DNA from: Symbiobacterium thermophilum IAM 14863
GTDB taxonomy: Bacteria; Bacillota; Sulfobacillia; Symbiobacteriales; Symbiobacteriaceae
Assembly: GCF_000009905.1 (NCBI RefSeq)
Contig: NC_006177.1
Span: 1,550,001 to 1,614,000 of the forward strand
Length of the DNA stretch: 64,000 nt
Direction: 5' to 3'
In this document: positions 1 to 64,000 of the stretch, piece by piece
Layout: each line of letters begins with the position of its first letter
Numbering within the stretch: position 1 is the first letter of the stretch
Position numbers and translations under genes: made by a program
Notes under the pieces: model-generated
The model's database searches: none
What the model saw: the letters and a program-made list of their open reading frames with translations, nothing else
Told to the model about the DNA's origin: nothing

Positions 1-2
1 CC

Positions 3-692
3 AGCGCCGAGGGGGAGGATCTCACCGGCTACCTGGACCGGGTGGTGGCCCAGTGGGGGCCGCCGGAACCGGATATGCTCTACCTGCTCATCTTCGCCGA
101 GCAGAACTACAACATCCGCTTCTACATGGGCGCTGACTTCCGCACATCCGGGGTCGACGTGGACGAGATGTTCAACCTCGTGTACGCCTATTACCTCCTC
201 GGCAAGCGGGACGGCGACGTGGCCGGCTCGCTGGCCCGCCTGATCGGGGCGGTGAACCGGCGCATGGCCGGCGAATGCCTCGTGTACACCCCGTACTATT
301 CCCCGGGTCTCCGGCGCAGCGCGGCGCTGGATGCCCAGACGGTTGACGCCCTGCTCCGGTGTTACTTCGCCGGCCAGGAGGCGGAGGCGTTCCCTGACGA
401 CCAGCGCCCGCTGGATGCCCGCTGGGACCCGGGCCTCGTCCGCGCCATCGGCGAGCTGCAGGCCGATCCGGCGGACGGGCCGGATGCGGGCGCGAGGCTG
501 CTCTTTGAGGTCCCCTTCGACGTGCTTCCGGCTGCCGGTGCGGACTCCGTGTGGGCGAAGCAGGGCGGCGAACCGGGCGCCGACCGCTGGATCACCGGCC
601 TGCGCTGGCGCGTTACGGTCGCACAGGAGGGCAAGTTCTGGCGGCTGGAGCGTTTCGGCCCGTATCAGCAGGATGGTACGGTCGGTCGGTGA
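3..692 (+). CDS. Hypothetical protein, 5' end outside window
   Basis: The frame is open from the first bases of the window, so this is the C-terminal 229 residues of a longer protein; the GTG at position 42 is only an internal candidate start. The visible part is acidic and rich in aromatic residues (MLYLLIFAEQNYNIRFYMG near its start). It contains no membrane segment, cysteine cluster or nucleotide-binding motif that I can recognise. It ends 88 bases before the start of an MFS transporter on the same strand. I do not recognise the family and assign no function. Base composition and codon use look like those of the neighbours. Confidence 0.6.
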   Translation, partial: SAEGEDLTGYLDRVVAQWGPPEPDMLYLLIFAEQNYNIRFYMGADFRTSGVDVDEMFNLVYAYYLLGKRDGDVAGSLARLIGAVNRRMAGECLVYTPYYSPGLRRSAALDAQTVDALLRCYFAGQEAEAFPDDQRPLDARWDPGLVRAIGELQADPADGPDAGARLLFEVPFDVLPAAGADSVWAKQGGEPGADRWITGLRWRVTVAQEGKFWRLERFGPYQQDGTVGR

Positions 693-780
693 CCGGCCGC
701 CCGGCACCCCGCTTCTCCGCAGCCCTTTCAGGTGCTAGACTGAGGGTGTCCGTTCCCCGAATCCACCTGGAGGGACTTGT

Positions 781-2013
781 GTGAACCTCACCGCCCGCCT
801 CCGCGCCGCCGTTGACGGCTATCCCCGCATGCTGTGGTTCCTGGCGATAGGCAGCTTCCTGAACTCCACCGGAATGTCCTTCATCTGGCCCCTGACCACC
901 ATTTACATTCACGAGCATCTGGGCCGGTCGATGACCGTCGCCGGCACCGTGCTGCTGCTCCACTCCGCCGGCGCCATGCTGGGGCAGCTGGCGGGCGGCT
1001 GGTGCCACGACCGGATCGGCCCGCGCCCGGTGATGCTGGGCGGCCTGCTGGCCGCCGCCGCGGTCACCGCGGTCCTGGGCTGGACCACGGCCTGGCCGGT
1101 CTACGTGGCCTGCATGGTCCTCTACGGTATTGCGGTCGCGCTGCCGCTTTCGCCGGTCAACGCCATGGTGGCCCGATCCTGGCCGGGGCAGGGGCGCCGG
1201 GCGTTCAACTTCAACTACGTGGCCAGCAACCTGGGCGTCGCCGCGGGAACTGCGCTGGGGGGCGTGCTCGCCGACCGGTCCTTCGCCCTGGCTTTCGGGG
1301 GAGCCTCGTGCCTCTTCCTGGTGTACACGCTCTTCACGGCGGCTTTCATCCGGGAGGAGCGGCTGCCTGCGGAGCCGTTTGACGAAGGGGCGTACCCGAG
1401 GCGGGAGGCCGTTCCGGAGGGGCCCGTACCCTGGGCGCCCATTGCGGCCCTCTGTGCCGGCTTCCTCTGCGTCACCCTGGTCTACAGCCAGTGGCAGACG
1501 GGCAACTCCATCCGGACCCAGGAGCTGGGCTTTGGCCTGTCCGCCTTCTCCCTGCTCTGGACGCTGAACGGGGCCCTGATCTTCGTGGGGCAGCCGGTGA
1601 TCGGCCTCATCGCCCGGGTCCTCCAACGCGCCGCCAGCCAGATGATGCTCGGCGTGGCGCTGCTGGCCCTCGCCTTCGGCGTGCTGCTCACCTCCGACCG
1701 CTACGGCATCTTCGTCCTCTCCATGGTGCTGCTCACCTTCGGCGAGATGCTCCTCTGGCCGGTCTTCCCCGCCAGCGTCGCGCACCTGTCGCCGCCTTCG
1801 ATGCGGGGACGGCTGCAGGGGTTCATCCTCTCCAGCGGCACCATCGGGCGGATGATCGGGCCGCTGCTGGGCGGAATGTTGTATGACGCCTTCGGTTACG
1901 CCACCCAGATCTCCGTGATGACCGCCGGCCTGGTGGTGCCCGCGCTGGCCATCCTGGTGTACGAGCGAACCCGCCGGGTGGCGGAGGCCGGGGTGGAGCC
2001 GGGCGACCCGTGA
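781..2013 (+). CDS. Major facilitator superfamily transporter
   Basis: A 410-residue polytopic membrane protein, the usual length for a 12-helix MFS carrier. The loop after helix 2 carries the MFS signature as GGWCHDRIGPRPVML (about residues 71-85). A second, related loop lies after helix 8, and a central hydrophilic linker lies near residues 190-215. The GTG start at 781 has a good ribosome binding site (GGAGGG, 7 bases upstream). The gene stands alone, followed after about 30 bases by the promoter of the Trp T-box leader. The pattern is that of drug or metabolite exporters driven by a proton gradient. The substrate cannot be told from sequence, and I see no link to aromatic amino acid genes beyond adjacency. 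Confidence 0.85.
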   Translation: MNLTARLRAAVDGYPRMLWFLAIGSFLNSTGMSFIWPLTTIYIHEHLGRSMTVAGTVLLLHSAGAMLGQLAGGWCHDRIGPRPVMLGGLLAAAAVTAVLGWTTAWPVYVACMVLYGIAVALPLSPVNAMVARSWPGQGRRAFNFNYVASNLGVAAGTALGGVLADRSFALAFGGASCLFLVYTLFTAAFIREERLPAEPFDEGAYPRREAVPEGPVPWAPIAALCAGFLCVTLVYSQWQTGNSIRTQELGFGLSAFSLLWTLNGALIFVGQPVIGLIARVLQRAASQMMLGVALLALAFGVLLTSDRYGIFVLSMVLLTFGEMLLWPVFPASVAHLSPPSMRGRLQGFILSSGTIGRMIGPLLGGMLYDAFGYATQISVMTAGLVVPALAILVYERTRRVAEAGVEPGDP

Positions 2014-2043
2014 CGGAGTGGCGCCCTTTTCGGAAAACAGGTG

Positions 2044-2072
2044 TTGACAGCCGGCCCGACCCGTGCTAATGT
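2044..2072 (+). promoter_or_regulatory. Sigma-A-type promoter of the trp T-box leader
   Basis: A perfect -35 TTGACA (2044-2049) is followed by 17 bases and a -10 TAATGT (2067-2072). The -10 is weak (3 of 6 matches) but correctly spaced. Transcription would begin near 2079, just ahead of the T-box leader. Confidence 0.55.
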
Positions 2073-2079
2073 CTGTGTC

Positions 2080-2380
2080 AAACCAAGAACGCAGTTGCGG
2101 CGATGAACGGGGAGAGTACCCAGACCGATCCGTCTCAGCGAGCCGGCGGCGGTGCGAGGTCCGGTACGGAGGAGTCTGGCGAATGGTCCCGGGAGCCTGT
2201 CGGCCGAACGTGCGCCTGCGGGCGCACCAGTAGGCGGGCCGGTGGCTTCCGCCGTTACCGGGTAGAGGGTATGATGGTACCTGCGTAAAGAGCGCGCCTG
2301 CCATGCAGGCGAACTGGGGTGGCACCGCGTAGGCCCGTTTGTTCCGGCCTTCGTCCCTGAGAAGGGACGAAGGCCGTTTT
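2080..2380 (+). promoter_or_regulatory. T-box riboswitch, tRNA-Trp specific
   Basis: This leader between a promoter and trpE has the T-box core AACTGGGGTGGCACCGCG at 2312-2329, followed by a strong Rho-independent terminator. In the Stem I region, GAA-UGG-UCC places a Trp codon (UGG, 2184-2186) in the usual specifier context. The UGGN bulge reads UGGC, so it would pair with a tRNA ending G73-CCA, the discriminator of bacterial tRNA-Trp. Two independent contact points therefore agree on tryptophan. Uncharged tRNA-Trp should favour the antiterminator and switch on trpEGD. The Stem II/III details were not folded. Confidence 0.93.
2345..2380 (+). terminator. Regulated intrinsic terminator of the trp T-box
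   Basis: A 14-bp perfect stem CGGCCTTCGTCCCT (2345-2358) pairs with 2363-2376 across a GAGA tetraloop and is followed by TTTT. It is the alternative to the antiterminator that contains the T-box sequence. Confidence 0.92.
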
Positions 2381-2416
2381 GCATTGGCAACCGTCAACCC
2401 GAGGAGCGTGAGCGCA

Positions 2417-3934
2417 ATGTACCACCCCAGCCTGGGGACCTACCTGAGCCTGGCCAGGGAGTACGACCTGGTCCCCGTCCACCGGGAGGTCCTGGCGGAC
2501 CTGGAGACGCCGATCTCGGTCTTCATGAAGCTCTGCCTCGACGAGCCGTGCGCCTTCCTGTTCGAATCCGTGGAAGGCGGGGAGAAGGTGGCCCGCTACT
2601 CCTTCCTCGGCTGCCGGCCGCTCCTCACCCTGGCCCACAAGGCGGGCGTGAGCCGGCTGCTCCGGGGCGAGGAGGCCGCGGAGTACCGCACGGTGGGCAT
2701 GGTGACCGAGGGCGAACGGGGCGAGCGGATGGAGGGCGACCCGCTGGGCCACCTGCGGCAGGTGCTGCGCCGCTATGCCGTGTATCAGCCCCCGGGGCTG
2801 CCCCGGTTCGCGGGCGGGCTGGTGGGCTACGTGGCCTACGACGCCGTCCGGGCGTACGAGCGCCTGCCGCCGGGGCCGCCGGACGAGCTGAATCTGCCCG
2901 ATTCGCTGTTCATGGCGCCGGAGCTGGTGGTGGTGTTCGACCACCTGAAGCACAAGCTGCTGCTCGTCGCCAACACCATGCCGGGCGGCGAGCCCGACGT
3001 GGCCTACCGCCGGGCGCAGGCCCTCCTGGACCGGGCGGTCGAGCGGCTGCGGGGTCCGGTGCCCCTGCCGCCGGGACTCCCGTGGACCCGGTCCCGCCCC
3101 CTGGAGGTGCGGGCCTGCCAGACGCCGGAGGACTTCACGGCGGCGGTCGAGCGGGCCAAGGCCTACATCCGGGCGGGCGACGCTTTCCAGGTGGTGCTCT
3201 CGCAGCGGTGGGAGACCCGGGTGCGCAGCCGGCCGCTGGACATCTACCGGGCGCTGCGCATGCTCAACCCGAGCCCCTACATGTTCTACCTGAGCTTCGG
3301 CGACCTGAAGGTGATCGGCGCCTCGCCGGAGCTGCTGGTGCGGGTGGAGGACGGCGTGGCCACCACCCGGCCGCTGGCGGGGACCCGGCCCCGGGGCGCC
3401 ACCGAGGAGGAGGACCGGCGGCTGGAGGCGGAGCTGCTCGCCGACGAAAAGGAGCGGGCCGAGCACGTGATGCTGGTCGACCTGGGCCGCAACGACCTGG
3501 GCCGGGTCTGTAACTACGGGACGGTGCACGTGCACCAGCTCATGCACGTGGAGCGGTACTCCCACGTGATGCACATCGTCAGCGACATCCGGGGCGAGGT
3601 GGCCGAGGAGAAGGACGCCTGCGACGTGCTGGCCGCCTGTTTCCCGGCCGGGACCCTCACCGGGGCGCCGAAGGTGCGGGCGATGGAGATCATCGACGAG
3701 CTGGAACCGGTGCGCAGGGGCATCTACGGTGGGGCCGTGGGCTACTTCTCCTGGAGCGGCGCCATGGACACCTGCATCGCCATCCGGACCCTGATCATGA
3801 AGGGCGACCGGGTCTTCATCCAGGCCGGGGCCGGCATCGTGGCCGACTCGGACGCGGAAGCGGAGCTGAACGAGTCCCGGAACAAGGCCCGGGCGCTGAT
3901 CCGGGCCCTGGAGCTGGCGGAGGAGGGGCTGTGA
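2417..3934 (+). CDS. trpE: Anthranilate synthase component I
   Basis: Converts chorismate and ammonia or glutamine to anthranilate, the first committed step of tryptophan synthesis, in complex with TrpG. The protein has 505 residues, the family length. The chorismate-binding domain is clear in the C-terminal half, including [12 protein letters not shown], the [11 protein letters not shown] block and the [11 protein letters not shown] block. The N-terminal half holds the usual Trp feedback region. The ATG at 2417 is chosen because GAGGAG lies 10 bases upstream and it falls outside the T-box terminator; the frame itself is open from further upstream. It overlaps nothing and is one base from trpG, so the two are co-translated. 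Expression is set by the upstream Trp T-box. Confidence 0.96.
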
Positions 3935-3935
3935 G

Positions 3936-4517
3936 ATGATCGTCGTGATCGACAACTACGACTCCTTCACCTACAACCTGGTCCAGTGCCTGGGGGAGCT
4001 GGGGGCGGCCCAGGCGGTGTTCCGCAACGACCAGATCACCGTGGACCAGGTGGCTGCCCTGCGGCCGGAGGCGGTCGTCATCAGCCCCGGTCCCTGCACC
4101 CCCGACGAGGCGGGCATCTCGCTGGAGCTGATCCGCCGGCTGGGGCCGACCACCCCGATCCTTGGGGTCTGCCTGGGCCACCAGGCGATCGGCCAGGCGT
4201 ACGGCGGGCGGGTGGTGCCGGCGCCGTCCCTGATGCACGGCAAGACCAGCCTGGTGCGCCACAGCGGCGAGGGGCTGTTCGTCGGCCTGCCCAACCCGTT
4301 CACGGCGGGCCGATACCACTCGCTGGTGGTGGACCGGGAGAGCCTGCCGGACGACCTGGTGGTGACGGCCGAGACCGAGGACGGCCTGGTGATGGCGGTG
4401 CAGCACCGGGTGCACCCGGTCTACGGGGTGCAGTTCCACCCGGAGTCGATCCTGACCGAGTGCGGCCGACAACTGCTGCAGAACTTCCTCCGGCTGGCGC
4501 AGCCGGCGGCGGCGTGA
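3936..4517 (+). CDS. trpG: Anthranilate synthase component II (glutamine amidotransferase)
   Basis: Class I glutamine amidotransferase that hydrolyses glutamine and passes ammonia to TrpE. It has 193 residues. The nucleophile elbow [11 protein letters not shown] carries the catalytic Cys (about residue 79), and the His-Glu pair is in the FHPES motif near the C-terminus. The start ATG follows the trpE stop by one base, typical of coupling. It could also serve 4-amino-4-deoxychorismate synthesis, as in Bacillus, since one amidotransferase is often shared. No pabA-like gene is seen in this window. Confidence 0.95.
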
Positions 4518-4536
4518 AGAGGGGAGGGCGGAATCC

Positions 4537-5574
4537 ATGGAGATGGACATGAAGGCCCTGCTCAGGCAGGTGGCGGAGGGCAAGGATCTCACCGAAGCCC
4601 AGGCGGAGGCGGCCATGACGCTGATGATGACCGGCGAGGCCACCCCCGCCCAGGTGGCGGCCTTCCTGATGGCCCTCCGGATCAAGGGCGAGACGGTGGC
4701 GGAGATCACCGGCGCAGCCCGGGTGATGCGGGAGCGGGCGATCCGCATCCACCACAGCCGGCCGCTGGTCGTGGACACCTGCGGCACCGGCGGCGACGGG
4801 TCCCACACGTTCAACATCTCCACCACCGCAGCTTTCGTGGTGGCGGGGGCGGGGGTGGCCGTGGCCAAGCACGGCAACCGGGCGGCGACGTCGCTCACCG
4901 GTTCGGCGGACGTGCTGGAGGCGCTGGGCATCCACCTTGACCTGACGCCGGAGGAGGTGGGCCGCTGCATCGACGAGGTGGGCATCGGCTTCCTTTACGC
5001 GCCGGCCCTGCACACCAGCATGAAGCACGTGGCCCCGGTGCGCCGGGAAATCGGGCTGCGCAACATCTTCAACCTGCTGGGGCCGCTCACCAACCCGGCG
5101 ATGGCCCAGGCACAGCTGATGGGCGTCTACGACCCGAACCTCACCGAGCCGCTGGCCCGGGTGCTGGGGAACCTCGGGGTGAAACACGCCCTGGTGGTGC
5201 ACGGCACCGACGGCGTCGACGAGATCTCGATCTCGGCCCCGACGGTGGTCTCGGAGATGCGGGACGGCTTCGTGCACACCTACCGGGTGGTGCCCGAGGA
5301 CGTGGGGCTCAGCCGGGCGCCCCGGGAGTACATCCGGGGCGGCACCAAGGAGGAGAACGCCCGCATCACCGAGTCCGTGCTTTCGGGCGAGCCGGGACCC
5401 CGGCGGGACGTGGTGCTGCTCAACGCCGCCGCCGCCCTGCTGGCCGCGGACCGGGTGCGCACCCTGCGGGAAGGGGTCGAGCTGGCCGCGCAGTCCATCG
5501 ACTCGGGTGAGGCGCGGCGAGTCCTGGAGCGCATGCGGGAGTTCACCCACCGCCTCAGGGCGGAGTCGGCGTAG
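4537..5574 (+). CDS. trpD: Anthranilate phosphoribosyltransferase
   Basis: Transfers phosphoribose from PRPP to anthranilate. It has 345 residues, the normal length. The PRPP/magnesium loop DTCGTGGDGSHTFNIST and the KHGNRAATS block are intact (about residues 78-130). It starts 19 bases after trpG with an AGGGGAGGG ribosome binding site and ends the first half of the split trp gene set. The next trp genes (trpS, trpC) resume 1.66 kb downstream, beyond a repeat array and an inverted gene. No T-tract terminator is visible directly after the stop, so transcription may run into the repeats. Confidence 0.96.
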   Translation: MEMDMKALLRQVAEGKDLTEAQAEAAMTLMMTGEATPAQVAAFLMALRIKGETVAEITGAARVMRERAIRIHHSRPLVVDTCGTGGDGSHTFNISTTAAFVVAGAGVAVAKHGNRAATSLTGSADVLEALGIHLDLTPEEVGRCIDEVGIGFLYAPALHTSMKHVAPVRREIGLRNIFNLLGPLTNPAMAQAQLMGVYDPNLTEPLARVLGNLGVKHALVVHGTDGVDEISISAPTVVSEMRDGFVHTYRVVPEDVGLSRAPREYIRGGTKEENARITESVLSGEPGPRRDVVLLNAAAALLAADRVRTLREGVELAAQSIDSGEARRVLERMREFTHRLRAESA

Positions 5575-5655
5575 GGAAGCAGGTACCCGAACGGGGGCTT
5601 GGCACCCCGGGCCAGGTTCACGTATCCACCACCGGGAGCAGCGGAGCATGGGCGG

Positions 5656-6290
5656 TGAAGTGAGACAGATTTGCACTTTGCCCGCCTGGCAAGTGAAAAT
5701 CCGTCGCAGTTGTCGCCCCGAGCCAGACTGCTTCAAGCTTCAACCACCGACCGCGGGGAGCGCGGTCGGCGAAGTGAGACAGATCTGCACTTTGCCCGCC
5801 TGGCAAGTGAAAATCCATCGCAGTTGTCGCCCCGAGCCAGGCTGCTTCAAGCTTCAACCACCGGCCGCGGGGCAGCGCGGTCGGCGAAGTGAGACAGATC
5901 TGCACTTTGCCCGCCTGGCAAGTGAAAATCCATCGCAGTTGTCGCCCCGAGCCAGACTGCTTCAAGCTTCAACCACCGGCCGCGGGGCAGCGCGGTCTGC
6001 GGAGTGAGACAGATTTGCACTTTGCCCGCCTGGCAAGTGAAAATCCGTCGCAGTTGTCGCCCCGAGCCAGACTGCTTCAAGCTTCAACCACCGACCGCGG
6101 GGAGCGCGGTCGGCGAAGTGAGACAGATCTGCACTTTGCCCGCCTGGCAAGTGAAAATCCATCGCAGTTGTCGCCCCGAGCCAGGCTGCTTCAAGCTTCA
6201 ACCACCGGCCGCGGGGCAGCGTGGGCCAAGGAGTGAGTCAGATTTGCACTTGGTCCCCGTGCCAAGTGAAAGTCCTTTGCAGTTGTCATC
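5656..6290 (+). repeat. Six-copy tandem array of a 114-115 bp repeat
   Basis: Marked by TGAGACAGAT or TGAGTCAGAT, the units begin at about 5661, 5775, 5890, 6005, 6119 and 6234, giving a period of 114 or 115. Five units are nearly identical; the sixth is diverged and runs into the 3' end of the phosphoesterase gene. Two inverted repeats lie in each unit. One is CACTTTGCC...GGCAAGTG, which in unit 6 becomes CACTTGG...CCAAGTG, so both arms changed and pairing was kept. The other is GC-rich (CGACCGCG...CGCGGTCG) and perfect in units 1 and 4. Two alternating sub-versions (GACCGCGGGGAG and GGCCGCGGGGCAG) suggest duplication of larger blocks. The array fills the trpD-phosphoesterase gap. No convincing gene lies in it; the short open frames on both strands merely repeat with the DNA. 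Confidence 0.92.
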
Positions 6291-6291
6291 G

Positions 6292-7092
6292 CTACTGCGG
6301 CACCAGCCGCAGCAGCGTCACCTCCGGCGGGCAGAACAGCCGGATCGGGAGGTGGGCGGTGCCCACCCCCCGGCTGGTGTAGACCCGGCAGTGGGCCGCC
6401 TGGTAAAATCCGGTGTGGTACTTGCGTCCCCCCGGCGGGAGGATCAGCGGGCCGACGACGGGCAGGCGGACCTGACCGCCGTGGCTGTGGCCGCTGATCA
6501 TCAAGGCCACCCGGTGCTCCGGGCGGACGAGGGCGTCGGCGTAGTCCGGCTCGTGGCAGAGCAGGATGCGGACGGCCCCCGGCGGGGCGCCGGAGAGGGC
6601 CAGGTCCACGTCGGGTTTGCCCAGGGCCGGCTCGTCGACGCCGCCCACCCAGAGCCCGTCCGCCACCAGGACGCCCCGGTTCTCCAGGAGCCGCACGTTG
6701 GTCAGGGCCTTGCGGATCCGGCCGTCGTAGTAGTCCCAGTTGCCCAGGACGCCCAGCGCCCCCTGCACCGGTTCCAGGCACCAGTTGGCCTCCGCGACGT
6801 GGTCGTGGCTTCCGATGAAGTCGCCCACCGCCACCACGAGGTCGGGCCGCCGCTCCGCCAGTTGTTCGACCACCCGGCGGACCCACGCCGCCGGCGTCGT
6901 CGGGCCCACGTGCAGATCGCTCAGCACCCCGATGGTGTAGCCCTCCAGATGGCGGGGCAGGCCGGGGACGGCGGCGGTCCGCTCCTCAAACCGGACCCGG
7001 CGCGTCTCGACGAACCGGCCGTAGCCGGTGAGCCCCAGCGTCAGGCCGATGAGGCCGACGGCGGCCCGGACCAGGAAGTGTCGGCGCTTCAC
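6292..7092 (-). CDS. YkuE-like metallophosphoesterase with Tat-type signal
   Basis: A 266-residue calcineurin-like phosphoesterase. The N-terminus KRRHFLVRA, followed by a hydrophobic stretch, looks like a twin-arginine signal or anchor, as in Bacillus YkuE, so it should act outside the membrane. Metal ligands are visible in order: DLH (D59, H61), GDF (D91), GN at 117-118, CHEP (H180) and GHSHGGQ (201-207). The usual GNHD/E motif reads GNWD, so the His that acts in catalysis in most relatives is Trp here. The GTG at 7090-7092 is chosen for its GGAGGG site. It is convergent with trpEGD and divergent from trpS, sitting between the two halves of the trp genes. Related enzymes act on lipid or nucleotide pyrophosphates; the substrate is unknown. 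Confidence 0.85.
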   Translation of the reverse strand: MKRRHFLVRAAVGLIGLTLGLTGYGRFVETRRVRFEERTAAVPGLPRHLEGYTIGVLSDLHVGPTTPAAWVRRVVEQLAERRPDLVVAVGDFIGSHDHVAEANWCLEPVQGALGVLGNWDYYDGRIRKALTNVRLLENRGVLVADGLWVGGVDEPALGKPDVDLALSGAPPGAVRILLCHEPDYADALVRPEHRVALMISGHSHGGQVRLPVVGPLILPPGGRKYHTGFYQAAHCRVYTSRGVGTAHLPIRLFCPPEVTLLRLVPQ

Positions 7093-7233
7093 CCTTGCGC
7101 ACCCTCCTCGGGAGATCGCTGGTTCAGGGAATACTAGCCATTTGACGAAATGCGAGCCTCCGGGGTTGTCCGGGGCGGGCCAGCTGTACGAGTCCTTTCC
7201 CACAACCGAACGTGCGAAGGAGTGGTCGAGTTC

Positions 7234-8244
7234 ATGAGCACCAAGCCGATCAAGGTCGTCTTCTCGGGCATGCAGCCCACCAGCGGGGTCACCCTGGGCA
7301 ACTACCTGGGGGCCATGCGCAACTTCGTCAAGCTGCAGCACGAGGCCCAGTGCTTCTTCTGCGTGGTGGACCTGCATGCGCTGACCATCCCCCAGGACCC
7401 GGTCCAGCTCCGCAAGAACACCCTGGACATGGCCCGGCTGTACGTGGCGGCGGGCATCGACCCGGACGTGGCGACGATCTTCGTGCAGTCCCACGTCTCC
7501 GCCCACGCCGAGATGGGTTGGCTGATGGAGGTCAGCTGCTACTACGGCGAGCTGCAGCGGATGACCCAGTTCAAGGACAAGTCCGCCAAGGCCGAGGTGG
7601 TCACCACCGGCCTCTTCACCTACCCCGCGCTGATGGCCGCGGACATCCTGCTGTACGACACGACCCACGTGCCCGTGGGCGACGACCAGAAGCAGCACCT
7701 GGAGCTGGCCCGGGACATCGCCGTGCGCCTGAACAACCGGTTCGGCCGGGAGGTTGTGGTGGTGCCCGAGCCCTATATCCCGCCCCGGGAGGCCGGCGGC
7801 CGTATCATGTCGCTGCAGAACCCCACCCAGAAGATGTCCAAGTCGGATCCCGACGAGTCGGCCACCATCCACATGCTGGACACCCCGGACGCGATCCGGA
7901 AGAAGATCAAGCGGGCGGTCACCGACTCGGAGTCCGAGGTGCGGTACGACCCGGAGAAGAAGCCCGGCGTCTCCAACCTCATGGTGATCCTCTCGCTCTG
8001 CACCGGCATGTCGCTGGACGAGATCGCCGGCCGCTACACCGGGTACGGCCAGTTCAAGAAGGACGTGGCCGAGGCGGTGGTGGCCACCCTGGAGCCCATC
8101 CAGCAGCGGTACAAGGAGCTGTGTGAGCCCGGGGTGATCGAGGAGATCCTGGAGAAGGGGGCTCAGAAGGCGGAGGCCGTCTCCACGCCGGTGCTGCGCC
8201 GGCTGCAGGACGCCCTGGGGCTGCTCCCCCGGAAGCGGCCATGA
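7234..8244 (+). CDS. trpS: Tryptophanyl-tRNA synthetase
   Basis: Charges tRNA-Trp. It has 336 residues, typical for the bacterial enzyme. The class I signatures are present as [11 protein letters not shown] (the HIGH-like motif, about residues 14-24) and QKMSKSD (about 198-204). The ATG at 7234 has AAGGAG 12 bases upstream; the longer open frame upstream lacks support. It overlaps trpC by four bases, so trpS is the first gene of a trpS-CFBA operon. That ties charging capacity to synthesis. No T-box is visible in the 140 bases between the phosphoesterase start and trpS, unlike the trpE leader. Confidence 0.95.
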
Positions 8245-9092
8245 TCCTCGCGGAGATCCTGGCCGCCAAGGAGGCGGAGGTGGCCGCGGCCCGGCGGGCC
8301 CGGCCCCTGGCGGACGTGATCGCCGCCGCCCGCGCCGCCCCTCCGCCCCGGGGGTTCCTGCGGGCCCTGGGGGGACCGCCGTCCGGGGCCGGGGCGGGCG
8401 GGACCGAGGTCCGGGTCATCGCCGAGGTGAAGAAGGCCAGCCCTTCCAAGGGGGTGATCCGGCCGGATTTCGACCCGGTGGCCATCGCCCGGGCCTATGC
8501 CGAGGGCGGAGCAGCCTGCCTCTCCGTGCTCACGGACGAGCGGTACTTTCAGGGCTCGCTGGCGTACCTCGCGGCCATCCGGGAGGCGGTGGCGCTGCCG
8601 CTCCTGCGGAAGGACTTCATCATCGAAGAGTACCAGGTCCACGAGGCCCGGGCGGCGGGGGCGGACGCCATCCTGCTGATCGTGGCGGCCTTCTGCGGCG
8701 ACTGCGCCGGAGGCCGCACGCCGGAGGACCTGAACCGGCTGGCGGCGCTGGCGCGGGAGCTGGGCATGGACGTGTTGACGGAGGTCCACACCGCCGACGA
8801 GCTGGCCCTGGCGGTGGCGTCCGGCGCTCCGCTGATCGGGATCAACAACCGGGACCTGCGGACCTTCCACACCACGCTGGAGGTCACGGAACGGCTGGCG
8901 CCCCTGGTTCCGCCCGACCGGCTGCTGGTGAGCGAGTCGGGCATCTGGACCCACGACGACCTGCGCCGGGTCGCGGCCGCAGGCGCACGAGCGGTGCTGG
9001 TGGGGGAATCGTTGATGCGCCAGCCCGACGTGGCCGCCGCGCTGCGGGCGCTGCGGGGGTCGCCTGAAGGCTCGGTGCCGGACAACAGTTGA
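8241..9092 (+). CDS. trpC: Indole-3-glycerol-phosphate synthase
   Basis: Closes the indole ring from carboxyphenylaminodeoxyribulose phosphate. It is a 283-residue TIM barrel. The [10 protein letters not shown] block near residue 64, [11 protein letters not shown] near 122 and the phosphate-binding [10 protein letters not shown] near 232 are all family hallmarks. Its ATG overlaps the end of trpS (ATGA overlap), and trpF follows 16 bases later. An insert, [12 protein letters not shown] (about residues 45-56), lengthens the N-terminal part a little compared with usual 255-270 residue enzymes and is likely a surface loop. Confidence 0.95.
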
Positions 9093-9108
9093 AAGGAGCG
9101 AATGCCGC

Positions 9109-9773
9109 ATGTGGGTGAAGATCTGCGGCTTGCAGTTTATGAAGGACGCGGTGGCCGCCGTCGAGGCCGGGGCCGATGCCCTGGGCTTCGTCTTCGCCCC
9201 CAGTCGGCGGCAGGTGACCCCCGAGCGGGTCGAGGCCCTGATCAGCGGGCTGCCGCCGGAAACCGTGACGGTGGGCGTCTTCGTGGACGCCCCGATGGAG
9301 GAGATCCGCCGGGCCGTAACGCTGTCCGGGCTGAAGGCCGTGCAGCTGCACGGCTCCGAGCCGCCGGAGGCGATCGATCAGATCGGACTGCCGGTGATCA
9401 AGGCGATCCGCATCCGGGGGCCCGAGGACCTGGCCCGGCTGCCGGACTACCGCAACGCGGCGGGCCTGCTGCTGGAGCCCTACGTGGAGGGGCAGGCCGG
9501 CGGCACCGGCCAGACGCTGGACCCGACTCTGGTCCGCTGGGCGGCCCAGACCCTGGAGCGGGCCGGCGTGCCGCTCGCCGGCCCCGACGAGCCGCTGACC
9601 CCCGGCCGGCCCAAGCTGATCCTGGCCGGCGGGCTGACCCCGGACAACGTGGCCGACGCCATCGCCAGGGCCCAGCCGGGCGGGGTCGACGTCTCCAGCG
9701 GCGTCGAGAACGGGGGCGTCAAGGATATCAACAAGATCTACGCCTTCGTCGCCGCCGCCAAGGGGGTGGCGCG

Positions 9774-9777
<4 letters not shown>
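9109..9777 (+). CDS. trpF: Phosphoribosylanthranilate isomerase
   Basis: Catalyses the Amadori rearrangement of phosphoribosylanthranilate. It has 222 residues and a TIM barrel fold. KICGLQ at the N-terminus carries the catalytic Cys (residue 5), and the [10 protein letters not shown] and VDVSSGVE phosphate-site motifs close the barrel. A loop ([18 protein letters not shown], about residues 151-168) is longer than usual. The ATG follows a GAAAGGAG site; the 3' end overlaps trpB by four bases. Confidence 0.94.
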
Positions 9778-10972
<1,195 letters not shown>

Positions 10973-10976
<4 letters not shown>

Positions 10977-11812
10977 GCCGCATCGCCGAACGGTTCGCCC
11001 TGCTGCGCAGTCGGGGGGAGAAGGGGCTCATCGCCTACCTGGCCGCCGGCGACCCCTCCCTGGCCACCACCCGCAGGCTGGTGCACGCCCTCGCGGAGGC
11101 GGGGGTGGACATGGTCGAGCTGGGCCTGCCGTTTTCCGACCCGCTGGCCGACGGTCCGGTGATCCAGGCGGCCAGCCAGCGGGCCCTGGCGGCCGGCGCC
11201 AACACCGATAATGTGCTGGAACTGGTCGCGGCATTGCGCGCCGACGGGTTGCAGATACCGCTGCTGATCATGACATACTACAACCTGGTGTTGCGGCCGG
11301 GGGTTGAGAACTTCTGTCACCGTGCGGCCGCAGCCGGGGTCGACGGCCTGATCCTGCCCGACGTGCCGGTGGAGGAGAGCGACGAGATCCGCGCCGCGGC
11401 CGGGGCGGTAGGGCTCGACCTCATCCAGTTCGTCGCCCCCACCTCGCCGCCGGAGCGGATCCGGCGGGCGGCCGAGCTGGCGCGGGGGTTCATCTACGCC
11501 GTGTCGTCCACCGGCGTGACCGGCGTGCGGGACCGGCTGCCGCCGCAGCTCACCGCCATGGTGGAGGCGGTGAAGGCGGTCACCGACACCCCGGTGGCGG
11601 TGGGCTTCGGCATCTCCCGGCCCGAGCAGGTGCGCCAGGTCACGGCCGTGGCTGACGCCGCCATCGTCGGATCGGCCTTCGTGCGCCACTGCGGCGAGGG
11701 GCTGCCGGAGCATGAACTGGTGGAGCGGGTGCGGATCCTGGCGGAGGAGCTGAAGGCGGGCACCCGGCCTGGTACGGGATGGGACAGCCGGTTTGTGAAA
11801 AACGAGGCTTGA
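10973..11812 (+). CDS. trpA: Tryptophan synthase alpha chain
   Basis: Cleaves indole-3-glycerol phosphate and passes indole to TrpB. It is a 279-residue TIM barrel. The catalytic Glu and Asp lie in [20 protein letters not shown] (about residues 45-64), and the phosphate site is at [10 protein letters not shown] near 210. It is the last gene of the trp operon. The promoter of the next (tyrosine-controlled) leader overlaps its stop codon, and no terminator separates the two, so some trp read-through into the aroF T-box is expected. Confidence 0.96.
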
Positions 11813-11837
11813 CGACGCCGTGGTACCGGTGTACACT
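11809..11837 (+). promoter_or_regulatory. Promoter of the Tyr T-box leader
   Basis: A -35 TTGACG (11809-11814) overlaps the trpA stop, followed by 17 bases and -10 TACACT (11832-11837). Spacing is ideal and the hexamers match 5/6 and 4/6. A T-box leader starts directly after it. Confidence 0.6.
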
Positions 11838-11844
11838 AGGCTTC

Positions 11845-12195
11845 AATATTGTAAAGCGATGAGCGGGAGAAGTAGACCCAAGGCCGGAGAGCTGCAGAGA
11901 GCCAGCGGTTGGTGCAAGCTGGCGCCGAAGGCGGGTTCGAATACACCCGTGAGCGTAGGCTGAACGACTGGCGCATCCCGTCGGGCCGGCGGACCTGAAC
12001 GAGGGAGTCGGTCCGGTGGCGGACCACAAGCCGTCGGGTGCGCGCGTCCAGTAGGTACACCGGCACGCCCCCGTTACCAAGGGCGGAGGGGATGATGGTC
12101 CCCGGAACGAGTGGGTCCGCGCCGGAGCGGACCAAGCAGGGTGGTACCACGAAAGCCTTTCGGCTTCCGTCCCTACACGGGATGGAAGCCGTTTT
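11845..12195 (+). promoter_or_regulatory. T-box riboswitch, tRNA-Tyr specific
   Basis: The start GAUGAGCGGGAGAAGUAGA is typical of a T-box leader. The T-box core AGCAGGGTGGTACCACG is at 12135-12151, and a terminator follows. In the specifier region the sequence reads GAA-UAC-ACC, placing a Tyr codon at 11942-11944 in the same context as UGG in the trp leader. The bulge reads UGGU, matching a tRNA with A73, the tRNA-Tyr discriminator. Downstream are DAHP synthase, prephenate dehydrogenase and EPSP synthase, which fits control by tyrosine starvation. Tyrosine T-boxes are best known from tyrS; here the target is biosynthetic. Confidence 0.9.
12161..12195 (+). terminator. Regulated intrinsic terminator of the Tyr T-box
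   Basis: A stem CGGCTTCCGTCCC (12161-12173) pairs with 12179-12191 (one G-U pair) across the loop TACAC and is followed by TTTT. Architecture matches the trp leader terminator. Confidence 0.9.
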
Positions 12196-12236
12196 GCTTT
12201 CCCGTGAAACCAGCAGGAAGGGTGAGGTGTTGAGCG

Positions 12237-13277
12237 GTGATCATCGTCATGCGGAAAGGCGCCACCGAGGCGCAGGTCAACGACATCGTGGAGCGGGTTC
12301 GGGCGGCGGGATTCGGCGTGCACCTCTCCCAGGGGGAAGAGCGGACGATCATCGGGGCGATCGGCGGCGACCGGGCGGTGCTGGCCGACCTGAACCTGGA
12401 GGCCGCCCCCGGCGTCGAGCGGGTGACCCCGATCTCGAAGCCCTACAAGCTGGCTTCGCGGGACTTCCATCCGGAGGACACGCTGATCCGCATCGGCGGT
12501 CCCACGGTGGGGGGCAACGACTTCTGGGTCGTGGCGGGGCCCTGCTCCGTGGAGGGGCGCGAGCTGCTCCTGGAGGCGGCCCGCCTGGTCCGGGACGGCG
12601 GCGCCCACGCCCTCCGGGCCGGCGCCTTCAAGCCCCGGACCAGCCCGTACTCCTTCCAGGGGCTGGGCGAGGAAGGACTGAAGTACCTGGCCGAGGCCCG
12701 GGCGGTGACCGGGCTGCCGGTCGTCACCGAGGTCATGGACACCCGGGACGTGGAGCTGGTGGCCGAGTACGCCGACGTGCTGCAGATCGGCACCCGGAAC
12801 ATGCAGAACTTCAGCCTGCTCCGGGAGGTCGGCCGGGCGAACAGGCCCGTGCTGCTGAAGCGGGGCATGTCGGCCACCATTGAGGAGTGGTTGATGGCGG
12901 CCGAGTACGTAATGAGCGAGGGTAACCACCAGGTGATCCTGTGCGAGCGGGGCGTGCGCACCTTTGAGACGGCCACCCGCAACACGCTGGACCTGTCCGC
13001 CGTGGTGGTGGCCAAGTCGCTGACCCACCTGCCGGTGGTGGTGGATCCCAGCCACGGCGTGGGCAGGCGGGACTTCGTGGTGGCGCTGGCCCGGGCGGCC
13101 GCGGCCGCCGGCGCGGACGGGATCCTGGTGGAGGTGCACCCGCGGCCGGACGAGGCCAAGTCCGACGCCGCCCAGACCATCGGACCCGCCGCGTTCCACC
13201 AGATGATGCACGACGTGGCCGCCATCCTGCAGGTGCTGGGGCGGCGGCTGCCTGCCGCTGCGGCGGTCCATGTCTAG
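12237..13277 (+). CDS. aroF: 3-deoxy-7-phosphoheptulonate synthase (DAHP synthase, type I-beta)
   Basis: First enzyme of the shikimate pathway, joining PEP and erythrose 4-phosphate. It has 346 residues. An N-terminal ferredoxin-like regulatory domain (residues 1 to about 75, beginning MIIVMRKGATEAQV) precedes the barrel, as in Thermotoga DAHP synthase, where Tyr and Phe inhibit through it. Barrel motifs include VVAGPCSVEGRE and LRAGAFKPRTSPYSFQG. The GTG at 12237 is chosen because homologues begin with this hydrophobic strand and GGGTGAGG lies just upstream. It is the first gene after the Tyr T-box, so control is at both RNA and probably enzyme level. It overlaps tyrA by eight bases. Confidence 0.95.
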   Translation: MIIVMRKGATEAQVNDIVERVRAAGFGVHLSQGEERTIIGAIGGDRAVLADLNLEAAPGVERVTPISKPYKLASRDFHPEDTLIRIGGPTVGGNDFWVVAGPCSVEGRELLLEAARLVRDGGAHALRAGAFKPRTSPYSFQGLGEEGLKYLAEARAVTGLPVVTEVMDTRDVELVAEYADVLQIGTRNMQNFSLLREVGRANRPVLLKRGMSATIEEWLMAAEYVMSEGNHQVILCERGVRTFETATRNTLDLSAVVVAKSLTHLPVVVDPSHGVGRRDFVVALARAAAAAGADGILVEVHPRPDEAKSDAAQTIGPAAFHQMMHDVAAILQVLGRRLPAAAAVHV

Positions 13278-14238
13278 CGGATTCGGCACCGTCGCCATCT
13301 GGGGCGTCGGGCTGATCGGCGGCTCCATCGGCATGGCCCTGCGCCAGCGGGGTCTTGCCGACGAGGTGATCGGCATCGGCCGGCCCGCGACACGGGCTGC
13401 AGCGGCGGATGCCTCGGGCCCGGGCGGTGGTGCCGGCGCCTGGGAAGTGCCGGAAGCGGTGCGGCTCGGGGCGGTGGATCGCATGGTCACCGACCCCGCG
13501 GCCGCCCTGGCCCGGGCCGACCTGGTGATCCTGGCCATGCCCGTTCAGCCGATGATCGACCTGGCCCCTCGGGCCGCACCGCTTCTCCGCCCGGGCACCG
13601 TCGTCACCGACGTCGCCTCCGTGAAGGAGGCGGTGGTGGCGGCGTGGGAGCGGCACCTGCCGGACGGGGTCGCCTTCGTGGGCGGCCACCCGATGTTCGG
13701 AAGGGAACGCTCCGGCGTCGCCTGGGCGTCGGCGGACCTCATCCCCGGCTGCCGCTGGGTGCTGACGCCCGGGCAGCGCGCGGTCACGGTGCTGAAGGCC
13801 GGGCGCAGCGGGGCGGAGGTTTCGCCGCTGGAGCTGGTGTGGGACCTGGCGGCGGCGCTGGGCGCCCTGCCCGTGGTGATGTCGCCCGCGGAGCACGATC
13901 GGCGCGTCGCCGGGGCCTCGCACCTGCCCCAGCTGGTGGCCACGGCCCTGGCGGCCGCGGCCCTGGACCTGGACGAGACGCAGCCGGGCACGCTGGAACT
14001 GGCCGCCGGGGGCTTCCGGGATGCCACCCGCATCGCCGACAGCCCCGCGGCGCTCTGGCACGAGATCTGGGCCAATAACCGGCCCGCGCTCCGGGAGGCA
14101 GTCGCGGCCTTTCGGGGCGTGCTGGCGGACCTGGAGGCGGCGGTGGACGCGGGGGACTTCGGCGCCCTGGCCGCCGTGTTCGAGCGGGCGCACGCCGCCC
14201 GCCGCCGGGTCGGCGGCCGCACGGGCGGCCCGGCGTGA
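13270..14238 (+). CDS. tyrA: Prephenate dehydrogenase
   Basis: Oxidative decarboxylation of prephenate to 4-hydroxyphenylpyruvate, the tyrosine branch. It has 322 residues. The N-terminal Rossmann motif is GVGLIGGSIG (about residues 12-21); GGHPMFGRERSGV near 137 is the family substrate loop. No C-terminal ACT domain is present, so feedback may come only through the T-box and DAHP synthase. The ATG overlaps the end of aroF. The last about 20 residues are Arg/Gly rich. Confidence 0.92.
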   Translation: MSSGFGTVAIWGVGLIGGSIGMALRQRGLADEVIGIGRPATRAAAADASGPGGGAGAWEVPEAVRLGAVDRMVTDPAAALARADLVILAMPVQPMIDLAPRAAPLLRPGTVVTDVASVKEAVVAAWERHLPDGVAFVGGHPMFGRERSGVAWASADLIPGCRWVLTPGQRAVTVLKAGRSGAEVSPLELVWDLAAALGALPVVMSPAEHDRRVAGASHLPQLVATALAAAALDLDETQPGTLELAAGGFRDATRIADSPAALWHEIWANNRPALREAVAAFRGVLADLEAAVDAGDFGALAAVFERAHAARRRVGGRTGGPA

Positions 14239-14383
14239 GCGACCTGACGGGCACGCCCGGGCGGCGGCCGCGACGGGAAGGCTGCGCGCCTCCGCCGGCC
14301 TGTTTCGGCCGTGATGGACAATGATCCGGCAGACTGCACGTGCTTCATGCCTGAGATGATGCAGTCAGGGCCGGAAAGGCCTT

Positions 14384-14392
14384 TGATACAAT
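14384..14392 (+). promoter_or_regulatory. Possible extended -10 promoter before aroA
   Basis: TGATACAAT (14384-14392) is an extended -10 element (TGnTACAAT) with no convincing -35. It lies in the 347-base gap between tyrA and aroA (14239-14585). Otherwise this gap holds only short GC-rich inverted repeats and no credible gene, and it would give a leader of nearly 190 nt. I see no T-box or terminator in it. Confidence 0.3.
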
Positions 14393-14585
14393 GGGAAACG
14401 GTCTCCGCTGTCTGCATCAGGAATCGGCTGTTATCTTGGCTGCGCTTTCCCGGACGGTGTCAACCCGATTGTGTCAGCCGGACGGCAGCCGCCTCGCGAC
14501 ACCGGGCGAGGAACCGTGCGTCGGGCCTTCCGGGGTCAGATCCGGATTTGGCCCCGGGGCGCGGCAGCGGAGAGGGAGGGATTCC

Positions 14586-15935
14586 ATGGACGTCAGGGTG
14601 TACCCGGCCACCCGGCTGGAGGGGACGGTCAACCCGCCGTCCTCCAAGAACTACACGACGCGGTACCTCCTCGCCGCCGCCCTGGCGGAGGGCGAGTCGC
14701 TCATCCGTTACCCGGCCGAGAGCGAGGATGCTGCCGCGCTGAAGCGGTGCCTCGCCGACCTGGGCGCGGAGCTCATTCCCGACGGTCCGCACCTGCGGGT
14801 GCGGGGGTTCGGCGCCAACCCGCGCAACCCCGGAACCCTGAACCCGGGGAACGCCGGGGCGGTCCTGCGCTTTTTGATGGCCGTCTGCGCGGCCACCCTG
14901 GACGAGATCACCTTTGTCACCGACTACGCCGAGTCGCTGGGCAGACGGCCCCACGGCGACCTGCTGGACGCCCTGGCGCAGCTCGGGGCACAGGTGGAGA
15001 GCCGGGAAGGGAGGCTGCCGATCACCATCCGCACGGGACCCCCGGCCGGAGCGGGCAGCCGCAGCGGCTGGGAACGGCCGCCGTCGGGCCGGGTCGGCCG
15101 GCTGCGGGGCGGCACGGTGCGGGTGAGCGGGTCGGTCTCCAGCCAGTACACGTCGGCGCTCCTCTTCGCCGCGCCGCTGATCGGCGAGGACGTGACGATC
15201 GAGGTCACGGGGGACATGAAGTCCCGCCCGCCCATCCGGCAGACGCTGCAGGTGCTCCAGGAGGCGGGGATCCGGGTAGAGGCCGGGGACGACCTCCGCC
15301 GGTTCCACATCCCCGGCGGCCAGCGGTATCGTCCCCGGGAGTACACGGTGCCCGGCGACTACCCGGGCGCCGCCGCGCTCATGGCCGCAGCCGCGGTGGT
15401 GCCCTCCGACGTGACGATCCCCCGGCTCTTCCCCGACGAGCAGGGGGAGCGGCAGGCGATCGACGTGCTGCGGGCGATGGGGGCGGATATCGCCCACGAC
15501 GGGCAGCAGGTGTGGATCCGGGGGGGCAGGCCCCTAAGGGGTGTCCGGTTCGACGGCGACCCGTTCACGGACGCCGTGCTGGCCCTGACCGCCGCGGCCG
15601 TCCTGGCGGAGGGGGAGACAGTTTTCTATAATGTAGAGAATCTGCGCTACAAGGAATGTGACCGCATCTCCGACTACCGGGCGGAGTTGAACAAGCTGGG
15701 CGCCCGGGTGGCGGAGGAGCGGGACAAGCTGATCGTCCGCGGACGGCCCGAGGGGGTGGAGGGCGGGGTGACGGTGGAGAGCCGGATCGACCACCGGGTG
15801 ATCATGGGGCTCACCATCGTCGCGCTGCGGGCCCGGGAGCCGGTGGTGATCCGGGACGCGCACCACGTGGCCAAGTCGTACCCGGCCTTCTTCGCGGATC
15901 TGCGCGGCCTGGGCGCCAGGGTGGAGGAGCACTGA
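14586..15935 (+). CDS. aroA: 3-phosphoshikimate 1-carboxyvinyltransferase (EPSP synthase)
   Basis: Transfers enolpyruvate from PEP to shikimate 3-phosphate. It has 449 residues, the family length. The N-terminal substrate block is NPPSSKNYTTRYLLAAAL. The PEP loop reads NPGNAGAVLRFLM where the common form is GNAGTAMRPL, so the Thr and Pro positions differ. Changes there are known to alter glyphosate sensitivity in other enzymes, but no phenotype can be read from this alone. The ATG at 14586 has GAGAGGGAGGG upstream. It likely belongs to the Tyr-controlled group (same strand, 347 bases after tyrA) and may also have its own promoter. Confidence 0.92.
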   Translation: MDVRVYPATRLEGTVNPPSSKNYTTRYLLAAALAEGESLIRYPAESEDAAALKRCLADLGAELIPDGPHLRVRGFGANPRNPGTLNPGNAGAVLRFLMAVCAATLDEITFVTDYAESLGRRPHGDLLDALAQLGAQVESREGRLPITIRTGPPAGAGSRSGWERPPSGRVGRLRGGTVRVSGSVSSQYTSALLFAAPLIGEDVTIEVTGDMKSRPPIRQTLQVLQEAGIRVEAGDDLRRFHIPGGQRYRPREYTVPGDYPGAAALMAAAAVVPSDVTIPRLFPDEQGERQAIDVLRAMGADIAHDGQQVWIRGGRPLRGVRFDGDPFTDAVLALTAAAVLAEGETVFYNVENLRYKECDRISDYRAELNKLGARVAEERDKLIVRGRPEGVEGGVTVESRIDHRVIMGLTIVALRAREPVVIRDAHHVAKSYPAFFADLRGLGARVEEH

Positions 15936-15955
15936 GCCGAGGACAAGCTACCCAC

Positions 15956-15982
15956 ACAAACGAAACAAGTTTGTTTGTTCTC
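15956..15982 (+). terminator. Weak AT-rich hairpin after aroA
   Basis: ACAAAC-G-AAAC (15956-15966) can pair with GTTT-GTTTGT (15969-15978) with one bulge, followed by TTCTCCCTT. It may be a weak terminator. The loop is only two bases, so at least one closing pair must open. Confidence 0.3.
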
Positions 15983-15984
15983 CC

Positions 15985-16014
15985 TTGCCAGCCATCAGAA
16001 GCCCCTGTTATCAT
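15985..16014 (+). promoter_or_regulatory. Promoter of the small membrane protein gene
   Basis: -35 TTGCCA (15985-15990), 18-base spacer, -10 TATCAT (16009-16014). The -35 is the same variant hexamer as in the fapR and rplS promoters of this window. Confidence 0.5.
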
Positions 16015-16046
16015 GAACATAAACAGCCCTTCTTGGGGGGATGGGC

Positions 16047-16394
16047 GTGGATCGGCGGCTCTGGTGGAGGGCGCGGCTTTACCGGTGGGGGCAGGCGCAC
16101 GACCGGTGGCTGCGCGTGGGGATGTTGCTTGGTTTCGTCGGACTGGCGCTGACCCTGGCTCTGCGCACGATCGCACCGCAGCTCTGGCCCGCGTGGCAGC
16201 TGCTGGCCATGGGCGGCTCGCTGGTGCTGGCCGGCGCAGGCTACGCGCTGCTGGGGGAGCAGACGACGGTGGTCGCCTACGCGCGCGGGGACAGCGAGCA
16301 GTTTCCGACCGTTTCGCGCTTCGCCAGCGGGCTCCTGGCCTCCTTGGGCGGAGCCATTCTGGCCATGACGGGCCTGTCCGCCATGATGGGTTAG
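16047..16394 (+). CDS. Small hypothetical membrane protein
   Basis: A 115-residue protein with a basic, Trp/Arg-rich N-terminus (DRRLWWRARLYRW) and about three hydrophobic segments (near residues 26-44, 52-68 and 90-113). The GTG at 16047 is preferred over the in-frame ATG at 16041, because GGGGGG ends directly against the ATG but leaves six bases before the GTG. It is monocistronic, with its own promoter and a strong terminator. I do not recognise a family. Confidence 0.7.
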   Translation: MDRRLWWRARLYRWGQAHDRWLRVGMLLGFVGLALTLALRTIAPQLWPAWQLLAMGGSLVLAGAGYALLGEQTTVVAYARGDSEQFPTVSRFASGLLASLGGAILAMTGLSAMMG

Positions 16395-16427
16395 CCCGTG
16401 TGTGTTTCGACGGCCATAAGGTACAGA

Positions 16428-16465
16428 CCGGAGGTTCCATACGGGACCTCCGGCCTATTTTTGCA
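16428..16465 (+). terminator. Intrinsic terminator
   Basis: An 11-bp stem CCGGAGGTTCC (16428-16438) pairs with 16443-16453 (one G-U) across ATAC and is followed by a CCTATTTTT tract. It closes the small membrane protein gene. Confidence 0.88.
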
Positions 16466-16639
16466 CTATCCTTCGTTATACACTGATCGTCCAACCGATT
16501 CACGGACGCGATTTTTCGGGTTTCGGTAGGAATGAACATGGGCACAAGGTGTTATTGTGGGGTAGCCCCGGGCTGTGGCAATCTTGCTGGGAACGGTTCA
16601 GTCACGTGCTTTCACACCCCAGATCGAGGAGGGCAGAGG

Positions 16640-18637
16640 ATGAAGCGGAACATCCCCGTTACCCAGGTTGAACGCGACTACCCCGCCGAAGAACGGCTGA
16701 TCTCCGAAACGGACCTGCGCGGGATCATCACCACGGCCAACGCATCATTCTGCGCGGTGGCCGGCTACAGCCGGGAAGAGCTGGTCGGTAAGCCCCACAA
16801 CATCGTGCGCCACCCGGACATGCCGAGCGCCGCCTTCAAGGACATGTGGGACACGATCCAGGCTGGCGAACGCTGGGTGGGGATCGTCAAGAACCGCTGC
16901 AAGAACGGCGACCATTATTGGGTGAAGGCCTTTGTCTCCCCCGTGCTGGAGGACGGCAAGATCATCGGCTACCGGTCGGTGCGGCGCAAGCCTACCCGGG
17001 AGGAGATCCGGGAGGCGGAGGAGCTGTACCGGCGGATGAACAGCGGCGAGCAGGGGCTGCTCGACACCCTGGGCGCCCTGCGCCGTCGGGAGAGCCTGGG
17101 GGAGCGTCTGGGCACCCTCGGGCAGGTGGCGCTCATGCTGGCCTGGCCGGCCGCAGTGGCCATCGCTATGGCGGTCGCGGCCACCGTGGGCCTGCCGCCC
17201 GCGGTGCTCTGGGCGATCGCCGGGATGGGCGGCATCGTCGGCGCCGGCCTGGGCGTGGCGATCTACCGGTGGCAGACCGCGCCCCTCGAGGCGCTGGCCA
17301 GGGTCGCGACGGCCTTTGAGCGGGGCGACCTCACGGCCCGCATCGACCTGCCCGGCCGGTCCCGCTACGCCCAGATCGCCCGGTCCATCAACCTCGCCCT
17401 GGACGGGGTGGAGATCGCCCTGGCCGACACCAGCCAGATGTTGGACGGGCTGCGGCGGGGCGAGTTCGGACGGCGGATCACCGTCACGCTGCCGGGTGAG
17501 ATGGGGCTGATCAAGGAGTCGGCGAACCGGCTGGCGGAGGAGATCGAGGCCACCATCACCGCGCTGAACGCCCAGCTGGCGGCGCTGGCGGACGGGCAGC
17601 TGGACGCGCACCAGCGGGCCTTCACCGGCGAGGGCCACTTCCGCGAGGCCCAGGAGCGGGCAGCCGGAACGGCTGCCCGGCTGGCGACGCTGCTGAAGGA
17701 GATGGTGGCCTCGGTGCAGGCCCTGGCGAGGGGCGACCTCACCAGGACGCTGTCGTTTGACGCCAAGGGAGACCTGGCCATTCTGATCAAGCAATACAAC
17801 GCGGCGCTCACCGCGCTCTCGGACACGCTCACCGCCCTGCAGCACCATGCGCATCAGGTGGCCTTCGCGGCCGAGGAGAACAGCCGGGCCGCGGCCCAGA
17901 TCGCGGCCGGCGCCGAGGACCAGATGATCACGGTGGAGGAAGTGACGCGGGCCGTCCAGGAGTCGGGGGCTTCCATCGTGAGCCTGGCCGACGATGCCGA
18001 GGCGGCCAGCGGCAAGTCCAGCGCGACGGTGGAGATCGTCCGGAGCAGCCGCGCCGCGATGGAGCAGATGGTGTCGATCGTGCAGGCCATCGCCGCCAGC
18101 AGCCAGCAGATCAGCAAGTTCACCAACGTCATTGAGGAGATCGCCGCGCAGACGAACCTGCTGTCGCTCAACGCCGCGATCGAGGCGGCCCGGGCAGGCG
18201 AGCACGGGAGGGGCTTCGCTGTGGTCGCCCAGGAGGTGGGACACCTGGCCGCCAGCTCCGGCAAGTCGGCCAAGGAGATCCATCTGCTGGTGCAGCAGGC
18301 GGTGGAGGAGGCCAGGCGGGCGGCGGAGAGCGTCGCAGCCGTCAGCGGCGAGATGGACCGGATCGAGCAGGCGGCCCTGGAGAGCCACGAACTGCTGACG
18401 CGGATCGCCGCGGCCATCGAGGAGCAGGGCGCGACGATGCAGCAGATCGGCGAGCACGCCCGGCGGCTTTCGTCCATCGCGGAGTCCAACGCCGCCGCCA
18501 CCGAGGAGTTGGCTGCCTCGGCGTCGGAGCTGGCGGGCATCGCCGAGGCCGCTTCGGCCGAGGTGGGCCGGTTCCGGCTGCTGGTGCACGCCACCGCGGA
18601 GAACGGGGCCCCGGATCGATCCGTCGCGCAGGGCTGA
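16640..18637 (+). CDS. Aer-like methyl-accepting chemotaxis protein with PAS domain
   Basis: A 665-residue chemoreceptor. The N-terminal PAS domain (about residues 10-120; [20 protein letters not shown] and [19 protein letters not shown]) is the Aer type, which binds FAD and senses redox state in Escherichia coli. Two close hydrophobic helices (about 155-205) form a membrane hairpin with no large periplasmic domain. HAMP and HAMP-like repeats follow, then the MCP signalling domain with the hairpin tip [21 protein letters not shown] (split around residue 515). Its GAGGAGGG-type site supports the ATG at 16640. It is not next to che genes. Energy or aerotaxis sensing is inferred from the PAS type only. 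Confidence 0.92.
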
Positions 18638-18710
18638 CGCGAAAGCGCGCACATAGAAGACTCCCGGGGTACCGTGGCTATCCGGGCGCCGCTACCTGGG
18701 GGAAATGCAA

Positions 18711-18748
18711 ACAGGGCGGTCCCGCCGTGCAAGGTGGGACCGCCCTGT
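18711..18748 (+). terminator. Hairpin after the chemoreceptor gene
   Basis: A 13-bp perfect stem ACAGGGCGGTCCC (18711-18723) pairs with 18736-18748, and three further pairs are possible inside. Only a short T-poor tail follows on the + strand, so it may be a weak terminator or mRNA end protector. Confidence 0.5.
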
Positions 18749-18915
18749 CTGAATGCGCTGGCCGGCCTCCCGGCCCCAGGGGCACCGAGGTGGCCGCGGC
18801 CTGCGGGCCCGGGGCCGTGAACGAAGAAGGGAATTTTTATAGAACAAGGAGGAATTTGGGTGGTGATATGGTATTTCTTTCCTCTAACCTCACTCGGGGA
18901 AAGGAGGACGAGAGG

Positions 18916-20478
18916 ATGAGACACCGCCGTGTGTTGGTTGTGCGGGCCGTCGCGCTGGCGACCGCCCTGTCCGTGGCGCTGGCCGGATGTGGACGCGCCT
19001 CCCGCGGACCGGAAGGCGGGGAGGGGGCATCGGGAACCGACTCGGCGCGCCAGAGGCCGGTGGTCGTGCTGCAGGGGGTGGATGCCACCACCCTGGATCC
19101 GGCAGGGCACGCGGAGACACCGGCTTATAACATCCTCAACAACATCTACGACACCTTGATCTACCGGAACCAGGATATGAAGCTGGAGCCCGGCCTGGCC
19201 ACGGAGTGGCGGACGCTGAACGACACCACCTGGGAGCTGAAGCTCCGCGAGGGCGTCCGGTTCCACAACGGCGACCCGTTCAACGCCTACGACGTCAAGG
19301 CCACCATCGAGCGGATCATCGACCCGGAGGAGGCGTCGCCCCGGCGGAACAACCTCTCCGCGGTCCAGGAGGTGCGGGTGATCGACGACTACACGGTGCA
19401 CATCATCACCTCGGTGCCCTACCCGATCCTGCCCAACCGGCTGGCCAATGAACACGTCATCAGCGCCGAGTACCTCGCCGAGTACGGCAAGGAGCACCTG
19501 GCCAATAACCCCATGGGAACCGGCCCCTACAGGTTTGTCCGCTGGGTCAAGCAGGAGGAGGTGGTCCTGGAGGCCAACCCCGACTATTGGCGCGGGGCGC
19601 CCCAGATTCAGCAGGTGATCTTCCGGCCCGTGCCCGAGGCGGCCACCCGCATCTCCCAGATCCAGACGGGGCAGGCCGACATCGCCGTCAACATCCCGGC
19701 CAATCAGGTGGAAGCGCTGCGCAACGACTCCAGGGTCCGGATCGTGGAGGTGCCCAGCGTCCGGGTGATCTACGTGGCCGTTCAGACCCGCAGGGGCGGC
19801 ATCCTGGCCAACCCCACCTTCCGCCGGGCGCTGGCCCACGCCATCGACGGCGAGGCGCTGATCGAGAAGGTGCTGATGGGCAACGGCTACCTGATGGCGA
19901 CGGCGCTGACGCCCCAGCACTTTGGTTTCAACCCCGACCTCCAGCCCTACCGCTACGACCCGGACCTGGCCAGGCAGCTCCTGGCCGAAGCGGGGTATCA
20001 GGGGGAGGAGATCCAGTTCGACACGCCCAGCGGCCGTTACGCCATGGACAAGGAGATGGCGGAGGCCATTGCGGGCCAGCTGGCCCAGGTGGGCGTCAAC
20101 GTGCGGATCCAGGTGAACGAATGGGGCAACCACGTAGACCTCATGACCTCCCGGGAACAGAAAGGCATCTACATCCTGGGCTGGGGCAATGCCACCTGGG
20201 ACGCGGACGGCACCCTCTCCCCGCTGCTGTTCGGCGACGGCGCCTTCTCCTCCTATGAGTCGCCCGAGGTGGACGAGCTGATCCTGCGGGCGCGCTCGAC
20301 CATGGACCCAGCCGAACGGGAGCGGCTGTACCACGAGGCCCTCCGCATGATCCACGAGGACGCGGCCCACCTGATCGACTGGCGGCAGAAGGACGTGTAC
20401 GCCACCTCTACCCGAATCCACTGGCTGCCCCGGTCGGACGAGGAGATCAACCTGTTCTCGGCCACGTGGGCCGGCTGA
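18916..20478 (+). CDS. ABC transporter substrate-binding lipoprotein, oligopeptide type
   Basis: A 520-residue family 5 extracellular solute-binding protein (OppA/DppA group). The signal peptide ends in the lipobox LAGC (Cys about residue 25), so the mature protein is lipid-anchored outside the membrane. Typical blocks are GVDATTLDPAGHAETPAYNI, WELKLREGVRFHNGDPFNAYDV and NPMGTGPYRFV. The ATG at 18916 is chosen because AAGGAGG precedes it and the signal peptide is then ideal; an open frame continues upstream. Two permease genes follow within 7 and 13 bases. Ligand could be peptides, glutathione or nickel-like chelates; the sequence does not decide. Confidence 0.92.
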   Translation: MRHRRVLVVRAVALATALSVALAGCGRASRGPEGGEGASGTDSARQRPVVVLQGVDATTLDPAGHAETPAYNILNNIYDTLIYRNQDMKLEPGLATEWRTLNDTTWELKLREGVRFHNGDPFNAYDVKATIERIIDPEEASPRRNNLSAVQEVRVIDDYTVHIITSVPYPILPNRLANEHVISAEYLAEYGKEHLANNPMGTGPYRFVRWVKQEEVVLEANPDYWRGAPQIQQVIFRPVPEAATRISQIQTGQADIAVNIPANQVEALRNDSRVRIVEVPSVRVIYVAVQTRRGGILANPTFRRALAHAIDGEALIEKVLMGNGYLMATALTPQHFGFNPDLQPYRYDPDLARQLLAEAGYQGEEIQFDTPSGRYAMDKEMAEAIAGQLAQVGVNVRIQVNEWGNHVDLMTSREQKGIYILGWGNATWDADGTLSPLLFGDGAFSSYESPEVDELILRARSTMDPAERERLYHEALRMIHEDAAHLIDWRQKDVYATSTRIHWLPRSDEEINLFSATWAG

Positions 20479-20484
20479 TGGCCT

Positions 20485-21402
20485 ATGGGCCGTTACCTGG
20501 TTCGGCGGCTGGCCCACGCGGGCCTGGTGGTGATCGGGGTCACGTTGGTGGCCTTCTTCCTCACCCGCATGACCGGCGACCCTGTAAGGCTGCTGGCCCC
20601 CCTGGACGCGACCGAGGAAGAGGTGGAGCTCCTGCGGACGCAGCTGGGCTTCAACCGGCCCCTGTACGTGCAGTTCCTGGAGTACATGCGGGGGGTACTG
20701 GTGCTGGATTTCGGGGAGTCGCTCCGGCACGGCGAGCCGGCCATGCGCCTGGTCCTGGAGCGGATGCCCGCCACGCTGCAGCTCTCCCTGGCCGCGCTGC
20801 TGCTGGCCCTGGCCGTGGCCATCCCCATCGGGGTGGTGAGCGCCACCCGCCGGGGGGGCCTGCTGGACGGTCTGGGCACCCTGCTGGCGCTGCTGGGGCA
20901 GTCCATGCCGGTCTACTGGCTGGGGATCCTGCTGATCATCGTCTTCGGCGTGCAGCTCCGGTGGCTTCCGGCGGGCGGCAGGGCGGGCTGGACCTCGTAC
21001 ATCCTGCCCGCCGTGACGCTGGCGGCCTACACCTGCGCCAGCATCATGCGGTTGCTGCGCTCCAGTCTGCTCAACGTGCTGAGTCAGGACTTCATTCGCA
21101 CCGCGCGGGCCAAGGGGCTGGAGGAGCGGAGGGTGATCTACCGGCACGCGCTCCGCAACGCCCTCCTGCCCGTGGTGACGGTGGTGGGGCTGCAGATGGG
21201 CTCGCTTCTCAGCGGCTCCGTGATCACCGAGACCATCTTCGCCTGGCCGGGGGTGGGGCGGTTCGTGGTGCAGGCGATCTTCAACCGCGACTTCTACGTG
21301 GTGCAGGCGGCGGTGTTCCTCTTCGCCCTGATCATCGTCGCGATCAACCTGGTGACGGACCTGGTCTACGCTCTCCTGGACCCGCAGATCCGCTACTCAT
21401 AG
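20485..21402 (+). CDS. ABC transporter permease (DppB family)
   Basis: A 305-residue inner-membrane permease with about six helices. The start MGRYLVRRLAHAGLVVIGVT and the RLTRDP-like segment RMTGDP are typical of DppB/OppB. The EAA loop that contacts the ATPase reads RTARAKGLEERRVIYRHALRNALLP (about residues 203-227, quoted in two overlapping halves: RTARAKGLEERR and VIYRHALRNALLP). It forms the pore with the next gene. Confidence 0.93.
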   Translation: MGRYLVRRLAHAGLVVIGVTLVAFFLTRMTGDPVRLLAPLDATEEEVELLRTQLGFNRPLYVQFLEYMRGVLVLDFGESLRHGEPAMRLVLERMPATLQLSLAALLLALAVAIPIGVVSATRRGGLLDGLGTLLALLGQSMPVYWLGILLIIVFGVQLRWLPAGGRAGWTSYILPAVTLAAYTCASIMRLLRSSLLNVLSQDFIRTARAKGLEERRVIYRHALRNALLPVVTVVGLQMGSLLSGSVITETIFAWPGVGRFVVQAIFNRDFYVVQAAVFLFALIIVAINLVTDLVYALLDPQIRYS

Positions 21403-21414
21403 GAGGTGAGGCCA

Positions 21415-22323
21415 GTGGCAGCGGCCCGTGAGCCGGACACCCGCCGCGAGGACGCCCGGACCGGGCGCAGGGTGCTGCGCCAGGCGTTGCGGCAACTGTG
21501 GCGGCGGAAGGTGGCTCTCCTGGGGGTGCTCATGGTCCTGGGGGCGGTGATCTGCGCCCTGTTTGCCCCCGTCCTGGCGCCGCACGACCCCAACGCCCAA
21601 CAGGTTCAACTCCGGCTGCTGCCGCCCTTCTGGATGGAAGGCGCGCACCCTGCATATCCCCTGGGCACGGACCACCTGGGTCGGGACATCCTGAGCCGGC
21701 TGATCTACGGGTCCCGGGTGTCGCTCACCGTGGGGCTTTCGGCGGTGCTGATCGCAGGCGGCATCGGCACCGCGGCCGGGCTGGCGGCCGGGTACCTGGG
21801 CGGGGCGGTGGACGACCTGGTGGGGCGGCTGGGCGACGTGCAGCTGGCCTTTCCGTTCACGCTGCTGGCCCTGGTGGTGATGGCTGTCCTCGGCACGGGG
21901 ATGGGCAAGACCATCGCCGTGCTCGGCATCACCGGCTGGGTCTTCTATGCCCGTGTGCTGCGCTCCGAGGTGCTCGCCCTGCGGGAGCGGGACTTCATCC
22001 TGGCCTCGCGCGCCCTGGGAAACCCCGGGTGGCGGACCGTGCTCCGGCACCTGTTCCCCAACGTCGCCGGCACGCTGATCGTGCTGGCGACGCTGGAGGT
22101 GCCCCGGGTGATCATCACCGAGTCGGCCCTCACCTTCCTCGGGCTGGGCATCCAGCCGCCCACCGTCACCTGGGGCGGCATGCTGGCCGACGCCCGCAAC
22201 TACATCACCACCCACTGGTGGGTGGCCACCTTCCCGGGTCTGGCGTTGCAGCTGACGGTGCTGGGGCTGAACCTGACGGGCGACTTCCTGCGGGAGATCC
22301 TGGACCCGCGGCTGAACTCCTGA
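21415..22323 (+). CDS. ABC transporter permease (DppC family)
   Basis: A 302-residue partner permease. The N-terminal linker with one helix (VALLGVLMVLGAVICALFAP), the PLGTDHLGRDILSRLIYGSR block (about residues 80-99) and the EAA loop around SRALGNPGWRTVLRHLFPN are typical of DppC/OppC. The GTG at 21415 is preferred because AGGAGGTGA sits directly upstream; an in-frame GTG at 21406 lies inside that site. No ATPase gene (DppD/DppF type) follows, so ATPases must be encoded elsewhere or shared. Confidence 0.92.
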   Translation: MAAAREPDTRREDARTGRRVLRQALRQLWRRKVALLGVLMVLGAVICALFAPVLAPHDPNAQQVQLRLLPPFWMEGAHPAYPLGTDHLGRDILSRLIYGSRVSLTVGLSAVLIAGGIGTAAGLAAGYLGGAVDDLVGRLGDVQLAFPFTLLALVVMAVLGTGMGKTIAVLGITGWVFYARVLRSEVLALRERDFILASRALGNPGWRTVLRHLFPNVAGTLIVLATLEVPRVIITESALTFLGLGIQPPTVTWGGMLADARNYITTHWWVATFPGLALQLTVLGLNLTGDFLREILDPRLNS

Positions 22324-22435
22324 CGTGCACGGTCGAGCAGGATGCCGCGGCCAGGTGCGCCGGGGGATGAAGGGAGCCGCACGGCTGATAGGTCTAAGCC
22401 TGTAGTCAACCGGCGGTGAGTCTGGGTGATCCGAC

Positions 22436-22564
22436 ATGTGGCAGCGTCGCCTGCACCGTGTATCAGCCTGGCTCGCGGCCGTCCTGCTCCTGGGTGCCCT
22501 CGTCCCTCCCGCCGCATCGGCCGCACCGGCGCCACGGTACACCGCCGGCGTCCGTATGAGCTGA
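22436..22564 (+). CDS. Possible small secreted peptide or gene remnant
   Basis: A 42-residue frame, MWQRRLHRVSAWLAAVLLLG continuing to VPPAASAAPAPRYTAGVRMS, with a well-formed signal peptide: basic n-region, hydrophobic core and AASA-A cleavage site. Only about 12-15 residues would remain after cleavage. GGGTGAT lies six bases before the ATG. A strong terminator begins six bases after the stop. It may be a real small exported peptide, or the surviving start of a truncated exported protein. Confidence 0.4.
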   Translation: MWQRRLHRVSAWLAAVLLLGALVPPAASAAPAPRYTAGVRMS

Positions 22565-22570
22565 GCAGAA

Positions 22571-22612
22571 AGAGCCTCTGTCCCGCCGCATGCGCGGCGG
22601 GACAGAGGCTCT
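22571..22612. terminator. Bidirectional terminator
   Basis: A 19-bp perfect inverted repeat (22571-22589 with 22594-22612) around ATGC lies between converging genes. It serves the importer operon on + and the diaminopimelate dehydrogenase gene on -. Confidence 0.88.
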
Positions 22613-22636
22613 GTTCGCTTCAGCCAGAGGTTCTGG

Positions 22637-23536
22637 CTACACCAGCTTCCGGATCCACGCCTCCCGGTCGCCCGGCAGGTAGTCGATGACCGGGATCTCG
22701 ATCATCGTGTAGCACCCCGGCTTCTGCCGGGCGGCGGCCCGCAGCGCCGCCACCATGACCTGCGCGGTGAGCGCCGGGTTGTTGATGCGCATCTCGAACC
22801 GGAACAGCTGGTTGTGGGTGGCCCCGGAGACGCCCTTGCGCTCCATGACCACGCCGTGCCCGACGTCCATCAGCGCGCTGACCGACTCCACCTGCGTAAC
22901 CCGGGTCTCGTCGCGCACGAAGTAGGGGTCGGTCTTGATCGCGCGCTCCACCTCGGCGAAGTCGGCTCCCGGCTCCAGTTCCACGTAGACCGCCCGCTTG
23001 TGTACGCCCATGCCGGCGGGAATCGTCATCGACAGCGCGTCCCGCACCCCGGGGATGGCCTTGACGGCCACGGAATGACCCATGGACATGCCCGGGCCGA
23101 AGTTGGTGTAGGTGATCCCCTTCGGCGCCATGAACTCCAGCAGGGCCCGGATGATCGAGTCGGTGCCGGGGTCCCAGCCGGCCGAGATCACCGCAGCCGC
23201 CCCGTGTTCCCGCGCGACCGGGTCGAGCCGGCGCCGCAGGTCCGCCAGGTCGCCGTGGATGTCGTAGCTGTCCACCGTGTGGATCCCCCTGCGGAGCATC
23301 GCCTCCGCGTACTCCGGCACGGACCGGGTCGGCACGCACAGCAGGGCCCCCTGCACGCCCTCCAGTTGGCTGATGTCGGTCACCACCCTCACGCCCGTGA
23401 GCTCGGGCGGGGTGGCGGCCAGTACCTTGCGGCGGACGACCCCCACCAGCTCCATGTCCGGTGCGGCTTGAACGGCTTCGAGGGCGTAGCGGCCGACGTT
23501 GCCGTAGCCGACCACCGCCACGCGCAGCTTGTCCAT
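22637..23536 (-). CDS. ddh: meso-Diaminopimelate D-dehydrogenase
   Basis: NADPH-dependent reductive amination of L-2-amino-6-oxopimelate (tetrahydrodipicolinate) to meso-diaminopimelate, the one-step route to lysine and peptidoglycan precursor. It has 299 residues. The Rossmann motif is [15 protein letters not shown] (about residues 8-22). The substrate region includes [11 protein letters not shown] and [12 protein letters not shown], as in family members. I recognise it as very like the Symbiobacterium thermophilum enzyme, studied for its broad D-amino acid activity; this is recall, not a search. It is monocistronic, with GGAGGAG before the ATG. Other diaminopimelate genes are not in the window. 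Confidence 0.93.
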
Positions 23537-23698
23537 CGCTGGAAACTCCTCCTCCAGTTCGATTAACGTTCATTCTACCCTTCCGGCCGGCGCTATGCCA
23601 GTGCCATGCACCCCTGTATGGAAGTCGGCTCGCTAGACAGGTAATTGGGAAGGTATGGCGAATTCTCTCGTTACTGACCAGGCAGGGGGAGTGTTGTC

Positions 23699-25447
23699 AT
23701 GAACATCCCGGTCCGCCGGTACCTGCGGCTGCTGGTGCGCTACCTCAGGCCCCAGTGGGCACAGATGGCATGGCTCGCGCTGCTGCTGGTCACCAGTATC
23801 GGCCTGCAGCTGATCAACCCGCAGATTCTCAGGCGGTTCCTGGACACGGCGGCCGGCGAAGTGTCGGGGGGACCGTCGCTGGTCACCCTGGCGCTGGCCT
23901 TCATCGGAGTGGCCTTCGCCGTGCAGGCGGTGACCGTGCTCGCCCGCTACCTGAGCGAGTCGGTCTCCTGGCGGGCGACCAACGAGCTGCGCGCCGACCT
24001 GGCCGAGCACTGTCTGCGCCTGGATCTGGGCTTCCACAAGCGCCGGACGCCGGGGGAGATGGTGGAACGGATCGACGGCGATGTGACGGCGCTGTCCCAG
24101 TTCTTCTCGCAGCTCTTCATCGGTGTGCTCGCCAACCTCGTGCTCATGCTCGGCATCCTGGTGCTCCTCTTCCGCGAGGACTGGCGGGCCGGCGTGGCGA
24201 TGACGCTCTTCGCGGCGTTCACGCTGTGGGTGCTCGGCAGGATTCACGAGCTGTCCGTGCCGGTGTGGACCCGGCAGCGGCAGGCCTCCGCCGAGTTCTA
24301 CGGCTACCTGGGCGAGGTGCTGTCGGGGACGGAGGCGATCCGGGCCGGCGGCGCCCGGGGCTGGGCGCTGCACCGCTTCCTGCGCAACGTCCAGGACTTC
24401 TACCGGCAGAATCTGGCCGCCAGCATGATGTTCTGGCTGACGTGGAGCACCTCCATCGTCACGTTTGCCGTGGGGGCCGCGCTGTCGCTGGGCGTCGGGG
24501 CGTGGCTGTACGCGCGCGGCGGGGTGACCGTGGGCACGGTCTACCTGCTCTTCCACTACACGGAGCTGCTCCGCCGCCCCATCGAGCAGATCCGCACCCA
24601 CCTGCAGGAGCTGCAGCGGGCCGGGGCCGCGGTGGAGCGGGTGGAGGAACTCTTCGCCCAGCGCACCCGCGTACCGGACGGCCCGGGGCGGGCGCTGCCC
24701 CCGGGGCCCCTGTCGGTGGAGCTGGTTGGCGTTTCGTTCGCCTACGAGCCCGGCGCGCCGGTGCTCAGGGACGTGGATGTCCGGATCGAGCCGGGCGAGG
24801 TGGTCGGGCTCCTCGGCCGGACCGGCAGCGGCAAGTCGACCCTGGCCCGGCTCCTGCTCCGCTTCTATGACCCCGATGCCGGGATCGTGCGCCTGGGCGG
24901 GGTGGACCTGCGGGAGGCCACCGTCGCCGGCGTACGGGCCCGGGTCGGGTTCGTGACGCAGGACGTGCAGCTGTTCGCCGGCACCGTGCGGGACAACCTG
25001 ACGTTCTTCTCCCCGGAGGTCAGCGACGGACGGCTGCTGGCGGTGTTGGAGGAGCTGGGCCTGGGGCCGTGGCTGCAGTCGCTGCCCCAGGGGCTTGACA
25101 CCCCGCTGGAGTCAGGGGGCGGCGGCCTCTCCGCCGGCGAGGCACAGCTGCTGGCCCTGGCCCGGGTGTTCCTGGCCGATCCCGGCCTGGTGATCCTGGA
25201 CGAGGCCTCGTCCCGTCTGGATCCCGCTACGGAGTCGCTGGTGGAGCGGGCGGTGGACCGGCTGCTGGAGGGGCGCACGGGCATCATCATCGCACACCGG
25301 CTGGCGACGGTGGAGCGGGCGGACACGATCCTGATCCTGGAAGACGGGCGGGTGGTGGAGTACGGCCCGCGGGCGGAGCTGGCGGCGGATCCGGCCTCTC
25401 GCTTCTTCCGGATGCTGCGGGCCGGGCTGGAGGAGGTGCTGGTCTGA
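23699..25447 (+). CDS. ABC exporter half-transporter, catalytic-type NBD
   Basis: A 582-residue fusion of a six-helix exporter membrane domain (residues 1 to about 330) and a nucleotide-binding domain. Walker A is GRTGSGKST (about 374-382), the signature reads LSAGEAQ instead of LSGGQ (about 477), Walker B plus catalytic Glu is LVILDEASS (about 498) and the switch His is in AHRLAT (about 531). The next gene overlaps it by one base and encodes the partner. The changed signature here and the changed Walker B in the partner point to one consensus and one degenerate ATP site, as in heterodimeric exporters such as TM287/288 and BmrCD. The substrate is unknown. Confidence 0.92.
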
Positions 25448-27219
25448 TGTCCACCTGGCGCTTCGTCTGGGGGCTGATCACCTACCGGCCGTGGGTGTAC
25501 CTGGCGGCCGTGGTCTCCTTCACCGTGGCCTACATCCTGCCCGTGGTTCCCGGACTGCTGACCCAGGCCTTCTTCGACCGGCTGACGGGGGCGGCGCCGG
25601 TGGCGCTCGACCCCTGGGCGATCATCGCCCTGCTGATGGCGGCCGCGGTGGCGCGCGTCGCCGCGCTGGCCGCCGGGTTCTTCGCTTCGGCCACCGGCCG
25701 GGAGTCCATGGCCAACCTGCTGCGCCGCAACGTGCTGGAGCGCATCCTGGAGATGCCCGGTGCCGCCGCCCTGCCCGAGTCGCCGGGCGAGGCCCTGAAC
25801 CGGCTCCGGGACGACGTGCTCCATGCCGAGGAGACCGCGGACTTCATGCTGGACGTGGTGGGCCAGACCACCTTCGCCGCGGTGGCCCTCTCCATGCTGC
25901 TGCGGATCGACGCCCGGCTGACGGTGCTGGTGTTCCTGCCCCTGGCCCTGGTTCTCGTCGTCACCCGGGCGGTGGGACGGCGGATCCTCCAGAACCGACG
26001 CTGGAGCCGGGAGGCGACGGCGCGCGTCACCGCGCTGATCGCCGAACTGTTCGCCTCTGTGCAGGCGGTGCAGGTGGCGGGGGCGGAGTCGCGGGTGGTC
26101 GCCCACCTGCGCCGCCTCAACGACGAGCGCCGCCGGGCGATGGTGGCCGACCGGCTGCTGACGCAGGTGCTGGAGTCGATCGCCTTGAACGCCTCGTCGG
26201 TGGGCACCGGCCTCATCCTGCTGCTCGGGGCCCGCACGATGGCGACCGGCCAGTTCACCGTTGGCGAGTTCGCCCTGTTCGTCTACTACCTGGGGTACGT
26301 AGCCGACTTCACCCACTTCGCCGGCCGCTGGCTGGCCCTGTACCGGCAGGCGGGGGTGGCGAAGGATCGGCTGCTGGCGCTGCTCCAGGGGGCACCGCCC
26401 ACGCGGCTGCTCCGGCGGACCGAGATCCCGCTCCGCGGGCCGGTGCCGGTTCCGCCCGAGCCGCCGCCCCCGCCCGCAGAGCCGCTCCGGGAGCTGCGGA
26501 CGGAGGGGCTGACCTACCGCTACCCGGACAGCGGCCGGGGCATCGAGGGCGTGAGCCTCACCATCCCCCGGGGCAGCTTCACCGTCATCGCAGGCCGGGT
26601 GGGCTCCGGCAAGACCACGCTGCTCCGGGTCCTCATGGGCCTGCTGCCGGCGCAGGCCGGCACGGTGTACTGGAACGGAGAGCCCGTTGCGGATCCCGGG
26701 TCCTTCATGGTGCCGCCGCGCTGCGCCGCGACCCCGCAGGTGCCGATCCTCTTCAGCGGCACCCTGGCCGAGAACATCCGCATGGGGCTGGACGCGACCG
26801 AGGCGGAGGTGGCGGCGGCCGTCTACGACGCGGTGCTGGAGCGGGACCTGGCGGGAATGGAGGACGGACTGGAGACCCAGGTGGGCGCACGAGGCGTGCG
26901 GCTTTCGGGCGGGCAGGTCCAGCGTACCGCCGCAGCCCGCATGTTCCTGCGGAGGCCGGAGCTGCTCATCATGGACGATCTCTCCAGCGCCCTGGACGTG
27001 GAGACCGAGCAGATCCTGTGGGAGCGGCTGTTCCGCCAGCGGGACGTCACGTGTCTGGTGGTCAGCCACCGGGAGGCGGCCCTGCGCCGGGCGGACCAGA
27101 TCATCCTGCTGAAGGACGGACGGGTGGTCGACCGGGGGACCCTGGACGAGCTGCTGGCCCGGTCGGCGGAGATGCGGGCGCTCTGGCAGGCCGGCACCAG
27201 CGAACAGGGGCGGGGATGA
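25447..27219 (+). CDS. ABC exporter half-transporter, degenerate-type NBD
   Basis: A 590-residue partner of the preceding gene, sharing one base with it. Membrane domain residues 1 to about 310; then a Pro-rich linker ([14 protein letters not shown], about 336-349) and the NBD. Walker A is GRVGSGKTT (about 383), the signature is canonical LSGGQVQ (about 485) and Walker B is LIMDDLSS (about 507), so the catalytic Glu is replaced by Asp. The switch His is kept in SHREAA. Paired with the LSAGEAQ signature of the first subunit, this gives an asymmetric dimer. Its end overlaps a hairpin shared with the convergent small gene. Confidence 0.92.
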
Positions 27220-27230
27220 TCCCCGCCCCT
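27206..27230. terminator. Stem-loop between convergent genes
   Basis: AGGGGCGGGG (27206-27215) pairs with CCCCGCCCCT (27221-27230) around ATGAT. It overlaps the end of the second ABC gene and lies just beyond the stop of the convergent small gene. T-tract is poor on both sides. Confidence 0.5.
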
Positions 27231-27238
27231 ATGGCTGT

Positions 27239-27439
27239 CTAGTCGTCCTCGTCGCCGGAGCCGTCGTCCTCGCCCGAGCCGTCGTCCTGCCAGAAGGCAG
27301 CCAGGGTGCCCCGGTCGTCGCGGGAGAGAGCGAAGAAGACCACTGCAAGGATCAGGTTCTCCGAGACGCCTGCACCGTCGAGCCGGCGGACGAGCCGGAA
27401 CAGCTGCCGCAGCTGGCGGCGGATCCTGCTGCTTGCCAC
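27239..27439 (-). CDS. Small protein with acidic tail
   Basis: A 66-residue protein in three parts: basic N-terminus (SSRIRRQLRQLFRLVRRLDG), a hydrophobic middle (SENLILAVVFFALS) and a very acidic tail rich in Asp, Gly and Ser (DDGSGEDDGSGDEDD). The GTG start at 27437-27439 has an AGGAGGGAG site nine bases upstream, which supports it as a real gene. It is convergent with the ABC exporter. Charge-separated small proteins like this can bind membranes or nucleic acids; I do not recognise a family. Confidence 0.65.
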   Translation of the reverse strand: MASSRIRRQLRQLFRLVRRLDGAGVSENLILAVVFFALSRDDRGTLAAFWQDDGSGEDDGSGDEDD

Positions 27440-27544
27440 GCGGATCTCCCTCCTGCGAACAGGTCGGCACGCACCGTCCCGCTGTCCTTACGGCCTGCTG
27501 AGGGGCCGCCGTGCAGCGGAAGGGAGCGGCCGCCGGTGCTTATG

Positions 27545-27844
27545 TTATGTAACCCCTGCTGCGGGAGTGCACGACGTGGGGGAAAAACGGCGCCCGCGGC
27601 GTCGATTGGGCCGGACGGCCGGCAGGAAGGCCGGCAGAAAGAACGGGACGCCCGGGCGATGGCCTGCACGCATGCCGATGAAGACGACGGCCGCGGCGAT
27701 GACGACGATGATGACGATGGCGATGACGATGACGGCGATGAACACCGCAGCCATGCCCACGACAGGCCCCTGTGAAAGCCCGGCAACGGCAGGCAGGAGA
27801 GCAGCCGCGGAAACAAGTGGAAGAAGGAGCGCCTGAGGGCGCAT
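27545..27844 (-). CDS. Possible small hydrophobic protein
   Basis: A 99-residue frame. An N-terminal signal-like segment (LLLPLVSAAALLPAVAG) and a second long aliphatic segment (AVFIAVIVIAIVIIVVIAAA) are followed by a basic tail. The ATG lacks a clear ribosome binding site; an AGGTGA lies further upstream (about 27905) in front of competing frames. The region is repetitive (GATGAC on + strand), and both strands give odd open frames. It occupies part of the 600-base gap between the acidic-tail gene and the spore protein genes. Confidence 0.3.
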   Translation of the reverse strand: MRPQALLLPLVSAAALLPAVAGLSQGPVVGMAAVFIAVIVIAIVIIVVIAAAVVFIGMRAGHRPGVPFFLPAFLPAVRPNRRRGRRFSPTSCTPAAGVT

Positions 27845-27993
27845 GACGCGCAGCGCCGCTGCAGCGGGAAAGCCCGCCGCAGCGGCGCCGGCGCATCTTC
27901 AGGGGTCACCTCCCTCCGGTGCGACCGCGGCGGCCGGTCGGTGCGATCAGGCCGGCAGCACCGCGACGGCGCACCCTTGGCAACAGATTCCTT

Positions 27994-28023
27994 GCATGAG
28001 GTTGACCACTTCGATGCAGATTA
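27994..28023 (+). promoter_or_regulatory. Sigma-G-like promoter of the SASP cluster
   Basis: GCATG (27994-27998) matches the sigma-G -35 consensus from Bacillus. After 18 bases, CAGATTA (28017-28023) matches CATnnTA with one mismatch. It lies 33 bases before the first SASP start, and SASP genes are sigma-G targets in Bacillus. Confidence 0.6.
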
Positions 28024-28055
28024 CAGGCAACGACATAACCAGGAGGCACAGATCG

Positions 28056-28274
28056 ATGCCAGGGAACAATAACTCGATCCTCGTTTCGCAGGCTCGCGCC
28101 GCGCTGGAGCAGATGAAGAACGAGACCGCGGCGGAGCTCGGCATCCAGAACTACGCGCAGCAGTACAAGGGCGACCTGCCCAGCCGGGTCAACGGTTCCG
28201 TGGGCGGGTACATGGTCAAGAAGATGATCGCCCTGGCCGAGCAGCAACTGGCGGGGGGCACCGGCACCTTCTAG
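28056..28274 (+). CDS. Alpha/beta-type small acid-soluble spore protein 1
   Basis: A 72-residue DNA-binding protein that coats and protects DNA in the forespore. The first conserved helix holds the region cut by GPR (ALEQMKNETAAELGI, about residues 15-29); the second family block is SRVNGSVGGYMVKKMI. AGGAGG lies nine bases before the ATG. It is the first of three paralogs; residues from about 7 to 68 are almost identical to copy 2, showing recent duplication. Confidence 0.95.
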   Translation: MPGNNNSILVSQARAALEQMKNETAAELGIQNYAQQYKGDLPSRVNGSVGGYMVKKMIALAEQQLAGGTGTF

Positions 28275-28320
28275 TGCCCTGCCGCACGTTCACTGATCAC
28301 ACTACAAGGAGGAGAGTCTC

Positions 28321-28560
28321 ATGGCGAGCAACAACCAGAGCAGCAACAACTCCATCCTGGTGTCCCAGGCCCGCGCCGCGCTGGAGCAGATGAAGAACGA
28401 GACCGCGGCGGAGCTCGGCATCCAGAACTACGCGCAGCAGTACAAGGGCGACCTGCCCAGCCGGGTCAACGGTTCCGTGGGCGGGTACATGGTCAAGAAG
28501 ATGATCGCCCTGGCCGAGCAGCAGCTGGCCGGCGGCACGGGCACCACCACCATCCGGTAA
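28321..28560 (+). CDS. Alpha/beta-type small acid-soluble spore protein 2
   Basis: A 79-residue paralog of the preceding gene; the two share the core from SILVSQARAALEQMKNETAA through MIALAEQQLAGGTGT and differ in the short N-terminal (ASNNQSSNN) and C-terminal tails. It has its own AAGGAGGAG site. No separate sigma-G-like promoter is obvious in the 46-base gap, so co-transcription with copy 1 is likely. Confidence 0.95.
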   Translation: MASNNQSSNNSILVSQARAALEQMKNETAAELGIQNYAQQYKGDLPSRVNGSVGGYMVKKMIALAEQQLAGGTGTTTIR

Positions 28561-28598
28561 CCATCCTCAGGTAGCACGCAGAAGGGGGAGCAGTCAGC

Positions 28599-28859
28599 AT
28601 GGCCAACGTGTTCGGCACGGGTACCACCGGTCAGACGGGCAACAGCAGCAACCAGCTGGTTGTTTCCCGGGCCCGGGCTGCCATGGAGCAGCTGAAGCAG
28701 CAGACCGCCGCCGAGCTGGGCATCCACAACTACGACCAGCAGTACAAGGGCGACCTGCCCAGCCGGGTCAACGGTTCAGTGGGCGGGTACATGGTCAAGA
28801 AGATGATCGCCATCGCCGAGTCCCAGCTGGCGGGCGGTACCACCACCGGTCAGTTCTGA
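28599..28859 (+). CDS. Alpha/beta-type small acid-soluble spore protein 3
   Basis: An 86-residue, more diverged paralog. It has a Gly/Thr-rich N-terminal extension (ANVFGTGTTGQTGNSS), the helix AAMEQLKQQTAAELGIHNYD (Glu of the NET triad replaced by Gln: QQTAAELG) and the same SRVNGSVGGYMVKKMIA block. The Glu-to-Gln change lies next to the usual GPR cut site and may slow its degradation. It ends 9 bases before a bidirectional terminator shared with gpr. Confidence 0.94.
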   Translation: MANVFGTGTTGQTGNSSNQLVVSRARAAMEQLKQQTAAELGIHNYDQQYKGDLPSRVNGSVGGYMVKKMIAIAESQLAGGTTTGQF

Positions 28860-28868
28860 GCGGGTACG

Positions 28869-28900
28869 GGAGGCAGGAGCGGCGCACCGCTTCTGCCTCC
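28869..28900. terminator. Bidirectional terminator between SASP3 and gpr
   Basis: A 14-bp stem (28869-28882 with 28887-28900, one G-U) around CGCA. It abuts the gpr stop codon and follows SASP3 by nine bases. Confidence 0.75.
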
Positions 28901-29872
28901 TCAGTTGATGTAGCGCAGCAGATCCTGGGCGGTGACACTGGTGTGCAGAACCGCGTTCAGGCTGCCGGCGATCAGCTTGGCCATGTCCTCGGTGAGCTCG
29001 TCGATCTCCTTGGGCGTGACCACCAGCTCGCCCACCGTCGGCGAGAGCACCTCGCTGAGCAGTTTCTGCCGCTCCTCCCGGGAGTTGAACAGCTGGAAGA
29101 AGGGCTTGGTGCCGGCGAAGCTCTGGGCCATGGCCTCGAAGGCGTCCTGCACGATGGTCGTGGCGTGTACGACGGTGGGAACGCCGATGGCGATGACGTC
29201 GACCCCCAGGGACTCCCGGTTGAGCGCCTGCCGCTTGTTGCCGATGCCCCCGCCCGGGGCGATGCCGGTGTCGGCGATCTGGATCGTCGTGCCGATGCGC
29301 TCCACCGACCGCGCTGCCAGCGCGTCGATGCAGATGACCACCGCGGGCTTGATGCGTTCCACGATGCCGAGGATGACTTCGGCGGTCTCGATGCCGGTGG
29401 TGCCCAGCACCCCGGGGGCGATCGCCGCGACCGCCCGAAGGCCCCCGGCCACGTCGGCGGGCACGAACTCCCGCAGATGGCGGGTCACCATCAGCTTCCC
29501 GGTGACCCGCGGCCCCAGTGCGTCCGGCGTCGCGTTCCAGTTGCCCAGCCCCACCACGAGGACGGTGTCGTCCTCCTTCAGGTGCAGCAGCTTGTTCAAC
29601 TGCTCCACCAGGATCTTGCCCACCTGCTCCTGCAGATCCCGGTTTCGCCTGCGGAGCTGGGGCGCGTCAATGGTCACGTAGTTGCCGGCGGGCTTGCCGA
29701 TGGTCTGCTCCCCCACGCCCGGCATCACCTCGACCCAGGAGACGGTGGCGACGTCGTACCGCTCCTCCCGCATCACCACTCCCGGCAGCTCGGTCCGGGC
29801 GTCCCCCCTGGCCGCGGCGGTGGCCTCCAGGGCCAGGTCCGTGAAGGGGCTCAGATAATCCCGTGCCTGCAC
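28901..29872 (-). CDS. gpr: Germination protease (GPR endopeptidase)
   Basis: Aspartic-type endopeptidase that starts SASP breakdown at germination. It has 323 residues from the chosen start, made as a proenzyme in the forespore. Family blocks include LVVGLGNWNATPDALGP (about residues 108-124), VICIDALAARSVERIGTTIQ and DTGIAPGGGIGN. The GTG at 29870-29872 is preferred over the upstream GTG (29902) because GGGAGG is seven bases from it. It converges on the three SASP genes, so substrates and protease are encoded side by side. A sigma-F-like promoter precedes it, as for Bacillus gpr. Confidence 0.95.
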   Translation of the reverse strand: MQARDYLSPFTDLALEATAAARGDARTELPGVVMREERYDVATVSWVEVMPGVGEQTIGKPAGNYVTIDAPQLRRRNRDLQEQVGKILVEQLNKLLHLKEDDTVLVVGLGNWNATPDALGPRVTGKLMVTRHLREFVPADVAGGLRAVAAIAPGVLGTTGIETAEVILGIVERIKPAVVICIDALAARSVERIGTTIQIADTGIAPGGGIGNKRQALNRESLGVDVIAIGVPTVVHATTIVQDAFEAMAQSFAGTKPFFQLFNSREERQKLLSEVLSPTVGELVVTPKEIDELTEDMAKLIAGSLNAVLHTSVTAQDLLRYIN

Positions 29873-29912
29873 ATCTTTCCCTCCCGATTCGGTGGGTAAC
29901 ACCGCCTGCGCC

Positions 29913-29942
29913 TATTCTCTCCTGCGCAATGGCGGCGCATAC
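29913..29942 (-). promoter_or_regulatory. Sigma-F-like promoter of gpr
   Basis: Read on the minus strand: GTATG (29938-29942), 15 bases, then GGAGAGAATA (29913-29922). The -10 fits the Bacillus sigma-F pattern GGnrAnAHTR at every fixed position; the -35 fits GYWTA at 4 of 5. It lies 40 bases before the gpr start. Confidence 0.5.
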
Positions 29943-30005
29943 CTGCGCGGCAGGGATCGATTGGCCTGTGTGGATGGCCTGGCGGATGCGCCACGTGCGG
30001 ATTTC

Positions 30006-30034
30006 TTTACCCCCTTGATTGGTTCGGATATAGT
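30006..30034 (+). promoter_or_regulatory. Promoter of the DNA methyltransferase pair
   Basis: -35 TTTACC (30006-30011), 17-base spacer, -10 TATAGT (30029-30034, 5 of 6). It lies 27 bases before the start codon. Confidence 0.5.
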
Positions 30035-30060
30035 ATTAGGCAGCACGGCGCGTCCGGGGG

Positions 30061-30954
30061 GTGGCAACGACGAGCAGCGGGCAGAAGGGGCTGAAGCCCC
30101 ACCACATCGATATGGGCGAGCGGGGCATCTACCACACCGACAACCGGCTGAATGACCTGACCGGCAAGGAGTGGGTCTTCGCCACCCGGTCGGTCATCAA
30201 CAAGAGCTACCCGCCTTCCTTCCAGTTTGCGCTGCGCAGCCGGCACGGCGGCCAGAAGCCGCCGGAACTGTGCGCGGACCTGATCCGCACGTTCACCAAG
30301 TCCGGCGAGCGCGTGCTCGACCCGTTCATGGGGGTGGGCGGCACGCTCATTGGCGCGACCATCTCCGGCCGGCGGGCGGTGGGGGTGGAGATCAACCCCC
30401 GCTGGATCGCGATCTACCGGGAGGTCTGCAGCCTCGAGGGGCTGCCGGAGCAGGAGGCCGTCTGCGGCGACAGCCGCACGGTGCTGGCCGGGTTTGAGCC
30501 GGAGTCTTTCGACCTGGTCCTGACGGACGTGCCCTACTGGAACATGGACCGGCGCCGCAGGTCGAAGGGGAAGTTCAAACGGGCCGACGGGCCCGCGGTG
30601 GAGCCGCGCCGCTCCAAGCTGTCGCCCTTTGCGCCGGATGAGACCGAGACCGACGTCACCGGCATGCAGGGCAAGGAGGAGTGGCTGGATACCATGCGGG
30701 CCGTGTTCGCGGCGGCCCTGCGGCTCCTGCGTCCCCGGCGGTACATGGCGGTCTTCATCGGGGACATGTACCACTCCGGCCGCTACCACATGCTGTCCGC
30801 GGAGCTGGCAGGACTCCTGGAGTCGCTGGGGCTGGTGCTGAAGGCCAACCTGATCTGGTACGACGTCTCCAAGAAGCTGCACGTGTACGGCTACCGGTAC
30901 GAGTTCATCCCTTCGATGGTCCATCAGAACATCCTGGTGTTGCGCAAGGAATGA
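30061..30954 (+). CDS. DNA methyltransferase (N4/N6, beta-type order)
   Basis: A 297-residue amino-methyltransferase. The SAM-binding motif is DPFMGVGGT (about residues 84-92) with GVEINPRW after it. The catalytic motif reads TDVPYWN (about 155-161), a DPPY-type tetrapeptide as DVPY. A variable, basic loop (RRRRSKGKFKRADGP) after the catalytic motif could serve target recognition. Motif IV and motif I are both in the same half, and the C-terminal part carries DMYHSGRYHML. The GTG at 30061 is placed by the open frame and GGGGGG upstream. A second methyltransferase follows 18 bases later. No restriction endonuclease gene is recognisable on either side. Confidence 0.85.
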   Translation: MATTSSGQKGLKPHHIDMGERGIYHTDNRLNDLTGKEWVFATRSVINKSYPPSFQFALRSRHGGQKPPELCADLIRTFTKSGERVLDPFMGVGGTLIGATISGRRAVGVEINPRWIAIYREVCSLEGLPEQEAVCGDSRTVLAGFEPESFDLVLTDVPYWNMDRRRRSKGKFKRADGPAVEPRRSKLSPFAPDETETDVTGMQGKEEWLDTMRAVFAAALRLLRPRRYMAVFIGDMYHSGRYHMLSAELAGLLESLGLVLKANLIWYDVSKKLHVYGYRYEFIPSMVHQNILVLRKE

Positions 30955-30972
30955 CGGAAGAGGAGGGGCCCG

Positions 30973-32016
30973 GTGAAGCCGCTCTGGGTGCAGAACCGGA
31001 AGTACATCGGCAGCAAGCACAACCTGCTGCCGTTCATCGAGCAGGTGGTGGCGGAGCGGGCCCCTGAGGCCCGCTCCCTCGCCGACCCGTTCACCGGCTC
31101 CGCGGTGGTCGCGTACCATTTCGCCGCCCGGGGCCTGACCGTCGCCGCAGCCGACAACCTCTACCACAACTACATCGCCGCCCGGTGCTTCCTGGGCGGC
31201 CGCCCGGGCGAGGTGCGCTGGGACCGGGTGGCCGAGCTGATCGCCCATCTGAACCGGCTGCCACCGGAGCAGGGCTACTGCTGGCGGGAGTACGGCGGCA
31301 CCTACTTCACGCCGGAGAACGCCGGCCGTATCGACGCCGTCCGGGAACAGATCGCCCGCTGGCGGCAGGAGCGGATCATCGGGGAGCAGGAGGAGGCGGT
31401 GCTGCTCACGAGTCTGATCTACGCTGCCGACAAGGTCGCCAACACCTGCGGCCAGTACGACGCCTTCCTGAAGCACCTGGGCGCGAAGCCCTATGCCGAG
31501 GACGGCACCCACCTGGTTGACGCGACGGTCTACAAGCCGCTGGAGCTGGGCCTGCCGCAGGTGGTGGAGTCGGAGGCCAACCGGGTTTACTGCGGCGATG
31601 CCGATCACCTGATCGACCGGATGGAGGCGGACGTGCTCTACCTGGATCCGCCGTACAACAGCCGGCAGTACATTGACAACTACCACGTGCTGGAGAACAT
31701 CGCCCGATGGGAGAAGCCCCGCCTGTACGGCAAGACCCGCAAGTTTGCCCGGGACGGTCTGAAGTCCGCCTATTCCCGGCGGTCGACGGCCGGGGCACAT
31801 CTCACCCGGCTGATCCAGCGGGCGCGGGCGCGGCACATCCTGCTCTCTTATAACAATGAAGGAATCATCCCGGACGAGGTGATCCGGGCCGCACTGGAGC
31901 AGCGGGGCCCGGTGGAGCTGTTCGAGCGGCGCTACGCCATCTTCGGCAACGGCGCGGGGCGCTCGGGCCGACGGCCGATCGTGGAGCGGCTGTTCTACTG
32001 CAGAGTGGTGCGATAA
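30973..32016 (+). CDS. D12-class N6-adenine DNA methyltransferase
   Basis: A 347-residue Dam-like enzyme. The N-terminus KYIGSKHNLLPFI is the D12 motif X region; DPFTGSAVVAYHF (about residues 38-50) is motif I; YLDPPYNSRQY (about 223-233) is the catalytic motif IV. The insert between them (about 70-200) is the target recognition part. The GTG start has GAGGAGGGG upstream. It is co-transcribed with the preceding methyltransferase. The pair could mark two sites or two strands of one asymmetric site, as in type IIS systems, but no endonuclease partner is visible, so an orphan or phage-derived regulatory pair is equally possible. Confidence 0.9.
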   Translation: MKPLWVQNRKYIGSKHNLLPFIEQVVAERAPEARSLADPFTGSAVVAYHFAARGLTVAAADNLYHNYIAARCFLGGRPGEVRWDRVAELIAHLNRLPPEQGYCWREYGGTYFTPENAGRIDAVREQIARWRQERIIGEQEEAVLLTSLIYAADKVANTCGQYDAFLKHLGAKPYAEDGTHLVDATVYKPLELGLPQVVESEANRVYCGDADHLIDRMEADVLYLDPPYNSRQYIDNYHVLENIARWEKPRLYGKTRKFARDGLKSAYSRRSTAGAHLTRLIQRARARHILLSYNNEGIIPDEVIRAALEQRGPVELFERRYAIFGNGAGRSGRRPIVERLFYCRVVR

Positions 32017-32052
32017 TACAACTTTAGAAGGATCATGGAGTTGCATGTGGAA

Positions 32053-32087
32053 TTCCTCCTTCATTCCGACCCAGGATGAAGGAGGAA
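32053..32087 (+). promoter_or_regulatory. Hairpin sequestering the ribosome binding site
   Basis: TTCCTCCTTCAT (32053-32064) is perfectly complementary to ATGAAGGAGGAA (32076-32087) across 11 bases. The right arm contains the only good ribosome binding site (AAGGAGG) of the next gene, whose ATG is at 32091. As RNA this hides the site, so translation should depend on opening the hairpin. Confidence 0.7.
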
Positions 32088-32090
32088 GTC

Positions 32091-33344
32091 ATGTCCAGGA
32101 GATGGATGACCGCCGTCGCGACGGCCCTGCTGGTGATCAGCAGTGCGGCGCCTGCCGCCGCAGCAGCCGCTGAGCCGGCTCCCGTCGTGGATTCGGCCCC
32201 CCAGCCAGACTCACAGCAGACTCCCTCGTCTCCCGCTGACGCCACCGGGCCGGAGGCGCCGGCCGACGCACCGGCGCTGCCCGATGAGGCGGCCGATGAC
32301 GACGCCGACCCGGAAGCCGGCGCAGCGCCCGGATCCGTGACGGATCCCGATCCTGAGGCCGAACCTGAGACCGAGCCTGAGACCGAGCCTGAGACCGAGC
32401 CTGAGACCGAGCCTGAGACCGAGCCTGACACGGAACCCGCCCTCTTCGCGGACCTTCCGCAGGATCACTGGGCCTACCCGGAGGTGGAGCGCCTGGTCGC
32501 GGCCGGCGTGATCCACGGCGACCCGGCGGGCCGCTTCCGGCCCGACGCCCCCATTTCCCGGGCGGAGTTCCTGAAGATGCTGCTCACGGCGCGCCGGCTG
32601 GATCCGGCCGGGAAGTGCGCCGGCCTGTTTGCCGACGCCCAGTGCTGGACCTGGTACGCCCCTTACGTGGAACTGGCCTACCGGCTGGCCATCGTGGAAC
32701 CCAAGACCGATATGCTGGATGACGAACCCGATTACTTCGACCCCGAGGGGGCCATCACCCGGCAGGAAGTGGTGACCGCCCTCATCCGCGCGACAGGGAA
32801 GCGCTGGACCGCGCAGACCATGCACTGGCGTGAGGCCAGCGAGATCCTCGGCCGCTACGCCGACGGCGCGGACGTCACGGAACCGTACCGCAAGCCCATG
32901 GCCCTCGCCCTCACCGAGGGGCTGGTGCGCGGCTTCGGCGACGGGACGCTGCGCCCGTGGCACCAGGTGACCCGCGCCGAGGCGGCGGCCCTGGTGGGCC
33001 GGGTGCTGCTGGACGCCCCTGACCTGCCGACGGTGAGCCTGGACGGCCATGAGGTGGTCTACGTCGACGCGCTCGACATGCGCACCACCATGTACACCAC
33101 CGGCGAGGCCGGCGTGGGGACGCGGACCGCCACGGGCGTCACCGTGCGGCCGGGCGCGGTCGCGGTGGACCCGGCCGTCATCCCGCTGGGAACGCTGCTC
33201 TTCGTCGAGGGGTACGGCTACGCGGTGGCCGTGGACACCGGCGGGGCGGTGAAGGGCAACGCCATCGACCTGTTCGACTGGGTCTCCCACCGGGAGGCGC
33301 TCCTCTTCGGCATCCAGACCCGCCGGGTCTGGGTCCTGCCCTGA
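32091..33344 (+). CDS. Secreted SLH and 3D-domain cell wall protein
   Basis: A 417-residue exported protein. It has a signal peptide (WMTAVATALLVISSAAPAAA), an acidic Pro/Glu/Thr linker with repeated PETE units (about residues 85-115) and S-layer homology repeats. The first SLH repeat (FADLPQDHWAYPEVERLVAA) starts near 117 and others are less regular. The C-terminal 3D domain is about residues 320-410 (AVDPAVIPLGTLLFVEGYGY and AVDTGGAVKGNAIDLF, with the three Asp). 3D domains occur in muralytic proteins of the MltA/Rpf/YuiC type. The likely role is wall-bound peptidoglycan remodelling, possibly in sporulation or germination. The ATG at 32091 is chosen because the upstream ATG at 32076 lies before the ribosome binding site. 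Confidence 0.88.
   Translation: MSRRWMTAVATALLVISSAAPAAAAAAEPAPVVDSAPQPDSQQTPSSPADATGPEAPADAPALPDEAADDDADPEAGAAPGSVTDPDPEAEPETEPETEPETEPETEPETEPDTEPALFADLPQDHWAYPEVERLVAAGVIHGDPAGRFRPDAPISRAEFLKMLLTARRLDPAGKCAGLFADAQCWTWYAPYVELAYRLAIVEPKTDMLDDEPDYFDPEGAITRQEVVTALIRATGKRWTAQTMHWREASEILGRYADGADVTEPYRKPMALALTEGLVRGFGDGTLRPWHQVTRAEAAALVGRVLLDAPDLPTVSLDGHEVVYVDALDMRTTMYTTGEAGVGTRTATGVTVRPGAVAVDPAVIPLGTLLFVEGYGYAVAVDTGGAVKGNAIDLFDWVSHREALLFGIQTRRVWVLP
32361..32432 (+). repeat. In-gene 12-bp repeats coding PETE
   Basis: About six tandem copies of a 12-base unit (GAGCCTGAGACC with small changes) encode the Pro-Glu-Thr-Glu linker. Such direct repeats can change copy number by slippage, which would alter linker length without a frameshift. 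Confidence 0.85.
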
Positions 33345-33356
33345 CAGGCAGAAAAG

Positions 33357-33376
33357 GAGCGGCCCTGGGGCCGCTC
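33357..33376 (+). terminator. GC-rich hairpin after the SLH/3D gene
   Basis: GAGCGGCC (33357-33364) pairs with GGCCGCTC (33369-33376) around CTGG. No T-tract follows on the + strand, so terminator function is uncertain. The remaining 170 bases to rsmD show no gene. Confidence 0.35.
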
Positions 33377-33546
33377 GGAGAGGAGAAGTGGGAGAGGAAA
33401 CGGAACGGAGAAAGAGCCCATCCTGTGGGGTGATTACCGCTCAACTCGGCATCGGCTCTCACTGATCGTTAGCATGCCCACGAGGGACGCGGCTATACAG
33501 GATGATCCGGGCGATTTCGGGGAAGAAGAGCGAAAGGTGAGTCGCC

Positions 33547-34125
33547 GTGCGTGTCATCACAGGATCGGCGAAGGGCCGGCCGCTGAAGACCGTCAAGAGC
33601 CGCGCCGTCCGGCCCACCAGCGACCGGGTGAAGGAGTCGCTGTTTAACATCATCGGGTCCCGGGTGGTGGATGCGGACTTCCTGGACCTGTTTGCCGGAT
33701 CGGGCGCTGTGGGCATCGAGGCGCTGAGCCGCGGCGCCCGTGCCTGCGTGTTTGTCGAATTGCAGACCGCCCACCTGAAGGTGGTGGCGGACAACCTGAG
33801 GACGACAGGACTGGCCGGGCGGGCGGAGCTGATCCGCCGGGACGCCCGCGCCGCTCTGGTCGATCTGGCCCACCGCGGCCGCCGGTTCGACTTCATCTTC
33901 GTCGATCCGCCCTATGGGCAGGACCTGGTGCCGGCGGTGCTGGCGCTGATCGATGGTCACGGCGTGCTGGCCGAGGACGGCTGGGTGATCTGCGAGCACC
34001 ACGCCAAGGACCCGGTCCCGGCGGCAGCAGGAGGTCTGTATCGGTTCAGGGAAGTACTGTTTGGTGAAACGATGCTATCCATCTATCGGGCTGACGCCCG
34101 TGATGCCGGGGGGCAGAATTCGTGA
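33547..34125 (+). CDS. rsmD: 16S rRNA (guanine966-N2)-methyltransferase
   Basis: A 192-residue SAM methyltransferase. The start MRVITGSAKGRPLKTVKS is typical of RsmD. RPTSDRVKESLFNII, then DLFAGSGAVGIEALSRGA (SAM site, about residues 45-62) and the catalytic FVDPPYG (about 118-124) follow in order. The GTG start has AAAGGTGA upstream. It overlaps coaD by four bases, the common Firmicute pairing rsmD-coaD. Confidence 0.94.
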   Translation: MRVITGSAKGRPLKTVKSRAVRPTSDRVKESLFNIIGSRVVDADFLDLFAGSGAVGIEALSRGARACVFVELQTAHLKVVADNLRTTGLAGRAELIRRDARAALVDLAHRGRRFDFIFVDPPYGQDLVPAVLALIDGHGVLAEDGWVICEHHAKDPVPAAAGGLYRFREVLFGETMLSIYRADARDAGGQNS

Positions 34126-34610
34126 TCAAGGCAGTCTGTCCCGGGAGCTTCGATCCCGTGACGCTCGGACATCTCGATATCATCGAACGGGCCGCCCGCA
34201 CCTTCGACGAGGTCGTCGTGGCGGTGCTGACCAACCCCCGCAAGGAGCCGCTCTTCACCGTGGAGGAGCGGCTGGAGATGTTGCGGGAGGCTACCAAGCA
34301 CATCCCCAATGTCTCGGTGGCGGCCGCGGACGGCCTGCTGGTGGACTTCGCCCGCCAGCAGGGGTGCCGGGTCATCGTGAAGGGACTCCGGCCGATTCAG
34401 GACTTCGAATACGAATGGCAGATGGGCGCCGTGAACCGGCAGTTGGACGGGAACATCGAGACGTGCTTCCTCATGAGCCGCATCGAGTACGCACACCTCT
34501 CCTCGAGCATCGTGCGGGAACTGGCCTACTTCGGCCGCCCGACGGAGGGGCTGGTGCCGCCGTTCACCGCAAGGCGGCTCCGGGAAAAGTTCGCCAAGAC
34601 ACAACCCTGA
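34122..34610 (+). CDS. coaD: Phosphopantetheine adenylyltransferase
   Basis: Penultimate step of coenzyme A synthesis. It has 162 residues. The nucleotidyltransferase motif CPGSFDPVTLGHLDII (TxGH) is at residues 5-20 and the second signature YAHLSSSIVRE near 124. Its GTG overlaps the rsmD end. It supplies the CoA and acyl carrier protein prosthetic group used by the fatty acid operon 5 kb away. Confidence 0.95.
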   Translation: MIKAVCPGSFDPVTLGHLDIIERAARTFDEVVVAVLTNPRKEPLFTVEERLEMLREATKHIPNVSVAAADGLLVDFARQQGCRVIVKGLRPIQDFEYEWQMGAVNRQLDGNIETCFLMSRIEYAHLSSSIVRELAYFGRPTEGLVPPFTARRLREKFAKTQP

Positions 34611-34628
34611 CGCGGGGAGGTTTGCGCC

Positions 34629-35096
34629 GTGGAGATCATGGCTCTGATCGACCGGCTGGAAGAGCTGATTCAGCAGGCCACCCGGGTGCCGCTCACCGGC
34701 AAGATCCTGCTCGATCCGGATGAGATTCTGGCCATCGTCGACGAGATGCGCGAGGTGGTGCCGAGCGAGATCCGGGAGGCCAACCGGGTCGCCCGGGACC
34801 GGGAGACGATCCTGGCCGAGGCCCGGGAGCAGGCCGAGGAGATCCTGCGGGAGGCCCGGGCGCTGGCGGCGCAGCTGACCAGCGAGGCCGCGGTGACCAA
34901 GGAGGCGCAGACGCAGGCCGACGAGCTGATCGACCAGGCCAAGCGGGTGGCGCGCGAGATCCGGCAGAACGCCCTGGAGTGGGCGGACGAGCTGTTCGCC
35001 CGTGCGCAGCCTGAGCTGGAGCGGATCGCGGCCGACACGCAGCGGGCCGTGGCCGCCGTACGCAAGGCCCGGGAGGAGCTGCAGAATCAGCTCTAG
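34629..35096 (+). CDS. Coiled-coil protein, ATP synthase b-subunit-like
   Basis: A 155-residue, highly charged helical protein. After about 30 residues (IDRLEELIQQATRVPLTGKILL), almost the whole rest is predicted coiled coil (Glu/Ala/Arg heptads, such as REQAEEILREARALAAQL). Similar proteins occur between coaD and the PDZ protease gene in other Clostridia-like genomes and resemble DivIVA/SepIVA or F0 b subunits. A cell-division or scaffold role is a guess. The GTG at 34629 has GGGGAGG eight bases upstream; an ATG nine bases later is an alternative. Confidence 0.75.
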   Translation: MEIMALIDRLEELIQQATRVPLTGKILLDPDEILAIVDEMREVVPSEIREANRVARDRETILAEAREQAEEILREARALAAQLTSEAAVTKEAQTQADELIDQAKRVAREIRQNALEWADELFARAQPELERIAADTQRAVAAVRKAREELQNQL

Positions 35097-35115
35097 CCGG
35101 CGAGGGGGGAGCCCA

Positions 35116-36153
35116 TTGCGGGCGGTCGTCCTGTGGTTTCGCCAGCTGGACGCGTGGGTTCGACGGCTGTTTGTGCTGTCGAGCCTCATTGCTGTTCTGG
35201 GCGCCGTTCTGGTCTATACGCCGACCCCATACTACGTGACGGCACCCGGCGCCGCCATCGACACCAGCCGGCTGGTGACGGTGGAGAACGGCGACGTTCA
35301 CCGGGGCCATCTGTACTTGCTGGTGGTCAACACGCAGCCCGCCAACCTGTTCTGGTACCTGTACGCCCAGGTGGACCGGCGGGCCGTGCTGGAGACGAAG
35401 GAGCAGTACCTGGGCAGCTTCGAAAGCTACGCCGAGTACCTGGACTGGAACCGGCAGCTCATGACCGAAAGCCAGCGCACCGCCCGGGCCGTGGCCTTCC
35501 AGCAGCTGGGCTTCGGCGAGGGGGTGCGCTCCGTCGGGGCCCGGGTCGTGGGCGTGCTGACCGACAGCCCGGCCCGCGGGCTGCTGCACGCCGGGGACGT
35601 CATCGTGGCGGTCGCGGGGGAGCCGGTTACCGGCAGCGAGTCCCTCCGCAGCCGGATGGCCGGCATCCCCGGGGGGGAAGAGGTGCCCGTCACCGTCCTG
35701 CGCGGCGGCGGGGAGGTGACCCTGACCCTGCCCACCCGGGCATCGCAGGAGGCGGGGCGCGAGGGCAGCGCCGTCTTCGGCATCACCATCCAGGACGAGC
35801 TGGAGTTCGACGACGATGCCGTGCCGGTGGAGATCCGCTCCGGATCGATCTTCGGGCCGTCCGCGGGCCTCATGTTCACCCTCCAGATCATCGACCAGCT
35901 GACCCCCGGCGGCCTCACCGACCTGGTGGTGGCCGGCACCGGGACCATCGAGCCCGACGGCCGGGTGGGGCGCATCGGGGGCGTGCAGCAGAAGGTGTAC
36001 ACGGCCGAGGCCGCCGGCGCGGACCTGATGTTCGTCCCCCGGGGCAACTACGAGGAGGCGATCGCCGTGGCCACCCGGGTGCAGGTGGTGCCGGTCGACC
36101 ACGTGCGCGACGCCCTGGAGTGGCTGCGAGCGGCCGGGCCGCAGGACGGATAG
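35116..36153 (+). CDS. Membrane-anchored PDZ and Lon-type serine protease (YlbL/SepM family)
   Basis: A 345-residue protein: an N-terminal membrane anchor (LFVLSSLIAVLGAVLVY, about residues 17-33), an extracellular linker, a PDZ domain (about 120-200; LGF..GV and ARGLLHAGDVIVAVAGEPV) and a Lon-like protease domain. The catalytic Ser is in GPSAGLMF (about 248) and the Lys in GGVQQKVYTA (about 293). YlbL has a role in DNA-damage checkpoint recovery in Bacillus and SepM cuts a peptide pheromone in streptococci; the target here is unknown. The TTG at 35116 is chosen because GAGGGGGGAG precedes it. Confidence 0.88.
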   Translation: MRAVVLWFRQLDAWVRRLFVLSSLIAVLGAVLVYTPTPYYVTAPGAAIDTSRLVTVENGDVHRGHLYLLVVNTQPANLFWYLYAQVDRRAVLETKEQYLGSFESYAEYLDWNRQLMTESQRTARAVAFQQLGFGEGVRSVGARVVGVLTDSPARGLLHAGDVIVAVAGEPVTGSESLRSRMAGIPGGEEVPVTVLRGGGEVTLTLPTRASQEAGREGSAVFGITIQDELEFDDDAVPVEIRSGSIFGPSAGLMFTLQIIDQLTPGGLTDLVVAGTGTIEPDGRVGRIGGVQQKVYTAEAAGADLMFVPRGNYEEAIAVATRVQVVPVDHVRDALEWLRAAGPQDG

Positions 36154-36222
36154 GTTGCCATCGTTCTGCGGAGAGTATGCGGTGTGGGCGGGGCTGCCTT
36201 CCCTTACAGGGGTTCGTAATTG

Positions 36223-36252
36223 TTGACAAGGAAAGGCATGCGTCGATATAAT
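36223..36252 (+). promoter_or_regulatory. Strong sigma-A promoter of the DUF177-rpmF operon
   Basis: Perfect consensus hexamers TTGACA (36223-36228) and TATAAT (36247-36252) separated by 18 bases. It is the best housekeeping promoter in the window and suits a ribosomal protein operon. Confidence 0.85.
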
Positions 36253-36309
36253 ACTGCTTGTGCCCGCGCCGCACGCCCGGGCGCGGGGCCAGGATTGGGG
36301 TGGTTTCCC

Positions 36310-36861
36310 GTGCGCATTGATGTGGCGGACATCAAACAGGAGGTCGGCAGCCACAAGCTTACCGATCTGTCGGTCACCCTGGATTCTGCCGAGTTCGGCG
36401 GGGCGGAGGTCCGGTTCGACCGTCCGTTCACCGGCAAGGCGAAGATCTGGAACCTGGGCGACCGCCTGCTGGTGCAGGCGGAACTTCAGGGCGAGGTCCG
36501 GCTGACCTGCAGCCGCTGCCTCCGGGAGTACACACAGCCCGTGTCCGTGTCCTTCGAGGAGGAGTTCAGGGAGGGGGAGCCGGGCGCGGAAGGGCCGGAT
36601 GAAGAGGACGGCGACGAGTCCGTGGAGCCAGTCTCGTTCTACAGCGACGACGAGCTGGACGTAACGGAGGTGGCGCGCGACCACATCCTGCTCGCGCTGC
36701 CCATGAAGCCGCTCTGCAGCGAGGCGTGCCAGGGGCTCTGCCCCCGGTGCGGCAAGGACCTCAACGAAGGGCCGTGCGGCTGCGGCGGGGCGGAGGAGAA
36801 CGTTGATCCCCGGCTGGCGGTGCTGAAGGATCTGCTCCGTAAGCCGGATTCCAATTCCTAA
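36310..36861 (+). CDS. yceD: DUF177/YceD family protein
   Basis: A 183-residue protein nearly always found before rpmF. The N-terminal beta-rich part is followed by [10 protein letters not shown] (about residues 60-69) and a Cys-rich C-terminus ([16 protein letters not shown], then CGCGG), which likely binds zinc. The plant homologue acts in 23S rRNA processing and ribosome assembly, so a ribosome role is inferred. The GTG at 36310 is chosen because homologues start with a short Ile/Asp segment; the upstream ATG at 36220 overlaps the promoter. Confidence 0.85.
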
Positions 36862-36934
36862 TCTATTCCCCCCGGGACCGGGTCTCGGGTCCGTCATCGG
36901 AGTTGACGGAGCATGGAAAGGGGTGTTATTCAGC

Positions 36935-37129
36935 ATGGCGGTTCCGAAGAGAAAGGTGTCCAAGTCCCGTAGGGACTCCCGGCGGGCCCAGACCTTCCGC
37001 CTTGAGGCGCCGAACCTGAGCCCGTGCCCGAATTGCCGGACGCCCAGGCTTCCGCACCGGGTCTGCCCCAACTGTGGCTACTACCAGGGCCGGGTCGTGA
37101 TCCAGCACGAGGCCGAAGCTGCCGAGTAG
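36935..37129 (+). CDS. rpmF: 50S ribosomal protein L32
   Basis: A 64-residue ribosomal protein. [19 protein letters not shown] is the typical start, and two CPNC motifs (residues 30-33 and 43-46) form the zinc site, so this is the zinc-binding C+ form. AAAGGGG lies 14 bases before the ATG. Co-transcribed with yceD from the consensus promoter. Confidence 0.96.
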
Positions 37130-37168
37130 GGCGCACTCGGGCTGTACAACCGCATCGCGTTTGGGACG

Positions 37169-37210
37169 GAGGCAGGAAGCGTTGCTCCTGCCTCTGTTTG
37201 CGTTTTGCCG
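37169..37210 (+). terminator. Intrinsic terminator after rpmF
   Basis: GAGGCAGGA (37169-37177) pairs with TCCTGCCTC (37186-37194), with extra pairing across a bulge, followed by TGTTTGCGTTTT. Confidence 0.85.
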
Positions 37211-37236
37211 GCCCCCTGCCTCCGCCGCGGCGGCCC

Positions 37237-37725
37237 TCACGACAGCCGCTTCTCCAGCTCCAGTTCGTCGTGGATCGGGATGCCGTGCTCCCCCACCAGG
37301 GGAATGGTCGGCTTCAGACGCCGGGCCTCGTCGATGGCGCCAGGGTGCACGGCCACCAGCCGGTACCCCCTCCGCTGGTAGAACCGGAGGGCGTCCAGGT
37401 TGTCGTTGGAGGTGATCAGCCACACCCGCCGGCAGCCGGCCTGCCGGGCGGCGTCCTCCACCGCCTGCAGGAGCGCGGAGCCCACGCCGCCGCCCGGGCG
37501 GATGGCGTTGAGGCTCATGAGCTCGCAGTCCGTTCCCTCCACGTGAAACGTCGCAGCGCCTACGGGCGCGGCGCCGTCCCAGGCGATGAGCGCCTGCAGG
37601 TCCGCGAGCCGGTGCACCCGGCCTCGGGTGATCATGGTCTCTCCGCCCCATTCCGCGGTCCAGAGGTCCCGGAGCCACTGTTGATCGGCCAGGGTTCGGG
37701 GCGGCTGAATACGGTACGGATGCAT
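37237..37725 (-). CDS. GNAT family N-acetyltransferase
   Basis: A 162-residue acetyltransferase. The acetyl-CoA motif A is IRPGGGVGSALLQAVEDAA (about residues 75-93, with the loop as GGGVGS), and the C-terminal part has NLDALRFYQRRGYRLV, the motif B helix that ends in FYxxxGF/Y. The substrate is not predictable. GAAGGAGGA precedes the ATG. Convergent with rpmF and divergent from the next unknown gene. Confidence 0.88.
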   Translation of the reverse strand: MHPYRIQPPRTLADQQWLRDLWTAEWGGETMITRGRVHRLADLQALIAWDGAAPVGAATFHVEGTDCELMSLNAIRPGGGVGSALLQAVEDAARQAGCRRVWLITSNDNLDALRFYQRRGYRLVAVHPGAIDEARRLKPTIPLVGEHGIPIHDELELEKRLS

Positions 37726-37903
37726 GTCCCAGTCCTCCTTCGGCAGCCCCGGCCTTCGGCTGTGCGCGCACCGGCCAGAGCAAACATCACAAATAGACGT
37801 TTACTCCTGCTTTCGGTTCAACACAAGGCGTGCGGCGACCCGCCGGGTTGAAACCCGGGTTCGCCCCTCCAGCGTCGATCCGTATGGAAGGGAGTTGGGC
37901 GAC

Positions 37904-38791
37904 ATGGGTCGGGCGGCATGGATCGTCGTCGGCTGGCTGATGATCCCCCTGGGCATCGGGCTCGCCGTTGTGCAGGCGGTTCCCGGGGAACCGCCGGGGG
38001 TGGCGGGGATCGCACCGCCGGCAGCGGAGGCGCAGGCCCGGGCGGCGGAGGCGCAGGCCCCCGCCACGGCGGTCCTGGCGGGTGAGGGGGCTGACGCAGG
38101 GCCGTCCGGGGTGGAGCTGCCGGAGGAGTGGCGGCGCGCCATCGATCAGGTGGTGATCCCGCGGGAGGTGCTCGACAGGCTGCCCGAGCTGGCGGCGATC
38201 CAGCAGAAGCTGATGCGGGTGGACGGCGTCCTCATGTCGTGGACCGATCACCGCAACGGAAAGGTGTTCGTTGGCGTGCGGTCGCTGGAGGCCCGTGAGC
38301 GGGTGGAGGCCGCCATCGCCCGGGAGGGCATCCCGCCGGAGTGGGTGGAGATCTTCGGCGGCGCAGGGCTGCTCTCCGAGGAGCGGCCGCTGGAGGGGTG
38401 CCAGCTGGCCGACCCGCCGCGCCCGGAACCGGGGCCGCAGTATCTCGAAGTCACCCCCGCGGTCGTCCGGCCGGGACAGGGGATTTCGCTGGTGATCCGG
38501 GGCGTGCCCGAAGACCAGCTGATGCGGGGCGTGGAGGCCTACCTGGAGTGCTGGGACGGCGAGGGCTGGTCCCCGCGTTTCTACCTGATCACCGCCTACG
38601 GGGGAGGAGGGCCCCACAGCGTGCTGTACGGGGGCCCGCTGGTCATCGTCGACCTGGGGCTGTTCGGCACCGGACCGGAGCGGCACCTGGTTCCGGATCA
38701 GCTGGAGCCCGGCTGGTACCGCATCCGCAAGCCGCTCGGGCGCACCCGTTTCGTCCCGGCGGAGGTCGTCGGGTACCTGCAGGTGCGCTGA
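37904..38791 (+). CDS. Hypothetical exported or membrane-anchored protein
   Basis: A 295-residue protein. A hydrophobic N-terminal anchor (RAAWIVVGWLMIPLGIGLAV, about residues 3-22) is followed by an Ala/Gln-rich stretch containing the repeat EAQARAAEAQAPA. The folded part includes EVLDRLPELAAIQQKLMRVDGVLMS (given as two overlapping pieces EVLDRLPELAAIQQKL and LMRVDGVLMS). Its C-terminal beta-rich half looks immunoglobulin-like (LEVTPAVVRPGQGISLVIRG). No catalytic motif is seen. GGGAG lies eight bases before the ATG. A wall-facing binding role is possible. The next region on the same strand is a degenerate repeat array. Confidence 0.65.
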   Translation: MGRAAWIVVGWLMIPLGIGLAVVQAVPGEPPGVAGIAPPAAEAQARAAEAQAPATAVLAGEGADAGPSGVELPEEWRRAIDQVVIPREVLDRLPELAAIQQKLMRVDGVLMSWTDHRNGKVFVGVRSLEARERVEAAIAREGIPPEWVEIFGGAGLLSEERPLEGCQLADPPRPEPGPQYLEVTPAVVRPGQGISLVIRGVPEDQLMRGVEAYLECWDGEGWSPRFYLITAYGGGGPHSVLYGGPLVIVDLGLFGTGPERHLVPDQLEPGWYRIRKPLGRTRFVPAEVVGYLQVR

Positions 38792-38809
38792 TCCCTGCGC
38801 CAGCTGGTA

Positions 38810-39040
38810 GCGGTGTGAGAGGTTCGGGCACAGGGCACGAGGTGCGATGGATTTGCCCTTGGCGCGCCGGTGAAGTGGAAGTTTGTCGCAGTTGGACGGC
38901 GCCGCTGCCCTGCGCCCGATGGTTGAGATGTGAAAGGTGTGGGTGCGGGGCACGAAGAACGTTCGTCGCAGTTGGGCGGCGCTGGGGCCGTGGGCCTGAC
39001 GGTTGACATGCAAAGGGTTCGGGTGCAGGGCACACACGGA
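38810..39040 (+). repeat. Degenerate copies of the intergenic repeat family
   Basis: Three imperfect tandem units are marked by GTTCGGGCACAGGGCACGA (about 38821), GTGTGGGTGCGGGGCACGA (about 38937) and GTTCGGGTGCAGGGCACA (about 39009). Between them GTCGCAGTTG recurs at 38885 and 38965. The first unit also carries GATTTGCCCTTGGC...GAAGTGGAAG, clearly related to GATTTGCACTTTGC...CAAGTGAAAA of the 5.7-6.3 kb array. The region lies between an unknown gene and the fapR promoter, in a 510-base gap (38792-39302) with no credible gene. Confidence 0.8.
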
Positions 39041-39161
39041 GTGCCTGAATGGGGGCTGCCCCGGGGAGTCATCCGCAGTGACTCGGGGCAGCCCCCGGCG
39101 CTTTGTGCGTCGCCCGCGCAAGCGAAAGCGCATTTGGGGCGCTACCGGCGTGAGATCGCTA

Positions 39162-39190
39162 TTGCCAGCCCTTTCCCCGGCCGCTATAAT
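39162..39190 (+). promoter_or_regulatory. Promoter of the fapR operon
   Basis: -35 TTGCCA (39162-39167), 17-base spacer and perfect -10 TATAAT (39185-39190). Transcription should start near 39197, giving a leader of about 105 nt before fapR. Confidence 0.75.
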
Positions 39191-39218
39191 TGTCACCAGA
39201 TCATAAAACCTCGTTTTA
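39190..39218 (+). promoter_or_regulatory. Candidate FapR operator region
   Basis: TTGTCACCAGATCATAA (39190-39206) partly resembles the Bacillus FapR site (a GTACC..GATC-type core flanked by TTA/TAA), with an extra base. Directly after it, TAAAAC-CTC-GTTTTA (39204-39218) is a perfect palindrome with a 3-base centre. Both overlap the expected start of transcription, a suitable place for repression by the FapR encoded downstream. Which one is used cannot be told from sequence. Confidence 0.4.
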
Positions 39219-39302
39219 GAAGCGAGTGTCCACAGCAGCTGATAAGACCGGGTGGCGCGGCCCGGTGCCACCCATCGCAGGAGACAGGCGAGGTGGTTCT
39301 CT

Positions 39303-39884
39303 GTGACGGCCGGATTGAAGAAGCGGGACCGGCAGGCTGCGCTGCGGGAGAAGATCCGCGAGAACCCGTTCCTCAGCGACGAGGAGCTGGCGCACATCTT
39401 CGGCGTCAGCATCCAGACCATCCGGCTCGACCGGCTGGCCCTGGGGATCCCGGAGCTGCGGGAGCGGACCAAGTCGGTGGCGGAGCGCACCTACGGCATC
39501 GTCAAGTCCATGGGTTCCAAGGAGATCGTCGGCGAGCTGATCGACATCGTCCTGGGCGAGCGGGGCATCTCCATCCTGGAGACCACCGAGGACATGGTCT
39601 TCGAGCGCAGCCGGGTGGTGCGGGGACAGTTCATCTACGCCCAGGCCGAGTCCCTGGCGATCGCGCTCATCGACGCCGACGTGGTGCTGACGGGCCTCGC
39701 CAACATCAAGTTCAAGCGGCCGGTCACCGTTGGGGAGAAGCTGGTGGCCAAGGGGGAGGTCATCCGCCGCCGGCGCAACCAGCACGTGGTCCTGGTCGAG
39801 ACGCGCGTGGGCACCGAAAACGTCTTCCGCGGCAAGTTCTCCGTGTTCGAGGTGGATCCGGCCAGAGTCGGAGGAGGCGTATAA
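39303..39884 (+). CDS. fapR: Transcription factor FapR, regulator of lipid synthesis
   Basis: A 193-residue repressor of fatty acid and phospholipid genes, released by malonyl-CoA in Bacillus. The N-terminal helix-turn-helix is about residues 20-45 ([20 protein letters not shown]), followed by a linker helix and a C-terminal hot-dog domain (about 75-190, with [20 protein letters not shown]). The GTG at 39303 is chosen for GAGGTGG upstream and the family start. It heads the operon it most likely controls: plsX follows one base later. Confidence 0.94.
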
Positions 39885-39885
39885 G

Positions 39886-40926
39886 ATGGGCTTTCGCATC
39901 GCCGTAGACGCCATGGGCAGCGACGCAGCACCCGCCCCGGAAGTCTCGGGTACCATCCAGGCGGCCCGCGAGTGGCCGGACCTCCGCTTCGTGCTGTTGG
40001 GCGACGACTCCCGCATCCGGGCCGAGGCGGAGAAGGCCGGCGGGCTGCCCGGCAACGTCGAGGTCGTGCACACGACCCAGGTGATCACCCCGGATGAGGA
40101 GCCGACCAAGGCCGTCCGGTCCAAGAAGGACGCCCCCCTGACGGTGGCGGCCCGGCTGGTGAAGGAGGGGCAGGCCGATGCCCTGCTCAGCGCCGGGTCC
40201 ACGGGCGCCCTGGTGGTGGTGGGCACGCTCGGCATCGGCCGGATGAAGGGCATCGACCGGCCGGCCCTGGGGACCATCATGCCCACCGTGAAGCAGCCGG
40301 TCTTCATGCTGGACGTGGGTGCCACACCCGACGCCCGGCCGGAGTGGCTGGTGCAGTTCGCCCTCATGGGCGACATCTATGCCCGGGAGATCCTGGGCCT
40401 CAGCCGCCCCCGGGTCGCGCTGCTGAGCAACGGCACCGAGGCGGAGAAGGGCAACGCCGTCGTCAAGGCGACGTACCCGCTCCTGCAGGAGCTGCCGTCC
40501 ATCCACTTCATCGGCAACATCGAGGCCCGGGACGTCCCCTTCGGTGGCGCCGACGTGGTGGTCGCCGACGGGTTCCCCGGCAACGTGCTGCTGAAGACCT
40601 ACGAGGGCGTGGCGATGGCCCTGTTCCAGTCCCTGAAGGAGGCGCTCACCGGTTCGCCGCTGACCGCCGTTGGCGCCGCCCTGGCCAAGCCCGGGCTGAA
40701 GAAGATGGCGAAGCGGTTCGACTACACCGAGTACGGCGGCGCTCTGCTGCTGGGCCTGAAGGCGCCGGTGGTCAAGTGCCACGGCTCCTCCAACGCCCGG
40801 GCGATCTACAGCGGGCTCCGCGTCATGAAGCTGGCCCTGGAAGGCCGCGTGATCGACCGGCTGGCTGAGGCGATCGCCCAACTGCCGGCCAAGAATCCGA
40901 AGGAAGAGGGGGATCCCCCGGCATGA
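39886..40926 (+). CDS. plsX: Phosphate acyltransferase PlsX
   Basis: Makes acyl-phosphate from acyl-ACP for PlsY in phosphatidic acid synthesis. It has 346 residues. [15 protein letters not shown] at the N-terminus, the [13 protein letters not shown] block (about residues 99-111) and [12 protein letters not shown] near 224 are typical. The ATG is one base after the fapR stop and the 3' end overlaps fabH by four bases. Sigma-A/FapR control is shared with the operon. Confidence 0.95.
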
Positions 40927-41915
40927 AGATACGCCCCGTCGGCATCACCGGCCTGGGCATGGCGGTTCCCGAGCGGGTCCTGACCAATCACGACCTGGAG
41001 CGGATGGTGGACACCTCCGACGAGTGGATCCGCACCCGCACCGGCATCCGGGAGCGGCGGATCGCGGCGCCCCACGAGGCCAGCTCGGACTACGCGCTTC
41101 GTGCGGCCCGGGAGGCGATGGCGCAGGCGGGGGTGACGCCGGAGCAGATCGACCTGATCATCTGCGCCACGGTCACCCCGGACATGCCCATGCCGGCCAC
41201 GGCCGCCCTGGTGCAGGCTGCCCTGGGCGCACACCGGGCTGCCGCGTTCGACCTGTCCGCCGCCTGCCCCGGCTGGATCTACGGCGTGGTGATGGCGCAG
41301 CAGTCCATTGCCACGGGGCTCTACGACTGCGCCCTGGTCATCGGGGTGGAGCTGCTGTCCAAGATGGTGAACTGGCAGGACCGCAAGACCTGCGTGCTGT
41401 TCGGCGATGCGGCCGGCGCGGCGGTGCTGCAGCCGGTGTCGGAGGGGCGCGGCATCCTCTCCTCCGTGCTGGGGGCCGAGGGGGCGGGCCACTGCCACCT
41501 CTACACGCCTGCGGGCGGCTCCCGCCTGCCCGCCTCGCCGGAGACGGTGGCGCAGGGGCTGCACTACGTGCACATGAACGGGCCCGAGGTGTTCAAGTTC
41601 GCAGTGCGGGTCATGGACGAGGCCACGGTGCAGGTGGTCGAAAAGGCCGGCCTCACGGTGGGCGACATCGACCTGCTGGTGCCGCACCAGGCCAACGTCC
41701 GCATCATTGACAGCGCGGTGAAGCGGCTGGGGCTGGCGCCGGAGAAGGTGGTGGTCAACCTGGATCGCTATGGCAACACCTCGTCCGCGTCGATCCCGGT
41801 GGCCCTCACCGAGGCGCTCACGGAGGGGCGGGTGCGGGACGGCGACCTGGTGGTCTGCGTGTCGTTCGGAGCCGGTCTGGTATGGGGCGCCCTGGCGCTG
41901 CGCTGGGGGCGATAA
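40923..41915 (+). CDS. fabH: 3-oxoacyl-ACP synthase III (FabH)
   Basis: Starts fatty acid synthesis by condensing acetyl- or branched acyl-CoA with malonyl-ACP. It has 330 residues. The triad is visible: Cys in [11 protein letters not shown] (about 114), His in [10 protein letters not shown] (about 252) and Asn in [10 protein letters not shown] (about 282). [17 protein letters not shown] is the family block near the start. Encoded between plsX and a FakB-like gene. Confidence 0.95.
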
Positions 41916-41936
41916 GGCAAGGGGGGAATACGGCAG

Positions 41937-42785
41937 ATGGGGATTCGCATTGTGACCGACAGCACCGCCGACCTGCCGAAGGAGCTGTGCAGGGAGCTGG
42001 GGATTGAGGTGATCCCCCTGACCGTCCGGTTCGGGGAGGAAGCCTACCTGGACGGCGTGACCCTGGATTCCGACGGGTTCTGGGCCAAGCTGAAGGAGAG
42101 CCCGCACCACCCCAGCACCGCCCAGCCGGCGCCGGGGGACTTCCTGGAGGTGTACCGGCGGATCCACGAGGCGGGGGACGAGATCGTGTCGATCCACATC
42201 TCCTCCAAGATGTCCGGCACGGTCAACTCGGCCGAGATCGCCGCGCAGATGCTCCCGGAGGCCCGCATCAGCATCGTGGACACCCGGTCGGTGTCGCTGG
42301 GGCTCGGCCTGGTGGTGATCGGCGCCGCCCGGATGGCCAGGGAGGGCAAGAGCCGGGAGGAGATCGTCGCCTGGGCCCACAAGACCTGCGACCGGATGAA
42401 CATCCTGTTCACCATCGACACGCTGGAGTTTCTCCAGCGGAACGGACGCATCGGAAAGGCGACGGCCCTGCTCGGGGGGCTGCTGGGTATCAAACTGATC
42501 CTCCAGGTCGACAAGGAGGGCGTGGTGGCCCCGGCGGATAAGGTCCGCGGCCGGTCGCGGGTGTTCGCCCGGGCCCGGGAGATCATGCACGAGCGGGTGC
42601 CGCCGGGCCGGCGCATCCGGATGGCGGTGGTGCACGCGCAGGCACCCGAGCAGGCGCAGGCCTGGGGCGAAGAGGTGAAGCGGGACTACCAGGTGGAGGA
42701 GTACCTGGTCGGCCAGCTGGGGGCCGTGGTCGCCTGCCACGCGGGGCCGGGGGCCTTGGGCGTCATCTTCCACGAAGTTGACTGA
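41937..42785 (+). CDS. DegV family fatty-acid-binding protein (FakB-like)
   Basis: A 282-residue DegV protein. In the family the fatty acid lies buried between two domains and its carboxylate is bound by conserved Ser/Thr residues. Here VTDSTADLP (about residues 5-13), STAQPAPGDF (about 61-70) and SSKMSGTVNSA (about 89-99) are intact. FakB proteins deliver exogenous fatty acids to the kinase FakA to make acyl-phosphate, the same product as PlsX two genes upstream. The kinase gene is not in this window. Its placement inside a fapR-plsX-fab operon supports a lipid role more strongly than the family name alone does. Confidence 0.88.
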   Translation: MGIRIVTDSTADLPKELCRELGIEVIPLTVRFGEEAYLDGVTLDSDGFWAKLKESPHHPSTAQPAPGDFLEVYRRIHEAGDEIVSIHISSKMSGTVNSAEIAAQMLPEARISIVDTRSVSLGLGLVVIGAARMAREGKSREEIVAWAHKTCDRMNILFTIDTLEFLQRNGRIGKATALLGGLLGIKLILQVDKEGVVAPADKVRGRSRVFARAREIMHERVPPGRRIRMAVVHAQAPEQAQAWGEEVKRDYQVEEYLVGQLGAVVACHAGPGALGVIFHEVD

Positions 42786-42847
42786 ACGGGGCTGGTTCCG
42801 GTCAATCCTTATGGCAGCCACGAAACCGTGAAGTGAGGACTGACGGA

Positions 42848-43792
42848 ATGGCGAAGATCGCGTTCCTCTTCCCGGGGCAGGGCGCCCAGTACGTCGGCAT
42901 GGGGCTGGAGCTCGCCCGGGAGTTCCCGGAGGTGGCCCGCCGGTTCGAGCAGATGAACGAGCTGGTGGGGTTTGACCTGCGCAAGCTGTGCTGGGAGGGG
43001 CCCGAGGAGGAGCTGAAGAAGACCGCCAATCAGCAGCCGGCCATCCTGGCCCTCTCGGTGGCCTGCCTGGAGCTGCTGCTCCGGGAGGGCATCCGGCCGG
43101 ACGTCACGGCGGGCCTCTCCCTGGGGGAGTACAGCGCGCTGGTGGCGGCCGGGGTGCTGACCTTCGAGGAGGCGGTGCCGCTGGTGCGCCGGCGCGGCAC
43201 GTACATGCAGGAGGCGGTGCCCCTGGGCACCGGTGGCATGGCGGCGCTGCTCGGACTTACGGCCGAGCAGGTGGACGAGCTGTGCGCCCGGGCGGCCCGG
43301 GAGACGGGCCGCCACGTGGAGGGGGCCAACTACAACTGCCCCGGTCAGGTGGTTGTGGCGGGCCACACCGAGGCGCTGGAGCGGTGCATGGCCCTGGCCG
43401 TGGAGGCCGGGGGGCGCGCCGTCCGGCTCTCGGTGACCGCGCCCTTCCACTCCCGGCTGCTCACGCCGGCCGGCGAGCGGCTGGCCGAGGCCCTGGCGGC
43501 CGTCCCGCTGCGGGAGGCGCAGGTGCCCGTGGTGTCCAACGTCACCGCCGACTACGTCACGCAGCCCGGAGAGATCCGGCGGCTGCTGATCGAGCAGGTC
43601 TCACGGCCCGTGCTGTGGGAGGCGTCAATCCGGCGCATGATCGCCGACGGCGTCGACACCTTTGTGGAGGTAGGCCCCTCCAGGACGCTCACCGGCTTCC
43701 TCCGGAAAATCGACAAGGGCGTGCGGGCCCTGCATGTGGAGGACCCCGGGTCCCTGGCCCGAGTGCTTGATTCCCTGGGGAGGGTTTGCTAA
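42848..43792 (+). CDS. fabD: Malonyl CoA-acyl carrier protein transacylase
   Basis: Loads malonyl groups onto ACP. It has 314 residues. [14 protein letters not shown] at the start, the nucleophile in [14 protein letters not shown] (Ser about 92) and His in APFHSRLL (about 201) are as expected. The ATG at 42848 is chosen over the GTG at 42833, which lies within the ribosome binding region (GTGAGG). One base separates its stop from fabG. Confidence 0.95.
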
Positions 43793-43793
43793 G

Positions 43794-44540
43794 ATGAACC
43801 TATCTACGCAGGTGGCAATTGTTACCGGTGCCACAGGCGGTCTGGGCCGGGCGATCAGCCTCGCCCTGGCCCGGGAGGGCGCCGCGGTGGTGGTGAACTA
43901 CGCCCGGAGCGCGGAGAAGGCCGCCGGGCTGGTGGAGGAGATCTCCGCCCAGGGGGGCCGGGCGCTCGCGGTGCAGGCCGACGTCGGAACCGCCGAAGGG
44001 GCCGAGGCCCTGGTGAAGGCGGCCCTGGACCACTTCGGCCGGGTCGACATCCTGGTGAACAACGCCGGCATCAACCGGGATACCCTGATCATGCGGATGA
44101 AGGAGTCCGACTGGGATGACGTCCTCGATACGAATCTTAAGGGCGCCTTCCTCTGCATCAAGGCGGTGTCACGGCCGATGATGAAGGCCCGGTACGGGCG
44201 CATCATCAACATCGGCTCCGTGGCAGGACTGGCGGGCAACGCCGGGCAGGCCAACTACTCCGCCGCCAAGGCCGGGCTGGTGGGGCTGACCCGGGCGGTG
44301 GCCCGGGAACTGGGCAGCCGGAACATCACGGTCAACTGCATCGCCCCCGGCGCGATCGATGCCGGCATGCTGCTGGAGCTCAGTGAGGAGCAGCGGAGCA
44401 ACTACCTGCGACAGATTCCCCTGGAGCGCTTTGGCAGGCCCGAGGACGTCGCCGCAGCGGTGGTGTTCCTCGCCGGTCCGGGCGGTGCGTACATCACCGG
44501 ACAGACGATCGCGGTCGACGGCGGCCTGACCATGTACTAG
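43794..44540 (+). CDS. fabG: 3-oxoacyl-ACP reductase
   Basis: NADPH-dependent reduction of 3-ketoacyl-ACP. It is a 248-residue SDR enzyme. The cofactor motif is [10 protein letters not shown] (about residues 12-21), NNAGI follows near 90, and the catalytic Ser, Tyr and Lys lie in [11 protein letters not shown] and NYSAAKAG (Tyr about 155, Lys 159). The ATG follows the fabD stop by one base. Confidence 0.95.
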
Positions 44541-44588
44541 AATTCTCGTGGTGAGGTTTCGAATCCCTGAGAGGAGGTGAACCTGCCC

Positions 44589-44828
44589 ATGTCCACTGAT
44601 CCGATTTTCGAGAAAGTCAAGGCGATCATCGTGGACCAGCTCTCCGTCGAGGAGGAAGAGGTGACGATGGAGGCCTCGTTCATCGAGGACCTCGGCGCCG
44701 ACTCCCTCGACATCGTGGAGCTGATTATGGCTCTGGAAGAGGAGTTCGATCTCGAGGTCCCCGACGAGGACGCGGAGAAGCTCACCACTGTTGGCGCTGC
44801 GGTGAACTACATCAAGGAGCATAAGTAG
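44589..44828 (+). CDS. acpP: Acyl carrier protein
   Basis: A 79-residue carrier. The phosphopantetheine Ser is in [12 protein letters not shown] (about residue 39), and the helix-2 recognition residues are normal. An optimal AGGAGGTGA site precedes the ATG at 44589; the in-frame GTG at 44577 falls within that site and is rejected. fabF, which often follows acpP, is absent: the next gene is rnc, as in the Bacillus order acpA-rnc-smc-ftsY. Confidence 0.95.
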
Positions 44829-44918
44829 AAGCGCCAGGGATCGCGTGAACACCCGAAGTCCCGTAACGACGCTTACATGCTGTAGCGCCGCTGCGGGGCT
44901 TTTCCTCTCTGAGGGGGG

Positions 44919-45626
44919 ATGGCCGTGTCCGTGCTGGACCCAGGCCGGCGCGCCTGGTGCGCCGAGGCCCTCGGCTACGAGTTCCGCGATGAGTCGCTCC
45001 TCCTGGAGGCCCTGACGCACACCACCTACGCCAACGAGCACCCGCGCGCCCGCGCCAACGAGCGGCTGGAGTTCCTGGGCGACAGCGTGCTGGGCATGGT
45101 GATCGCCGCACACCTCTACGAGCGCTACCCGGACCTGCCGGAGGGTGAGCTGACCAAGATCCGCGCCGCGGTGGTCTGCGAGCCGTCGCTGGCGGAGCGC
45201 GCCCGCGTCCTGGGGATCGGCCGGCACATGCGGTTCGGCCGCGGGGAGGCGGTGTCCGGCCGCGACCGGGACTCCACGCTGTCCGACGCGTTCGAGGCAG
45301 TGGTGGGGGCGCTGTACCTCGACGGCGGCCTGGAAGCGGCACAGCGGTTCGTGCTGCGGGAGCTGGGGCAGCTGGTCGAGGCGGCGCGCCAGGGCCTCGT
45401 GCGCGTGGACTACAAGACGCAGCTGCAGGAGCAGCTGCAGCGGCAGGGGGCGGCCGCCCCCCAGTACCGGCTGCTGGTGGAGGAAGGGCCGGCGCACCTG
45501 CGACGCTTCCAGGTGGGGGTCTACTTCGAGGGGCGGCTGCTGGGCACCGGCTGGGGGCGGAACAAGAAAGAGGCCGAACAGGAGGCGGCGCGCCAGGCGC
45601 TGATGCCGGAGCACCACTCGGGCTGA
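44919..45626 (+). CDS. rnc: Ribonuclease III
   Basis: Double-strand RNA endonuclease for rRNA and mRNA maturation. It has 235 residues. The catalytic signature NERLEFLGDSVLGMVIA is at about residues 47-63, the second acidic pair is in TLSDAFEAVVGALYLDGG and a C-terminal dsRNA-binding domain (about 165-230) ends in GRNKKEAEQEAARQAL. The ATG at 44919 abuts GAGGGGGG; the GTG at 44925 has better spacing and may be the true start. Confidence 0.94.
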   Translation: MAVSVLDPGRRAWCAEALGYEFRDESLLLEALTHTTYANEHPRARANERLEFLGDSVLGMVIAAHLYERYPDLPEGELTKIRAAVVCEPSLAERARVLGIGRHMRFGRGEAVSGRDRDSTLSDAFEAVVGALYLDGGLEAAQRFVLRELGQLVEAARQGLVRVDYKTQLQEQLQRQGAAAPQYRLLVEEGPAHLRRFQVGVYFEGRLLGTGWGRNKKEAEQEAARQALMPEHHSG

Positions 45627-45643
45627 ACACGCCCGGGTGGTGC
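45611..45643 (+). terminator. Hairpin overlapping the end of rnc
   Basis: GCACCACTCGGGC (45611-45623) pairs with 45631-45643 (one G-U) around TGAACAC. The tail is T-poor. RNase III operons often carry autogenous cleavage sites, so a processing role is also possible. Confidence 0.5.
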
Positions 45644-45708
45644 TGTCCCGCGTCATCTGCAGGTTGTGACACAGGTCGCTGAATTTCCAGAGGAATCTTT
45701 ATGCCGAC

Positions 45709-45738
45709 AGAGGGAAAAAGCGGTTTTGTATAGAATGG
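45709..45738 (+). promoter_or_regulatory. Sigma-H-like promoter of spoVS
   Basis: AGAGGGAAA (45709-45717) fits the sigma-H -35 (RnAGGAwWW) with one mismatch. After 12 bases, ATAGAATGG (45730-45738) fits the -10 core RnnGAAT. Bacillus spoVS is a sigma-H gene. Confidence 0.55.
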
Positions 45739-45806
45739 ACAATCATACACCTACTACACCACAGAATGAGCAGCGCTGTTCTGGTTAGTTTGGGGGGGAT
45801 TTCTGG

Positions 45807-46067
45807 ATGGAAGCACTAAAGGTCTCAGCAACTTCGAACCCGAAATCGGTTGCAGGTGCTCTGGCTGCTGTTCTGCGTGAGAAGGGCAGCGCTGAGGTCC
45901 AGGCCGTGGGAGCGGGTGCCGTCAACCAAGCGGTCAAGGCGATTGCCATTGCGCGCGGGTACGTGGCGCCCAACGGAATCGACCTCATCACCATTCCGGC
46001 CTTTGCGGAGATCGCCATCGAAGGGGAGGAGCGGACGGCGATTCGGTTCATCGTGGAACCCAGGTAA
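45807..46067 (+). CDS. spoVS: Stage V sporulation protein S
   Basis: An 86-residue Alba-like protein needed for spore coat and dehydration stages in Bacillus. MEALKVSATSNPKSVAGALA, AVNQAVKAIAIARGYVAPNG and the closing RTAIRFIVEPR match the highly conserved family across its full length. GGGGGGAT precedes the ATG. It has its own promoter and a strong terminator, so it is independent of rnc and smc. Confidence 0.96.
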   Translation: MEALKVSATSNPKSVAGALAAVLREKGSAEVQAVGAGAVNQAVKAIAIARGYVAPNGIDLITIPAFAEIAIEGEERTAIRFIVEPR

Positions 46068-46086
46068 GATCCAGTGGGAGAGGAGA

Positions 46087-46136
46087 CAGAGCGCCACTTC
46101 CGGCCGCGGGGCGGCCGGAAGTGGCGCTCTGTTCTT
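46087..46136 (+). terminator. Intrinsic terminator after spoVS
   Basis: A 21-bp perfect stem (46087-46107 with 46111-46131) around GGG is followed by TTCTT. It separates spoVS from smc. Confidence 0.88.
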
Positions 46137-46266
46137 CGGGCAGCAAAGGAGAGTCCGCTCCTGGTGTCGAATACCATCCGTCGCGTGAGCGCCGGGCGCA
46201 GTGCCGCCCGGCGCCCCCGGAAAGGGGTTCGGGCCCCTTCCGGCGTTGCGTGGGAGGCAGCGCAGA

Positions 46267-49200
46267 TTGTACCTCAAGCGACTGGAGATCCTGGGATTCA
46301 AGTCCTTTGCCGAGAAGACCGAGCTGGAGTTCACCCCCGGCATCACGGCCGTGGTGGGCCCCAACGGGTCGGGCAAGTCCAACGTCTCGGACGCGATCCG
46401 CTGGGTGCTGGGCGAGCAGTCGGCCAGGGCCCTCAGGGGCGGCTCGATGGCCGACGTCATCTTTGCGGGCAGCGACGGCAAGCGGGCCATGGGCTTCGCA
46501 GAGGTTTCGCTGGTGCTGGACAACAGCGACGGCGCGCTGCCGCTGGATTTCACCGAGGTCATGATCACCCGCCGGGTCGACCGTTCCGGCGAGGGCGAGT
46601 ACTTCATCAACCAGGTGCCGTGCCGGCTGAAGGACGTGCAGGAGCTGTTCATGGACACCGGCATCGGCAAGGAGAACTACTCCATCATCGGGCAGGGGCG
46701 GATCGACGAGATCCTCTCCTCCAAGCCCGAGGACCGGCGTGCGCTGTTCGAGGAGGCCGCCGGCATCTCGCGCTACAAGGCGCGCAAGCGGGAGGCTCAG
46801 CGGCGCCTGGAGGAGACCGAGCAGAACCTCCTGCGCATCACCGACATCATCGGCGAGCTCACCAGCAACATGGACGCGCTGGCCCAGCAGGCCGAGAAGG
46901 CCACCCTGTACCAGGAGCTGGACGGCGAGCTCACCCGGCTCGACGTCGGCCTGCTGGCCCGCCAGCTGCAGACCGTGGTGTCCCGGCTGGAGGAGCAGCG
47001 GGCTGTGGGCGCCGAGCTCGCCCAGAAGGCGGCCGACATCGAGCAGCGCATGCAGACGGCGGAGGAGGCTCTTGAGGTCTCCCGGCAGCTGGTCGCCGCC
47101 CTGGACGAGGAGCTGAACGTGCTCTCTGTGCGGCTGACGGAAGCGGCCAGCCGCCAGGAGCGGGCGGAGGGCCGGCTGGCCCTGGCCGTCCAGCAGCGCC
47201 AGGGGCTGGAAGCGGACCGGGCCCGGCTCGAGCGGGAGCTGGAGAGCCTGGCGGCCAAGCTGGCGCAGGTGGATGCCGAGCTGGCCGACCTGAAGCGGCA
47301 GGAGGCTGCGGTGGAGCAGGAGGGGCTGCGGCTGGCGCAGGAGCTGTCGGCGCTGGAAGCGGAATGCCGTGCGGCCGAGCAGGCCGCCGCCGCCGCCCAG
47401 TCAGAGGTGGAGGCCCGGAAGGACCGCATCGTGGCCATCCTGCAGCTGGAGGCCGAGCGGCGCAACGGCGTCCAGGCGGCTGAACGGGCCGCCGACGAGG
47501 CCAGGCGGCGGCTGGCGCGCCTCGGGGAGGAGCGGAAGCGGGCCGAGGCCGATGCCGCCGCGACCCGGGCCCGGTCGGCGGAGGTGGCTGCGGATAAGGC
47601 GCGCCTCGTGCAGGAGCGGGAGACGTTGCTGGCCGAGCTGGCGGACCTCACCGCCCGGCGGCAGGCGGCGGACGAGGAGCTGCGGGACCTGGAGGCCCGT
47701 CGTGCGGCCCTGCGGGAGGAGATGCAGGCCGCTTCCTCCCGCCTGCGCACCATTGAGGAACTGATCAGCGGCTTTGAGGGCTACCAGCGGGGACCGCGGA
47801 CCGTCCTGCAGGGGCGGGAGAAGGGAGCCCCTTGGGCGGCCGACGTGCTCGGCGCCGTGGCCGAGGTGGTGCGCACGGAGCCCCGCTATGAGCGGGCGAT
47901 CGAGGTGGCCCTCGGCAGCGCCGTGCAGAATCTGATCACCGCCACCGACGCCGGCGCCAAAGCCGCCATCGAGCACCTGAAGCGGACGGGCGGCGGCCGT
48001 GCCACGTTCCTGCCGCTCAACACCATCCGGCCCCAGGGGTACCGGCCCGAAGAGGAACGGGAATTTCGCGGGGCGCCGGGCATACTGGGGGTAGCGCTGG
48101 AACTGGTGCGGTTCGACGAGCGGTTTCGGCCGGCCATCGCGTCCCTGCTCGGCAGGACGCTCGTCGCCGAGACGCTGGACGCCGCGCTGGCGCTGGGGCG
48201 CAGGACGGGGCAGCGCTTCCGCATCGTGACCCTGGACGGCGAGGTGCTGGCCGCCGGCGGCGCCATCACGGGCGGCGACGCGGTCGGCCGGGGCAGCGGC
48301 CTGCTCGCGCGCGAGCGGGAGCGGGACGAGCTCCGGGCCCGGGTCCAGGAGCTGCAGGCCGAACTGGAGGCGGTGCGGCGGGCCTGCGAGCAGGCCGCGG
48401 CGCGCCGGACGGACCTGCTGGGCCGGATCGACGAGGCCTCGACCCGGCTCCGCAAGCTGGAGGGCCGGCTGACCCAGACCGAGGGCGACGAGCGGCGGCT
48501 CTCCGACGAGGCCCGACGCTGGGCCCAGGTCCTGGAGACCCATGCCCAGGAGGCGGCGTCCATCGAGGCGGAGATCGCCGCGGCGGGGGAGAGCGCGGAG
48601 CGGCTGCGGCGTGAGCTGGCGGAACTGGCGGCGGAACGGCAGGGCCTCGAGGCCGAGGTGCGCAGCCTGACGGCCGAGGGGCAGCAGCGTGAAGAGTCCC
48701 TGGGCCAGCGGCGCCGGGCCGTGACCGATCTCCAGGTCCGCCTGGCGGGGCTGCACGAGCAACTGCGGTCGCTGCAGGCGCAGCGCCGCCGGGCGGAGGC
48801 CGACCGGGAGGCGCTGGACCGGGAGCGGCTGGGGCGCGAGCAGGAGCAGGCTGCCGTGGCGTCCCGGCTGGAGCAGACGGCCGCCGAGCAGGAAACCGCC
48901 CGGGCGGAGGCCGAGGAGGCCGCCGCGGCGCGGGCCGCACTGGCCGCGGAGCGGGATGAGGCCCAGGCCCGGAAACTGGCGGCGCAGGAGCAGGTGAACG
49001 CCCGGGAGCGGGAGCTGCGCTCCCTGCGCCGGGCCCTGAGTGACGTCCAGCACCGGTGTCAGCAGGGGCAAGTGGAGGAGGCGCGCCTCGCCCAGGAACA
49101 GGAGGGTCTGGTGACCCGGCTGGCCGAGCAGTACGAGCTCACCGCCGCCGAGGCCCTGCCCCGGGCCCTCCCCGAGGAGGAGACCGACTTTGCCAGGGCG

Positions 49201-49848
49201 CGCATCGCCGCCCTGCGGGAGCAGATCCGGGAGCTGGGGCCGGTGAACCTGCAGGCCATCGAGGACTACCGGGCCGCCAGGGAGCGGTTGGACTTCCTGC
49301 AGGCGCAGGAGGCCGACCTGCAGGAGGCGAAGGCTTCCCTGTACCGGGCCATCAGCGAGCTGGACCGGCGCATCAAGTCGCACTTCTACGAGTCGTTCCA
49401 GGAGATCCGGCAGGCGTTCCAACAGGTCTTCACCGAGCTGTTCGAGGGCGGCAAGGCCGACCTGCGGCTGGTGGACGAGGACGACCTGCTGGAGACGGGC
49501 ATCGAGATCATCGCCCAGCCGCCGGGCAAGAAGGCCCAGCCCCTCAGCCTGCTTTCCGGCGGCGAGCGGGCCATGACGGCGATCGCGCTGCTCTTCGCCC
49601 TGCTCCGGGTGCGGCCATCCCCCTTCGTCGTGCTGGACGAGGTGGAGGCGGCCCTGGACGAGGCGAACGTGGAGCGGTTCAGCCGCTACCTGAAGCACGC
49701 GTCGGAGCACTGCCAGTTCATCTGCATCACCCATCAGCGGGGCACCATGGAGGTGGCCGACGCCCTCTACGGCGTCACCATGGAAGGCACCGGGGTCTCC
49801 CGGGTGGTCTCGGTCCGGCTGGTCGACATCGAAACGGAGGCGAGCTAG
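46267..49848 (+). CDS. smc: Chromosome segregation protein SMC
   Basis: A 1193-residue condensin subunit. The N-terminal Walker A is VVGPNGSGKSNVSDAIRWVL (about residues 29-48). Two long coiled coils (about 165-500 and 670-1015) flank the hinge (about 515-640, PWAADVLGAVAEVV to FLPLNTI). The C-terminal head carries the signature LSGGERAMTAIALLF (about 1096) and Walker B VVLDEVEAALDEANV. The TTG at 46267 is used because homologues begin YLKRLEILGFKSF right there and GGGAGG lies nine bases upstream; the longer open frame has no homology. A 51-residue gene and ftsY follow. Confidence 0.95.
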   Translation: MYLKRLEILGFKSFAEKTELEFTPGITAVVGPNGSGKSNVSDAIRWVLGEQSARALRGGSMADVIFAGSDGKRAMGFAEVSLVLDNSDGALPLDFTEVMITRRVDRSGEGEYFINQVPCRLKDVQELFMDTGIGKENYSIIGQGRIDEILSSKPEDRRALFEEAAGISRYKARKREAQRRLEETEQNLLRITDIIGELTSNMDALAQQAEKATLYQELDGELTRLDVGLLARQLQTVVSRLEEQRAVGAELAQKAADIEQRMQTAEEALEVSRQLVAALDEELNVLSVRLTEAASRQERAEGRLALAVQQRQGLEADRARLERELESLAAKLAQVDAELADLKRQEAAVEQEGLRLAQELSALEAECRAAEQAAAAAQSEVEARKDRIVAILQLEAERRNGVQAAERAADEARRRLARLGEERKRAEADAAATRARSAEVAADKARLVQERETLLAELADLTARRQAADEELRDLEARRAALREEMQAASSRLRTIEELISGFEGYQRGPRTVLQGREKGAPWAADVLGAVAEVVRTEPRYERAIEVALGSAVQNLITATDAGAKAAIEHLKRTGGGRATFLPLNTIRPQGYRPEEEREFRGAPGILGVALELVRFDERFRPAIASLLGRTLVAETLDAALALGRRTGQRFRIVTLDGEVLAAGGAITGGDAVGRGSGLLARERERDELRARVQELQAELEAVRRACEQAAARRTDLLGRIDEASTRLRKLEGRLTQTEGDERRLSDEARRWAQVLETHAQEAASIEAEIAAAGESAERLRRELAELAAERQGLEAEVRSLTAEGQQREESLGQRRRAVTDLQVRLAGLHEQLRSLQAQRRRAEADREALDRERLGREQEQAAVASRLEQTAAEQETARAEAEEAAAARAALAAERDEAQARKLAAQEQVNARERELRSLRRALSDVQHRCQQGQVEEARLAQEQEGLVTRLAEQYELTAAEALPRALPEEETDFARARIAALREQIRELGPVNLQAIEDYRAARERLDFLQAQEADLQEAKASLYRAISELDRRIKSHFYESFQEIRQAFQQVFTELFEGGKADLRLVDEDDLLETGIEIIAQPPGKKAQPLSLLSGGERAMTAIALLFALLRVRPSPFVVLDEVEAALDEANVERFSRYLKHASEHCQFICITHQRGTMEVADALYGVTMEGTGVSRVVSVRLVDIETEAS

Positions 49849-50004
49849 ATGGGCAAGGAGGATCTGCGGCTGGACGAGTCCGGGAGACCGGTGGAGGAGG
49901 ACGGCGGCCACAGGCTGCCCGGCTGGGTGTACGGGCTGCTCCTCGCCCTGCTGGTGGTGATCCTGCTGGGCGTGGAGTCGATCCTGAACTGGCTCCTGCC
50001 CTGA
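49849..50004 (+). CDS. Small membrane protein between smc and ftsY
   Basis: A 51-residue protein: a charged cytoplasmic-like N-terminus (GKEDLRLDESGRPVEEDGGH) and one membrane helix (WVYGLLLALLVVILLGVESI), ending NWLLP. GGAGG lies nine bases before the ATG, which overlaps nothing and starts one base after the smc stop. Coupling to smc and ftsY is likely. No family recognised; it is shorter than common annotation cut-offs and would be missed easily. Confidence 0.7.
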   Translation: MGKEDLRLDESGRPVEEDGGHRLPGWVYGLLLALLVVILLGVESILNWLLP

Positions 50005-50122
50005 GCGGGCACGCCCGGGGCGGGCACGTGCATGCTGAACACCCCCCGTCCGGCCTGGCGGAGCCGGAGGTGATCCTGTGCCGGCCAACGGCGGGCGGGG
50101 CGTTGGCGAAGGAGAGAGCCCT

Positions 50123-51040
50123 GTGTCGTTCTTTGAGCGGTTGAAGGCAGGCCTGCAGAAGACCAAGGAGGCGCTCATCGGGCAGGTCAACACCGTGATG
50201 AGCGTCTTCCGCAAGATCGACGACGACCTGTTCGACGAGTTGGAGGAGGCCCTGATCCGCGGCGACGTAGGCGTGGCCACCTCCGCCAAGCTGGTGGAGG
50301 AACTGCGGCGAGAGGCGCGGCAGAAGGGGCTGAAGAACGGCGACGAGCTGCTGCCGCTGCTGAAGGAGCTGGTGGCGGAGCGGCTGGGCAGCGGAGCGGC
50401 GCCGCTCAGGCTGAATGAAGGCGGGCTGACCGTCATCCTGGTGGTGGGCGTCAACGGCGTCGGCAAGACGACCACCATCGGCAAGCTGGCCCGTCACCTG
50501 CGGGAGGACCGGGGCCTGAAGGTGGTCCTGGCCGCGGCGGACACCTTCCGGGCGGCCGCGATGGACCAGCTGAAGGTCTGGGGCGAGCGGGCCGGCGCCG
50601 AGGTGGTGGCCGGGCCGGAGGGCGCCGACCCTGCGGCCGTGGCGTTCGATGGGGTGAAGGCCGCACGGGCGAGCGGGGCCGACGTGCTCATCGTGGACAC
50701 GGCGGGGCGGCTGCACAACAAGGCCCACCTGATGGCGGAGCTGGGCAAGATCGCCCGGGTGCTGGGCCGGGAGGTGCCCGGCGCCCCTCACGAGACCCTG
50801 CTGGTGCTGGACGCCACCACGGGGCAGAACGCCATCCAGCAGACCCGGCTGTTCAAGGAGACCGTGCCCGTCACGGGCATCGCCCTGACCAAGCTGGACG
50901 GCACCGCCAAGGGCGGCGTCGTGGTGGCGATTGCGGACACCGAGCAGGTGCCCGTGAAGTTCATTGGCGTCGGCGAAAGGCTGGACGACCTGCAGCCCTT
51001 CGATCCGCGGCAGTTCGTCGAGGCGCTGTTCAGCGAGTAG
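50123..51040 (+). CDS. ftsY: Signal recognition particle receptor FtsY
   Basis: SRP receptor GTPase that docks Ffh-ribosome complexes at the membrane. It has 305 residues. The N-domain helix bundle (residues 1 to about 85, FFERLKAGLQKTKEAL) precedes the G domain: GVNGVGKTTTIGKLA (about 110-124), DTFRAAAMDQL, DTAGRLHNKAHL and TKLDGTAKGG. The acidic A domain seen in Escherichia coli is lacking, as usual in Firmicutes. The GTG at 50123 has GAAGGAG eight bases upstream. Ffh is encoded 6 kb downstream. Confidence 0.95.
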   Translation: MSFFERLKAGLQKTKEALIGQVNTVMSVFRKIDDDLFDELEEALIRGDVGVATSAKLVEELRREARQKGLKNGDELLPLLKELVAERLGSGAAPLRLNEGGLTVILVVGVNGVGKTTTIGKLARHLREDRGLKVVLAAADTFRAAAMDQLKVWGERAGAEVVAGPEGADPAAVAFDGVKAARASGADVLIVDTAGRLHNKAHLMAELGKIARVLGREVPGAPHETLLVLDATTGQNAIQQTRLFKETVPVTGIALTKLDGTAKGGVVVAIADTEQVPVKFIGVGERLDDLQPFDPRQFVEALFSE

Positions 51041-51177
51041 AGACGGCAGGCGGCCGCCTGGGTTGACAGGCGGCCGCTGCGCGTCCGTACACAGTGTTCA
51101 GGCGGTCCGTTGGCCGCCGGGAGAGCATGTGGAGGGAGGGGGGCCGATGGGTCCGTACGTCCCGGGCGTTCTGCGCC

Positions 51178-51942
51178 TTACTTCCCTTCCCGCCGGTCGC
51201 AGTAGATCTGCATCGCGTCCCGCAGGAACCGGGCGAGGCCGGGCTTCGTCATGTCGATGTTCCGGGTGAACCGCTCGTCCTGCACGTACATCTCGCCCAG
51301 CCCGCGGAAGACCTCCAGCGAGCAGTCGTAGTACCACTTGCTGATGTGCTCGTGCCAGCGGCCGACCCACTCCTGCACGGCAGGGTCGGCGGGATCCCGG
51401 TCCATCAGGCGGGCGATGTTGCCGTAGATCTCGCCGTCCTCCGCCGCGATTCTCTGCCAGTCCTGCCGGGTGTACTTCCGGGTCCGCTCCGCCGACTCCC
51501 GGAACTCCCGGGATCCGCCCCAGCGCTGCCTGGCCTCCTCCTCGTACTCGCCCGGATCGAACCCGTCGAACAGTTCCTTCATCTCTTCCCTGGTGTCCAT
51601 GGGGGCATCCTCCCTTTCCATTGCCGCCAGCGTGCGGTCGACCGTGGCGATCAACCGCTCGATGCGGGCTTTCCGCTGCAGCAGCGCCTCCCGGTGGGCC
51701 AGCAGGGCCTGCCGCCGGTCGAAGCCGGGGCTTTCCAGGATGGCCGCGATCTCCCTCAGGCTGAACCCCAGTTCCCGGAACAACAGGATCTGCTGCAGCC
51801 GTTCCAGATCCTCCCTGGAGTAGAGCCGATACCCTGCGGCCGACTGCCCGGCCGGCTTCAGAAGCCCGATCTCGTCGTAGTGGTGCAGGGTCCGGACGCT
51901 GATGCCGGCCAGTTCGGCCACTGCCTTCACCGTCAGGGCCAT
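51178..51942 (-). CDS. MerR-family regulator with TipAS-like drug-binding domain
   Basis: A 254-residue regulator. The N-terminal MerR winged helix (TVKAVAELAGISVRTLHHYDEI, given as TVKAVAELAGISVRTLHHY then DEIGLLKP, residues 4-31) is followed by a dimerisation coiled coil (about 80-110). The C-terminal TipAS domain (about 125-250) has RQRWGGSREFRESAERTRKY and WYYDCSLEVFRGLGEMYVQD. TipAL-type activators bind thiopeptides or other antibiotics and switch on drug-tolerance genes. GGAGGTGA precedes the ATG. Its own promoter carries a 19-base spacer with a palindrome, the classical MerR arrangement, so it should regulate itself. Confidence 0.92.
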   Translation of the reverse strand: MALTVKAVAELAGISVRTLHHYDEIGLLKPAGQSAAGYRLYSREDLERLQQILLFRELGFSLREIAAILESPGFDRRQALLAHREALLQRKARIERLIATVDRTLAAMEREDAPMDTREEMKELFDGFDPGEYEEEARQRWGGSREFRESAERTRKYTRQDWQRIAAEDGEIYGNIARLMDRDPADPAVQEWVGRWHEHISKWYYDCSLEVFRGLGEMYVQDERFTRNIDMTKPGLARFLRDAMQIYCDRREGK

Positions 51943-51962
51943 CTGCTCACCTCCTGTCTCCG

Positions 51963-51993
51963 AGCATAAACCCTCACGTTGCGTGAGGGTCAA
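51963..51993 (-). promoter_or_regulatory. MerR-type promoter with 19-bp spacer and operator
   Basis: On the minus strand TTGACC (51988-51993) and TATGCT (51963-51968) are separated by 19 bases. The spacer holds the palindrome ACCCTCACG..CGTGAGGGT (51970-51990 region). Long-spacer promoters with the operator between the hexamers are the hallmark of MerR-family activation by DNA untwisting. Confidence 0.85.
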
Positions 51994-52188
51994 CAGCCAG
52001 TTTGGCGAGTCGCGGCGACGAGGATGAAACGGCACGTGTGTTCGCAGCCTCTGTTCCTGTGACGAACACTTGTGAGGTGAACAGGCGGATATGGACAGGC
52101 TGGATGCGATGGCTCTCGAATACGTCATGCAGAACGCACCCCCTGGGAACGGTGGCGCGCCCGGCGGCTGCTGGGCTCCGCCGGGCCG

Positions 52189-52893
52189 GTGCCTCCGGAT
52201 TGGGCGGACCGGCAGAACCCGGACGGCGGCTGGCGCAGCCGGGAGTTCAGCTCCCCCGTGTCCAACATGGGCACCACCAGCGTCACCCTCATGCGCATGA
52301 TCTGGTGCGGCCTCGGCGACTCGCCCGAGTGCCGGGCGACCGTGGAGTACCTGCGCAGGACCCAGCAGCCGGACGGCCGGTGGACCGAGGACCCGGCGCA
52401 GTACGGGGCGAACCCGCCCGAGTGGAACCGTCCCGGCGACCTTGCGGTCGACCTGTGGGAGACGGCCAACAACGCCGCGTGCCTGTGCGCGCTGGGGCTG
52501 GCGCAGGACCCGGTCACGGAGAAAGCGGTGGCCTGGCTCAGGGCCAACCGCCGGGAAGACGGCACCTTCCCCGGCTACATCCACACCACGTACGCGATGG
52601 CGGCGGTCTGCCACATGCGGGGCGAGGGGGTGGAAGCGGAACGCTACCTGGCCGACTCGCTGCGGATCCTGCACAAGTTCAAGGATGAGTCCTGGTTTGA
52701 CGTCATGGACCTGACCTGGGCCCTGATCCTGTGGGGCCTCGCCGGCCTCGACGTCCGGACGGAGGCCGTCAGAAGCTACCGGGACGAGCTGCGCAGGCGG
52801 CGCAACGCCGACGGCACCTGGTCCAGCCGTTACCCGGGGTGCGGCCCGCAGTACACGCTGGAGGCCGTGGAGATTCTGAGGGCCCTGGGCTGA
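52189..52893 (+). CDS. Terpenoid-cyclase/prenyltransferase-like repeat protein, frameshifted at its 5' end
   Basis: A 234-residue frame from GTG 52189. It carries repeated QW-like motifs RQNPDGGW, TQQPDGRW, NRREDGTFPG and RRNADGTW, typical of the alpha-alpha toroid of squalene cyclases, prenyltransferases and related binding proteins. The length is well below a full cyclase and the DXDD acid motif is absent. Upstream, ATG 52091 gives MDRLDAMALEYVMQNAPP in another frame. Reading on in the main frame gives WERWRARRLLGSAG before VPPDWAD. One more C in the CCCCC tract at 52139-52143 would join the two into a 268-residue protein. This is either a sequencing slip or a real frameshift. Confidence 0.7.
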   Translation: MPPDWADRQNPDGGWRSREFSSPVSNMGTTSVTLMRMIWCGLGDSPECRATVEYLRRTQQPDGRWTEDPAQYGANPPEWNRPGDLAVDLWETANNAACLCALGLAQDPVTEKAVAWLRANRREDGTFPGYIHTTYAMAAVCHMRGEGVEAERYLADSLRILHKFKDESWFDVMDLTWALILWGLAGLDVRTEAVRSYRDELRRRRNADGTWSSRYPGCGPQYTLEAVEILRALG

Positions 52894-52905
52894 GCGGAGC
52901 GCGGC

Positions 52906-53451
52906 CTATCCCGCTGCGCCGAAGCGCCGGGAGAACCGCAGCCGGCCGACCGCTCCCTGCGGCTGCTCGATCAGCGCCAGGTTGTCCACGGCCACCGTCC
53001 AGCGGAGCGGCAGGCGGGACAGGTGTGACACCACCCGCTCCACGTGGGCGGGGCTCAGGTCCTTCTCCGCCAGCGTGATGTGGGGCCGCCACGCCTCGGG
53101 GCTGTAGTAGGGGCTCTCCCGCCGCCGGTGGGGCCGGAGCGCTTCCCACAGCCGAACGTGCAGCGCGTCCAGGGCCGGCGTGCGCCGGACGTCGATGAAG
53201 ACCACCGGCGCCGGCCCGCGGAAGACCCCGATGCCGGTCGTCTCCACCTCAAACGGTGCAAGCCCCTGTGCCACGGTCTGCAGGCAATCTTCCACCCGGG
53301 CGAAGTCGTACTCGGGCGCGATCTGCCAGGAGAAGTGGGGAATCGGCGTGATCCGGGCGCCGGAGAGGCCGAACCGGCGCTCGAGGTCGTCCCAGAGCGC
53401 TTCCACCCGGTGGTACAGCTCGGGCTGCAGGACGGTTACGACGGCGTGCAT
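52906..53451 (-). CDS. 2H phosphoesterase / 2'-5' RNA ligase family protein
   Basis: A 181-residue protein with the two HxT/S motifs of the 2H superfamily: PHFSWQ (about residues 39-44) and RPHITLAEKD (about 121-130). The family acts on cyclic phosphates and 2',5' linkages in RNA or nucleotides. GGAGGGACAGC precedes the ATG. Convergent with the repeat protein gene; 12 bases separate the ends. Confidence 0.85.
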   Translation of the reverse strand: MHAVVTVLQPELYHRVEALWDDLERRFGLSGARITPIPHFSWQIAPEYDFARVEDCLQTVAQGLAPFEVETTGIGVFRGPAPVVFIDVRRTPALDALHVRLWEALRPHRRRESPYYSPEAWRPHITLAEKDLSPAHVERVVSHLSRLPLRWTVAVDNLALIEQPQGAVGRLRFSRRFGAAG

Positions 53452-53686
53452 GCTGTCCCTCCGGTTGGATCCAACTGGCCATAGCGATTCCTGGGACGTG
53501 ATGCGCCCTGCTGAAGTTCCTGCCGTGACGCCGCCGCCGGCCTGCCCGCGGCGAGAACCTGACGGCGCGCCGGACGCGTCATACAGATGGCGGTTCCGTT
53601 TGAAGGATCGGACGGCGCCCGGAGCGTCACACCCTATATGAACCCGGTACATGCAGCACAAGAGCGGCATCAGGGAGGTTGAGGCC

Positions 53687-53995
53687 ATGGCCAGGCTGGA
53701 CGCACTCTTCTTCCAGCACATCCCGCCGCTGCGCGCGGCGGCGGTGGCGCTGCCCGAGGGCGGCGTGCTCTTCTCCGACGACGGCTTCGCGGACTTCCTG
53801 CGGACGGGGCGGCCCACGTCCGACCCGGCCGGACCGCAGGTGCTTTCCACCGGCGTCGCCTGGGAGGAACTGCGGTCGGCCTGGAGCCGGGTGCTGCCCC
53901 TGGAGCCGTTTGCCCACGACGGCTGGCTCGCCCACCTGCAGACGTACGCGGGCCTGGACTGGAGCGGCCTGGATGCCCTGGGGCTCGACCTGTAG
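53687..53995 (+). CDS. Hypothetical protein
   Basis: A 102-residue, acidic, soluble-looking protein (ARLDALFFQHIPPLRAAAVA at the start; a Trp-containing C-terminal half with HDGWLAHLQTYAGLDWSGLD). GGGAGG lies eight bases before the ATG; an in-frame ATG at 53651 is less likely. It precedes the 539-residue unknown gene by 15 bases and is probably co-transcribed. No family recognised. Confidence 0.65.
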   Translation: MARLDALFFQHIPPLRAAAVALPEGGVLFSDDGFADFLRTGRPTSDPAGPQVLSTGVAWEELRSAWSRVLPLEPFAHDGWLAHLQTYAGLDWSGLDALGLDL

Positions 53996-54010
53996 CGGGG
54001 AGGTGCAGCC

Positions 54011-55630
54011 ATGCAGGAGTTGATCTTCCCGGCTGTGGGTCGGTGGGTCAGCGCCCAGCGGGAGTGGGAGGACCTGGTGGCCGAAATGCGCCACGAGCTG
54101 CCCGCCCGGCTCTGCCAGGATCTGGTCCGACAGGCGCAGCACCGGGCGCAGCAGGTGAACTGGGCGTTTGGCCGGCAGATGGAGCGCAGGTTCAAGGAGA
54201 TCGAGCACGCCCGACGGGACGGGGCCAGGAAGAAAGGGCGCAAACCCGAGGCGAAGGCGCTCCGGCGTCGACTCACCCTGATGGACCCGGCGGCCGTCGC
54301 CCGAGACCTGGCCGCGGGGCTTACGCCGCCGGACCTCTCCGAGTACAACCAGATCGTCGCCGACCTGTCCCGGGCGATGCCCCACCCGGGGATCGCGACC
54401 CGTTACACGCTGCCGCCCCAGGCCCTCCGGGCGCTGGCGGACCAGATCGCCGCCGCCGGCCGGCCGATGGCGCAGGCGCTCAGCGAGCACGCGCAGAACC
54501 TGAAGCAGTACGCCGAGCTTGTGGACCGGCTGCGCGCCCAGCCGCTGGTGCAGAAGGGCGCCAGGCTCATCGGCAGCGCCGTGGCCACCGCCCTGGAGCC
54601 GCTGGTCGGGCGTGAGGCCGCCGCACAGCTCATGGGTGTGGACCGGTCGCTGGACCGGGCGCTGGAACAGGTGGAGGAGGGCTGGGCTGCGTTCCAGAGG
54701 GAGTACGCCGAGTTCGCCGCCGAGCGGCAGCGCCGGCACCAGCTGATCTACCTGAGCCTGGTGGGCGGCCTCTTCCTGCGGGTGCAGCGGGACCTCCGGC
54801 GGCTGGGCTGTGAGCTCGTGGTGGACGAGCAGGGCAACTGCCGCACGGTGGCCACCCCCGAGCGGCAGGCCTGGCTCCGGCGCCACTTCCAGGCGGCCGC
54901 CCCGGCCGTCCGGACGGCCCTGGACGAGGGGCGGCTGGAGGAGGCGGAGGCGCTGGCGGCCCGTCTGGTGGCCCAGGTGGTCACCGACCCCGTGGCGGCC
55001 CGGACGGAGCTGGACGGCAAGTCGGTGGGCTACCTGGCGTACGCCCTGCACCTGAGCGCCTGGCTCGCCCGCGCCCGGGAGCTGTGGGGCCAGGGGAAGC
55101 CGGAGGCGGCCGCGGCGATCTGGCGGCAGGTCTTCACCGACTACCCCTGCCTCGTGGCCGACGCCGATCTGCACCCGGTGCCGGGCGAGCCCCTGCCCCT
55201 GGTCACCGCCGGCTTCCGGCTGGCCGCCTATGCCGAGTGGGTGCGGCAGTCGAACCGGGCCGACGAGGCGGACGCTCTCCTGATGGCCCAGGTCCGGTTC
55301 GCGGAGCGTCTCTCCCGGCTGAACCCGGAGCATGCGCTGCCAGGCGAGGCGCTGTCGCCCGAGATGCGGGAGTGGGCCGCGACCCTCTCTGCCTACCTGC
55401 GCCGGTCGGCCGCCGACCCCGGCGCACTCGGCCTGCCGGAGCGGCCGGTTCCGCTTTCCCGCTACCCGGGGGTCCTGCGCCGGTTCCGCCAGGCGGTGGG
55501 CACCAGCCTGGAGACCTCGCCGCTGGACCGGTACCTGCGGGGCCGGGTGAACCTGCTGCGGGGGGCCACGGCAGCAGCCGCCACCGGCGGCGTGGGTCTC
55601 CTGGCGGCCCTGGCGTGGCTCCTGCTCTAG
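54011..55630 (+). CDS. Large hypothetical protein with C-terminal membrane anchor
   Basis: A 539-residue, helix-rich protein. It has a basic N-terminal part with RRDGARKKGRKPEAKALRRR (about residues 74-93), long Ala/Leu/Arg helices, and TPR-like stretches in the second half (WLARARELWGQGKPEAAAAI and ALLMAQVRFAERLSRLNPEH). A single C-terminal hydrophobic helix (AAATGGVGLLAALAWLLL) should anchor it by its tail. No catalytic motif is visible. Only one Cys-poor domain border can be guessed, near residue 250. It lies between the 102-residue unknown gene and a MazG-like gene (11-base gap). Function unknown. Confidence 0.7.
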   Translation: MQELIFPAVGRWVSAQREWEDLVAEMRHELPARLCQDLVRQAQHRAQQVNWAFGRQMERRFKEIEHARRDGARKKGRKPEAKALRRRLTLMDPAAVARDLAAGLTPPDLSEYNQIVADLSRAMPHPGIATRYTLPPQALRALADQIAAAGRPMAQALSEHAQNLKQYAELVDRLRAQPLVQKGARLIGSAVATALEPLVGREAAAQLMGVDRSLDRALEQVEEGWAAFQREYAEFAAERQRRHQLIYLSLVGGLFLRVQRDLRRLGCELVVDEQGNCRTVATPERQAWLRRHFQAAAPAVRTALDEGRLEEAEALAARLVAQVVTDPVAARTELDGKSVGYLAYALHLSAWLARARELWGQGKPEAAAAIWRQVFTDYPCLVADADLHPVPGEPLPLVTAGFRLAAYAEWVRQSNRADEADALLMAQVRFAERLSRLNPEHALPGEALSPEMREWAATLSAYLRRSAADPGALGLPERPVPLSRYPGVLRRFRQAVGTSLETSPLDRYLRGRVNLLRGATAAAATGGVGLLAALAWLLL

Positions 55631-55641
55631 GAGGTGACTGC

Positions 55642-55956
55642 GTGGATCTGCGGGACGTGCAGCGGGAGGTGGACCGCTGGGTTGCCCCCTTTGGGTACTG
55701 GGATCCGCTGGCCAACCTCGTCCGGCTCACCGAGGAGGTGGGGGAGCTGGCCCGGGAGATCAACCACCGGTGGGGGCCCAAGAAGAAGAAACCCACCGAG
55801 GACACCGGGGACGTGGCCCTGGAGCTGGGCGACATCCTGTTTGTGGTGGCGGTCCTGGCGAACCAGCTGAACATCGACCTGGAGGAGGCGTTCCGCCGGG
55901 TCATGGACAAGTACCGGACCCGCGACGCGGACCGGTGGCGGCCGAAGGACGGATGA
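55642..55956 (+). CDS. MazG-like nucleotide pyrophosphohydrolase
   Basis: A 104-residue all-helical NTP pyrophosphohydrolase of the single-domain MazG group. The metal-binding residues lie in LTEEVGELAREI (ExxE, about residues 29-40) and ELGDILFVVAVLANQL (ExxD, about 58-73). The family removes non-canonical NTPs. AGGAGGTGA precedes the GTG. Likely translated from the same mRNA as the unknown 539-residue gene. Confidence 0.9.
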   Translation: MDLRDVQREVDRWVAPFGYWDPLANLVRLTEEVGELAREINHRWGPKKKKPTEDTGDVALELGDILFVVAVLANQLNIDLEEAFRRVMDKYRTRDADRWRPKDG

Positions 55957-55987
55957 TGCGGCGCCCGGAGGTGTCAGGAGAAAATCC

Positions 55988-56016
55988 TTGACAGCCTCCG
56001 GGCGAATCCCTATACT
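55988..56016 (+). promoter_or_regulatory. Promoter of the ylxM-ffh operon
   Basis: Perfect -35 TTGACA (55988-55993), 17-base spacer, -10 TATACT (56011-56016, 5 of 6). Confidence 0.8.
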
Positions 56017-56085
56017 CAGGAAGGTGGCGACGCTGTCAATCACATCTCCTTGACATCATCGGCACGCCGGAGGAGGCGGTTTCCG

Positions 56086-56409
56086 ATGAAGGACGTGCAG
56101 CGGATCGCCCTGCTCTTCGACTTCTACGGGCCGCTGCTCACCGAGCGGCAGCAGGAGCTGATCCGGGCCTACTACCTGGAGGACCACTCGCTGGCGGAGA
56201 TCGCCGACGCCGACGGCGTGAGCCGGCAGGCGGTCCACGAGCTGATCCGCCGGTCCGAGGCCGCCCTGCAGGAGTACGAGCAGCGGCTGGGCTTTGTCGC
56301 CGAGCATCAGCGGCGCCTCAGGCTGCTGGACGAACTGCAGGAGGCGCTGGACCGGGCCGACCTCAGCGCCGCCCGCCGCGCCCTGGCGGCCCTGCGGGCG
56401 GAGGCGTGA
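56086..56409 (+). CDS. ylxM: YlxM-family DNA-binding protein
   Basis: A 107-residue sigma-70 region-4-like protein that sits before ffh in most Firmicutes and is thought to modulate the SRP. It opens with MKDVQRIALLFDFYGPLLTE and has the helix-turn-helix SLAEIADADGVSRQAVHELI (about residues 43-62). AGGAGG precedes the ATG by nine bases. It ends 43 bases before the ffh start. Confidence 0.92.
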   Translation: MKDVQRIALLFDFYGPLLTERQQELIRAYYLEDHSLAEIADADGVSRQAVHELIRRSEAALQEYEQRLGFVAEHQRRLRLLDELQEALDRADLSAARRALAALRAEA

Positions 56410-56452
56410 GCCCGTTGATCGACACCTTCCATACGGAGAGGGTGACCATCCC

Positions 56453-57817
56453 TTGTTTGAATCGCTGCAGGAACGGCTTCAGGAGGCCTTCAAGCGGCTC
56501 CGGGGCAAGGGGAAGCTCACGGAGTCGGACGTGAACGAGGCTCTGCGCGAGGTGCGGCTGGCGCTCCTGGAGGCCGACGTCAACTTCAAGGTCGTCAAGT
56601 CGTTCATCGCCCGGGTGAAGGAGCGTGCCGTGGGGCAGGAGATCCTGGAGAGCCTGAACCCGGCCCAGATGGTGATCAAGATCGTCTACGAGGAACTGGT
56701 CGCCCTGATGGGCGGGGAGAGCGTCGGCCTCAACATGGCCGACCGGCCGCCGACCATCATCATGCTGTGCGGCCTCCAGGGCGCCGGCAAGACGACCCAC
56801 GCGGCCAAGCTGGCGTTGAAGCTGAAGAAGGAGGGGAAGAAGCCCCTCCTGGTCGCGGCCGACGTCTACCGGCCGGCCGCCATCAAGCAGCTGGAGGTCC
56901 TCGGCGAGCAGGTGGGGGTGCCGGTCTACAGCGAGGGCGATCAGGCGAGCCCGGTGGACATCGCGCAGCACGCCGTCGCGTACGCGGCGGAGGAGCGGCG
57001 GGATGTGATCATCGTCGACACCGCCGGCCGGCTGACCATCGACGAGGAGCTCATGGAAGAACTCCAGCAGATCAAGGCGCGCATCCAGCCCCACGACACG
57101 CTGCTGGTCCTGGACGCGATGATCGGCCAGGACGCCGTGACCACCGCCGAGCACTTCCACACCAAGCTGGGGATCGACGGCGTCATCCTGACCAAGCTGG
57201 ACGGCGACACCCGCGGCGGCGCCGCACTGTCGGTCCGCGAGGTGACCGGGCGGCCGATCAAGTTCGTGGGCGTGGGGGAGAAGCTGGACGCCCTGGAGCC
57301 CTTCTATCCGGATCGGCTGGCTTCCCGGATCCTGGGCATGGGCGACGTGCTCACGCTCATCGAGAAGGCCCAGGAGCAGGTGGACCGGAAGCAGGCCGAA
57401 GAGATGGCCCGGAAGATGCTGAAGGCCCAGTTCGACTTCGAGGACTTCCTGGAGCAGCTCCGCGCCCTGCAGCGGATGGGCCCGCTGCAGGACATCCTGA
57501 AGATGCTCCCCGGCGTCGGGGCGCAGCTCAAGGACATCAACATCGATGAGAAGGAACTGAAGCACATCGAGGCGATCATCCTCTCGATGACGCCGAAGGA
57601 ACGGCGCAACCCGGACATCATCAACGTCCGGCGGCGGGAGCGGATCGCCAGGGGCTCGGGCCGGCCCATCGCCGAGGTGCACCGGCTGATCAAGCAGTTC
57701 GAGCAGACCCGCAAGCTGATGAAGCAGCTGGGGGGCATGGAGAAGATGTTGAAGCGGGGCGGCAAGCTGCCCCGGCTCCCCGGCGGCGGGTTCGGCGGCC
57801 TGTTCGGCCGGCGCTGA
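56453..57817 (+). CDS. ffh: Signal recognition particle protein Ffh
   Basis: SRP GTPase that binds signal peptides and SRP RNA. It has 454 residues. The N domain (LFESLQERLQEAFKRLRGKG) is followed by a G domain with GLQGAGKTTHAAKLA (about 106-120), DVYRPAAIKQL, DTAGRL and TKLDGDTRGG. The Met-rich M domain starts near 300 (RMGPLQDILKMLPG, RKLMKQLGGMEKML). The TTG at 56453 is chosen because family members start (M)FESL and GGAGAGGGTG lies upstream. Works with FtsY. Confidence 0.95.
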   Translation: MFESLQERLQEAFKRLRGKGKLTESDVNEALREVRLALLEADVNFKVVKSFIARVKERAVGQEILESLNPAQMVIKIVYEELVALMGGESVGLNMADRPPTIIMLCGLQGAGKTTHAAKLALKLKKEGKKPLLVAADVYRPAAIKQLEVLGEQVGVPVYSEGDQASPVDIAQHAVAYAAEERRDVIIVDTAGRLTIDEELMEELQQIKARIQPHDTLLVLDAMIGQDAVTTAEHFHTKLGIDGVILTKLDGDTRGGAALSVREVTGRPIKFVGVGEKLDALEPFYPDRLASRILGMGDVLTLIEKAQEQVDRKQAEEMARKMLKAQFDFEDFLEQLRALQRMGPLQDILKMLPGVGAQLKDINIDEKELKHIEAIILSMTPKERRNPDIINVRRRERIARGSGRPIAEVHRLIKQFEQTRKLMKQLGGMEKMLKRGGKLPRLPGGGFGGLFGRR

Positions 57818-57906
57818 TGCGGTAGCGGTGCTCCATCCCCGCATTTCCGGAGCAGGGATGTGCACACATAGATCTCAATTGCACTTGTTGAGGAGGATGA
57901 ACCGAA

Positions 57907-58173
57907 ATGGCTCTCAAGATTCGCCTGAAGCGCATGGGGATGAAGAAGACGCCCTTCTACCGGCTGGTGGTGACCGAGGCGACCTCGCCCCGTGACGGCC
58001 GCTTCGTCGAGGAGATCGGCTACTACGATCCCACCAAGAACCCCGTCGTCCTGAACATCGACGAGGAGAAGGCGCTGAACTGGCTGCTGAAGGGCGCGAC
58101 CCCCACCGAGACCACCCGCGCGCTGCTCTCCAAGGCGGGCGTGCTGAAGAAGTTCGACGAGGCGAGGAAGTAA
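57907..58173 (+). CDS. rpsP: 30S ribosomal protein S16
   Basis: An 88-residue small-subunit protein; [20 protein letters not shown] and GYYDPTKNP are typical. GAGGAGG precedes the ATG. First gene of the classical rpsP-khpA-ylqD-rimM-trmD-rplS run. Confidence 0.96.
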
Positions 58174-58219
58174 GGGGGCAGGGCCGACCCGACCCCCCCG
58201 GAGAAGGGGGCGCTGACCC

Positions 58220-58453
58220 ATGCTGCAGCGGCTGGTGGAAGTGCTGGTGACGGGGCTCGTGGAGCACCCGGACCAGGTCAAAATCACGGCGGTGGAAACC
58301 CCCCGCGCCGTCACCTTCGAGGTCCGTGTCGCCGACAGCGACATGGGCAAGGTGATCGGTCGGCGCGGCCGGGTGGCCAGGGCGATCCGCACGGTGGTCA
58401 AGGCGGCCGCCGTGAAGGACGGCCGCCGGGTAATGGTGGAGTTCATGTCATGA
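58220..58453 (+). CDS. khpA: KH-domain RNA-binding protein KhpA
   Basis: A 77-residue single KH domain; the GxxG loop is VIGRRGRVARAIRTVV (about residues 44-59). In other Firmicutes KhpA pairs with KhpB and affects many RNAs and cell length. Overlaps ylqD by four bases. Confidence 0.93.
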   Translation: MLQRLVEVLVTGLVEHPDQVKITAVETPRAVTFEVRVADSDMGKVIGRRGRVARAIRTVVKAAAVKDGRRVMVEFMS

Positions 58454-58857
58454 GCTTGCAGATCTTGCGACCGGTGACGATCAAGGCCCGGGTGACCGAG
58501 AGCCTCAAAGCGCGGCTCACGGCGGAGCTGAACGCGGCGATCAAGCAGCTGGACGACGAGATGGCCGAGCTGGAAAGCCAGGTCAAGCGCGCCCAGCTCA
58601 CCGCGACGATCAGCCCGCAGCAGCAGCTCCAGCTGCACCAGCTGGTGGAGCAGGAGCGCGCGGTGCGCGCCGAGAAGAAGGCGCAGCTGCAGGAGGAGAT
58701 CCGCCGCGTCCAGGCGCTGCCTCTGGGCGCCGAGGTGGTCCAGGGCACCATCCAGGCGACGGCCACGGTGAAGGTGGGCGACAGCCTGGACGCCCTGATG
58801 ACGGCCGAAATCGTCGTGGAGGACGGAAAGGTGATCGAGATTCGGGGTGAGGTGTAG
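58450..58857 (+). CDS. ylqD: YlqD family protein
   Basis: A 135-residue protein: a central coiled coil (about residues 20-90, AAIKQLDDEMAELESQVKRA) and a small beta-rich C-terminal domain. Conserved at this position between khpA and rimM in Firmicutes; its function is unknown, with a ribosome maturation role inferred only from context. Its stop overlaps the rimM start. Confidence 0.88.
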   Translation: MSLQILRPVTIKARVTESLKARLTAELNAAIKQLDDEMAELESQVKRAQLTATISPQQQLQLHQLVEQERAVRAEKKAQLQEEIRRVQALPLGAEVVQGTIQATATVKVGDSLDALMTAEIVVEDGKVIEIRGEV

Positions 58858-59381
58858 TGGCCGGGCAGTCCAGGCCGGACCTGATCCGGATCGGTCAGGT
58901 GACCGCCCCCCACGGCGTGCGGGGCGCGGTGCGGGTCTATCCCACCACCGACTTCCCTGAGCGGTTCGTCACCCTGAAGCGGGTGATGATCGACGGTCCC
59001 GACCGCGCGGTCGGGGCCAGGTTTCGCGGCTTCGTCAAGAACCTGGTCATCCTGGAGCTGGAGGGGATCACCGACCGCAACCAGGCGGAGCGGCTGCGCG
59101 GGGCGGATCTCCTGGTCCCGCGGGAAGAGGTCCATCCCCTGCCCGAGGGGTATTACTACGACTTCGACATCATCGGCATCGAGGTGGTGGACCCGGACGG
59201 CAGGCAGCTGGGGCGGGTGGTGGAGGTGGACCACACCAGCCCGGTGCACGACCTCTACGTGGTGGAGACCGCGCCGGGCAAGCGGTACCTCGTGCCCGCC
59301 GTGCGCCGGTTCGTCAAGGAGATCGACCTGGAAACCGGCCGGATGGTGATCGACCCGATCCCGGGCCTCCTGGAGGACTGA
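58857..59381 (+). CDS. rimM: Ribosome maturation factor RimM
   Basis: Assists 30S head assembly by binding S19. It has 174 residues: an N-terminal beta-barrel with [20 protein letters not shown] (about 12-31) and a C-terminal PRC barrel with [13 protein letters not shown] and [13 protein letters not shown]. The GTG start overlaps the ylqD stop. Confidence 0.95.
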
Positions 59382-59385
59382 CCCG

Positions 59386-60129
59386 ATGCTGATCCAGATC
59401 CTGACCATCCACCCGGCCATCGTCGCCCCCGTCTTTCGGGAGTCGATCCTCGGCCGCGCCTGCGAGGCGGGCATCCTGGACCTGCGGGTGGTCAACATCC
59501 GGGACTTCGCCCTCAGCAAGCACCAGCAGACCGACGACTACCCCTACGGCGGCGGCGCCGGGCTGCTCATGAAGCCCGAGCCGGTCTTCGGCGCGGTCCG
59601 GTGGGCGGCCGGGCGGGCCCCGGCGGGCGCCCGCCCGCCCCGGGTCATCCTCATGGACCCGCAGGGGCGCCGGTTCGACCAGCGTTATGCGGAGGAGCTG
59701 GCGCGGGAGGACCATCTGATCCTGATCTGCGGGCGCTACGAGGGGTTCGACGAGCGCATCCGGGCCTTAGCCACCGACGAGATCTCCATCGGCGACTATG
59801 TGCTGATGGGCGGTGAAGTGGCGGCGCTGGTGGTGGTGGAGGCGGTGACCCGGCTGATCCCCGGGGTGCTGGGCGACCTGGAGTCCAGCGTGGCCGAGTC
59901 GCACACCTCGGGCCTGCTGGAGGGGCCGCAGTACACCCGCCCCGCCGAGTTCGAGGGGATGCGGGTGCCGGAGATCCTCACCTCGGGCAACCACGGGGCC
60001 ATCGCCCGGTGGCGGCGGGAGCAGGCCCTGCGCCGTACCTTCGAGCGGCGCCCCGACCTGCTGCAGTCCGCCGACCTCACGCCGGAGGAGCGCCGCCTGG
60101 TGGAAGCGTGGCGAACCCGCCAGAGTTGA
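59386..60129 (+). CDS. trmD: tRNA (guanine37-N1)-methyltransferase
   Basis: Makes m1G37, preventing frameshifts. It has 247 residues and a trefoil-knot SPOUT fold. [32 protein letters not shown] and [17 protein letters not shown] are the knot and SAM-site motifs. Starts four bases after rimM. Confidence 0.96.
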
Positions 60130-60131
60130 TA

Positions 60132-60160
60132 TTGCCACCGGTTACCCGCCTTGGTATAAT
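60132..60160 (+). promoter_or_regulatory. Promoter of rplS
   Basis: -35 TTGCCA (60132-60137), 17-base spacer, perfect -10 TATAAT (60155-60160). It gives rplS and the genes after it a separate start from the rpsP group, with a leader of about 80 nt. Confidence 0.75.
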
Positions 60161-60249
60161 GGTGTGCGTGTGATCACGGACGGTCCGCTGCCGGACTGCT
60201 TGCACGCTCGGAAGCACCGGTACGAACGTCACGTACAAGGGGTGAAATC

Positions 60250-60615
60250 ATGTCCGACATCATCCGCGAGATCGAGCGCGAGTACATGCGCAGCGACATC
60301 CCCGCCTTCCGGCCCGGCGACACCGTCCGGGTGAACGTGAAGGTCGTGGAGGGCAACCGCGAGCGTATCCAGGCCTTTGAGGGCGTGGTCATCAAGCGGC
60401 AGGGCTCGGGGATCAACGAGACCTTCACGGTCCGGCGCGTCTCCTACGGCGTCGGCGTCGAGCGCACGTTCCCCGTCCACAGCCCGCGGCTGGCCTCGAT
60501 TGAGGTGATCCGCCGCGGCGTCGTCCGGCGGGCCAAGCTCTACTACCTGCGGGAGAGGACCGGCAAGGCCGCCCGCATCCGGGAGCGGCGGCTCGCCAGG
60601 CCGGAGGAGGCCTAG
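60250..60615 (+). CDS. rplS: 50S ribosomal protein L19
   Basis: A 121-residue large-subunit protein; [40 protein letters not shown] and [18 protein letters not shown] are typical. GGGGTGA precedes the ATG. Confidence 0.96.
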
Positions 60616-60636
60616 AATCGGGTTTCGGCTTCTGGT

Positions 60637-60673
60637 CGCTCCGCTCGACACCCCTGGCGGGTTGAGCGGAGCG
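60637..60673 (+). other. Hairpin between rplS and lepB
   Basis: CGCTCCGCTC (60637-60646) pairs perfectly with GAGCGGAGCG (60664-60673), and ACCC/GGGT can pair inside. No T-tract follows. It may attenuate or stabilise the mRNA between the abundant L19 part and the signal peptidase gene. Confidence 0.5.
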
Positions 60674-60749
60674 TTGCACTATTCCCGGGGAAGCAGCGGA
60701 GCGAATCGCCGCGCCGGGACATCGGAGCCGAGCGGGGAGGAGAGGCTAG

Positions 60750-61319
60750 ATGGCAGACGTCCCGGACGAGAGGCCGGCCGTCAGGCGGAAGTCGCCCCTG
60801 CGCGAGGTGCTGGAGACCCTGGTCCTGGCCCTTCTCTTTGCGCTCATCATCCGCACCTTCGTCGTGGAGGTCTACCAGGTCTCGGGCAGCTCCATGACCA
60901 ACACCCTGTACGACCAGGAGCGGGTGCTGGTCAACAAGTTCATCTACAAGCTGGTGCGGGATCCCCGGCCCGGCGACATCATCGTCTTCAAGTACCCGCG
61001 CCAGCCCGAGAGGGACTTCATCAAGCGGGTGGTGGCGGTGGCCGGGGACACCGTGGAGATGCGCGGCGGCGTGGTGTACGTCAACGGCGAGCCGTTCAAC
61101 GAGGCGCCGACGGTGCGGCTGAGCGCGGGCGATTTCGGGCCGGTGGTCGTTCCGCCGGATTCGGTCTTCGTGCTCGGGGACAACCGGTCCAACAGCGAGG
61201 ACAGCCGCTACTTCGGCGAGGTGCCGCTCAGCCACATCCGGGGCCTGGCCGTCGCGCGGATCTGGCCTCTTACCGAGATCAGCGCCCTCGCTCTGCCGGC
61301 GGCGGAGGGCGGCGGATAA
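60750..61319 (+). CDS. lepB: Signal peptidase I
   Basis: Cuts signal peptides from exported proteins. It has 189 residues. The N-terminal anchor (VLETLVLALLFALIIRTFVV, about 18-37) is followed by the Ser in QVSGSSMTNTL (about 46) and the general-base Lys in DFIKRVVAVAGD (about 91). LGDNRSNSEDSRYFG closes the site. GGGGAGGAGAGG precedes the ATG. Confidence 0.95.
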   Translation: MADVPDERPAVRRKSPLREVLETLVLALLFALIIRTFVVEVYQVSGSSMTNTLYDQERVLVNKFIYKLVRDPRPGDIIVFKYPRQPERDFIKRVVAVAGDTVEMRGGVVYVNGEPFNEAPTVRLSAGDFGPVVVPPDSVFVLGDNRSNSEDSRYFGEVPLSHIRGLAVARIWPLTEISALALPAAEGGG

Positions 61320-61332
61320 GGGAGGGAGCGCC

Positions 61333-62199
61333 GTGCCGGTGATTCAGTGGTTCCCCGGCCACATGGCCAAAGCGCGTCGCATCCTGCAGGAGAACGCGCC
61401 ACTGGTGGACGTGGTGCTGGAGATCGTTGACGCCCGGTGCCCGCTGGCCAGCCGCAATCCGGACCTGATGGCCCTGGTGGCTCACAAGCCGCAGGTGCTG
61501 ATCCTGAACAAGGCCGACCTGGCCGATCCCGCCGCGACCCGGCTCTGGGTGGAGCGGCTGAACGAGCCGGGTCGGCCTGCCGTCGCGTTGGACGCGGTGC
61601 GCGGCACCGGCGCCCGGGAGGTTCTGGCCGCGATCCGCCGGGCCTTCGCCCCCGTGCTGCGCGCCTGGACGGCGAAGGGCCGCAAGCCGCGCCCGGCCCG
61701 CGTCATGGCGGTCGGCATCCCCAACGTGGGCAAGTCGTCGGCCATCAACCGGCTGGTCGGCGCCCGGCGGGCGCCGGTGGGGGACAAGCCGGGGGTGACC
61801 CGCGGCAAGCAGTGGATCCGCATCGGCAAGGACGTGGAGCTGTTGGACATGCCCGGCATTCTCGTCCCCAAGTTTGAGGACCAGCGGGACGGGCTGTTGC
61901 TCGCGGCCACCGGGGCCATCAAGGACGAGGTCTTCGACCAGCGGGAGGTGGCCAACCACCTGCTGCACCTGATCTGGGAGTCTTTGGGCGCGGCGGTCGC
62001 CGAGCGGTACGGGCTCACTCGCCTGGACCCAGAACCGGTGGCGAACCTGGAGGCGATCGGCCGCTTCCGCGGCTTGCTCAGGGCCGGGGAACAGGTCGAC
62101 CTGGACGCGGCCGCCCAGCTGGTCCTGCGGGAGTTCCGCGAGGGGCGGCTGGGGCGGGTGACCCTGCAACCGCCTGATCCACCCCCCGGGGGCGAATGA
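61333..62199 (+). CDS. rbgA: Ribosome biogenesis GTPase RbgA (YlqF)
   Basis: A circularly permuted GTPase needed for late 50S assembly. It has 288 residues. The order G4 (NKADL, about 57), G1 (GIPNVGKSSAINRL, about 133) and G3 (DMPGI) shows the permutation. The start IQWFPGHMAKARRILQEN is the family hallmark. A C-terminal RNA-binding domain follows about residue 215. Confidence 0.95.
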   Translation: MPVIQWFPGHMAKARRILQENAPLVDVVLEIVDARCPLASRNPDLMALVAHKPQVLILNKADLADPAATRLWVERLNEPGRPAVALDAVRGTGAREVLAAIRRAFAPVLRAWTAKGRKPRPARVMAVGIPNVGKSSAINRLVGARRAPVGDKPGVTRGKQWIRIGKDVELLDMPGILVPKFEDQRDGLLLAATGAIKDEVFDQREVANHLLHLIWESLGAAVAERYGLTRLDPEPVANLEAIGRFRGLLRAGEQVDLDAAAQLVLREFREGRLGRVTLQPPDPPPGGE

Positions 62200-62373
62200 T
62201 GGGTATTGTATGTATACGGTGAAATCCTAATATATCTTTATGTCCGTAGGAGGATTTTTCTCACACACCGCCGAAACTGACATGCACGATTTAACCGTGT
62301 TGAAGGCCTAAAGGGTGTGGACCGCGTGGGACCGCAACCCGCCGGAGGCCGCTGATTGGGTGGGGGTGAACCG
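62200..62373 (+). other. AT-rich intergenic stretch before rnhB
   Basis: The 62200-62260 part is much more AT-rich than its surroundings (TAATATATCTTTA). It holds a possible promoter (TTGTAT, 16 bases, TAATAT) and an AGGAGG not followed by a convincing start. A 23-codon frame (ATG 62240, MSVGGFFSHTAETDMHDLTV) exists but has no ribosome binding site. The remainder (62290-62373) holds nothing recognisable. Confidence 0.5.
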
Positions 62374-63183
62374 GTGAGGCGAATCATCCTGAAACGGATG
62401 AGCTTGAAGCGTCTACAGGCACTGATGGCAGAGCAGGGGCCGGACATCTACCCGGAGGTCATCGCAGCGCTCAAAGACGATCCCCGGGAAGGGGCCCAGC
62501 GGCTGGTGCGTCAGTGTCAGACCTACCTGAAGGAGCGGGAGCGGCAGCGGGCGGTGCTCCAGCGGATGTACAACTACGAGCGGCAGCTGTGGTCCATGGG
62601 CTACCGCCACATCGCGGGCATCGACGAGGTCGGCAGGGGGCCGCTGGCCGGGCCTGTGGTGGCGGCGGCGGTGATCCTCCCCGGAGAGGTGGAGCTGCCG
62701 GGTATTGAGGAGGCGAAGCGGCTTTCGGATCGGCGGCGGATGGAGCTGTACAGGCGCATCCGCGAGGTGGCCGTGGCCGTGGGGGTCGGCCTGGTGCAGC
62801 CGGAGGGCATCGATGAGGCCAGCGTGGTGGTGGCCACGTACAAGGCCATGATGAAGGCGGTGGCGGACCTGCCCGTCACGCCCGACTACCTGCTCATCGA
62901 CGGCGTGCACCTGCCCAACGTTTCACAGCCCCAGGTGCCCGTGGTGGGCGGGGAGACGCTCTCGTGTTCCATTGCGGCGGCGGCCGTGGTGGCCAAGGTG
63001 GTGCGGGACGAGTACATGGTGGAGATGGACGCCAAGTACCCGGCTTACGGCTTTGCCCACCACAAAGGCTACGGCACCCCGGAGCACCGGCTGGCGCTGG
63101 AGCGCTACGGGCCCTGTCCGATCCACCGGAAGCCTTCGGACGGCACGCCCGCCGGGGCGGTGCTGCTGTTCACGGAGGGCTAG
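62374..63183 (+). CDS. rnhB: Ribonuclease HII
   Basis: Removes RNA from RNA-DNA hybrids and single ribonucleotides. It has 269 residues, with an N-terminal extension (about 75 residues, [20 protein letters not shown]) as in Bacillus RNase HII. The catalytic domain begins [20 protein letters not shown] (acidic Asp-Glu), with LLIDGVHLP and [11 protein letters not shown] following. The GTG at 62374 has GGGGGTGA upstream; an ATG at 62398 is an alternative. Confidence 0.94.
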
Positions 63184-63540
63184 GTGAGCCGCCGCGTCGG
63201 CGAGGCGGGGGAGCAGGCCGCTGCAGAGTTCCTGACGGCCTCCGGATACCGCATCATCGCCCGCAACGTGCGCTTCCGTTCGGGTGAGATCGACCTGATC
63301 GCCCAGGACGGGGGCGTGCTCGTTTTCGTGGAGGTGAAGACCCGACGCGGACGGAGGTACGGGACGCCGGGCGAGGCGGTGACGGCGGCGAAGCAGCGGC
63401 GGCTGGCCCGCCTGGCCTCCCTCTACCTGGCCCGCCTCGGATCGGAGCCCCCGCCGTGCCGGTTCGACGTCGTGGAGGTGGAGCCGGGCCCCGACGGGCG
63501 CCTGCGCTGCCGGCTGATCCAGAATGCGTTCCACGCGTGA
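63184..63540 (+). CDS. yraN: UPF0102 / YraN family endonuclease-like protein
   Basis: A 118-residue member of the PD-(D/E)XK-like YraN family. GEAGEQAAAEFLTASGYRII at the start and GEIDLIAQDGG...FVEVKTRRGRRYG carry the nuclease-like D..ExK residues. Function is unproven in general; it usually sits between rnhB and comM, as here. The GTG starts directly after the rnhB stop. Confidence 0.92.
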   Translation: MSRRVGEAGEQAAAEFLTASGYRIIARNVRFRSGEIDLIAQDGGVLVFVEVKTRRGRRYGTPGEAVTAAKQRRLARLASLYLARLGSEPPPCRFDVVEVEPGPDGRLRCRLIQNAFHA

Positions 63541-63577
63541 GCGGAGCCGTTCCGGTGACGAACCGGAACGGCTCCGC
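63541..63577 (+). terminator. Terminator after yraN
   Basis: A 15-bp perfect stem (63541-63555 with 63563-63577) around TGACGAA, then CTGCTTTG. It ends the rplS-to-yraN transcript. Confidence 0.8.
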
Positions 63578-63649
63578 CTGCTTTGCTCACGGTGCCGTCG
63601 GCCTTGGGAAGACCACCGCCCGCGCCCGCGGCCCGGGGCGCCGTGTGAA

Positions 63650-63784
63650 CCGCTTCACCCGATCCTGCCGTTCGCGGGGCTGTCCGGGCCAGGCCCCGGG
63701 CGGCCTCCGCCACCTGCTCCGACGAGGTGCCAGCTCCTCCACGGTGACGGATACCTCTTCCGCTGCGAAGGCGTTCTCCACCGG
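63650..63784 (-). pseudogene. Remnant of a chemoreceptor C-terminus
   Basis: On the minus strand one frame reads [17 protein letters not shown]. After a one-base shift near 63729 the next frame reads TSSEQVAEAARGLARTA. Joined, they look like the C-terminal end of a methyl-accepting chemotaxis protein (NAAAAEEVSATVEELAASSE-type). No MCP body is present, so this is probably a decayed fragment. It occupies the 330-base gap between yraN and comM, which otherwise shows only the terminator and a promoter. Confidence 0.4.
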
Positions 63785-63803
63785 CTGGCACAGGGAAGGG
63801 GGA

Positions 63804-63832
63804 GATTGACAAGAATGAGAATCTGTGGCACG
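63804..63832 (+). promoter_or_regulatory. Possible promoter of the comM-like gene
   Basis: A perfect TTGACA near 63805 is followed about 17 bases later by the weak hexamer CACGAT. Spacing is right but the -10 matches only 3 of 6. Confidence 0.3.
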
Positions 63833-63873
63833 ATGTACCCGAGGCGAACGTCTGTTGGCGGGGGGTGCGGCGG

Positions 63874-64000
63874 GTGTTCGTACGGGTGTGGAGCTTCACC
63901 CTGCAGGGGATCGAGGCGCTGCCGGTCGCCGTGGAGGTCGATGTGAGCCCGGGCCTTCCCTCCTTTGAAATCGTCGGACTGCCCGACGCGGCCGTGCGGG
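63874..64000 (+). CDS. comM: YifB/ComM-like Mg-chelatase family ATPase, 3' end outside window
   Basis: The first 42 residues only: [20 protein letters not shown], then [20 protein letters not shown]. This matches the conserved start of ComM/YifB, an AAA+ helicase of the Mg-chelatase subunit family. In Gram-negative bacteria ComM promotes branch migration in natural transformation. The GTG at 63874 has GGGGGTG upstream. The yraN-comM order supports the call. Confidence 0.88.

Follow-up and report, generated by a model that had tools for sequence, protein, structure and literature searches.

Genes and features of the locus

The window analysed here, a stretch of 64,000 nt from the Symbiobacterium thermophilum IAM 14863 genome (NC_006177.1, positions 1,550,001 to 1,614,000), carries on its forward strand an SLH/3D gene preceded by a leader with a predicted fold. 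ATG 32091 is the likely start of the encoded wall protein. The leader comprises the 74 bases between the stop codon of the upstream methyltransferase gene and this start; its elements are listed in Table 1.

Table 1 Features of the SLH/3D leader and its flanking genes, in window coordinates.
Feature	Position	Strand	Description
D12-class DNA adenine methyltransferase gene	30973..32016	+	5' neighbour of the SLH/3D gene
Extended -10-like element TGCGATAAT	32009..32017	+	Overlaps the methyltransferase stop codon; recognized by eye; candidate promoter
P1 small hairpin CAACUUUAGA-AGGA-UC-A-UGGAGUUG	32019..32043	+	GAAGGA/GGA in the loop region
Possible 14-codon upstream ORF MELHVEFLLHSDPG	32035..32079	+	Traverses the P2 left arm
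P2 left arm	32053..32067	+	12 nt of the original prediction, then a bulged T, then CC
P2 loop GACCCA	32068..32073	+	Differs between species
P2 right arm GGATGAAGGAGGAA	32074..32087	+	Shine-Dalgarno sequence AAGGAGG at 32079-32085; invariant in three genomes
SLH/3D gene	32091..33344	+	Secreted protein of 417 aa with a signal peptide, an acidic linker, three SLH repeats and a 3D domain at the C-terminus

Directly 5' of the leader, an N6_N4_Mtase gene and the D12-class gene lie side by side (30061-32016, +). At loci L004 and L005, which belong to two other genera of the family, the end of a D12-type gene still adjoins the SLH/3D gene. Within the SLH/3D gene, a run of 12-bp repeats of the GAGCCTGAGACC type (32347-32435) encodes an E-P-E-T linker between the signal peptide and the SLH repeats, whose length and sequence differ among the three Symbiobacterium species. 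Elsewhere in the window, two genes for alpha/beta-type small acid-soluble spore proteins (PF00269; 28321-28557 and 28599-28856, both +) are adjoined by a germination protease gene (PF03418; 28904-29902, -).

A predicted 14-bp stem contains the Shine-Dalgarno sequence

The original prediction described a perfect 12-bp hairpin masking the start site of the wall protein. Its two arms, TTCCTCCTTCAT (32053-32064) and ATGAAGGAGGAA (32076-32087), are indeed exact reverse complements with 11 nt between them. As also claimed, the right arm contains the whole Shine-Dalgarno sequence (SD), located 5 nt upstream of ATG 32091, and ends three bases (GTC) before this codon. Folding and comparison show, however, that the 12 exact pairs are only part of the stem, hereafter P2: past a bulged T (about 32065) it continues with two C-G pairs (CC/GG), which brings it to 14 pairs closed by a 6-nt loop. 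RNAfold closes P2 further outside by a GUGG/UCAU pairing. Masking applies to the SD, which is hidden in the predicted fold both here and in two sister genomes of the genus, G001 and G002; the start codon itself lies outside the stem proper. G002 lacks the bulged T, so that its P2 is a perfect 14-bp stem, and in G001 two positions of this stem are C·A mismatches.

P2 was considered as a terminator of the methyltransferase gene and rejected: no U run follows the stem on its 3' side, and no terminator is listed on the forward strand. Read on the opposite strand, the palindrome also supplies an SD with an ATG (32046, -), which opens a 679-aa antisense frame. This start is lost in G001, so the frame is probably a by-product of the palindrome and was discarded as a real gene.

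Hairpins of 12 bp are not rare in the window as such, since it contains seven distinct perfect inverted repeats of at least 12 bp with loops of 3-30 nt (32 overlapping 12-mers); dinucleotide shuffles (n=40) yield on average 0.55 matching 12-mers, with a maximum of 3. The background for rarity at starts was provided by genome-wide pattern searches together with the window. Only two sites in the 3.57 Mb genome match the pattern CCTCCTT-N3..33-AAGGAGG. The arrangement CCTCC...GGAGG-N5-ATG is found at 13 sites, and when contiguous pairs are counted inward from CCTCC/GGAGG, the SLH/3D site has 10 and the other 12 only 5 or 6. P2 is thus without a comparable SD stem at any other start of the genome. 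A second copy of the leader was not found in the S. thermophilum genome, and a mobile or repeated element was rejected on this ground. In the sister genome G001, a hairpin-like CCTCCCTGGTACCGGGGAGGGAGG lies over a GGAGG and ATG at another possible start (L066, G001:C6:78811-78842).

Predicted masking across the growth range

The SLH/3D SD is among the two most masked of the 36 SD-bearing starts of the window, whose median is 43% unpaired; the other is the opposite-strand mirror of the P2 palindrome. Three further starts of the window, 16440 (-), 10727 (-) and 21415 (+), are gene-like and also have an SD predicted to be strongly paired at 60 °C.

In fold predictions for the window leader, the unpaired share of the SD rises from about 0.3% at 60 °C to about 1% at 80 °C, which makes temperature an unlikely signal. 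The unpaired fraction at 60 °C is 0.003, 0.002 and 0.155 in the three genomes, with P2 folding in all of them. A hairpin containing the SD in a thermophilic host had suggested an RNA thermometer, opened by heat. This idea fares poorly: predicted SD pairing hardly alters between 30 and 80 °C and stays at about 99% in two genomes, so that the growth range would be crossed without opening. We consider a thermometer highly improbable.

Conservation of the leader

Three genomes of the genus, that of the window and those of G001 and G002, were compared. The leader differs at 3 of 73 aligned sites from G002 and at 12 of 73 from G001, whereas the four-fold sites of the two neighbour genes differ at 26-36% and 36-55%, respectively. 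With the methyltransferase gene, the more conservative reference, the differences correspond to P of about 1e-6 and 2e-4. The leader has fewer changes than the four-fold sites of both neighbours and is thus under selection; judging from the alignments, we take it with good confidence to be constrained.

The most conserved part is not P2 but the block ahead of it, 32012-32043, which consists of the -10-like box, P1 and an SD-like GAAGGA. P1 shows two changes in 25 positions against G002 and one against G001, and the P2 loop one and five in 6. The expected conservation of both P2 arms holds in part. The right arm is unchanged (0/14), as befits the SD that it constitutes; the left arm is identical in G002 (0/14), but carries two changes in G001 (2/14), both of which weaken P2 by breaking a pair each. 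Taken alone, the left arm is mildly conserved, with P of 0.07 or 0.002 depending on the choice of reference gene, and when neutral drift is simulated at 36-55% divergence, 3-16% of the runs retain masking that is equally strong. Neither P1 nor P2 has a two-sided compensatory change among these just three sequences. The alignment suggests that the P2 stem as such is probably constrained.

These patterns bear on another use of the stem, a constitutive damping in which P2 just lowers expression of a secreted protein and nothing is regulated. The strong predicted masking of the SD, the lack of a proven input and the tolerance of the left arm to weakening in G001 all fit it. Damping, however, needs no upstream block, and yet that block is what is best conserved; moreover, a weaker SD would be a simpler route to the same effect. 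We regard it as unlikely.

The upstream block

The GATAAT of the -10-like box is invariant in the three genomes. A promoter scan gave no match at TGCGATAAT, and a clear -35 was not found. As a promoter, judged by its position, the box would place the transcription start near 32023-32026, upstream of P2; the mRNA would then lack part of the 5' arm of P1. It is also possible that transcription enters the leader by read-through from the D12 methyltransferase gene, in which case the mRNA would include both P1 and P2.

P1 is predicted to be weak at 60 °C and mostly open at that temperature in two of the three genomes. Its substitutions lie in the bulge or preserve pairing, none of them two-sided, and the AGGA of its loop is invariant.

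Such a block could act as DNA, that is, as a promoter and operator, with the P2 palindrome being a DNA-binding site or an accident. The GATAAT extended -10 and the unbroken conservation of 32012-32043 are compatible with this, as is the predicted weakness of P1 as RNA at 60 °C. Against it, one arm of the palindrome is the SD itself, the changes in G002 and G001 break the DNA symmetry, and an A to G change in P1 gives a G·U pair in RNA while disrupting the repeat in DNA. A DNA element seems to us quite unlikely.

Candidate openers of P2

If the lock reading is true, heat does not open P2 and a specific opener must therefore exist. By analogy with a known system, a CsrA-type protein is possible: the GGA in the P1 loop is invariant, and csrA (PF02599) is encoded in all three genomes of the genus, with fliW adjoining. 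The link to CsrA consists of one motif and a precedent, since a GGA in or near an SD is expected anyway.

A leading ribosome is another candidate. The original prediction had it start at ATG 32076, which is in frame with the SLH/3D gene. Initiation there is implausible, because this ATG sits in the closed stem, within the right arm of P2, and lacks a separate SD. ATG 32035 is a better candidate. A ribosome starting at this ATG, or at the corresponding GTG, might cross the left arm and free the SD, in an iraD-like or attenuation-like coupling. An SD-like AAGGA precedes the start, which is kept as ATG/GTG/ATG in the three genomes (GTG in G002); in each of them the frame crosses the left arm without meeting a stop codon. 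Yet the AAGGA ends just 2 nt before the start codon, which is a poor spacing, and the substitutions in the frame have no coding bias. In addition, the frame is not kept between species: a 1-nt indel displaces its stop codon, which, counted from the SLH/3D start, lies at -14, +5 and +173. With these features the coupling looks improbable.

Distribution

Searched with a covariance model built on the leader (R1), the 154 genomes of the class gave hits of 104-109 bits in the three members of the genus and none approaching these scores in the others. The best match outside the genus (G072, L085; E 0.003) falls inside a 495-aa reading frame and was set aside as chance. Two other genera of the family have adjacent methyltransferase and SLH/3D genes; the intergenic stretch is longer and different there, and does not contain the leader element. 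No Rfam family matches the leaders above its gathering score. Searches for further species returned only G002 again and distant SLH proteins among genome contigs, and no match among viral contigs. Among the class genomes examined, the SLH/3D leader is, by its sequence, genus-specific.

Discussion

An isolated hairpin over an SD is ordinary, and as modelled here the leader is an instance of SD sequestration, a well-known kind of translational control. The place to seek the input is the upstream block, and not the stem that was noticed first.

We lean slightly towards a cis-regulatory leader of the genus, in which P2 hides the SD, the upstream block is the input and a factor acting there opens the stem. 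By default the 14 pairs of P2 would keep translation of the wall protein off or low. The block 32012-32043, with its -10-like box, P1 and GAAGGA, would form the input side, and a factor acting on it would keep the P2 left arm unpaired. This factor would most likely be either a CsrA-type protein that binds GGA or a ribosome translating the 32035 frame; a small RNA is also possible. Sequence, uniqueness, conservation and predicted fold are what we observe; that the stem folds in vivo, represses and is opened by something we infer.

A further, doubtful step is a two-part switch specific to the genus: the P1/GAAGGA block would sense a protein, a ligand or a small RNA and unlock the unusually stable SD stem, so that a physiological signal would govern synthesis of the wall protein. 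If the cis-regulatory reading is true, an RNA lock holds back translation of a wall protein in a thermophile, and the leader would offer a simple example on which to test translational control in a Firmicute lineage that branches deeply and has received little study.

Comparison with known systems

ROSE and fourU thermometers share with the leader an SD within a hairpin; the stem here is perfect, too stable, and predicted not to melt in the growth range. Translation-attenuation leaders such as that of B. subtilis tlrB/yxjB (PMC6851288) resemble it in placing an SD-sequestering hairpin behind a leader frame, whereas the SLH/3D leader has no arrest motif and no terminator, precedes a gene unrelated to resistance, and does not conserve its leader peptide.

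A riboswitch candidate named the SLH motif lies 5' of SLH-domain genes (PMC6429828); compared by description only, it resembles our case as a structured leader before an SLH-domain gene.

Two E. coli systems come closer to the proposed input. Control of iraD by CsrA proceeds through a short upstream ORF (PMC5574718). The iraD/ORF27 coupling and the present leader both combine a short upstream frame, an SD-like possible CsrA site and a downstream SD-sequestering structure; the SLH/3D leader differs in that the upstream SD is badly spaced and the stop codon at the gene start is not conserved. For ymdA, it is established that CsrA opens an SD-sequestering hairpin (PMC7492729). The common points are an SD wholly in a hairpin near the start, an upstream GGA and a csrA gene in the genome. 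In the SLH/3D leader, CsrA binding is only conjectured, the stem is longer and more stable, and the host is a thermophilic Firmicute with fliW beside csrA.
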